A stretch of 33,365 bases of DNA, taken from positions 1 to 33,365 of the forward strand of contig JAIEBK010000146.1 in assembly GCA_029070945.1 (NCBI GenBank), in the 5' to 3' direction. Source of the stretch: Muribaculaceae bacterium. Lineage in GTDB: Bacteria > Bacteroidota > Bacteroidia > Bacteroidales > Muribaculaceae. This document shows positions 1 through 33,365 of this stretch, in pieces (the stretch's first letter is position 1; every line of letters starts with the position of its first letter). Position numbers and translations under genes: made by a program. The notes beneath the pieces were generated by a model. The model worked only from the letters and a program-made list of their open reading frames with translations. It made no database searches and was not told the DNA's origin.

Positions 1-37
1 AGTGTTAAAACGGGTCAAAAATAGGCATTTTAACACT
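1..37 (-). promoter_or_regulatory. Inverted repeat around a Bacteroidota-type -7 box
   Basis: AGTGTTAAAA at 1-10 is the exact reverse complement of 28-37. On the minus strand the loop contains TATTTTTG (23 down to 16), which fits the Bacteroidota -7 form TAnnTTTG. It would drive a gene left of the window, or the hairpin may end the fimbrial operon, whose stop codon lies at 79-81. A second, smaller inverted repeat (GAAATT 45-50 / AATTTC 57-62) lies between. No clear -33 box is seen, so the promoter reading is tentative. Confidence 0.35.
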
Positions 38-78
38 TCTGATGGAAATTTTTGGGAATTTCAGCCGATTTTGAGGAA

Positions 79-1299
79 TCAGTTCGGTAGCCAACCGAGC
101 GGAGCAGATTCATAGGTGTCGGGATGGCAGATGGTCAGTCGGTGAAGCCCGGAACCATAACCGAGACAGTCGGTCTTATACTCTTCAAGCTCGTCAGCTG
201 TCAGAGGGCGAACCAGACGGGAAAGGCCGACATCATCATTAAGAACACTCCAATTATATGCCTTGACTTCAGTTCCGTCGTAATGAATGAACAGTATCGT
301 TCCTGCTCTTTCTCCGGAAGAGCCATTCTGCGCTGTGAAATATCCATATCTTGGCCAGGCATTGACATCAGGTCCGTCTCCAATATAAGGCCAATAACAA
401 CATACCGGAATGTCTGTATCATTTTCCCTCGCCGTTATTTCCGAGAGTAAATACATCCTCATCTTCGACATCCGCATTTTCGCACAACAGGCCTCTATCA
501 ATCCGGCATCAGGGAAAACCCATGTATTATAATTGTCATTATCATAAAAGCACGAAGTTACATCTGATTCTCCGGAACACCTGTATTTACCAAGCCAGTT
601 CAACCTCTTATTCGCCAGGCCGGAACGTTTACTGTAACTGACCTCCTCTCCCTTGTATAACTGGTGCTGACTCTCCGAAAAAGTTGTCAGGCCATCGTCA
701 ATAAACTTAAATGGAACCATAATAAGCATCTTACCGCTATAATTGTAAGCCTGCCTCTTTTTCCCATCGTCATCTCTCCCTACATATGCATAATTTATCC
801 AATCAGCGGAAGTGCTTTGAACATTACGGTCCATTATCATCCACGCTCTGTCATCATGCCTGATGACAACATCGTCGACAATGGCTTTACGCGGTTTTAC
901 AGTCAATGAATATGTGACGGATTTTTCCTCACAGGAGAGTGTGACGTCCCTTTGTATAGCAGGATCATCGGGCCCCATAGCCCCTACAGAGATGTAAAAG
1001 ACATCGGTCCCGGAATTTATTATGGATATCGCTTCATTACCGATCTGCGAACATAAAATCAAATCTCCGTTTTTGGAAATTTTCTGATTTTTCTGTTCCA
1101 AAAATGATTCCTTGCAATACATATAGACATCCGATCTATCCATTGAGATTCTTCCTTCCAACGGCCATTCAAGAGTTGACGAGACGCCGACAGGCACACC
1201 ATCGCCTATAGTCCCGTCGACATAGACCTTGAACGGTATGTCGATGAAAGAGTTGAAGCACTCCGGATCAAAACCGTCAATTTCAATCTCCTTTCTCAC
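79..1299 (-). pseudogene. Distal part of a split fimbrial lipoprotein (tip/anchor-like)
   Basis: This 406-residue frame opens with GTG five bases after the stop of the upstream frame (1305-2837), inside a 17-bp tandem duplication (1292-1325). It has no signal peptide or lipobox, although its relatives would be surface proteins. If one repeat copy is removed the two frames join exactly, giving one protein of 913 residues. Residues from about 240 on resemble the C-terminal module of large Bacteroidales DUF4906/Fib_succ_major-like proteins: a tryptophan/phenylalanine-proline segment (WVFPDAG) followed by an acidic helix region, a YWPYIG element where relatives have YWSST, and an ending LVRPLT where relatives have VRCVR. 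This module resemblance is by eye only. It is most likely the detached C-terminal half of the upstream gene. Translation by re-initiation is possible, but the product would probably stay in the cytoplasm. The family assignment is uncertain; the split itself is read directly from the sequence. Confidence 0.7.
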
Positions 1300-1325
1300 A
1301 TGATCTATTTTCTCACATGATCTAT
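1292..1325. repeat. Exact 17-bp tandem duplication splitting a gene
   Basis: The unit tttctcacatgatctat occurs twice without a gap, at 1292-1308 and 1309-1325; the flanking bases (c at 1291, c at 1326) break the repeat on both sides. On the minus strand the second passage through the unit produces an in-frame TAG (1307-1305). With a single copy the reading frame continues from residue 510 of the upstream frame into the downstream frame. Any copy number above one gives the same TAG at the junction, so only one copy permits the full-length protein. Confidence 0.95.
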
Positions 1326-2837
1326 CTTCACGCGATCATAAGATTGCGGAATGAGAGCAAACGGCATGCCCTCAGGAATAACGTTATCTCCGCTATCACC
1401 CGACGTACTGTTCTGACAGACATAGAGGTCAACACTCAGACTTCCTCCTTCGGGAGAATGAGCCGTAACCAGAAATTTTCCCGATAAGACATCATTACCG
1501 GAATTAATATCAGACGGACTTACTGTCAGGATTGATACCGGAAAACCCGGCTGCAGGGAGGCTGTAAAAGGATGTGCGGAATCATCTCCATCTGAAACAT
1601 ACATGACTTCAAGTATCAGGTTCCTGGATGTAAGAATCCTTACTTCCCTGCTTTCTACCGACTTTCCATCAAATTCCAGTCTACCGGTGGATAGGATAAT
1701 GAAATTTCCGGCATCATCCATAGCGAAACTACCGGCTTCCAGATCCCAATCCTCGATCACAGAGAGCCTGATCAGTGATTCCCGAGACATGTAGGCCTCT
1801 TCAGGAGTGGGAGCACCTCTGCCATTCACCGACTGGATATTGACCGTATACTTAGAATTCGCCCTTAATGAAGACTTATTTCCTGAAACGCCCAAATTGA
1901 CGCGATAATACGAGGATTCCGTATCATCCTTATATTTAGCCTTGATTATAAGTGCTGTGGACTCCCTGTCGGAAGGATGGGCATCCTGACTACCGGAAGG
2001 GAAACAGTAGACGGCTTCCCTCAGCTGCTGGCGACCATCCGCATCCGCGTCCGGAACACGGACGTATACATCGGTTCCCGATCCATCTCCATCATCAGAC
2101 AATACACCCCGTATGGTTCCGAACCGATCGTCAGGCTCTATTTCCTCCGGATTTACCGGTGTAGCGTCACGCCAGTTGCATAGAGTCACACCTTCCACAA
2201 CAAATCCACTCCCTGCATTATTAGTAAGATCTATGCGAGCCACCATCCTTCGGAACGACAGTGACGCAGACACATGAAAGCATCCATCATCACCTTTCGT
2301 GAACCGGAAATACCCGTCGTCCACGACGTTTCCACGCATCGGAAGACAACTGACCCTATCAGCCAGAATACGCTCAGCTTTGAAAAAACGCAGATATTCC
2401 CTGACATCGGTATCGGCGGCACTCCAGGACCTTACATATTCCTCAAAATTCGTGAAACCGTCAGGGACATAACAGTCGGCATTCGCCAGGGCCAGAAGCC
2501 GATAGTCAGTATCGGGCTTAAGACGCATCGGCATCTTAAATAAAAGAGCGGAAGGATCCGTCTCCGAGACTTCTCCCCTTACAGCAGCCAACGGCACATC
2601 CGTCTCAAAAGATGCTTCGGAATCATAAAACAACAGATAGGCATGGTCTATCAGCATCTCCATCCGCACGGAGCCATCGGACCTTGTCTGACTGCCATTA
2701 TCCACCGAGAACGAAATCACTGTATTCCCCGCTCCGGCATCGAAGATGTTTCGATGACGGAGATCATCGGCACAAGAAGTTATGAAAAACATCCATAATA
2801 AAGCCGATATGATGTGGCAGAGATACAGCCTGTTCAT
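1305..2837 (-). CDS. Fimbrial lipoprotein, DUF4906/Mfa-like, truncated N-terminal part
   Basis: A 510-residue frame starting with ATG and a lipoprotein signal peptide; the lipobox is FITSC with the acceptor Cys at residue 22. The mature N-terminus has an Arg-containing stretch (GSQTRSD) and then a typical fimbrillin-type beta-sandwich pattern, with AYLLFYD near residue 70 and DTDYRLLALAN near residue 112. These are seen in DUF4906 and FimB/Mfa2-type subunits of Bacteroidales pili, which act as anchors or tip proteins at the outer membrane. It lies 41 bases downstream of a fimbrillin-like gene and is surely in its operon. The frame stops at a TAG created by a 17-bp tandem duplication, and the missing 403 residues follow in another frame. 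It could be translated as a shorter secreted lipoprotein, or be inactive. The exact family is uncertain; lipoprotein export and the fimbrillin-like class are fairly secure. Confidence 0.75.
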   Translation of the reverse strand: MNRLYLCHIISALLWMFFITSCADDLRHRNIFDAGAGNTVISFSVDNGSQTRSDGSVRMEMLIDHAYLLFYDSEASFETDVPLAAVRGEVSETDPSALLFKMPMRLKPDTDYRLLALANADCYVPDGFTNFEEYVRSWSAADTDVREYLRFFKAERILADRVSCLPMRGNVVDDGYFRFTKGDDGCFHVSASLSFRRMVARIDLTNNAGSGFVVEGVTLCNWRDATPVNPEEIEPDDRFGTIRGVLSDDGDGSGTDVYVRVPDADADGRQQLREAVYCFPSGSQDAHPSDRESTALIIKAKYKDDTESSYYRVNLGVSGNKSSLRANSKYTVNIQSVNGRGAPTPEEAYMSRESLIRLSVIEDWDLEAGSFAMDDAGNFIILSTGRLEFDGKSVESREVRILTSRNLILEVMYVSDGDDSAHPFTASLQPGFPVSILTVSPSDINSGNDVLSGKFLVTAHSPEGGSLSVDLYVCQNSTSGDSGDNVIPEGMPFALIPQSYDRVKIDHVRK

Positions 2838-2878
2838 GAAGACATGTCAATCAGATTCGGAAGCGGATAGAGAATCCG

Positions 2879-4267
2879 TCAAAGGTCTACCGACTGCTCA
2901 ACCTCATCCCATTCGGCAACCGTGAATACAGCCTCGATCCACGCAGAAGTGGAACTATCAGCATCAGCCGAAGGATCAAGAGGACGCAGTAAGGCTTCAG
3001 AATGGCATCCAAGATTCTTTATGGAATTTACGGCTATCTTATAGAATTTATTACGTTCTACCTTCAATGCTCCATCCGCATCCTTTATATTGATCCTGTA
3101 AAAAGCCTCGCCTGACATAAAATGAATGATCTGATACTGACGTATCTGAACATCCGAAGTAGCCGCCGCTCTAAACGGAGCCTCCGATTCCGAGACCGTA
3201 ACCGCAAAGGTATTGCCCCCATTAAGGGCGTTGACATACCTGTTTACATCAGACGTACTGTTGAATGTGATGACATGCTTTGTATCAGGATCTATGACAA
3301 AATCCTCGAAACCATTATTCTCATCCACCACACCCACGGCATAAAAAGAGCTGTTTGGCATACCAGCCGAGCCTTTGGTCAACTTTCCGTCAAAAATATA
3401 ATAAAAGTCAGGTGTGACCGGAACGCTAAGGGTTACAAAAGTAGTATTTCCGGCCACAGGGTTACTCACGATATTCTCTGAAAGATAGTGGCAACCGTCA
3501 GCTGTGAAGTCTCCGGTCACGACCGGCAGAAACTGATTGTCGGGAACAACGGTATATCCATCGAATGTGCCGTTGGTGTGTGTGGTGAAAGATTCAAACA
3601 CATCGGTGCCGTTTGGTCTTACACGCATTCTATCACATGTCTGTGACACACGGAACTGCGTATTACCCTTACAGCTGAATCCCTGAGCCGACAAATCGAT
3701 GTTGCCCAATTTAACCTGAGTTTTTGAAACAAGACGGACAAGCTCGATCCTGAATAGGTTTGATGCAGGTATCTGTGTTGAATTCGCCGATTTAAGCACG
3801 ACCTGGGAATCACTTTTCCCAATCATAACGAACTCTTTGGATGTCTTGAGGTCGCTTAGCTTGGAAGAAAAGATGGTCTCTTCAAAATCCTGCAAGGAAG
3901 CGCCGGTTCCAATTGTAGTGCCTACTATGTTTTTCGATGAGACCGCATATATGGTCTTGAGACCGGGAGTCACATTAAATTCAACCGGCTTATCAGAGGA
4001 AAGCGTTATATCTGATTCAAATGTCTCGAGTTCATTTGCCCCGTTGAACACATACACGCTGACTTTAGAAACTTTTTTCTCCGCATCTGTGCTGAGGTCG
4101 CTTCCGGCCCTTGTAGAGGCTACGTCAAGAAGCAATTGAATTCTGGCAGTCTCGCTTACAGGAGATACCGTGATATCAAAAGGATTCCTGTCGCTCGTAC
4201 ATGACATGAACGCGGGCATAAACGAGGCCGTTAACAAGGCCAGGGAGGAGATTCTGAGTTTTTTCAT
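2879..4267 (-). CDS. Fimbrillin-like lipoprotein (type V pilus major subunit-like)
   Basis: 462 residues. The N-terminus is a lipoprotein signal peptide with lipobox AFMSC (Cys 23). After it comes a short leader ending in STRAG near residue 53; pilins of the FimA/Mfa1 group are exported as lipoproteins and then cut after such an arginine by a trypsin-like protease before strand-exchange polymerisation. The N-terminal domain shows the family pattern KVSVYVFNGANELE (residues about 68-81) and an AVSS segment. The C-terminus ends in a strand with AEWDEVEQSVDL, similar to the conserved V-x-W ending of Mfa1-like proteins. It is the first gene of a minus-strand operon with the split lipoprotein gene behind it. 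I recognise the class but not a specific named subunit. No promoter of the TAnnTTTG form was found in the 122 bases upstream. Confidence 0.78.
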   Translation of the reverse strand: MKKLRISSLALLTASFMPAFMSCTSDRNPFDITVSPVSETARIQLLLDVASTRAGSDLSTDAEKKVSKVSVYVFNGANELETFESDITLSSDKPVEFNVTPGLKTIYAVSSKNIVGTTIGTGASLQDFEETIFSSKLSDLKTSKEFVMIGKSDSQVVLKSANSTQIPASNLFRIELVRLVSKTQVKLGNIDLSAQGFSCKGNTQFRVSQTCDRMRVRPNGTDVFESFTTHTNGTFDGYTVVPDNQFLPVVTGDFTADGCHYLSENIVSNPVAGNTTFVTLSVPVTPDFYYIFDGKLTKGSAGMPNSSFYAVGVVDENNGFEDFVIDPDTKHVITFNSTSDVNRYVNALNGGNTFAVTVSESEAPFRAAATSDVQIRQYQIIHFMSGEAFYRINIKDADGALKVERNKFYKIAVNSIKNLGCHSEALLRPLDPSADADSSTSAWIEAVFTVAEWDEVEQSVDL

Positions 4268-4389
4268 GATTATTATATATTAGTTATTTTTAGATTCGCA
4301 GACTCAATTAAGTGCCATGTAGTATGAGGGTAGCAGAGTTCTTTCGCTATCGAAGCCTATAGCCATGAGCAAGGCTGACAGTAGACTGA

Positions 4390-6177
4390 TCAGTCAAGCT
4401 TTAGGACAGCGAGGAAGGCCTTCTGAGGCACCTCTACCCTGCCGATCTGCTTCATGCGCTTCTTGCCTTCCTTCTGCTTCTCGAGCAGCTTGCGCTTACG
4501 GCTTATGTCGCCTCCGTAGCATTTCGCGGTCACGTCCTTGCGTACGGCTTTGACAGTCTCGCGCGCAATTACCTTTGTGCCGATAGCCGCCTGGATAGCG
4601 ATGTCGAACTGCTGGCGCGGAATGAGTTCTTTAAGCTTCTCACACATGCGTCGTCCGAACTTCACGGAGTTGTCGGCATGAGTAAGGGTAGACAACGCAT
4701 CCACGCTCTCGCCATTGAGCAGTATGTCAAGCTTTACAAGATTGGAGGGTCGGAAATCGTGGATATGATAGTCAAAAGAAGCGTATCCCTTTGAGATGGA
4801 TTTCAGTTTATCGTAGAAGTCAATCACGATCTCTCCCAGAGGCATGTCGAAGGTTATTTCCATTCGGTTGCCGGAGATGTATTCCTGCTTGATAAGCTCA
4901 CCACGCTTTCCAAGACAGAGGGTCATGATCGGGCCGATAAACTCAGCGGCGGTGATGACAGTAGCACGTATATACGGCTCCTCTATATGGTCGATAAGCG
5001 TGGGATCGGGAAGCCCGGAGGGGTTGTGGACCTCCATCTTGTTTCCTTTCTTGTCATAGACGAAATAGGAAACGTTAGGGACAGTAGTGATGACATCCAT
5101 ATTGAACTCGCGGCCCAGACGCTCCTGAATGATCTCCATATGAAGCAGACCGAGGAATCCGCAACGGAATCCGAAGCCGAGAGCGGCCGAAGACTCCGGC
5201 TGGAATGTGAGGGAAGCATCGTTGAGCTGTAGTTTCTCAAGCGAGGCACGCAGGTTCTCAAAGTCTTCCGGATCGATCGGATAGACACCGGCGAACACCA
5301 TCGGCTTCACCTCCTCAAAGCCCTCTATGGCCTTATCGCAGGGACGCGCCACATGTGTGATGGTATCACCTACCTTAACCTCCCGCGAAGTCTTTATGCC
5401 TGAGATGATATATCCTACATTTCCGGCGGAGAGTTCCTTACGGGGTGAAAGATCGAGTTTCAGCACACCGATCTCGTCGGCATGGTATTCCTTGCCGGTG
5501 CTGACGAACTTAACGAAATCGCCGGTGCGAATGGTGCCGTTGACTATCTTGAAATATGCTATAATGCCACGGAAAGGGTTGAAGACGGAGTCAAAGATAA
5601 GGGCCTGCAGCGGAGCATCGGGATCCCCTTTGGGAGCCGGAACACGCTCCACGATAGCCTTCAGTATCTCGTCGACTCCCATACCGGTCTTTCCGGAAGC
5701 CCGTATGATCTCGGAGCGGTCGCATCCGAGAAGATCCACAATCTGATCCTCAACCTCGTCGGGATTGGCGCTTTCAAGGTCGCACTTATTGATAACAGGT
5801 ATGATCTCCAGGTTATTGTCGATGGCCATATAAAGGTTTGAGATGGTCTGCGCCTGAATACCCTGGCTGCCGTCGACAATCAGAAGCGCTCCTTCGCAAG
5901 CCGCGATCGAACGTGAGACCTCATAAGAGAAGTCCACATGTCCCGGAGTGTCTATAAGATTGAGTGTATAATGTTCGCCGTCAAGCTCATAGTCCATCTG
6001 AATAGCGTGGCTCTTGATGGTGATGCCCCGCTCGCGTTCGAGATCCATGTCATCGAGCACCTGTGCCTCCATATCTTTGGCAGAGACGGTATTCGTACGT
6101 TCGAGCAGTCGGTCGGCAAGGGTAGACTTGCCGTGGTCAATATGGGCTATGATACAGAAATTGCGGATATTTTTCAT
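4390..6177 (-). CDS. lepA: Elongation factor 4 (LepA), ribosome back-translocase GTPase
   Basis: 595 residues, the usual length. LepA is a translational GTPase that binds ribosomes and can move tRNAs backwards, acting in the cytoplasm under ionic or cold stress and in initiation. The G1 motif AHIDHGKST spans residues 11-19, the switch region RERGITIK is near 48-55, DTPGH is at 76-80 and NKCD at 130-133. These are followed by EF-G-like domains II, III and V and the LepA-specific C-terminal domain with its lysine-rich ending ([20 protein letters not shown]-type). The start ATG is followed directly by the conserved [16 protein letters not shown]. It stands alone between the fimbrial operon and the C11 peptidase, with its own predicted promoter at 6234-6265. 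Its stop codon lies inside a 12-bp palindrome (4384-4395). Confidence 0.98.
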
Positions 6178-6197
6178 TGTCAGATTGAAATCAAATT

Positions 6198-6232
6198 AGC
6201 CGGTTTTTCCACTAAGATATGAAAAACCGGCT
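6198..6232 (-). terminator. Perfect 12-bp hairpin after the C11 peptidase gene
   Basis: Arms 6198-6209 and 6221-6232 (AGCCGGTTTTTC and its exact complement) enclose an 11-base loop, 50 bases past the stop codon of the peptidase gene. The T-tract after it on the minus strand is weak (AATTTGATTT), so it may end transcription inefficiently. The right arm abuts the -7 box of the lepA promoter, so the lepA transcript would start near or inside the right arm and lack the full hairpin. Confidence 0.6.
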
Positions 6233-6233
6233 T

Positions 6234-6265
6234 CAAAGTTACGAAAATTTTCTGAGATAGCGAAA
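6234..6265 (-). promoter_or_regulatory. Predicted promoter of lepA
   Basis: On the minus strand TAACTTTG (6241 down to 6234) matches the Bacteroidota -7 form TAnnTTTG exactly. A TTTC at 6265-6262, twenty bases upstream, can serve as the -33 box. The lepA start codon lies about 57 bases downstream of the -7 box. Confidence 0.6.
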
Positions 6266-6281
6266 AAAGGGAGTGAAAAAA

Positions 6282-7457
6282 TCAAGGATTCACACGCTGT
6301 GCCCAGTCGAGAGTACCATAGTAAGAATCCACACTAATGGAGGCCGTACCCGGGAAATAGCAGGAGAACCCGGAGTATATTTCCGGATCAAAGGCATTTG
6401 AAACACCATTGAAATTGCGTGTCGAGCACCCTGCATATATCGTCATATCCTGAAGGGCGGCATCGAACTCTTCCACGAGTGCGGCTTCCCGGCTATCAGA
6501 AGAATAATTCTTAATATATTTCTTAGTAAACTGACCGAAGTCATATAGGGCGGTCTTGAGCCGGCTGTAGTTCTGAAGTCCGAACGGTGAAAACGGACGG
6601 TTGCCTGACGCATATATGTCGGCCGCAGCCTGTGCAAGACGCTCGAGTCCGGCGGTCTTAATCACTGTGACAGTTACAGCCATGTTCTTATCGTTGTAAT
6701 AATCATAGAAAGCTTTGCCTGCCCCGGCAAGGTCGGGCGTGGGAGCTACGAGCAACGGAAGAGTGGTATCATAATTCATGCCCATGCTCCAATCTTCTGT
6801 AGGATAACCGGCGATATAATCGCATTTATCCCGCAGCTGGTAGGCAACTTCCACACCCATCATGTAGCACAAGTCAAACCATATATAGTCAAACATTCTG
6901 TCGGGAATGGCGGAAGCGAGCTGATCGATGTCGCAATAGTCAGTCACACCCTGATATTTGTCCATGCCATAGCTTTTCTGCATCCCTTCCGGCAACTGAT
7001 GGTCGGAGAAATTCGGTATCCAGCCGGTGCCGTGACTCCAGAAAATCAAACCGTATTTTTCAGCCGGAGCTTCTTCCCTGAGATCGGAAAACACCTCACG
7101 CATACGCACCGGATCTGTAGAAAACGTGTTGCGGTCGTATGTCTTCAGTTCCATAAAATCCCATTCTCCGGCCGGATCCTTTTTCAGCTCCTCAAGCTTG
7201 GCAATTTCAGAAGACTGCGACGGAACGCTGTAGAGCAACACACGGACATCGCTGCCGAGTCCGTATATATTCGGCGCGGCCTTGAGCATCTCATTTTTAT
7301 CAGACACAAGGTCGGATGCAAGATTATTGGAAGCAACCGCATAAATCAGTACGGTGCGGCTTGCGGAGACCTGCTGAGGCTCCTCTTTCCTGTCACGGCA
7401 TGAAGATAGGACTGCGACAAAAGATATTGCAATAAGTAAAGTGAGAAATCTATTCAT
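6282..7457 (-). CDS. Clostripain-family (C11) cysteine peptidase, lipoprotein
   Basis: 391 residues from the ATG at 7457. An upstream open stretch to 7574 exists, but the internal ATG is chosen because it begins a lipoprotein signal peptide with lipobox LSSC (Cys 20). The C11 catalytic pair is visible: His 142 in IFWSHGTGW and Cys 197 in IWFDLCYMMGVEVAY. Family members cleave after basic residues, often activate themselves by cleavage, and in Bacteroidales are secreted or surface-held (fragipain-like enzymes process toxins). The position next to a fimbrial operon, whose fimbrillin has an Arg processing site, makes a role in pilin maturation conceivable, though the two are separated by lepA; that link is inference. 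The gene diverges from rprX, and a perfect inverted repeat overlaps its likely promoter. Confidence 0.88.
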   Translation of the reverse strand: MNRFLTLLIAISFVAVLSSCRDRKEEPQQVSASRTVLIYAVASNNLASDLVSDKNEMLKAAPNIYGLGSDVRVLLYSVPSQSSEIAKLEELKKDPAGEWDFMELKTYDRNTFSTDPVRMREVFSDLREEAPAEKYGLIFWSHGTGWIPNFSDHQLPEGMQKSYGMDKYQGVTDYCDIDQLASAIPDRMFDYIWFDLCYMMGVEVAYQLRDKCDYIAGYPTEDWSMGMNYDTTLPLLVAPTPDLAGAGKAFYDYYNDKNMAVTVTVIKTAGLERLAQAAADIYASGNRPFSPFGLQNYSRLKTALYDFGQFTKKYIKNYSSDSREAALVEEFDAALQDMTIYAGCSTRNFNGVSNAFDPEIYSGFSCYFPGTASISVDSYYGTLDWAQRVNP

Positions 7458-7477
7458 AATATATAGAAACGCGGTTT

Positions 7478-7494
7478 TCACAAAAATATTGTGA
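7478..7494. promoter_or_regulatory. 17-bp inverted repeat overlapping the C11 peptidase promoter
   Basis: TCACAA (7478-7483) and TTGTGA (7489-7494) form a perfect inverted repeat with a five-base centre. On the minus strand the repeat contains TATTTTTG (7488 down to 7481), which fits the -7 form TAnnTTTG, so a bound dimer would block or modulate the peptidase promoter. The site lies in the divergent region shared with rprX. No clear -33 box was found at the right spacing. Confidence 0.45.
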
Positions 7495-7589
7495 TAATAG
7501 AAACGGACAGTTCCCTCATAATAAACCAATCGGGGACGAAAGGTGTTAAAAAGAATGAAAATTTCTGAACACAAGATTAAATTTACGAT

Positions 7590-9074
7590 ATGAAAAAATC
7601 AATCATATGGCTTCTTACTATTGTAATGGGCATCACTTTCTGCGCATTGCTCTATTTCCAGATCACATATCTGGAAAATATGGTAAAGATGCGTGAATCC
7701 CAGTTTTCCGAAGGAGCCATGCGCTCACTCTACGGCACTGTCGGCCTTCTGGAACGCCGGGAGACAATGCATTTCCTCGAACAGGACATCCGAATGATCA
7801 ATTCATATGACAGCGACGGAGAAGAAGATCCTACGGAACTGCTCACCACGGAAGAGCTTTTTCCCATACCCCAGCCGGGAAAGAATCCGGTGATATCTTA
7901 CCGGCAACCGACGGAAAAACTCGAAAAGAGATATCACGAGCTGCAATCGGCCATATGGGAGCAGTATGTATATCAAAGAGGGCTGCTCGACGAAGTCATC
8001 CTCTCAATCCTCTATGACGGTGCCCGCCGCCCGGTGCTGGAACGTGCGGATGCCGACACAATTCGTAAGGTGCTGACAGTGGAACTGGCAAACAACGGGC
8101 TCGAGGTGCCTTTCAGTTTCGCCGTCACCGACAACAACACCATCATCTACTCCACACCGGACTATGACCCCGACAAATCGGAAAAACAGATATATTCGGC
8201 CCGACTTTTCCCCAACTCCAACAGCCGCTACGAACTTAAGGTGGAGTTTCCCACAAAGGCCAACTACATCTATTCGTCGGTGCGTTTCGTCATCCCGACC
8301 CTCGCTCTGAGCATACTCCTGCTCGCCATCTTCATCTTCACAATGATACTTGCGTTCAGACAGAAAAAACTCGGGGAAATGAAGACTGACTTCATCAACA
8401 ACATGACTCATGAGCTCAAGACCCCCATAAGCACTATATCACTTGCCGCACAGATGCTCAACGATGACTCCGTAAGGAAATCTCCGGAGACTCTGCATCA
8501 TATCTCTGAAGTGATCAACACCGAGTCAAAGCGACTGAGATTCCAGGTGGAGAAAGTGCTTCAGATGTCAGTGCTCGACAACAGCAACAGCGCATTGAAT
8601 TTCCGGACAGTCGATGCCAACAAGATAATAGCAGGTGTGGTCTCTACATTCAAGCTGAAGGTGGAACGATTCGGAGGAAGGCTCAGCTTCATCAACGACG
8701 CCGAGGAAGCGATGGTCAACGTAGACGAGATGCAGTTTACCAACGTCATATTCAACCTGCTTGACAACGCTGTGAAATACAGAAATGAAGACGTGGAGCC
8801 GGAACTAACCGTCAAGACATCCGACATGGACGGGAAGCACCTCAGGATCCAGATACGCGACAACGGTATAGGAATGAAGAAGGAAGATCTCAAGAAGATC
8901 TTTGAGAAATTCTACAGGGTGCATACAGGCAACCGTCACGACGTGAAAGGATTCGGCCTCGGACTTGCCTATGTGCAAAGAATGGTCACCATCTTCAACG
9001 GAACGATCTCCGTAGAGTCCGAGCTGGGGAAAGGAAGCGAATTCACCATCGTATTGCCACTGGCGCAGTCATAA
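7590..9074 (+). CDS. rprX: Sensor histidine kinase RprX
   Basis: 494 residues. It senses an envelope signal and phosphorylates the response regulator encoded 212 bases downstream. The first membrane segment is residues 5-24, followed by a sensor domain of about 205 residues outside the membrane, with the second membrane segment at about 232-255. The HisKA domain has NNMTHELKTPIST with phospho-acceptor His 274. The ATPase domain shows the N box (NLLDNAVKYRN), DNGIGM and GFGLGL. The N-terminal and overall pattern match the Bacteroides RprX family. It has its own upstream region, divergent from the C11 peptidase gene. The physiological signal is unknown; in Bacteroides fragilis the pair was found through an effect on tetracycline-linked and porin expression, so an envelope role is likely. 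Confidence 0.88.
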   Translation: MKKSIIWLLTIVMGITFCALLYFQITYLENMVKMRESQFSEGAMRSLYGTVGLLERRETMHFLEQDIRMINSYDSDGEEDPTELLTTEELFPIPQPGKNPVISYRQPTEKLEKRYHELQSAIWEQYVYQRGLLDEVILSILYDGARRPVLERADADTIRKVLTVELANNGLEVPFSFAVTDNNTIIYSTPDYDPDKSEKQIYSARLFPNSNSRYELKVEFPTKANYIYSSVRFVIPTLALSILLLAIFIFTMILAFRQKKLGEMKTDFINNMTHELKTPISTISLAAQMLNDDSVRKSPETLHHISEVINTESKRLRFQVEKVLQMSVLDNSNSALNFRTVDANKIIAGVVSTFKLKVERFGGRLSFINDAEEAMVNVDEMQFTNVIFNLLDNAVKYRNEDVEPELTVKTSDMDGKHLRIQIRDNGIGMKKEDLKKIFEKFYRVHTGNRHDVKGFGLGLAYVQRMVTIFNGTISVESELGKGSEFTIVLPLAQS

Positions 9075-9077
9075 GCA

Positions 9078-9102
9078 TCAGGATCTCCATGTTCAATCCT
9101 GA
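9078..9102 (+). other. Inverted repeat after rprX
   Basis: TCAGGAT (9078-9084) and ATCCTGA (9096-9102) are exact complements with an 11-base loop, just after the rprX stop codon. No T-tract follows on the plus strand, so it is not a typical terminator. It may protect the rprX mRNA end. The rest of the 211-base gap to rprY is A/T-rich with one G/C-rich stretch (9190-9212); I could not find a TAnnTTTG box in it. Confidence 0.35.
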
Positions 9103-9285
9103 AGGAAACGATTAAAAAAAATTGACATATTAAAAGGAATTTTGAAAATGTTAAAACTATGATGCGACTTAGGCGTTTATATAGTGAGTAAGATCCGACC
9201 CACGGGACGGGCGGAATTGCAAACGATGGAATAACTAAGATATAAATAATTATAAATTAAAAATAAACACACAAAATATAAAGCC

Positions 9286-9990
9286 ATGGAAGAAAAAATT
9301 AAAATACTTCTCTGCGAAGATGATGAAAACCTCGGTATGCTTCTGAGGGAATTTCTACAGGCCAAAGGATTTAACGCCGACCTTTTTCCTGACGGAGAGA
9401 AGGGATACAAGGCATTCCTTAAGGGTAAATATGACCTCTGCGTGCTTGACGTGATGATGCCTAAGAAAGATGGCTTCACCCTTGCACAGGAGATAAGGAA
9501 CGTGAACGGTGAGGTACCTATCATTTTCCTTACAGCCAAGACACTGAAAGACGATATCCTCGAAGGATTCAAGATAGGAGCGGACGACTACATCACCAAA
9601 CCGTTCTCTATGGAAGAACTTGTAGTGCGTATCGATGCCATCCTTCGCCGCGTGAAGGGAAAGAAAGACCGCGAGGTGACGCTCTTCCGGATCGGTAAGT
9701 TCACGTTCGACACTCAGAAGCAGGTGCTCGTATCGGCAGACTCCACACAGAAACTCACCACAAAGGAATCTGAACTTCTTGCGCTTCTATGCTCCCATGT
9801 CAACGACATTCTGGAGCGTAACTACGCGCTCAAGACCATCTGGGTAGATGACAATTACTTCAACGCGCGTTCGATGGACGTCTACATCACAAAGCTTAGA
9901 AAACTTCTCAAGGGAGATCCTTCGATCGAGATCATCAATATCCACGGCAAGGGCTATAAACTGATCGCTCCGATACCGAATGAAGAGTGA
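9286..9990 (+). CDS. rprY: OmpR-family response regulator RprY
   Basis: 234 residues. The receiver domain has the acidic pair Asp 12/Asp 13, the phospho-acceptor Asp 55 in CVLDVMMPK, Thr 83 and Lys 105 in DDYITKPF. The C-terminal OmpR/PhoB winged-helix domain (about 130-230) contains TTKESELLALL and DVYITKLRKLLKG. It binds DNA as a dimer after phosphorylation by RprX. It follows rprX but is separated by 211 bases, which suggests it may also be transcribed from its own promoter. In Porphyromonas the RprY relative is an orphan regulator linked to oxidative stress, so independent regulation is plausible. Downstream, plsC follows after 29 bases and may be co-transcribed. Confidence 0.92.
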   Translation: MEEKIKILLCEDDENLGMLLREFLQAKGFNADLFPDGEKGYKAFLKGKYDLCVLDVMMPKKDGFTLAQEIRNVNGEVPIIFLTAKTLKDDILEGFKIGADDYITKPFSMEELVVRIDAILRRVKGKKDREVTLFRIGKFTFDTQKQVLVSADSTQKLTTKESELLALLCSHVNDILERNYALKTIWVDDNYFNARSMDVYITKLRKLLKGDPSIEIINIHGKGYKLIAPIPNEE

Positions 9991-10019
9991 TCCTTAAGTA
10001 AGTTGAGAAAACATTCCGG

Positions 10020-10775
10020 ATGAAAGCGCTTTATCGAATCTACCAGTGGGTGATAGCCGCACCCCTCTTCATTATAGCCACTTTGATCACAGCCATCGTG
10101 ACGCTTATCGGGTGCTCGATAGGAAAATCAGAATTCTGGGGATACTGGCCCGCCCACTACTGGTGCAGGTTCTGCTGTGCGATCGCCTTGGTAAGGGTGA
10201 AGGTAGTCGGTCGTGAAAATATTGAGAAGAAAACATCTTATGTGTTCACTGCCAATCATCAGGGAGCCTTTGATATATGGTCGATCTACGGCTATCTGAA
10301 CCATAATTTCATCTGGATGATGAAGAAGGAACTTGAGTCGATCTTCATGGTGGGATGGGCCTGCAAAAAGGCCGGCCACGTGTATGTCGACGACAAGAGC
10401 ATAGCCAACATCCGGCATACGATCGAGGAAGCCGAACAGAAACTGAAGGGAGGTCGCTCGATAGTGATTTTCCCGGAAGGGAGCCGTTCCTGGGATGGAA
10501 AGATGATACCCTTCAAACGGGGTGCCTTCATGCTTGCGGCCGAGTTCAGGCTTCCGGTTGTCCCCATCACGATCGACGGATCATTCAGGGCAATGCCGAG
10601 GTATACATACAACATCTGCCCGACAACCATCACACTGACCATCCACCCTCCCATCATGCCGGGTGAAAAGGGATTCAATACCAAGGTGCTGATGGCGCAA
10701 TGCAGGGAAGCTATCGAATCGGCTCTGCCTGAAGAAGACAGGGGACTTAGCACCGATCCGAGAGCGCAGGAATAA
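10020..10775 (+). CDS. plsC: 1-acyl-sn-glycerol-3-phosphate acyltransferase (PlsC family)
   Basis: 251 residues. It transfers a fatty acyl chain to lysophosphatidic acid to give phosphatidic acid, the precursor of membrane phospholipids, at the inner membrane. The acyltransferase signature is clear: NHQGAFDIW with His 80 and Asp 85 (H-x4-D), the substrate-binding block FPEGSRS at 151-157, and a later PVVPITIDG block. A hydrophobic N-terminal segment (about 10-32) anchors it to the membrane. It stands 29 bases after rprY and 36 bases before the ThiE-like gene. Some family members acylate ornithine lipids instead; the sequence alone does not decide, but glycerolipid synthesis is the default. 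Confidence 0.88.
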   Translation: MKALYRIYQWVIAAPLFIIATLITAIVTLIGCSIGKSEFWGYWPAHYWCRFCCAIALVRVKVVGRENIEKKTSYVFTANHQGAFDIWSIYGYLNHNFIWMMKKELESIFMVGWACKKAGHVYVDDKSIANIRHTIEEAEQKLKGGRSIVIFPEGSRSWDGKMIPFKRGAFMLAAEFRLPVVPITIDGSFRAMPRYTYNICPTTITLTIHPPIMPGEKGFNTKVLMAQCREAIESALPEEDRGLSTDPRAQE

Positions 10776-10811
10776 CTGAAAAACCTATAAAACCTTAAAA
10801 TTTAATACAAA

Positions 10812-11426
10812 ATGTTACAGTTTGTGACAGACGCATCCGCCAGGCGGAGCGTTGAAGATCAGATAAAGGAAGCGCTCGGAGCCGGATGTAACTGGATCAC
10901 GATAGATCCGGCCGGAATGAGCGATGACGAGATAAAGACACTCGTGGAGAAAATTATGCCTGCATGCCTTGAGAAACAGGCTTTTCTCCTGATTAAAGAC
11001 AACGTGGAGCTTGCCAAGGAATGTAATGTAGGCGGCGTGGTGCTCAGTCAGGGCACCGAATTCCCTTCACATGCCCGCATGGCTCTCGGCGCAGCCGCAG
11101 TGATCGGCGTGGAAGTGGAGACAACCGACCAGATCGACAAGCTGCAGGGACTTGACGTAGACTATGTCGTGATGCCGTTCAAGGCCATAGGGCTGGCTGC
11201 CATAAAGAACCTTTGCGGCTATATGGAGAAAAAAGAGATGGAGCTTCCGAGGGTGGCTGCAGGCGGAGTGGGCTATGATGACATAGCTCCGCTGATGGAT
11301 GCCGGATGCAACGGAGTGGCCATGAGCGAATCCCTTGCTAACGCCGCCGACATGACATCCGAAACAGAGAAGGCTATCGCTCTCTTAAAGAAATATGAAG
11401 AGAAAGAACAGGAACGAATTAAATAA
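10812..11426 (+). CDS. ThiE/TenI-like TIM-barrel protein, divergent
   Basis: 204 residues with the ThiE fold pattern: FVTDAS at the start, LLIKDNVELAKE (59-70), GGVVLSQ (74-80), VIGVEVETTDQI (97-108), DVDYVVMPF (115-123) and RVAAGGVGYDDIAPLMDAGCNGVAM (147-171). In true thiamine phosphate synthase the second block is GVHLGQ; here the His is replaced by Val and the following Gly by Ser. The usual LxDR block reads IKDN, and the phosphate-binding loop near residue 122 lacks the T-K of pTxTK. It may therefore bind a phosphorylated ligand without making thiamine phosphate, or do so with a changed site. No other thi genes and no TPP riboswitch are nearby; the 36-base leader is too short for one. The annotation as ThiE would be by fold only. 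Confidence 0.65.
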   Translation: MLQFVTDASARRSVEDQIKEALGAGCNWITIDPAGMSDDEIKTLVEKIMPACLEKQAFLLIKDNVELAKECNVGGVVLSQGTEFPSHARMALGAAAVIGVEVETTDQIDKLQGLDVDYVVMPFKAIGLAAIKNLCGYMEKKEMELPRVAAGGVGYDDIAPLMDAGCNGVAMSESLANAADMTSETEKAIALLKKYEEKEQERIK

Positions 11427-11461
11427 TAAACAAAGATAAACCTTTAAATCCTTATACGACT

Positions 11462-12055
11462 ATGGTGACACAACCAAAACTTCCTTATTCCCCAGATGCT
11501 TTGGCGCCTTTCATCTCCGAAAGAACTGTCAGCATTCACTTCGGGAAACACACGAAAGCTTATTTCGACACCACCAACCAATTGATAAAAGGAACGGAAT
11601 ATGAAGACATGCCTCTTGACGAGATAGTGGTGAAAAGCGATGGTATCCTCTTCAACAACGCTTCTCAGGCATGGAACCATATATTTTATTTCTTCACGTT
11701 CAATCCTGAAGGAAAACACGAACCGGAAGGTGCTTTCCGGAAGAAGATAGAGGAAACCTTCGAAAGCGTTGAAAACCTTAAGGACACAATGAAAGAAGCA
11801 GGCAAGACCCTGTTCGGCTCAGGATGGGTATGGCTTTCGGCTGATGCCGACGGCAAACTTATCATCACACAGGGACGCAATGCCGAATCACCCCTCAAAG
11901 ACGGACTGACACCCCTTCTATGTATTGACGTATGGGAGCACGCATATTACCTCGACTACGAGAACCGTCGTCCGGAATATATTGATTCCCAATGGAACAT
12001 TATAGACTGGAAGATCGTAGGACAGCGTTATGACAACATCTTCGAGGATTTATAA
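11462..12055 (+). CDS. sodB: Superoxide dismutase, Fe (or Fe/Mn cambialistic)
   Basis: 197 residues. It converts superoxide to oxygen and hydrogen peroxide in the cytoplasm, protecting an anaerobe during oxygen exposure. All four metal ligands are in place with the same numbers as in E. coli FeSOD: His 26 (SIHFGKH), His 73 (NNASQAWNH), Asp 156 and His 160 (CIDVWEHAYY). Gln 69 in NNASQ is the Fe-type second-sphere residue, and NAESPL replaces the usual NAGTPL. The paired histidines after His 26 are reduced to one (HT instead of HH at 30-31). It is followed by a terminator at 12082-12128, so it ends the short run rprY-plsC-ThiE-like-sodB. Bacteroides relatives are cambialistic, so use of manganese is also possible. 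Confidence 0.93.
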   Translation: MVTQPKLPYSPDALAPFISERTVSIHFGKHTKAYFDTTNQLIKGTEYEDMPLDEIVVKSDGILFNNASQAWNHIFYFFTFNPEGKHEPEGAFRKKIEETFESVENLKDTMKEAGKTLFGSGWVWLSADADGKLIITQGRNAESPLKDGLTPLLCIDVWEHAYYLDYENRRPEYIDSQWNIIDWKIVGQRYDNIFEDL

Positions 12056-12081
12056 AACTTTTGGCTTGATAATTGTTATAA

Positions 12082-12128
12082 TTAGGGAGAGTATCGCCAC
12101 CATCTGGGGGCAATACCCCCTAATTTTT
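12082..12128 (+). terminator. Terminator after sodB
   Basis: TTAGGG (12082-12087) pairs with CCCTAA (12118-12123), with an inner GTAT/ATAC and GCC/GGC stem, and is followed by five Ts (12124-12128). On the minus strand it reads as a similar hairpin. The rsfS start is only 22 bases past the T-tract. Confidence 0.65.
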
Positions 12129-12150
12129 GTATAAACATTTATCGATCATA

Positions 12151-12498
12151 ATGATAAGAGACACAGCAGTAGCAGCCATTCAAGACAAGAAAGGGCATGA
12201 CATTACGATTCTCGACCTCTCGAATGTAGATGGAGCGCCTACCGGACAATTCATCATATGCACGGGGAAATCAACCACACAAGTCAGCGCGATAGCCGAT
12301 AGCGTGAGGGAGGAGATACAGAAGCAAACAGGAGAAAAACCTATCAACTACGACGGTTACCGCAACAGCCAGTGGATCGTAATTGACTACGGCGACACTA
12401 TGATACACGTTTTTCTCCCCGAGACACGGACCTTCTACCGACTCGAGGAGCTATGGAGCGACGCCGAGACTATCCATATCCCTGACCTCGACCAATGA
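12151..12498 (+). CDS. rsfS: Ribosomal silencing factor RsfS (Iojap family)
   Basis: 115 residues from the ATG at 12151; an in-frame TTG eight codons upstream lies in the T-tract of a terminator and is rejected as the start. RsfS binds ribosomal protein uL14 on the large subunit and blocks subunit joining when nutrients are short. The family core is visible: ITILDLSNVDGAPTGQFIICTGKSTTQV near the start, then INYDGYRNSQWIVIDYGDTMIHVFLPETRTFYRLEELW. The length is typical. It is followed 72 bases later by ftsH, the arrangement seen in many Bacteroidota, and the two are probably one transcript. Confidence 0.93.
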   Translation: MIRDTAVAAIQDKKGHDITILDLSNVDGAPTGQFIICTGKSTTQVSAIADSVREEIQKQTGEKPINYDGYRNSQWIVIDYGDTMIHVFLPETRTFYRLEELWSDAETIHIPDLDQ

Positions 12499-12570
12499 CC
12501 GATGATGAGCGTCAAACGGTGACTGATCAATTGTCAATATTAAAGAACCACTTCAAGAAAGACTATTCAT

Positions 12571-14601
12571 ATGGGAATACTTCCAAATAAAAACGGAGGA
12601 CCACGCAAGCGACCGGTATTGGGAATGTACTGGATGTATATCCTCATCGTCGCCTGCCTCTTCGGCCTATATTATTTTCAGGACAGCAGCCAGACCAAAA
12701 GCGTAGACTGGACCGAGTTCGAGGCTGCGGCAAAAGACGGCGAGATGTCTAAAATAGAAGTTGTGCCTGAATCAGGCATAGCCATCGGCGTCCTGACCAA
12801 AGAAGGCGCAAAGAAACAGAAAATGCACGACGACATCCAGGGTCCGGATTCGGAAAAGCGGCTGAAGACCACCATTCCGAGCACCAATAAGATTCAGGAT
12901 AAGATCGACGCCTGGAACGAACATCTGGTGTCGGAAGGTAAGCCGGAGATTGCGGTGAAATATGAGAAAGGAAGCGACCTTATGAAGGTGTTCTGGTATT
13001 TCGGACCTTTCGTACTTATCGCCATCTTCATCATCTATATGCAGAGGAGGATGACCGGAGGCTCCGGCGGAGGAGGAGGTATCTTCAATGTCGGAAAATC
13101 GAAAGCGAGGATCTTTGACAAAGACAACAGCACGGACGTGACGTTTAAGGACGTGGCTGGTCTGGCAGAGGCGAAGGTGGAGATCGAAGAGATTGTGGAG
13201 TTTCTGAAGAATCCTCAGCGCTACACTGAGCTTGGCGCCAAGATTCCCAAAGGAGCACTTCTTGTCGGCCCTCCGGGTACGGGCAAGACGCTGCTTGCCA
13301 AGGCTGTGGCCGGCGAGGCCGGTGTACCGTTCCTCTCACTTTCCGGATCCGACTTCGTGGAGATGTTCGTGGGCGTAGGCGCAGCACGTGTCCGCGACCT
13401 CTTCAAGCAGGCTAAGGACAAGGCACCATGTATAGTCTTCATCGATGAGATCGACGCCGTAGGACGTGCCCGCGGCAAAAACCCCAACATGGGCAGTAAC
13501 GACGAGCGGGAGAATACCCTCAACCAGATGCTGACGGAAATGGACGGCTTCGGATCGAACAACGGAGTCATCGTGCTCGCCGCCACCAACCGCGCCGACA
13601 TGCTCGACAAGGCACTTCTGCGTCCCGGCCGATTCGACCGTCAGATATATGTGGATCTTCCAGAACTCTCCGACCGTGTCGAGATCTTCAACGTACATCT
13701 CCGCAGGATCAAGACCAATTCACACCTCGACGTAGAACAGCTGGCGCGCCAGACACAGGGTTTCTCGGGAGCGGACATTGCGAATGTCTGCAATGAAGCG
13801 GCCCTTATAGCCGCCCGCAATAACAAGCAGGCTGTTGACTGGGACGACTTCATGGCCGCCATAGACAGGATAGTAGGCGGACTGGAGAAGAGAAGCCGCG
13901 TGATAACCGACGAAGAGAAGTTCGCGATCGCTACTCACGAGGCAGGACACGCCACAATCAGCTGGATGACGGAATTCGGCAATCCTCTCGTAAAAGTGAC
14001 CATCGTGCCCCGTGGCCGCGCATTAGGTGCCGCGTGGTATGCTCCGGAAGCGCGCCAGATCATCCCCACCCAGGCCCTGAAAGACACGATGTGCGGCATG
14101 CTCGCCGGCAGGGCTGCGGAAGAGGTATTCTTAGGACAGATAGGCACCGGAGCTTCAGATGACCTTGAAAAGACCACAAAATTAGCACGTGCGATGGTCA
14201 TGATGTACGGCATGAGCGACAAGCTTCCCAACATCAACTACAATGACTCCACCGGACAGGACTACGGATTCACAAAACCTTACTCGGAAGAGACAGCAAA
14301 GCTTATCGACGATGAAGTTGTGAGACTCATCAATGAGCAATACGAGCGTGCGAAGTCCATCCTCAGGCAATATGCCGCACAACATAACCAGATAAGAGAC
14401 CTTCTCGTCAAGAAGGAAGTGATCTATAACGATGACGTGAAAGCGATACTCGGTCCGAGACAATGGAAGAGCCGTACGGACGAGATCATTGAAATAAACA
14501 AAAAGGAGGAGGAAAGCAGAAAGGGGATCGAACTGAAGAAGGACCCGGACAGCGATTCAAACGATCCGGGAACCCCTCCCCCCTTCAATCCTAAAGACTG
14601 A
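12571..14601 (+). CDS. ftsH: ATP-dependent zinc metalloprotease FtsH
   Basis: 676 residues. It is a membrane-bound hexameric AAA+ protease that unfolds and degrades damaged membrane proteins and regulators. Two membrane segments (about 20-37 and 139-157) enclose a periplasmic domain of about 100 residues. In the AAA domain Walker A is GPPGTGKT (233-240), Walker B is [10 protein letters not shown] (287-296), and the arginine-finger region is RPGRFDR (351-357). The pore motif FVGVG is at 266-270. The zinc site is HEAGH (456-460), with the third ligand Asp 531 in GASDDLEK. The tail is charged and proline-rich ([19 protein letters not shown]). It follows rsfS and ends at a strong terminator; the cdsA gene often found behind rsfS-ftsH in this phylum is absent here. 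Confidence 0.98.
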
Positions 14602-14629
14602 AATCTGCATTTCTAAGACATGACCATAC

Positions 14630-14668
14630 GCCGTGGAAGTCGATCGAGACTTCCGCGGCTATTTTTTT
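14630..14668 (+). terminator. Strong terminator after ftsH
   Basis: A 12-bp stem (14630-14641 with 14648-14659, one G-T pair) and a six-base loop are followed by seven Ts (14662-14668). It is 28 bases past the ftsH stop codon. Confidence 0.9.
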
Positions 14669-14729
14669 ACTTAACAATAATTAACTGAAAAACAACGCCT
14701 GAAATGACCGGATATTGATAAATGTTTTG

Positions 14730-14737
14730 TAACTTTG
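14730..14737 (+). promoter_or_regulatory. -7 box for the GLUG-repeat protein gene
   Basis: TAACTTTG fits the Bacteroidota -7 form TAnnTTTG. It is followed by a leader of about 125 bases with a small hairpin (AGCCT at 14794-14798 / AGGCT near 14807-14811). A well-placed -33 box was not found; a TTG at 14715-14717 is too close. Confidence 0.5.
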
Positions 14738-14867
14738 CAAATTGGTAGCTAAGACAGCACTATTTTCCATATCATACAGAGAATGCCCTTTTAAGCCTGC
14801 ATCACAAGGCTGAGGTCAAACAGAATGCAGATAACAGAATACGAAATATACTTATAACCAACAGAAA

Positions 14868-17800
14868 ATGAATAAATCTACTTTATCTATGCTGTTAGGG
14901 GCAGCAATGCTTACCTCTATCGGCACAACCGCATCAGCGTCTCCCAAAACGTTGATGACGGGCAAGGACCGGACGCCATGGAGCAGAATGCATAAGGCTC
15001 AGCCGGCGCAGAGATGGTCCGGCGCCCAATCATCTTCCGGATTCGGACAGAAAAAGATCGGCTCACATTTCACAAGCCCTGCAAGCGACATCTTTGAATA
15101 CATCTACGGACCGGACGGATCTATGTGGTATGCTGTCACTACATTCGATACGGAGGAAATCAAATACGAGTATTATACTGAATATGAAAAGAAAGGCTTT
15201 ACGATAACCTTCTACGACAGTAAATTCAACGAGATCGGTAAGATACGCGATAAAATCAGATTTGAGGGAAACGAGACAAGATGTGTCCAGGTGTCGTTAA
15301 GCTCGCAGGTCACCCAGAAATTCTTCAACTACGACAGCAACTACGAGGTGATGGTGTCGGTATTCATGAATACTCCCGAATATGTCACCAACAGCCGGAC
15401 GCTTGCCTATAGCATCACGAAGCTCGAAGACGGAGCTAATTCCACTCCAATCAAGACGCTTCCCGGCTATCCTATCGATGAGGTGAACTGTGCCCGCGAC
15501 AAATGGAGCGAGGATTTCTACTTCACGTTCATGACGGAAGAGTTACCGCTTGAACAGGTAAACGGAGAAAGCCTCATCGAATTTCTTGGCAGACATTACC
15601 AGATTCTTACCACTTACGGACACGATGGAAACGTAGTGATGGAGAAGAAGATACGCTTGCTTGATCTTCCCGGCGACCAGATGAGTTCTCCTGTAATGCT
15701 GAATAAGAATGTAGACGGAAATCTGGCACTTATTTACGCCCGTTACGAGAAAAGTTTCTTTGAGAATCCGGCCGGACAGTCTGATAACGAGAACATCACG
15801 GAAGACAACCATCTCATAATCGAGACTTACCGGATGAACGACGCCTATCCAAGGGAAATGGAGCTCATCAATACTGCAAAGATCGAAACAAAACAGAACA
15901 CCGAAAATCCGGACGTCTACTGTACGTATTATGGCATCGGCAACCTGACATGGGATAATGATGTGGATTTCGGCAACTATACGACAGACGGAAGACCTGC
16001 ATATATAGTGAGCGCTGACGACTACCTCTATAGCGATGACGACCACATGAACTCAAGCTATTATGTCTACGATGCAGACGGCAACCGCATCAAGACTATC
16101 GCCGAGAACACATTTGACCGCGTCGTCATGGCTGACATCCCGGGATTTGAGCCTCAGATCATGTTTATAAATATGGGCGATAAGATGAACTTCCAGTTCG
16201 TCGACCTCTACAGCTGCAGGACAGTGACAGAGATAGACCACAACTACCGTGGCTATGGCCTCTCGACATCACTTGACCGCGTGGCCACCGCCGACGGCTA
16301 CGCCTACGCGTCAGCCCTCAGTACCGGAATTCCTCTTGACGACACACATCTGGCGGCTCCCGTATGCTGGATCGACTCTGAAGGTGAATTCATAAGACTT
16401 GACAAGATACCTACAGGAGAAGGCGTGGAGCTGGCACAGATATACATGAACGCCGACGGTCTGTCGCCATATATTTTCAACACTGACAGTGATCATGAAT
16501 ACATGCTCCTCGTCAAGAGAAGGATACCAGGACAGGAGGCTCTCCGCGAAGAGCTGCTTATCGCATCGCCGGAAAAAGGTGTGCTTCATTCATTCACCGA
16601 CGACAAGGACAAGGGGAATATCCGCTCCATCATGCTGATGGGCGGCTCCGATCCGGAACTACTCATAATATATCAGGACGACAACTATAAGTATACCACC
16701 GACGCATATTCGCTTCCATTCACTAAATTTGCCGGCGGAAGCGGCACTGAGGCCGATCCATATATGATCGCTACCGGAGGTGACCTTCAGCAGATCAAGT
16801 CAGCTCCGGCGGCATGCTACAAGCTCGCTAACGACATCGACTGCGCCGGAATCGATTTCTATCCGATCGATGAATTCACAGGCGTCCTTGACGGCGACGG
16901 CCACGTGGTGAAAAACCTCTCCCTGATATCGAAACCGAACAAAAGGAACGGTCTTTTCGCATACACATCCAAGGCCACAATCAGGAATCTCGACTTCTAT
17001 AACGTCAGCATGCTTCTCAGCGGAGGCTACGAAGCAGGCGTAATAGCCGCTACGGCCGGCCAGACCACTATCGAAAATGTGCACGTTCGCAGACTGAAAG
17101 CAACCGGAGAGTCTTTCAGCGGTGAGTTCGGAGGCATCGTGGGCAAGATGTGGACCACGTGTTCGATCACAGCCTGCGAGATAGCCGGCGCCGAAATAGA
17201 TCTCCCCTCCTGTACATGCGCCGGCGGTATCGCCGGAGATATCAGGACGGGATGCAAGATAACGTCATGTGCTTTCTCCGGCAACATGACAACCGCCAAC
17301 ACGCTTGGAGGCATAGTCGGAAGCACCACGACGGGCGACGAAGTGATCTCACAGTGCCACGTCGACGCCTATCTCAAGGCTGAAAACACAGTCGGAGGTA
17401 TCGTAGGATTCCTTGACCGCTCGAAAGTCAGAAGCAACTATGTCGAAGGTAAGATCGAAGCCACAAAGCCATCTAAGTGGAACAAGTCGCTCTCACTCGG
17501 CGGCATAGCAGGAGAACTTGAAGGAGACTGGCAGGGTAACGCCGACGTGCCTATTGTCAACAACCTGATCGGTGTCAGCGAACTTGTCTATCCCGACATG
17601 TCATCAATACAGGAAGACCATCCTCGTCAGCTGACTACAGTACACCGTGTGGCAGGACGGACAAGCTACAATGCGTACTATGAGGAGGAACCGACTAAAG
17701 TCACCGAAGAGACCGGAATCTTAAACAACTTTGTAGTCTCTGACCTCGCCGTGATCGATCCGGAATATGCCGACAACAACATCGAAGGCACGACTATGGA

Positions 17801-18422
17801 CAAGGATGAAGTGGAGAACGAATGGCTTGAAAACAACCTTGGCTTCGCTTACGGCACAGAATCCGTCGCTCCATGGAACAGCCATAGCTGGTATGCCTAC
17901 GATCCGTCGCTTTATTATGAAAGCATCGCGTATATGCCGATACGGGAAATCACCGTCATGAAAGGAAGCACATTCGATATCGAAATCGCTGTTCTCTCAC
18001 GCGTGGAGCTTTCGGAAGATGACATCATCGGAGGATTCATGTGTGAATATAACGAGGAAGTTCTTTCCATGACAGGCAACATGAGCTATGACGGAAAGAC
18101 TATGAAAGTGGAATTCCAGGCAAACGAACCGGGAGAATCCGCCTTTAAGGTATCGATCCTCGGCAATAATGCGGAATGCCTTGTAAAAGTGACCAACGAA
18201 GACAGCTCGGTAGAGGGTATAGCTTCGGAGACTGGCAACCTGACCGTAGCCGGAGGTGTGGTCAGCGCCGAAGGATGCTCCATCAGTATCTATGACATCA
18301 ACGGCAAAGCCATACTCAAAGGCAACAACCACGTCGGAACGTCATCCCTGACATCCGGCATTTATGTGGCCACAGCTACAGACAAGAGCGGCAGGACCAC
18401 TGCAGTTAAGTTCGTAAAATAA
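14868..18422 (+). CDS. Large secreted GLUG-repeat protein with T9SS-type sorting domain
   Basis: 1184 residues. A Sec signal peptide covers about residues 1-25 (cut near ASAS-P). Residues about 60-610 are beta-rich, with recurring YDxxFNEIGKI/YDADGNRIKTI-like turns that suggest a propeller-like or repeated-blade domain; I do not recognise a named family there. Residues about 620-870 begin with GSGTEADPYMI and contain GLUG-type repeats (GGIVGKM, GGIAGDI, GGIVGST, GGIVGFL, GGIAGEL), which form a right-handed beta helix in surface adhesins and proteases. The last 70 residues (about 1114-1184) contain ISIYDINGKAILKG and SLTSGIYVATATDKSGRTTAVKF, the pattern of type A C-terminal domains recognised by the type IX secretion system. 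It is a single-gene unit with its own promoter box and terminator. Function unknown; adhesion or glycan binding at the surface is a guess. Confidence 0.8.
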   Translation: MNKSTLSMLLGAAMLTSIGTTASASPKTLMTGKDRTPWSRMHKAQPAQRWSGAQSSSGFGQKKIGSHFTSPASDIFEYIYGPDGSMWYAVTTFDTEEIKYEYYTEYEKKGFTITFYDSKFNEIGKIRDKIRFEGNETRCVQVSLSSQVTQKFFNYDSNYEVMVSVFMNTPEYVTNSRTLAYSITKLEDGANSTPIKTLPGYPIDEVNCARDKWSEDFYFTFMTEELPLEQVNGESLIEFLGRHYQILTTYGHDGNVVMEKKIRLLDLPGDQMSSPVMLNKNVDGNLALIYARYEKSFFENPAGQSDNENITEDNHLIIETYRMNDAYPREMELINTAKIETKQNTENPDVYCTYYGIGNLTWDNDVDFGNYTTDGRPAYIVSADDYLYSDDDHMNSSYYVYDADGNRIKTIAENTFDRVVMADIPGFEPQIMFINMGDKMNFQFVDLYSCRTVTEIDHNYRGYGLSTSLDRVATADGYAYASALSTGIPLDDTHLAAPVCWIDSEGEFIRLDKIPTGEGVELAQIYMNADGLSPYIFNTDSDHEYMLLVKRRIPGQEALREELLIASPEKGVLHSFTDDKDKGNIRSIMLMGGSDPELLIIYQDDNYKYTTDAYSLPFTKFAGGSGTEADPYMIATGGDLQQIKSAPAACYKLANDIDCAGIDFYPIDEFTGVLDGDGHVVKNLSLISKPNKRNGLFAYTSKATIRNLDFYNVSMLLSGGYEAGVIAATAGQTTIENVHVRRLKATGESFSGEFGGIVGKMWTTCSITACEIAGAEIDLPSCTCAGGIAGDIRTGCKITSCAFSGNMTTANTLGGIVGSTTTGDEVISQCHVDAYLKAENTVGGIVGFLDRSKVRSNYVEGKIEATKPSKWNKSLSLGGIAGELEGDWQGNADVPIVNNLIGVSELVYPDMSSIQEDHPRQLTTVHRVAGRTSYNAYYEEEPTKVTEETGILNNFVVSDLAVIDPEYADNNIEGTTMDKDEVENEWLENNLGFAYGTESVAPWNSHSWYAYDPSLYYESIAYMPIREITVMKGSTFDIEIAVLSRVELSEDDIIGGFMCEYNEEVLSMTGNMSYDGKTMKVEFQANEPGESAFKVSILGNNAECLVKVTNEDSSVEGIASETGNLTVAGGVVSAEGCSISIYDINGKAILKGNNHVGTSSLTSGIYVATATDKSGRTTAVKFVK

Positions 18423-18441
18423 TCGGTAATCTACCACGTAG

Positions 18442-18473
18442 AAGGGCGTCAGATATTTCTGATGCCCTTTTTT
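18442..18473 (+). terminator. Terminator after the GLUG-repeat protein gene
   Basis: AAGGGCGTCAGA (18442-18453) pairs with 18458-18469 through one G-T pair, with a four-base loop, and runs into Ts up to 18473. Confidence 0.9.
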
Positions 18474-18546
18474 ATTGTTCTATTTTTCCTTTTTCTCAAC
18501 AGAAACACAAACAAAAGACGTTTTTTTTGTTGTAGCATTAAGGGAG

Positions 18547-18596
18547 TATTCGAATCCACGAGTTCTACACGTAGAGAATATATTCGATTCCACAAG
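18547..18596 (+). promoter_or_regulatory. Candidate operator upstream of the efflux operon
   Basis: Two near-identical 16-base sequences, TATTCGAATCCACGAG (18547-18562) and TATTCGATTCCACAAG (18581-18596), lie in direct orientation 34 bases apart. Between them TCTAC/GTAGA (18564-18568/18571-18575) form an inverted repeat around AC. The block ends 25 bases before the adaptor start codon. No TAnnTTTG box was seen in this gap, so the exact promoter is unknown. Such paired sites are common for regulators of efflux genes, but no regulator gene is adjacent. Confidence 0.4.
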
Positions 18597-18621
18597 GTGA
18601 AAACACAACCTATAAAAAGAT

Positions 18622-19749
18622 ATGAAAAAGAATCTAACTAAAATCGCAGTCTGCACGGCCATGATAGCCGGAGGCGGACTTGTCTTCACATCATGTAAAG
18701 GAGACGGCAACGCACAGCAGCAACAGGCAGCCCCGACGCTGGCTACCCTGAAGGTAACAGAAACGGACGCGGATCTTAACACTACCTATCCTGCGACCCT
18801 GCATGGAAAGAATGACGTAGAGATACGTCCGCAGATCTCAGGTTTTCTCACCAAGGTACATGTGCAGGAAGGTCAGAAGGTATCGGCAGGTCAGCTGCTC
18901 TTCACCATCGACCAGGTGCAGCTTCAGGCAGCGGTAGATGCCGCCAAAGCAGCTGTAGCGGTAGCCCAGGCAAACGTAAATACGGCACAGACCAACGCCA
19001 ACAACAATAAGATTCTCCTTGACAAAAACATCATATCGGCCTCCGCATATCAGACCAGCGTAGACCAGCTCAACGCCGCCAAGGCACAGCTCGGACAAGT
19101 GCAGGCAAACCTCACATCCGCCCAGAAGAATCTTTCCTACACACTCGTGACAGCCCCTGTTGCCGGAGTCGTGGGCACCATCGACAACAAGGAAGGCGCC
19201 CTCGTCTCGCCGTCGACTCTACTCACCATGCTTTCCAACAATTCCGATATGGAAGCATATTTCTCTATGACTGAAAAGGAGATTCTGACACTTACCGACA
19301 ACGGGCGTAAGAACATGACCCAGGTGCTTGACTCCCTCCCCGGAGTGGAGCTGAGACTCGCAAACGGAGAGATCTACAGCCAGCCCGGCAGAATAGTATC
19401 CATCTCAGGTGTGCTTGATCCATCGACAGGCAGCGCCACCGTAAAGGCCGCTTTTCCAAATCCCGACGGAATGCTTCGAAGCGGCAACACGGGACAAGTG
19501 CTTCTTCCGCAGATCAACCGCGGAGTAATCACGATTCCACAGAAAGCTACATTCGAGATCCAGGACATGAAGTTTGTATATGTTGTGGGCGACAGCTCTA
19601 AGGTACACCAGTCTCCGATCATCATAGACTCAAAGAACGATGGAACAAACTATATCGTGACCAAGGGATTGAAGCCCGGTGACGTAATTGTCATCGAGGG
19701 CGTAGGATCTACCGTTAAAGACGGCATGGTCATCACTCCAAAGAACTAA
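18622..19749 (+). CDS. RND efflux periplasmic adaptor (AcrA/MexA family lipoprotein)
   Basis: 375 residues. It bridges the inner-membrane pump and the outer-membrane channel. The lipoprotein signal has lipobox FTSC with Cys 25. The lipoyl-like half-motif VEIRPQISGFLTKVHVQEGQKV-type occurs near residues 57-78, followed by an alpha-hairpin rich in Ala/Gln/Asn (about 95-160) that would contact the outer-membrane factor. Then come the second lipoyl half (APVAGVVGTIDNKEG) and the beta-barrel and membrane-proximal domains. It is the first of three genes; the pump starts 25 bases later. Substrates (bile salts, drugs, detergents) cannot be read from the sequence. Confidence 0.93.
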   Translation: MKKNLTKIAVCTAMIAGGGLVFTSCKGDGNAQQQQAAPTLATLKVTETDADLNTTYPATLHGKNDVEIRPQISGFLTKVHVQEGQKVSAGQLLFTIDQVQLQAAVDAAKAAVAVAQANVNTAQTNANNNKILLDKNIISASAYQTSVDQLNAAKAQLGQVQANLTSAQKNLSYTLVTAPVAGVVGTIDNKEGALVSPSTLLTMLSNNSDMEAYFSMTEKEILTLTDNGRKNMTQVLDSLPGVELRLANGEIYSQPGRIVSISGVLDPSTGSATVKAAFPNPDGMLRSGNTGQVLLPQINRGVITIPQKATFEIQDMKFVYVVGDSSKVHQSPIIIDSKNDGTNYIVTKGLKPGDVIVIEGVGSTVKDGMVITPKN

Positions 19750-19774
19750 CCGGAAGCTATAATCACATCGAAAC

Positions 19775-22700
19775 ATGAAACTTGACAGATTTATAAACAA
19801 GCCGGTCTTATCGACGGTGATCTCCATCTTCATCGTCATCTTCGGTATTCTCGGCCTTACGAGTATCGCCATAGAGCAATACCCGGATATCGCACCTCCC
19901 ACCATATCGGTGACCACAAGCTACACCGGCGCATCGGCCCAGGCCGTGCTGAATTCAGTCATTGCTCCGCTCGAAGAGCAGATAAACGGCGCGGAAAACA
20001 TGGACTATATGGTTTCGTCTGCATCCAACAACGGATCGGCGACCATCCAGGTATACTTCAAGCAGGGCATGGATCCCGACATGGCCGCCGTAGACGTACA
20101 GAACCGTGTGGCCAAAGCCGCCGCTTTCCTTCCGGCCGAAGTGAATCAGGTGGGCGTGATCACGCAGAAGCGCCAGAGCTCCATGCTTATGGTAATGGCG
20201 CTCTTTGACGAGACCGATACGTACACGAGCCAGTTTATCGACAACTACATGTCGATAAACATCATTCCTGAGATCAAGCGTGTCTCCGGCGTAGGAGAGG
20301 CCATGGCCTTCGGCGCAGACTACTCGATGCGTATCTGGCTCAAACCGGATGTCATGGCTCAGTACGGACTTATGCCCGCCGACATCACGGCCGCCCTCGC
20401 CGAACAGAACATCGAGGCTGCCCCCGGTAGCTTCGGCGATCAGGGCAACCAGACCTTCCAGTACACTATGCGCTACAAGGGTCGCCTCCAGGAAGAGTCT
20501 GAATTCGAGGATATCGTGATCCGCGCCACCAAGGACGGCGAGATCCTGCGCCTCGGCGACGTAGCCGAGGTTGAGCTCGGAAAACTCAGCTACGGCTTCG
20601 CCAACCGAGACAACGGACATATCGGATCGGCTGCCATCATCTTCCAGTCGGCCGGCTCCAACGCTACGGAAGTAATCAAAAACCTTGAGAAACTCCAGGA
20701 CCGCGCGCGCAAGGACCTGCCGAAAGGTCTCGTCTTCGAGACCACCATGAGCGTCAACGACTTCCTTTTCGCATCAATCCATGAGGTTGTCAAGACTCTT
20801 ATCGAGGCGTTCATTCTCGTATTTATCGTGGTGTTCATATTCCTTCAGGACTTCCGGTCGACACTGATCCCTATGATCGCGATTCCGGTGGCGTTGATAG
20901 GCACATTCTTCCTCCTCTACATCTTCGGTTTCACGCTCAACCTTCTGACACTTTCCGCCCTCGTGCTTGCCATCGCGATCGTGGTCGATGATGCCATAGT
21001 CGTGGTGGAGGCTGTGCATGCAAAGCTCGACCAGGGCTATAAATCCGCACGTAAGGCCTCAATCGACGCAATGAGCGAGATCGGATCGGCGCTCGTATCC
21101 ATCACCCTCGTGATGATGCTCGTGTTCATCCCCGTGTCTTTCCTGAGCGGCACGTCGGGTATCTTCTACCGCCAGTTCGGTCTGACGATGGCTATGGCCA
21201 TCGGCCTTTCCGCTGTCAACGCTCTTACGCTCTCTCCTGCCCTCTGCGCGCTCTTCCTGAAGCCTCACAAGAGGGAGGAAGGCGATGAGGATCCCCTCGG
21301 CGGATATGACGTGGAGAAGCCGAAGATCGCGAAGAAGGAGAAGATGAATTTCCTGCAGAGATTCTTCTACTGGTTTAACGTCACATTCGACGCTCTTCTT
21401 TCGAAATACAAGATCGGCGTGACATGGTTTATCAACCACAAGATCATCTCTTTCGGAACCGTAGCCGTTTCGGTCGGCATCCTTGTATGGCTCATGAACA
21501 TTACTCCTACCGGACTCGTGCCGACAGAAGACACGGGTACGATAATGGGCGCCGTGACGATGCCTCCCGCCACATCGCAGGAGCGCACGCAGGCCGTCAT
21601 GAACGAGATGGACTCCATGATCGGAGCCATTCCCGAGGTAAAGAGCCGTACGGCCATCACCGGATATTCATTCATCGGCGGCCAGGGCAACACCTATGGA
21701 TCGTTCATCATCAAGCTTAAGCCCTGGGACGAGCGTAAGAAACCCGGACAATCCGCATCAGGTGTGCTTCAGCAACTGTATGCCAAAAGTTCTACGATAA
21801 AGGATGCCAACATCATGTTCTTCCAGCCACCTATGATCTCGGGCTATTCGGCTACAAACGGTTTCGAACTCAAGCTCGAAGACAAGACGGGCGGATCGCT
21901 TGATAAGTTCTTCTCAATCTATCAGGGTTTCATCGGAGTGCTTAACGCTCAGCCTGAAATACAGATGGCATACTCTACCTTCAACCCGACATTCCCGCAG
22001 TATCTTGTAGAGATCGACGTGCCGAAGGTGAAGCAGGCAGGACTTACTCAAAACGCCATTTTGTCCACTCTGCAGGGCTATTACGGAGGTATGTACATCT
22101 CCAACTTCAACTCTTACGGTAAGCTCTACCGCGTGATGATGCAGGCCTCTCCCGATGCCCGCGTGAGTCCGGAGACCCTCAAACAGATCAAGGTGCGCAA
22201 CGGCAACGAGATGGCTCCGATCGACAACTTCGTGCAGCTGAAGCGTATCTACGGTCCGGACATCATCAACCGCTTCAATATGTTCACGTCAATACAAGTG
22301 ACGGGAACGCCGGCGCCCGGATACTCTTCAGGACAGGCGCTTCAGGCTATCGAGAGAGTGGCTCAGGAGACTCTGCCTCAGGGCTACGACTTCGAATATT
22401 CGGGCATGAGCCGCGAGGAGGCCTCAGGCAGCAGCGGAAGTACAGGCACCATATTCATCCTTATCCTTGTATTCGTCTACCTCATCCTCTCCGCCCAGTA
22501 TGAGAGCTACCTCCTGCCATGGGCCGTGATACTCTCGGTTCCGTTCGGACTTATGGGTACGTTCATATTCGCGCATTTCCGCGATATCGCCAACAACATC
22601 TACCTTCAGATCGCGCTCATCATGCTTATCGGCCTTCTCGCCAAGAATGCGATCCTTATAGTAGAGTATGCGCTTGACCGACGTCGTACCGGAATGAGCA

Positions 22701-23008
22701 TAGTCAAGGCGGCCATCCAGGGAGCCGAGGCCCGTCTGAGACCTATCCTCATGACCTCGCTCGCACTCATCATCGGCCTTCTTCCGCTGATGTATGCCAG
22801 CGGCGCGGGAGCAAACGGCAACCAGGCGCTCGGCACGGGTGCCGTAGGCGGCATGCTCATCGGAATGATACTCCAGGTACTTGTAGTGCCCGCTCTCTTC
22901 GTAGCGTTCCAGACACTTCAGGAAAAGTTCACGCCTCAGAAATGGAGCGACAAGGACAACAGCAAGATCAAGAGAGAGCTTGAACAGTATTCCCTTAACA
23001 GAGACTAA
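19775..23008 (+). CDS. RND multidrug efflux pump, inner-membrane subunit (AcrB/HAE1 family)
   Basis: 1077 residues, full length for the HAE1 family. It is a proton-driven trimer that exports hydrophobic or amphipathic compounds. The N-terminus begins with the usual KLDRFINKPVLSTVISIF, giving the first membrane helix. The proton-relay aspartates lie in AIAIVVDDAIVVVEAV in the fourth helix, and the partner lysine is in GLLAKNAILIVEYA in the C-terminal half. Two large periplasmic loops are present, with SYTGASAQ and TTMSVNDF elements, and helices 2-6 and 8-12 follow them. The middle linker (about 500-540) is rich in charged residues. It lies between the adaptor and the outer-membrane factor gene, which starts four bases after its stop codon, so the three are clearly one operon. 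Confidence 0.97.
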   Translation: MKLDRFINKPVLSTVISIFIVIFGILGLTSIAIEQYPDIAPPTISVTTSYTGASAQAVLNSVIAPLEEQINGAENMDYMVSSASNNGSATIQVYFKQGMDPDMAAVDVQNRVAKAAAFLPAEVNQVGVITQKRQSSMLMVMALFDETDTYTSQFIDNYMSINIIPEIKRVSGVGEAMAFGADYSMRIWLKPDVMAQYGLMPADITAALAEQNIEAAPGSFGDQGNQTFQYTMRYKGRLQEESEFEDIVIRATKDGEILRLGDVAEVELGKLSYGFANRDNGHIGSAAIIFQSAGSNATEVIKNLEKLQDRARKDLPKGLVFETTMSVNDFLFASIHEVVKTLIEAFILVFIVVFIFLQDFRSTLIPMIAIPVALIGTFFLLYIFGFTLNLLTLSALVLAIAIVVDDAIVVVEAVHAKLDQGYKSARKASIDAMSEIGSALVSITLVMMLVFIPVSFLSGTSGIFYRQFGLTMAMAIGLSAVNALTLSPALCALFLKPHKREEGDEDPLGGYDVEKPKIAKKEKMNFLQRFFYWFNVTFDALLSKYKIGVTWFINHKIISFGTVAVSVGILVWLMNITPTGLVPTEDTGTIMGAVTMPPATSQERTQAVMNEMDSMIGAIPEVKSRTAITGYSFIGGQGNTYGSFIIKLKPWDERKKPGQSASGVLQQLYAKSSTIKDANIMFFQPPMISGYSATNGFELKLEDKTGGSLDKFFSIYQGFIGVLNAQPEIQMAYSTFNPTFPQYLVEIDVPKVKQAGLTQNAILSTLQGYYGGMYISNFNSYGKLYRVMMQASPDARVSPETLKQIKVRNGNEMAPIDNFVQLKRIYGPDIINRFNMFTSIQVTGTPAPGYSSGQALQAIERVAQETLPQGYDFEYSGMSREEASGSSGSTGTIFILILVFVYLILSAQYESYLLPWAVILSVPFGLMGTFIFAHFRDIANNIYLQIALIMLIGLLAKNAILIVEYALDRRRTGMSIVKAAIQGAEARLRPILMTSLALIIGLLPLMYASGAGANGNQALGTGAVGGMLIGMILQVLVVPALFVAFQTLQEKFTPQKWSDKDNSKIKRELEQYSLNRD

Positions 23009-23012
23009 CGAG

Positions 23013-24386
23013 ATGAAAGTAATAATCAAGATAACGTGCATGTCGGCGCTCGCCCTTATGATGAGCAGCTGCCACATCTACAATAAATATCAGCTTCCGC
23101 AAGACAACGCGGTCGCTGCCGACTTCCGTCAGGCCGTGGAGAACCAGGACTCCACAGGCCTGGCATACATGGGCTGGCGGGAGATATTCACCGATCCGAT
23201 CCTGCAGGGATATATCGAGGAGGCTCTCGCAAGCAATACGAACCTTGAAAACGCGAGACTGAATGTAGACATCGCCAAAGCCCAGCTTCAGGGAGCCAAA
23301 CTATCTTACCTTCCGTCGCTCGCCTTCACGCCCAACGGCGGCACGGCGTCATATGGCGGAAGCCATATGAACTGGAGCTACACCCTTCCGCTTGCGGCCA
23401 GCTGGGAAGTGGATGCCTTCGGCAAGATACTCAACAGAAAGCGTGGAGCGAAGGCCTCGGTAGAGCAGACGCAGGCCTATGAGCAGGCCGTAAGGTCACA
23501 GATAGTGACCGGAGTGGCTTCCACTTATTATTCGCTTGTGCTCCTCAACCGACAGCTTGACCTGTCGAAACGCACAGCCGCCATATGGAAAGATCAGGTG
23601 GCTACAATGGAGCAGCTTAAGGAAGCGGGCACCACGACAGAAGCCGCTGTGGTTCAGAGCCGCGCAAACTACTACAGCATCCTGGCGTCTATACCTGACC
23701 TTGAACAGTCCATCACTACAGTCAGCAATTCACTGTCGGTGCTTCTCAACACCTATCCAAAGGAATGGGAGGTAAGCAACAGCCTTGACGTGAATGTTCC
23801 GGCGGAAGCAGTGAACGGAGTTCCGATGAGCTATCTCGCAACACGGCCTGACGTAGCCGCTGCAGAGAGAGGACTTGCCACCGCATTCTATGCCGTTAGC
23901 TCGGCACATGCCAACTTCTATCCCTCTATCGCCATATCTGCGCAGGGAGGATTTACCAACCTTCTGGGTTCGATGATCATGAATCCGGGTAAATGGTTCA
24001 TCCAGCTTGCAGGCCAGCTCAGCGCGCCGCTCTTCTCAAGAGGCCAGAACATAGCGCAGCTGAAAGTTGCGAAGGCCCAGCAGGAGCAGGCCATCAACAA
24101 CTTCGAGAACGCCGTGATGTCGGCAGCCGCGGATGTAAGCGACGCTCTCGTGAAGATGGACAAGAGCGCAGAAAAGAAAAGGCTTGTGGATCTTCAGGTG
24201 AAGGAACTGGAGAAATCGGTGGAATACACCAACGAGCTCTTTATCCTCAACCACCAGACGAGCTATCTTGAAGTGCTTACCGCACGCAGCAGCCTCCTGC
24301 AGGCTCAGCTGGCAAGCCTAAGCAGCTGGCACGCGCACACCGCCGCCCTGATAAGCCTCTATCAGGCTGTCGGAGGAGGCCGGTAA
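23013..24386 (+). CDS. RND efflux outer-membrane factor (OprM/NodT family lipoprotein)
   Basis: 457 residues from the ATG at 23013. An in-frame ATG 33 bases earlier lies inside the pump gene and would put a hydrophilic tail before the signal peptide, so it is rejected. The lipobox is MSSC with Cys 20. Two OEP repeats of long coiled helices follow; AASWEVDAFGKI near residues 128-139 is the family's characteristic D-x-F/W-G block, and YLATRPDVAAAERGLATA is the second repeat's conserved part. The protein forms a trimeric beta-barrel and tunnel that receives substrates from the adaptor and pump. It ends the efflux operon; lpxA follows after 60 bases. Confidence 0.94.
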   Translation: MKVIIKITCMSALALMMSSCHIYNKYQLPQDNAVAADFRQAVENQDSTGLAYMGWREIFTDPILQGYIEEALASNTNLENARLNVDIAKAQLQGAKLSYLPSLAFTPNGGTASYGGSHMNWSYTLPLAASWEVDAFGKILNRKRGAKASVEQTQAYEQAVRSQIVTGVASTYYSLVLLNRQLDLSKRTAAIWKDQVATMEQLKEAGTTTEAAVVQSRANYYSILASIPDLEQSITTVSNSLSVLLNTYPKEWEVSNSLDVNVPAEAVNGVPMSYLATRPDVAAAERGLATAFYAVSSAHANFYPSIAISAQGGFTNLLGSMIMNPGKWFIQLAGQLSAPLFSRGQNIAQLKVAKAQQEQAINNFENAVMSAAADVSDALVKMDKSAEKKRLVDLQVKELEKSVEYTNELFILNHQTSYLEVLTARSSLLQAQLASLSSWHAHTAALISLYQAVGGGR

Positions 24387-24446
24387 GCCACGGGAAGGCA
24401 TAGGGGTCATAGACAGACACAAGTTTAATCTTTAATCTTTTAACTC

Positions 24447-25241
24447 ATGAACAATATATCACCGCTGTCGTTCGTGCATCCGGAAGCAAAGCTCGGCGAC
24501 AACATCACGGTGGGAGCATTCGTCTATATAGACCGTAACGTGGAGATCGGCGACAACTGCTTCATCCATTCCCACACAAGCATACTCTCAGGCTCAAGAA
24601 TCGGCAGGAACAACCGAATCTACGAGGGCTGTATCATAGCCGCCACTCCGCAGGACTTCCGCTGGAAGGGTGAGGAATCTTATGTGGAGATAGGCGACGA
24701 CAACCGTATCAGGGAGCATGTCATCATCAACCGGAGCATCCATGAAGGAAAGTCTACAAGAATCGGCAACGGAACCTGCGTCATGGCTCAGTCGCATATA
24801 GGACACGACACACAGATCGGAAATAAATGCGTGCTTGGCAACGGAGTCAAGATAGCGGGCGACTGCAAGATCGGCGACTGCTGCATCTTCTCGTCAGGCT
24901 CACTCGTACACGAGGGATATGAGGTAGGCGACTACGTGCTTGTGAAGGGTGGCTGCCGCGTGACAGGAAATGTCCCCCCTTATGTAGTGATGGCCCACAA
25001 TCCCATCTCCTACTTCGGAGTCAACTCCTATATTCTCGGACAGGCCGGAATGAGCGACGAGAAGATCGACGACATCGCCAAGTGCTACCGCCACATCTAT
25101 CAGTCGAGCATCGCTCTCCACCATGCGTGCAAGCGAATCTGCGAGGATGTAGACGACAGCGAGCAACGCAGGAATATACTCGACTTCCTGAAGCGGAATA
25201 AATACGATATCGCGGCGAAGATCGCCTTTGACGAATACTGA
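24447..25241 (+). CDS. lpxA: UDP-N-acetylglucosamine O-acyltransferase, LpxA-type
   Basis: 264 residues. LpxA transfers a 3-hydroxyacyl chain from acyl carrier protein to UDP-GlcNAc, the first step of lipid A synthesis, in the cytoplasm. The N-terminal left-handed beta helix is built of hexapeptide repeats (IGDNCF, IGRNNR, IGDDNR, IGNGT, IGNKCV, IGDCC). Catalytic residues appear conserved: His 117 and His 120 in SHIGHDT (equivalent to His 122/125 of E. coli) and His 155 in SLVHEG. The IxIHRG block reads INRSI, with Asn in place of His 99. The C-terminal helical part has FGVNSYIL and CYRHIYQSS. In Bacteroidota the main lpxA usually lies behind lpxD and lpxC-fabZ; here it stands alone behind an efflux operon, so it may be a second, paralogous copy. 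A terminator follows at 25313-25346. Confidence 0.8.
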   Translation: MNNISPLSFVHPEAKLGDNITVGAFVYIDRNVEIGDNCFIHSHTSILSGSRIGRNNRIYEGCIIAATPQDFRWKGEESYVEIGDDNRIREHVIINRSIHEGKSTRIGNGTCVMAQSHIGHDTQIGNKCVLGNGVKIAGDCKIGDCCIFSSGSLVHEGYEVGDYVLVKGGCRVTGNVPPYVVMAHNPISYFGVNSYILGQAGMSDEKIDDIAKCYRHIYQSSIALHHACKRICEDVDDSEQRRNILDFLKRNKYDIAAKIAFDEY

Positions 25242-25312
25242 CGACACAGTGGCGTCATGAGTCATTGGCATCAGCAGACGACTTGACACAAAACGAAAAC
25301 CACATACCGTGG

Positions 25313-25346
25313 AAAAGGCGCAGATGAAAAAATCTACGCCTTTTTT
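25313..25346 (+). terminator. Terminator after lpxA
   Basis: AAAAGGCGCAGAT (25313-25325) pairs with 25332-25344 with one mismatch and a six-base loop, and the 3' arm ends in six Ts (25341-25346). Confidence 0.85.
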
Positions 25347-25356
25347 CATGGAAAAA

Positions 25357-25388
25357 CTTGCAGGATTATTCAAATTTGACTAATTTTG
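25357..25388 (+). promoter_or_regulatory. Promoter of the DUF3127 gene
   Basis: CTTG at 25357-25360 and TAATTTTG at 25381-25388, twenty bases apart, fit the Bacteroidota -33/-7 pair. The start codon is 30 bases after the -7 box. Confidence 0.7.
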
Positions 25389-25418
25389 AACTTTAAACAC
25401 AAACAACGATAACGAATC

Positions 25419-25898
25419 ATGGAAATAGAGGGTAAAATAATACTTGACCTTGGCCTGCAGCAAGGCGTGTCAAAGGCAGGAAACCAGTGGAAGAAGAAGG
25501 AATGGGTGCTTGAGACTTTCGGACAGTATCCGAAAAAAGTGAAATTTCACGTTTTCGGCGACCGTGTCGACACAATGGACATTCAGGTCGGCAACTCATA
25601 TACGCTTTCAGTAGATATAGAAAGCCGTGAATTCAACGAGCGCTGGTATACAGACGTTAACTGCTATGCGGCGCGCCCGTTCGTGCAGGCACCTCCTCAG
25701 GGTTATCCTCAGCAGGGCGGCTACCCGCAGCAACCATACGCCCCTCAGCAGCCTTATGCGCCCCAGCAGCCATACGCGCCGCAGGGTGCGGCTCCGCAGG
25801 GAGTGCCGGAGCCTTTCGGAGGCAATGCGTTCCCTCCGGCACCTGCAGCCGGTGCGGGCTTTGACTCGGGCGACTCCACCGACGACCTCCCCTTCTAA
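25419..25898 (+). CDS. DUF3127 protein with proline-glutamine linker and SSB-like tip
   Basis: 159 residues. The first 88 residues form a DUF3127 domain (start MEIEGKIILDLGLQQG, later KKKEWVLETFGQYPKKVKFHVFGD), a small beta-rich domain of unknown function whose strand pattern is compatible with an OB fold. A flexible linker follows with three perfect QPYAPQ repeats (residues 105-122), written with differing synonymous codons. The protein ends GDSTDDLPF. This layout (OB-like core, Gly/Pro/Gln linker, acidic tip ending DDxPF) is that of single-stranded DNA-binding proteins, whose tip recruits repair and replication proteins. I infer a nucleic-acid role, but no DUF3127 function is established. 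The gene stands alone between two terminators with a clear promoter. Confidence 0.85.
   Translation: MEIEGKIILDLGLQQGVSKAGNQWKKKEWVLETFGQYPKKVKFHVFGDRVDTMDIQVGNSYTLSVDIESREFNERWYTDVNCYAARPFVQAPPQGYPQQGGYPQQPYAPQQPYAPQQPYAPQGAAPQGVPEPFGGNAFPPAPAAGAGFDSGDSTDDLPF
25731..25784 (+). repeat. Three 18-bp repeats coding QPYAPQ
   Basis: Units at 25731-25748, 25749-25766 and 25767-25784 code identical hexapeptides, but their third codon bases differ, which means that the peptide, not the DNA, is being kept. They are part of the linker of the DUF3127 protein. Confidence 0.9.
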
Positions 25899-25916
25899 GA
25901 CTTTGACTCACCTTAA

Positions 25917-25954
25917 AACGCTCCACACCATGACGGTATGGAGCGTTATCTTTT
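25917..25954 (+). terminator. Terminator after the DUF3127 gene
   Basis: AACGCTCCA (25917-25925) pairs exactly with TGGAGCGTT (25939-25947), with an inner ACC/GGT extension, and is followed by atctttt. Confidence 0.8.
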
Positions 25955-25996
25955 ATAAAAGAATCGAAAAAAATAGGATTTTACGCTTATTTTTTG

Positions 25997-26004
25997 TAAC
26001 TTTG
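25997..26004 (+). promoter_or_regulatory. -7 box of the thiol-redox cluster
   Basis: TAACTTTG fits the TAnnTTTG form and lies 121 bases before the thioredoxin-like start codon. It is the only such box seen upstream of the four-gene cluster, so it probably drives the whole run. A clear -33 box was not found. Confidence 0.5.
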
Positions 26005-26124
26005 GGGCGATATTGCGGTCTATGGCTTAAAACGAGGACTCAATAAGCTTCTGATATCCGCGTTTTATAAGTGTGATACGTGACAGTAACATTATCAAAC
26101 GACAAAACAAGAACAAAATACGAT

Positions 26125-26610
26125 ATGATTAAAAAATTCTTACTTTCGGCATCTTTATTCGCAGCGACCCTCGCGTCATACGCGGCGCTGCCTCAGGTAC
26201 AGCTCCGGGACATGCACGGAAACTCAGTCGACACATCCACACTCAGCAACGACGGAAAGCCGTTCGTGATCGATTTCTGGGCCACATGGTGCAAGCCGTG
26301 CGTTCGCGAACTCAAGGCGATCGCCGATGTATATGACGAGTGGGTAGAAGAGACAGGCGTCAAGATCTACGCCGTCAGCCTTGACGAAGCCCAGAACGAA
26401 CAGAGGGTGAAACCCTTTGTCGAGAACAAAGGCTGGGAGTATGAAGTGCTTCTCGACCCCAACGGTGACTTCAAGCGTCAGCTCGGAGTGAGCGACCCTC
26501 CGCATGTGTTTGTGGTGGACGGAGAAGGCAACATTGTCTGGAACCATCAGGGCTACGTAGACGGAGCCGAGGAAGAGATCATCGAGGCAGTCAAAAAAGC
26601 CATGAAATAA
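26125..26610 (+). CDS. Secreted TlpA-like thioredoxin
   Basis: 161 residues from the ATG at 26125; an in-frame start 45 bases earlier would add a charged extension in front of the signal peptide and is rejected. A Sec signal peptide spans about residues 1-20 (ending ASYA). The thioredoxin active site is WATWCKPC with Cys 56 and Cys 59, followed by a TlpA-type insertion (AVSLDEAQNEQRVKPFVENKGW) and the cis-proline region DPPHVFVV. Members reduce disulfides in envelope proteins or cytochrome maturation intermediates and take electrons from DsbD or CcdA. It is the first gene of a cluster with a DUF6029 barrel, an Omp28-like lipoprotein and DsbD, all with cysteine pairs, so a shared pathway is likely. 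Confidence 0.9.
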   Translation: MIKKFLLSASLFAATLASYAALPQVQLRDMHGNSVDTSTLSNDGKPFVIDFWATWCKPCVRELKAIADVYDEWVEETGVKIYAVSLDEAQNEQRVKPFVENKGWEYEVLLDPNGDFKRQLGVSDPPHVFVVDGEGNIVWNHQGYVDGAEEEIIEAVKKAMK

Positions 26611-26655
26611 ATCCGGCCTCGCAAAGGATTCCCCTAAAAAGAACCTAAACGAACA

Positions 26656-28503
26656 ATGAAAAGAATATTTATTCCTTTCTGCGCCCTGATGCTCGGTATC
26701 CCCTCTGCCCTGGCAGAGAGTGATACAGCTACGTCAGCTATAGCCTCAGCCTCCGGATATGCTGAAGAACAATACCGCGACACCTATACCGAAGGCGAGA
26801 CCCGCCTTCCCAACACCTATACTCCCGGAGATACGAAACTCCCTTCCACTTTCATCGAAGACCCGGAAGAAAAGAACAAGGATTCCTGGTGGCACAAGAT
26901 ACGCGCTACCGGATCCATCCAGTCAAATTTCCACATCCCCTACGACTTCGGAGGGAACAAGACGTTTCAGGGAAAGGACGTGCTCAACAACACTTACTTC
27001 GACTTTACTGTCAATGCCCCTTATGTGTCTATAGGTGCACGTTTCGAGTGGGCCAAGTGGCCGCTTCCCGGCTATAGCAAAGGGTTTGGCGGATGGGGTG
27101 TACCCTACATCTGGGCCACAGGCGGCTATAAATGCTGGCAGGCCACCGTAGGCGACTTTTACGAGCAGTTCGGCTCAGGGCTTATCCTCCGCACATATCA
27201 GGAGCGTTCGCTCGGTGTAGACAATGCTATCCGAGGCGCACGCGTGAAGGTCAATCCGGTTCCCGGCGTCCACCTCACCGCCCTTGGCGGCAAACAGCGC
27301 TGCTATTGGGAGTGGAACGCCTCCTGGCTCTGGGGCGCCGATGCCGAGTGGAGCCTCAACGAGACATTTCAGGATAAGTTTAAAAAGAACACCGGAGTGA
27401 CCCTCGGATTCTCTTATGTTGGGAAACATGACAGACAGGAACAGTCAAAAGTATCGAATACTATTATTCCGAACCCTGAACCGGGCTATAATTATTACCG
27501 CAACTTCCCGGAAAACATAGCAGCCTTCGACGGCCGTATCAAGGTCAGGGCTAATGATTTCAACTTCCTGCTGGAATACGCCACCAAAAATAACGACCCT
27601 ACTTCTCTCAACTACTTTACGTATCGTCGCGGCCAAGCCGTCCTTCTCTCCGGAACATACTCTAAGAGCGGCTTCTCGGCCCTACTCCAGGCGAAGCGCA
27701 GCGATAACATGGATTTCCGCTCCAAGCGCGTGATTGACACTGAATATATGCTGACTTCGACCGTAAACCATCTGCCGGCTTTTACGCTGACGCAGACATA
27801 TGCGCTGGCCGCCATGTATCCCTACGCGACCCAGGCCGACGGCGAATGGGCTTTCCAAGCCGATTTAAGGTACCTCTTTAAGAAGAAGACTCCTCTCGGT
27901 GGAAAATACGGCACAAACGTGCGCCTGAGCGCCAGCTACATTTCAGGCCTTGATCATCCCAAGCCTACGGGACCAATAACGAGTGAGACAGAATTTGGCG
28001 AGAACCAGTATCCGTCACCCTTCTGGAAAATAGGCTCTCTTTATTACGCCGACCTCAACTTCGAACTCAATAAGAAGCTATCGCGTAAGTTTCAGATGAC
28101 TTTCTTCTATATGTTCCAGAAATACAACCAGACTATAGTGGAAGGTCACGGAGGTATGGTGACAAGCAACATTTTCATCTACGAGGGTCAGTGGAAGATG
28201 GCTAAAAAGGCGCAGCTACGCTTTGAGGCACAGTATCTGCAGACTAAGCAGGACAAGGGAGACTGGATCGCAGGATTAGTAGAACTCTCATTCGCCCCAC
28301 ACTGGATGGTGACTTTGACGGACACATGGAATCCCACCCATAATGACAACTATTATTCATTCTTATTGACTTATAACCTCAAGTCCAACCGATTCACTTT
28401 CGGATACGGTCGCACTCGTAAAGGTTTCGACTGCTCTGGCGGAGTATGTCGAGAGGTGCCTGAGACAAAGGGATTCAATCTAACTTATAACTATACTTTC
28501 TGA
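26656..28503 (+). CDS. DUF6029-family outer-membrane barrel protein
   Basis: 615 residues. A Sec signal peptide covers about 1-20 (SALA-ES). A short linker contains two similar stretches (TYTEGETRLPNTYTPGDTKLPSTF region, about 43-66). From about residue 85 to the end there are alternating hydrophobic/polar strands, many aromatic residues and a final Phe (NLTYNYTF), which is the signature of an outer-membrane beta-barrel. I recognise the family as DUF6029, of unknown function and found in Bacteroidota. Near the C-terminus there is a Cys pair, C593 and C598 (FDCSGGVCREV), likely a disulfide in a loop. The gene lies 45 bases after the TlpA-like thioredoxin, and its stop codon overlaps the start of the Omp28-like gene by one base, so the proteins are probably made together. 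Confidence 0.8.
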   Translation: MKRIFIPFCALMLGIPSALAESDTATSAIASASGYAEEQYRDTYTEGETRLPNTYTPGDTKLPSTFIEDPEEKNKDSWWHKIRATGSIQSNFHIPYDFGGNKTFQGKDVLNNTYFDFTVNAPYVSIGARFEWAKWPLPGYSKGFGGWGVPYIWATGGYKCWQATVGDFYEQFGSGLILRTYQERSLGVDNAIRGARVKVNPVPGVHLTALGGKQRCYWEWNASWLWGADAEWSLNETFQDKFKKNTGVTLGFSYVGKHDRQEQSKVSNTIIPNPEPGYNYYRNFPENIAAFDGRIKVRANDFNFLLEYATKNNDPTSLNYFTYRRGQAVLLSGTYSKSGFSALLQAKRSDNMDFRSKRVIDTEYMLTSTVNHLPAFTLTQTYALAAMYPYATQADGEWAFQADLRYLFKKKTPLGGKYGTNVRLSASYISGLDHPKPTGPITSETEFGENQYPSPFWKIGSLYYADLNFELNKKLSRKFQMTFFYMFQKYNQTIVEGHGGMVTSNIFIYEGQWKMAKKAQLRFEAQYLQTKQDKGDWIAGLVELSFAPHWMVTLTDTWNPTHNDNYYSFLLTYNLKSNRFTFGYGRTRKGFDCSGGVCREVPETKGFNLTYNYTF

Positions 28504-29342
28504 TGAAAGCATATCATCTTACAATAGGACTATTCCTTCTCGCCGGTATTGCCGCCGGATGCGATAATATCAGCGAGGATGACCGCTACATAAAGGTCGA
28601 GAAGCCGGTGATCGACAATCCACGCAACCTTATGATAATGGAGTTTACAGGCAACAGCTGCCTGAACTGCCCTACGGGAGCCGCGGTAGTGGAGCAGATC
28701 AAAGAAGACGAGAATCCGGGAAGAGTGATCTCTGTCGGGCTGCATCCATACGGCAGCCATTTCACCGAACCGGTACAGACGATCCATACTCCGTCGCACA
28801 TGCAGGATCTTCGGAGTCAGGCTGCGACAGCGCTTTTCGAATATTACCAGCCGAGCGGTTTTCCGGCCGCGGTGTTCAACGGACTGAAATCTTCCATGTC
28901 CGGATCAACCGCCGACTGGGTTCAGCGGGCATCGGAGGCACTGAACGCCATGAGCTATGTGTCGTTGTCAGCTTCCTGCGGCTATGACGAGGAAACACGA
29001 AGCCTTACGGTAGATTACGATGTGGATTTCCTCGATGATATCAGCCGGAAACTCTGCGTCACTGTATGGCTTGTGGAAAACAAGATAATGGGAACACAGA
29101 CCATGCCCAACGGCAGACCGAATTTCAACTATGAGCACAACCATGTGCTTCGTGCCTCTCTTAACGGAAACTGGGGTCAGGAACTTGGCAGCTTCTTTGC
29201 CGAGGGCAGCACGATCCACGGAAATGCCTCCATGACTCTCGATGAGCAATGGGTGGCCGACAATTGCGACGTGGTGGTCTATGTCTACCGCGACGACAAC
29301 AAGGAAGTGGAGCAGGCTGTATCCTTATCTGTTTTGAACTGA
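28503..29342 (+). CDS. Omp28-related lipoprotein with thioredoxin-like CxxC
   Basis: 279 residues. The lipoprotein signal peptide has lipobox IAAGC with Cys 20, so it is likely held at the outer membrane. Omp28-related proteins of Porphyromonas and Bacteroides have a thioredoxin-like core; here the active-site-like stretch is EFTGNSCLNCPTGA with Cys 53 and Cys 56, and the cis-proline-like region is QPSGFPAAVFNG. The C-terminal half is a beta-sandwich that may bind a partner. The start ATG overlaps the stop codon of the DUF6029 gene (28501-28505), which means translational coupling. DsbD follows after 27 bases and could reduce this CLNC pair. The Porphyromonas member was described as a surface adhesin, so a binding role is also possible. 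Confidence 0.85.
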   Translation: MKAYHLTIGLFLLAGIAAGCDNISEDDRYIKVEKPVIDNPRNLMIMEFTGNSCLNCPTGAAVVEQIKEDENPGRVISVGLHPYGSHFTEPVQTIHTPSHMQDLRSQAATALFEYYQPSGFPAAVFNGLKSSMSGSTADWVQRASEALNAMSYVSLSASCGYDEETRSLTVDYDVDFLDDISRKLCVTVWLVENKIMGTQTMPNGRPNFNYEHNHVLRASLNGNWGQELGSFFAEGSTIHGNASMTLDEQWVADNCDVVVYVYRDDNKEVEQAVSLSVLN

Positions 29343-29369
29343 GAATTTTGAATTTAGATTATTTCAAAC

Positions 29370-31421
29370 ATGAAAAGACTGACAATCTCCCTCATCACGG
29401 CGGTATATGCCACTGTCCTCGCATTGGCCGGATTCGCGGCGGATGCCGTGAAATGGGACATAAAGCTTGTAGGAGACGGTACTGACTCCCCTTCGGTAGT
29501 AGCCACAGCGACTATTGAGCCGGGCTATCACCTCTATTCCATCGATAATCCCGCAGGAGGGTCGAATCCTCTCGTATTCTATTTTGACACTAAAGGCTGC
29601 GAGACAGTCGGCACTCCCGCAGCCGACCATCCCTATACAAAGGAATTCGACGACACATTTGAGGTCGACCAGCATTTCTACTCAAATAAGGTTACGTTCA
29701 CGCAGAAGCTCAGGCCCACGGCGGCAAACTACTCCGTAGACGTAGAAATAAAGGGACAGGCCTGCAATGACACCGGCTGCACGCAGGTGTATGGAGGCAA
29801 GACCCTTACAGGAAAGGCCCCCGCGGCTGCCGCAGTCAAGGATCTGCCGGCTGCTTTGCCTCCCGCCTCAGAGGCTTCCTCAGAAGAGAAAGCCGAAGCT
29901 ATAGCCGAGGCCGTCGACTCTCTGCATAAGGCCGACGGCCCTCTTGTGCCCGGAGTGCTGACCCAAGGCGACGTAAGCCGGGAAGGCTGGTGGACCAACG
30001 TGGAGGCCGAACTGCGCGCCTTTGAGGCAGACGCTCCGGAAGCCGGCAGCAGCCTCCTGTATATCTTCATAGCAGGTTTCCTTGGCGGTCTTATAGCGCT
30101 CGTAACACCCTGCGTATGGCCTATGATCCCCATGACGGTGTCCTTCTTCCTTAAGCAGAACAAGAAGAGCCGCAGAAAGGCAATAAGCGCGGCTGCCACC
30201 TATGGGGGCTCGATCATTGTGATATATGTGCTGCTCGGCCTGGCTGTGACCATCATCTTCGGAGCGTCGGCCCTTAACAACCTTGCGACCAACGCCATCT
30301 TCAATATCATCTTCTTCCTGCTCTTAGTGGTATTCGCCATCTCCTTTATGGGCGGATTCGAGCTGACGCTCCCTTCGAGCTGGACCAATAAGATGGACTC
30401 TAAGGTGGACGCCACCACAGGTATGCTCTCCATCTTCTTCATGGCCTTCACGCTTGTGCTGGTATCGTTCAGCTGCACAGGTCCGATCATCGGCACTCTG
30501 CTTGTAGAGGCGGCCTCGACCAGCAACTTCGTTTCTCCGGCTGTAGGCATGTTCGGTTTTGCGCTTGCGCTCGCGCTCCCGTTCACACTTTTCGCGATGT
30601 TCCCGACAATGCTCAACAGCATGCCTAAGAGCGGCGGCTGGATGAACACAGTGAAGGTAGTGCTCGGCTTCCTGGAGCTTGCTCTGGCGCTTAAGTTCCT
30701 TTCCGTAGCCGATCTCGCCTACGGATGGAGGATACTTGACCGAGAGGTGTTCGTAAGCCTCTGGATAGTGATTTTCGCCCTCTTAGGTGTCTATCTGCTC
30801 GGCAAGATCACTTTCCCGCACGACGACAAGGTGGAGAAAATCGGCGTGACAAGATTCATGCTCTCATGCATTTCATTTGCTTTCGCCATCTATATGCTTC
30901 CCGGCCTCTGGGGCGCTCCGCTTAAGGCCATCAGTGCCTTTGCTCCTCCCACTTATACCCAGGACTTCTCGCTCTATGAGGGAGACGTGCATGCAGTAGT
31001 GGACGACTACGAGGAAGGTATGGAACTTGGCCGCAGGCTGGGCAAGCCGGTGATGCTCGACTTCTCCGGCTATGGATGTGTGAACTGCCGCAAGATGGAG
31101 GCCGCGGTATGGACGGATCCGGATATCAAGGCTACCATAGACAACGACTACGTGCTCGTCACCCTTATGGTAGATGAGAAGAAGGCACTTCCCGAGCCGA
31201 TAAAGGTGACGGAGAAAGACGGGACTCAGCGTACGCTCCGCACCTACGGTGACAAATGGAGCTATCTGCAGCGCTCGAAGTTCGGCGCAAACGCCCAGCC
31301 TTTCCATGTGCTGGTCGACAACGACGGCAAGCCTCTCGCTCCTGCCTTCGTATACGAGGAAGACATACCGGGATATAAGAGATTCCTGAAGCAGGGACTC
31401 GACAACTACTCTAAGAAATGA
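29370..31421 (+). CDS. dsbD: Thiol:disulfide interchange protein DsbD
   Basis: 683 residues. It carries electrons from cytoplasmic thioredoxin across the inner membrane to envelope thiol proteins. All three parts are present: a secreted N-terminal immunoglobulin-like domain with Cys 132 and Cys 137 (GQACNDTGCTQV); a membrane domain of about eight helices (about 229-520) with Cys 248 in LVTPCVWPM and Cys 369 in SFSCTGPI; and a C-terminal thioredoxin domain with FSGYGCVNCRKME (Cys 570/573). A linker rich in Ala and Glu joins the first two. It ends the cluster of TlpA-like, DUF6029 and Omp28-like genes and is the natural electron source for their CxxC sites. The TPR gene starts 14 bases downstream. 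Confidence 0.95.
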   Translation: MKRLTISLITAVYATVLALAGFAADAVKWDIKLVGDGTDSPSVVATATIEPGYHLYSIDNPAGGSNPLVFYFDTKGCETVGTPAADHPYTKEFDDTFEVDQHFYSNKVTFTQKLRPTAANYSVDVEIKGQACNDTGCTQVYGGKTLTGKAPAAAAVKDLPAALPPASEASSEEKAEAIAEAVDSLHKADGPLVPGVLTQGDVSREGWWTNVEAELRAFEADAPEAGSSLLYIFIAGFLGGLIALVTPCVWPMIPMTVSFFLKQNKKSRRKAISAAATYGGSIIVIYVLLGLAVTIIFGASALNNLATNAIFNIIFFLLLVVFAISFMGGFELTLPSSWTNKMDSKVDATTGMLSIFFMAFTLVLVSFSCTGPIIGTLLVEAASTSNFVSPAVGMFGFALALALPFTLFAMFPTMLNSMPKSGGWMNTVKVVLGFLELALALKFLSVADLAYGWRILDREVFVSLWIVIFALLGVYLLGKITFPHDDKVEKIGVTRFMLSCISFAFAIYMLPGLWGAPLKAISAFAPPTYTQDFSLYEGDVHAVVDDYEEGMELGRRLGKPVMLDFSGYGCVNCRKMEAAVWTDPDIKATIDNDYVLVTLMVDEKKALPEPIKVTEKDGTQRTLRTYGDKWSYLQRSKFGANAQPFHVLVDNDGKPLAPAFVYEEDIPGYKRFLKQGLDNYSKK

Positions 31422-31434
31422 TAAAAGATCAGAG

Positions 31435-32322
31435 ATGAATGATAGATTAAGAAAAGTCATTCCATTCATGACGATACTTCTTGGAGCGGCTTGCGCTGAT
31501 GCGCAGGCCGTTCCGTTAGGCGAGGGTGACTCCACTCCCACATATAGCCGTTATCTTGCGCTTGCTGACTCGGCCCGCTATCATATAGCGAAACAGGAAT
31601 GGGGAGAAGCCGCACGATGCACCCGTGAAGCCTTGCGTCTTGAACCCGGGAATGTCGGCAATGCGATGCTTTTCAGCAATCTCGGACTTGCGACCGGAAT
31701 GGACGGAAAGTTCGGAGAAGCCATGCAATGCTTCGAGATAGCTCTTTCCCGTGCGCCTAAAAGCATACCGGTGCTTACCTCCAAAGCCAAGATCCAGATC
31801 AAGGCCTCCGACAGCGAGGGAGCACTGGAGACTCTCGACACGATACTCGGACTCGACAGCCTGGCGGAATGGCCGTTGCAGACACGGGGACTGCTCCGGA
31901 TGAGGACCGCTGATTACAAGGGTGCTTTCGATGACTTCTCTATCCTGATGAAAAAACATCCGCAAAACACGTGGGGACCCGGCGGACTCGCCAAATGCAT
32001 GGAGATGCAGGGATATCTGTCGGAAGCCGCCGGATATTACTCCGACGCCATAAGCAGGACAAAGCCGGGAGACGAAGACAGGGTGGAGTTTCAGCTCGGA
32101 CTGATTGAAAACCTCGGGCATACAGGCAAACTGACGGAAGCCCTCGGTATCGCCAGGCAGGCGATTGAGGAGAATCCTCATGACGGAAGACTCTATCTGC
32201 TTAGGGGATGGATAAAGAAGCTCCTACTTATCTACAGGGAGGCGGAGGCAGACAAAAAACTTGCGATCGACTACGGTGTTGACTACCAAACCATTGAGCG
32301 TTTTTTCCCGGAAAACCGATAA
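31435..32322 (+). CDS. Secreted tetratricopeptide-repeat protein
   Basis: 295 residues. The N-terminus is a Sec signal peptide (about 1-24, ending ADAQA); an LGAAC stretch at 16-20 only weakly fits a lipobox. Six or seven TPR units follow from about residue 44 to 281, with typical W-GEA, G-A, F-A and P spacing (for example QEWGEAARCTREALRLEPGN, 55-74). TPR arrays hold protein partners; no catalytic domain is present. It lies 14 bases after dsbD and is probably in the same transcript, so it could be a periplasmic scaffold for the redox proteins, but that is inference. A weak terminator candidate overlaps its end. Confidence 0.82.
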   Translation: MNDRLRKVIPFMTILLGAACADAQAVPLGEGDSTPTYSRYLALADSARYHIAKQEWGEAARCTREALRLEPGNVGNAMLFSNLGLATGMDGKFGEAMQCFEIALSRAPKSIPVLTSKAKIQIKASDSEGALETLDTILGLDSLAEWPLQTRGLLRMRTADYKGAFDDFSILMKKHPQNTWGPGGLAKCMEMQGYLSEAAGYYSDAISRTKPGDEDRVEFQLGLIENLGHTGKLTEALGIARQAIEENPHDGRLYLLRGWIKKLLLIYREAEADKKLAIDYGVDYQTIERFFPENR

Positions 32323-32362
32323 AAAAAGATATTGACACCCCTTTCCGGCATCGTTTTTTTTT
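32308..32362 (+). terminator. Weak terminator candidate after the TPR gene
   Basis: CCGGAAA (32308-32314) pairs with TTTCCGG (32342-32348) across a 27-base loop and is followed by nine Ts (32354-32362). The long loop makes it weak; the T-tract also overlaps the next promoter. Confidence 0.35.
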
Positions 32363-32372
32363 ATTAATTTTG
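32342..32372 (+). promoter_or_regulatory. Promoter of the HU-domain protein gene
   Basis: TAATTTTG at 32365-32372 fits the -7 form; TTTC at 32342-32345, nineteen bases before it, can be the -33 box. The leader to the start codon is 86 bases. Confidence 0.55.
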
Positions 32373-32458
32373 CATCCGCATTCAGGAAGGGCCATCCATT
32401 CGGATGCACCCGGAACGAATCACGAAAATCACCAACCGAACATTCACAGATAGACACG

Positions 32459-33214
32459 ATGGAACTGCTTCCTCTACATATAGAATATCTGCTTACGCGC
32501 CATGACTGCGTCATAGTGCCCGGACTCGGAGCTTTCATAGCCACCGACAGGGAAGCATATATCGATCTTGAGCGCGGCATAATCCATCCGCGCCTGCGTG
32601 AATTCAGCTTCAACAGCAGCGTTGTGACAGACGACGGCCTCCTCTCCCACTCCATAGCCCGACGTGAGGGCATGACGTATGAGGAAGCCCGCCGTGTGCT
32701 GGCTCATCTGACCGAACGGATGGTGGAAGATCTTAACGAGGAAGGAGAGGTATCGCTCGGCCTGGTAGGTCGGCTCGTGAAGGATATGGAAGGCAACATC
32801 AGCTTCCAGCCCCGCCAGTCGGCTATAGCGTCAGACATCATGCCTGATGTGAGACTGACTGAGCGTGTATCGTCTGATGCGGATGCATTCGAAGAAACGG
32901 CGGCTTCAACGCCTGATGTTGCAGAAGAGGACGACGGCATGCGCACCATCAGAGTCAGGGCCGACAGATACGTCTTCACGATCAGCAAGCGTGCTGTTCA
33001 TGCCGCGGCCATGCTTGTGGCCGTCCTGACGATCGGTCTGTCACTGATCGTACCGATCAATCATGACAACGAACAGAAGGCATCAGTGATATCCATTGAG
33101 GATTTCTTCCATCATAGCGTCAGAACAGAAGCCCTGAGAATGAATGAGCCGGCAGCATTGGAAGAGGCGCAGGGTGATTCCATCGCTGTGGAAAAGGATG
33201 CGCCGGTCAGGTAA
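32459..33214 (+). CDS. HU-CCDC81-like domain protein with one membrane helix
   Basis: 251 residues. Residues 1-120 resemble the paired bacterial CCDC81-type HU domains (IEYLLTRHDCVIVPGLGAFIA; later FNSSVVTDDGLLSHSIARREGMTYEEA and GEVSLGLVGRLVKDMEGNISF), related to DNA-binding HU/IHF proteins. An acidic linker follows, then one membrane helix at about 180-199 (VHAAAMLVAVLTIGLSLIVPI). Only about 50 residues remain beyond it. Related Bacteroidota proteins usually carry a C-terminal peptidoglycan-binding SPOR domain there; none is present. The protein would thus have a cytoplasmic HU-like part tied to the inner membrane. Whether it binds DNA is unproven. It has its own promoter and ends about 120 bases before a tRNA. 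Confidence 0.75.
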   Translation: MELLPLHIEYLLTRHDCVIVPGLGAFIATDREAYIDLERGIIHPRLREFSFNSSVVTDDGLLSHSIARREGMTYEEARRVLAHLTERMVEDLNEEGEVSLGLVGRLVKDMEGNISFQPRQSAIASDIMPDVRLTERVSSDADAFEETAASTPDVAEEDDGMRTIRVRADRYVFTISKRAVHAAAMLVAVLTIGLSLIVPINHDNEQKASVISIEDFFHHSVRTEALRMNEPAALEEAQGDSIAVEKDAPVR

Positions 33215-33269
33215 AAACCTGAATAAAGCACCTTGAATAGAAAAGGAAACTAAAAAAGTTAATGAAAAA

Positions 33270-33301
33270 TTTGCACAGTTGAAAAAAAAGCATTAACTTT
33301 G
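33270..33301 (+). promoter_or_regulatory. Promoter of the tRNA
   Basis: TTTG at 33270-33273 and TAACTTTG at 33294-33301, twenty bases apart, are an exact match to the Bacteroidota -33/-7 pair. The tRNA begins 31 bases after the -7 box. Confidence 0.8.
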
Positions 33302-33332
33302 CATCGCAAAAACGGGGAAGACCCCTGGACAT

Positions 33333-33365
33333 GCGAAAATAGCTCAGTTGGTAGAGCACGACCTT
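33333..33365 (+). tRNA. tRNA, 5' part only, probably tRNA-Gly
   Basis: The first 33 nucleotides of a tRNA: acceptor strand GCGAAAA, U8, A9, D-stem GCTC/GAGC with loop AGTTGGTA, A26, the 5' anticodon stem CGACC, and T32-T33. The window ends immediately before the anticodon. The stem CGACC with TT before the anticodon and the whole 5' half match Bacteroidales tRNA-Gly (GCC) as I remember it, so glycine is likely, but the anticodon itself is not visible. Confidence 0.85.

What the first reader, a model, noticed from the sequence alone, without database searches (positions are those of the whole stretch)
1292..1325. 17-bp tandem duplication switches off a surface fimbrial lipoprotein gene
Seen directly: two exact, adjacent 17-bp copies sit at the junction of two frames (1305-2837 and 79-1299). 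Removing one copy joins them into a single 913-residue reading frame beginning with a lipoprotein signal peptide. With two or more copies the same TAG always appears, so the gene is ON only with a single copy. Short tandem duplications in surface-protein genes can revert by slipped-strand or RecA-independent deletion, so this may be a contingency (phase-variation) switch for a pilus tip/anchor protein that was captured in the OFF state. A recent inactivating mutation or an assembly error are the alternatives.
Basis: partly seen in the sequence, partly recalled or inferred. Interest (0 to 1): 0.75.

Follow-up and report, generated by a model that had tools for sequence, protein, structure and literature searches.

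The report
Duplication-broken fimbrial tip gene
In a gut bacterium's draft genome, a pilus-tip-like gene that is whole in its closest relatives is cut in two by a 17-letter stutter in the DNA; this looks like an ordinary, possibly revertible, knock-out mutation rather than a built-in on/off switch.

Summary
Two exact 17-bp copies (1292-1308, 1309-1325) lie where two minus-strand frames meet (1305-2837, 79-1299); the TAG ending the first frame lies inside the copy read second. The contig is from a Muribaculaceae MAG. In 8 of 8 close orthologs examined (of 16 other genomes with any match; 111 searched) the protein reads through this point in one frame, so this is one gene with one lesion. It sits behind a FimA-type fimbrillin gene and weakly resembles the FimD tip adhesin (below cut-off). 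A built-in switch is not supported: no ortholog has a 17-bp repeat there (G012 has a 6-bp in-frame pair touching the place), the exact 17-mer occurs nowhere else in 111 genomes, and the array has two copies only. Assembly error is less likely but not excluded: exact 77-base overlaps of contig ends suggest a k=77 graph assembly, whose words span the 34-bp array. Best reading: a spontaneous short tandem duplication that knocked out a fast-evolving surface gene and might revert at a low, unmeasured rate, as reported for pneumococcal capsule genes. Ordinary in kind; reads would settle it.

The parts
1309..1325 (-). 17-bp copy that is read first by the minus-strand gene
   Evidence: exact match to 1292-1308
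1292..1308 (-). 17-bp copy that is read second; holds the TAG stop
1305..1307 (-). TAG stop codon met because of the frame shift
1305..2837 (-). N-terminal piece, 510 aa (P0001), hydrophobic start and a lipobox-like cysteine; weak match to the FimD tip adhesin model
79..1299 (-). C-terminal piece, 406 aa from the first possible GTG (P0002), no signal peptide seen by eye; aligns with the C-terminal part of the orthologs to near their last residues
1286..1291 (.). ATCTCC next to the array, resembling the unit's end ATCTAT in 17-bp register (possible relic of the slippage substrate)
   Evidence: 1286-1302 against 1303-1319, 88%
2879..4267 (-). FimA/Mfa1-type fimbrillin gene, 462 aa, frame intact
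4390..6177 (-). lepA, conserved neighbour (97.8-99.1% protein identity in the 4 relatives whose fetched DNA holds it), shows the locus is orthologous
1..71 (.). end of a ~106-bp element whose second copy lies beyond an AbiL pair on contig C162; explains the contig end

Best explanation
A single gene for a fimbrial (probably tip) lipoprotein was interrupted by one spontaneous 17-bp tandem duplication, most likely by slipped mispairing between near-repeats that bracket the unit (1286-1295 and 1320-1329: 7 of 10 bases alike, counted by hand). Seventeen is not a multiple of three, so reading shifts and meets the TAG inside the second copy. The predicted product is a 510-residue exported lipoprotein without the C-terminal ~400 residues; the rest, even if translated by re-initiation, would have no signal peptide. 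Shown: the duplication in the assembly, the frames, the stop, the whole gene in the close relatives, and no 17-bp repeat at the place in them. Inferred: presence in the organism, the slippage origin, the loss of function, and that the change is recent. A low-frequency return to one copy is expected from the precedents but was not measured; nothing shows that selection built the site for switching.
For: 8 of 8 close orthologs examined read through the site in one frame, 6 of them to a stop codon (882-939 aa, stop to stop), 2 running off their contigs further downstream. The window pieces align collinearly: P0001 1-510 and P0002 2-405 on G005 residues 6-516 and 515-938. Flanking residues (KIDH or KVDH; IEIDGF or IEVDGF) are conserved on both sides. 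No other stop or frame shift in either piece. Of 27 exact tandem arrays (unit 10-150) kept in 81 own-genome stretches, 872,974 bases, the window's is the only one with frames of 200 aa or more on both sides that overlap across the array. The tip gene's long branch (N half: W 0.63, G005 0.28, G012 0.28) is shared by the intact fimbrillin next to it (W 2.12 against 0.12-0.76), so it is no sign of decay of the tip gene alone. Precedents: short duplications in pneumococcal capsule genes (passages of PMC4022640) and 26-116 bp duplications in Xenorhabdus lrp, described as plain mutants (passages of PMC6786866).
Against: No reads, so neither presence in the population nor fraction is shown. No second genome of this species was available. 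Four residues at the joint (VRKE, where 8 of 8 orthologs have T in the fourth column) are unlike the orthologs, so the site may have changed more than once or be unreliable. Short exact tandem pairs (6-8 bp) are about twice as many in the 8 orthologs as in codon shuffles (17 against 8.6) and one touches the site, which leaves some room for a slippage-prone gene. Recency is not dated.
Confidence: 0.68

Rival explanations
1. Assembly or sequencing artefact: the source organism has one copy and the gene is whole.
For: The genome is a fragmented MAG (189 contigs, 82.8% complete); the array lies 1.3 kb from a contig end; the four residues at the joint are atypical; the gene is whole at the site in all 8 close orthologs examined.
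Against: Among 147 sampled contig ends (16 of them of fully masked contigs) 4 pairs overlap by exactly 77 bases, one by 57 and one by 22, which fits a k=77 de Bruijn assembly (inference); a 34-bp array is spanned by one 77-letter word, and a 17-bp unit is shorter than any usual k (recalled), so the graph should not invent a copy. No other of the 27 arrays in the sample splits frames of 200 aa or more in this way. The contig end is explained by a ~106-bp direct repeat. The window is not among the N-bearing stretches listed.
Confidence: 0.17
2. Evolved contingency switch: the site is kept for frequent duplication and deletion, turning the tip protein on and off.
For: Surface fimbrial gene; fast-evolving fimbrial pair beside conserved lepA; tandem duplications in open reading frames can phase-vary (titles of Waite et al. 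2001 and 2003 in the reference list of PMC4022640); a 6-bp in-frame tandem pair touches the site in G012, and 6-8 bp pairs are about twofold over codon shuffles in the 8 orthologs (17 against 8.6).
Against: 0 of 8 orthologs have a 17-bp repeat or a tract at the site; the longest exact tandem unit anywhere in their genes is 8 bp, and no pair exceeds 2.33 copies. The exact 17-mer is absent from the other 110 genus genomes. Two copies only, no cycle of frames. The review PMC11868660 (passages) argues against the term where reversion has not been shown.
Confidence: 0.08
3. The two pieces still make one or two working proteins, by -1 slippage at A AAA TAG or by re-initiation.
For: The stop is preceded by four A's and the other frame is open across the site.
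Against: Absent from the 8 close orthologs examined; the RNA around the site folds no better than shuffles (z -1.05, 30 of 200 as good); the codon before AAA would not re-pair after a shift (read by hand); a re-initiated piece lacks a signal peptide (by eye).
Confidence: 0.04
4. Old pseudogene on the way to loss.
For: Frame broken; the window branch is about twice as long as those of G005 and G012 in both halves and the longest in the N half.
Against: Only one lesion in ~2.76 kb, C-terminus kept to near the last conserved residues; the intact fimbrillin neighbour has a still longer branch; in the C half G110 is longer (2.97 against 1.46).
Confidence: 0.03

Closest known systems
Spontaneous tandem duplications in pneumococcal capsule genes (type 3 locus, cap8E, tts; Waite et al. 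2001, 2003, known here only through passages and reference titles of PMC4022640)
   Same: Short duplication inside an open reading frame of a surface-related gene, causing loss of the product, in principle revertible by loss of one copy.
   Different: There phase variation was reported (by title); here there is one assembly and no reversion data. Different phylum, gene and product.
Tandem duplications (26-116 bp) in Xenorhabdus lrp (PMC6786866, passages)
   Same: Short tandem duplications among loss-of-function mutations.
   Different: There they were 3 of 25 different mutations found in one gene; in eight isolates tested no genetic reversion was seen (the passages do not show whether a duplication was among the eight). 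Here a single allele.
FimD fimbrial tip adhesin and FimA/Mfa1 fimbrillins of Bacteroidales (NCBIfam NF052322, NF038041; Pfam PF06321, PF15495)
   Same: N-terminal piece matches the FimD model over 1-361 of 664 positions; neighbour gene is a FimA/Mfa1-type fimbrillin.
   Different: 53.6 bits against a curated cut-off of 170; orthologs here are ~900 aa, and the C-terminal piece matches no family in Pfam or NCBIfam at the thresholds used.

Membership tests
Phase-variable contingency locus | Hypermutable repeat tract or recombination site | tested here: not met
   Two copies of a unit found nowhere else in 111 genomes; no 17-bp repeat or tract at the site in 8 of 8 close orthologs, though G012 has a 6-bp two-copy pair touching it; upstream of the fimbrillin gene only short inverted repeats, longest with separated arms 9 nt at 89% (4150-4500 only)
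Phase-variable contingency locus | High-frequency reversible switching shown | not testable with these tools
   No reads, no cultures; one genome per species
Inactivating short tandem duplication | Exact adjacent copies inside a gene that is whole in relatives | tested here: met
Inactivating short tandem duplication | Present in the organism's DNA, not only in the assembly | tested here: inconclusive
   Indirect only: k=77-like overlaps, single case in the sample
FimD fimbrial tip adhesin (NF052322) | Score above the curated cut-off (170 bits) | tested here: not met
   P0001 53.6 bits; N-terminal parts of five orthologs: three at 41-50 bits, two without a hit
Bacteroidales FimA/Mfa1-type fimbrial locus | Adjacent fimbrillin gene above cut-off | tested here: met
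   PF15495 29.8 (cut-off 27) and PF06321 29.3 (cut-off 21.4); but NF038041 99.7 against 130, below that cut-off
Bacterial lipoprotein | Signal peptide with lipobox cysteine | tested here: inconclusive
   Hydrophobic start followed by Cys22, invariant with two orthologs; lipobox judged by eye from recall, no predictor run

The most novel reading that the evidence does not exclude
A duplication-driven, reversible off state of a pilus-tip gene, common in wild populations of this Muribaculaceae species: near-repeats bracketing the unit, in a gene family rich in short tandem pairs, make 17-bp duplication and its loss frequent enough to give a mixed population, without any long repeat tract.
Probability: 0.1. 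Interest if true: 0.5.

Novelty: new member of a known kind. Interest (0 to 1): 0.2.

Why it matters
If real it is one more case of a surface gene of a gut commensal switched off by a short tandem duplication, a class that a gene caller would report as two unrelated proteins. It shows that comparison with relatives separates such broken genes from true gene pairs. Only evidence of reversion in a population would make it more than that.

Tried and rejected
Idea that the contig end next to the gene reflects a mixture of strains (from the 71-base match to C162): rejected; C162 begins with the other end of the same ~106-bp element and carries its second copy, so a direct repeat explains the break.

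Sequence search of solved structures: nothing useful (one hit at E 0.77, none).

Frame-shifting signal: no notable RNA fold. Invertible promoter near the fimbrillin gene: no convincing inverted repeat in 4150-4500. Paper searches: tandem deletion rates, none held with 5 of 6 terms; within-host evolution of Bacteroides fimbrial genes, none with all 5 terms; Muribaculaceae with phase variation (6 listed) and tandem duplication with phase variation and Bacteroid- (3 listed), titles and abstract starts seen, none on this. Searches were seen as listings only, except the papers named with passages.

NCBIfam results differ by how the ortholog was given: L013 and L005 nearly whole gave no family; the N-terminal part of L013 gave FimD at 46.6 bits, that of L005 none.

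Full report
WHAT IS THERE. The window is the whole of contig C53 (33,365 bases) of a 2.6-Mb, 189-contig genome that is 82.8% complete. At 1292-1308 and 1309-1325 there are two exact adjacent copies of a 17-bp unit. Among 200 dinucleotide-preserving shuffles of the window none held an exact tandem duplication of unit 15-200; the window holds one. Two minus-strand frames meet here, 1305-2837 (510 aa) and 79-1299 (406 aa). Taken without start codons the frames are 1308-2846 and 82-1335 and overlap across the array.

ONE GENE, BROKEN ONCE. I searched the 111 held genomes of the genus with the N-terminal piece: 17 had a match, the window's own included. Of the 16 others I examined at the site the 8 close ones (45-58% identity over nearly all of the piece: G005, G012, G014, G107, G109, G110, G117, G121); the other 8 are weak or partial matches (25-39%) and were not examined there, though none of their listed matches holds a stop. 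In 8 of 8 the protein runs through the site in one frame: six end at a stop codon (882-939 aa, stop to stop), G012 and G107 run off their contigs further on. On G005 the N-terminal piece covers residues 6-516 and the C-terminal piece 515-938. The residues on both sides are close to invariant. Both pieces are otherwise free of stops and reach near the orthologs' last residues. The own genome holds one match to each piece.

WHAT THE GENE IS. The N-terminal piece matches the NCBIfam model of the fimbrial tip adhesin FimD over positions 1-361 of 664 with 53.6 bits, well below the curated cut-off of 170; of five ortholog N-terminal parts three give 41-50 bits and two nothing. In Pfam it has nothing above cut-off. 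The neighbour at 2879-4267 is a FimA/Mfa1-type fimbrillin above two Pfam cut-offs, though below the NCBIfam one. The C-terminal piece matches no family, and neither piece has a solved relative. DUF4906 was not found. A cysteine at position 22 after a hydrophobic start, invariant in the three aligned sequences, suggests a lipoprotein; the lipobox was judged by eye. 'Tip protein of a Bacteroidales fimbria' is thus likely, not shown.

HOW THE DUPLICATION PROBABLY AROSE. The bases beside the array resemble the unit in 17-bp register: 1286-1302 against 1303-1319 are 88% alike, and 1286-1295 against 1320-1329 agree in 7 of 10 bases (counted by hand). Such near-repeats are the usual substrate of slipped mispairing (recalled); the origin is inference. 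None of the 8 orthologs has a 17-bp repeat at the site. One, G012, has an exact 6-bp, two-copy, in-frame pair that touches it. Over the 8 genes there are 17 exact tandem pairs of unit 6-8, none of them over 2.33 copies, against 8.6 expected from codon shuffles: a mild excess, which gives the slippage idea some support and is no switch by itself.

IS IT A SWITCH? Evidence is mostly against an evolved one: the exact unit occurs only here, twice, in 111 genus genomes; none of 8 orthologs shows a tract; and two or more copies always meet the same stop, so copy number does not cycle through frames. A review of phase variation argues against widening the term to cases where reversion has not been shown (PMC11868660, passages); another counts recombination between tandem duplications among the mechanisms of localised hypermutation (PMC4235727, one passage). 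Such duplications can revert: a paper on pneumococci cites Waite et al. 2001 and 2003, whose titles name duplications in capsule genes that control phase variation, and gives an expected reversion frequency of at most about 1e-5 where the longest insertion is nine bases (PMC4022640, passages). In Xenorhabdus, duplications of 26-116 bp in lrp were among 25 mutations judged plain mutants; eight isolates tested showed no genetic reversion, and the passages do not show whether a duplication was among them (PMC6786866, passages). So 'revertible in principle' is fair; 'switch' is not earned.

IS IT AN ARTEFACT? Not excluded. Among 147 sampled contig ends, 4 pairs overlap by exactly 77 bases, one by 57 and one by 22, apart from matches among 8 fully masked contigs; this fits a graph assembly with k=77 (inference). 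A 34-bp array is then spanned by single words, and a unit of 17 is shorter than any usual k, so a graph should not add a copy. In 81 own-genome stretches (872,974 bases, of which 24,751 N; about a third of the genome) 27 exact tandem arrays of unit 10-150 were kept after dropping overlapping and short-period ones; reading the table, only the window's has frames of 200 aa or more on both sides that overlap across the array. At L077 2672-2704 two frames of 144 and 158 aa touch by two bases, beside a 290-aa frame on the other strand; and whether neighbouring frames at the other arrays were ever one gene was not tested by homology. Against this stands that four residues at the joint are odd: VRKE, where G005, G012, G014 and G109 have E(K/N)RT and 8 of 8 have T in the fourth place.

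IS IT OLD DECAY? The window's branch in the tip-protein tree is about twice those of G005 and G012 in both halves (0.63 against 0.28 and 0.28; 1.46 against 0.82 and 0.69), but the intact fimbrillin next to it has an even longer branch (2.12 against 0.12-0.76), while LepA beyond it is 97.8-99.1% identical in the four relatives whose fetched DNA holds it, one of them in part only. The fimbrial pair is fast-evolving as a whole; a single lesion in 2.76 kb points to a recent event, without a date.

VERDICT. A real feature of the assembly and most probably a spontaneous short tandem duplication that knocked out a fimbrial tip-like gene. Ordinary in kind. Counting one- and two-copy reads would settle what remains.

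Noticed in passing
L124 (C162) 104-1830; window 1-71: An AbiLi/AbiLii pair (PADLOC AbiLi 8.5e-69, AbiLii 2.1e-21; Pfam RloB) lies between two copies of a ~106-bp element, right after the tip gene and before a glycogen synthase gene. G005 has the same layout (its element copies 94-95% like the window's end); in G014 no frame of 150 aa or more lies between tip gene and glycogen synthase. Perhaps a repeat-flanked defence cassette that comes and goes.
   Followed up: partly
window 79-4267 against 4390-6177: Fimbrillin proteins are 38.7-45.0% identical to the window's in 8 relatives and tip proteins 43.5-56.7% (N part) and 39.3-50.0% (C part), beside LepA at 97.8-99.1% in 4: a sharply bounded fast-evolving fimbrial pair.
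   Followed up: partly
window 1288-1299: Four residues at the joint (VRKE) differ from the 8 close orthologs in an otherwise conserved block, as if the site had been changed before or together with the duplication.
   Followed up: no
L003, L004, L005, L014-L018 (tip genes of the 8 orthologs): Exact 6-8 bp tandem pairs are about twice as many as in codon shuffles (17 against 8.6), one of them touching the site in G012.
   Followed up: partly
own-genome stretches, e.g. L049 9717-9761, L085 5664-5703, L086 138-198: Many of the exact tandem arrays in the sample are AT-rich, outside long frames, and 15 of 27 have unit 14.
   Followed up: no
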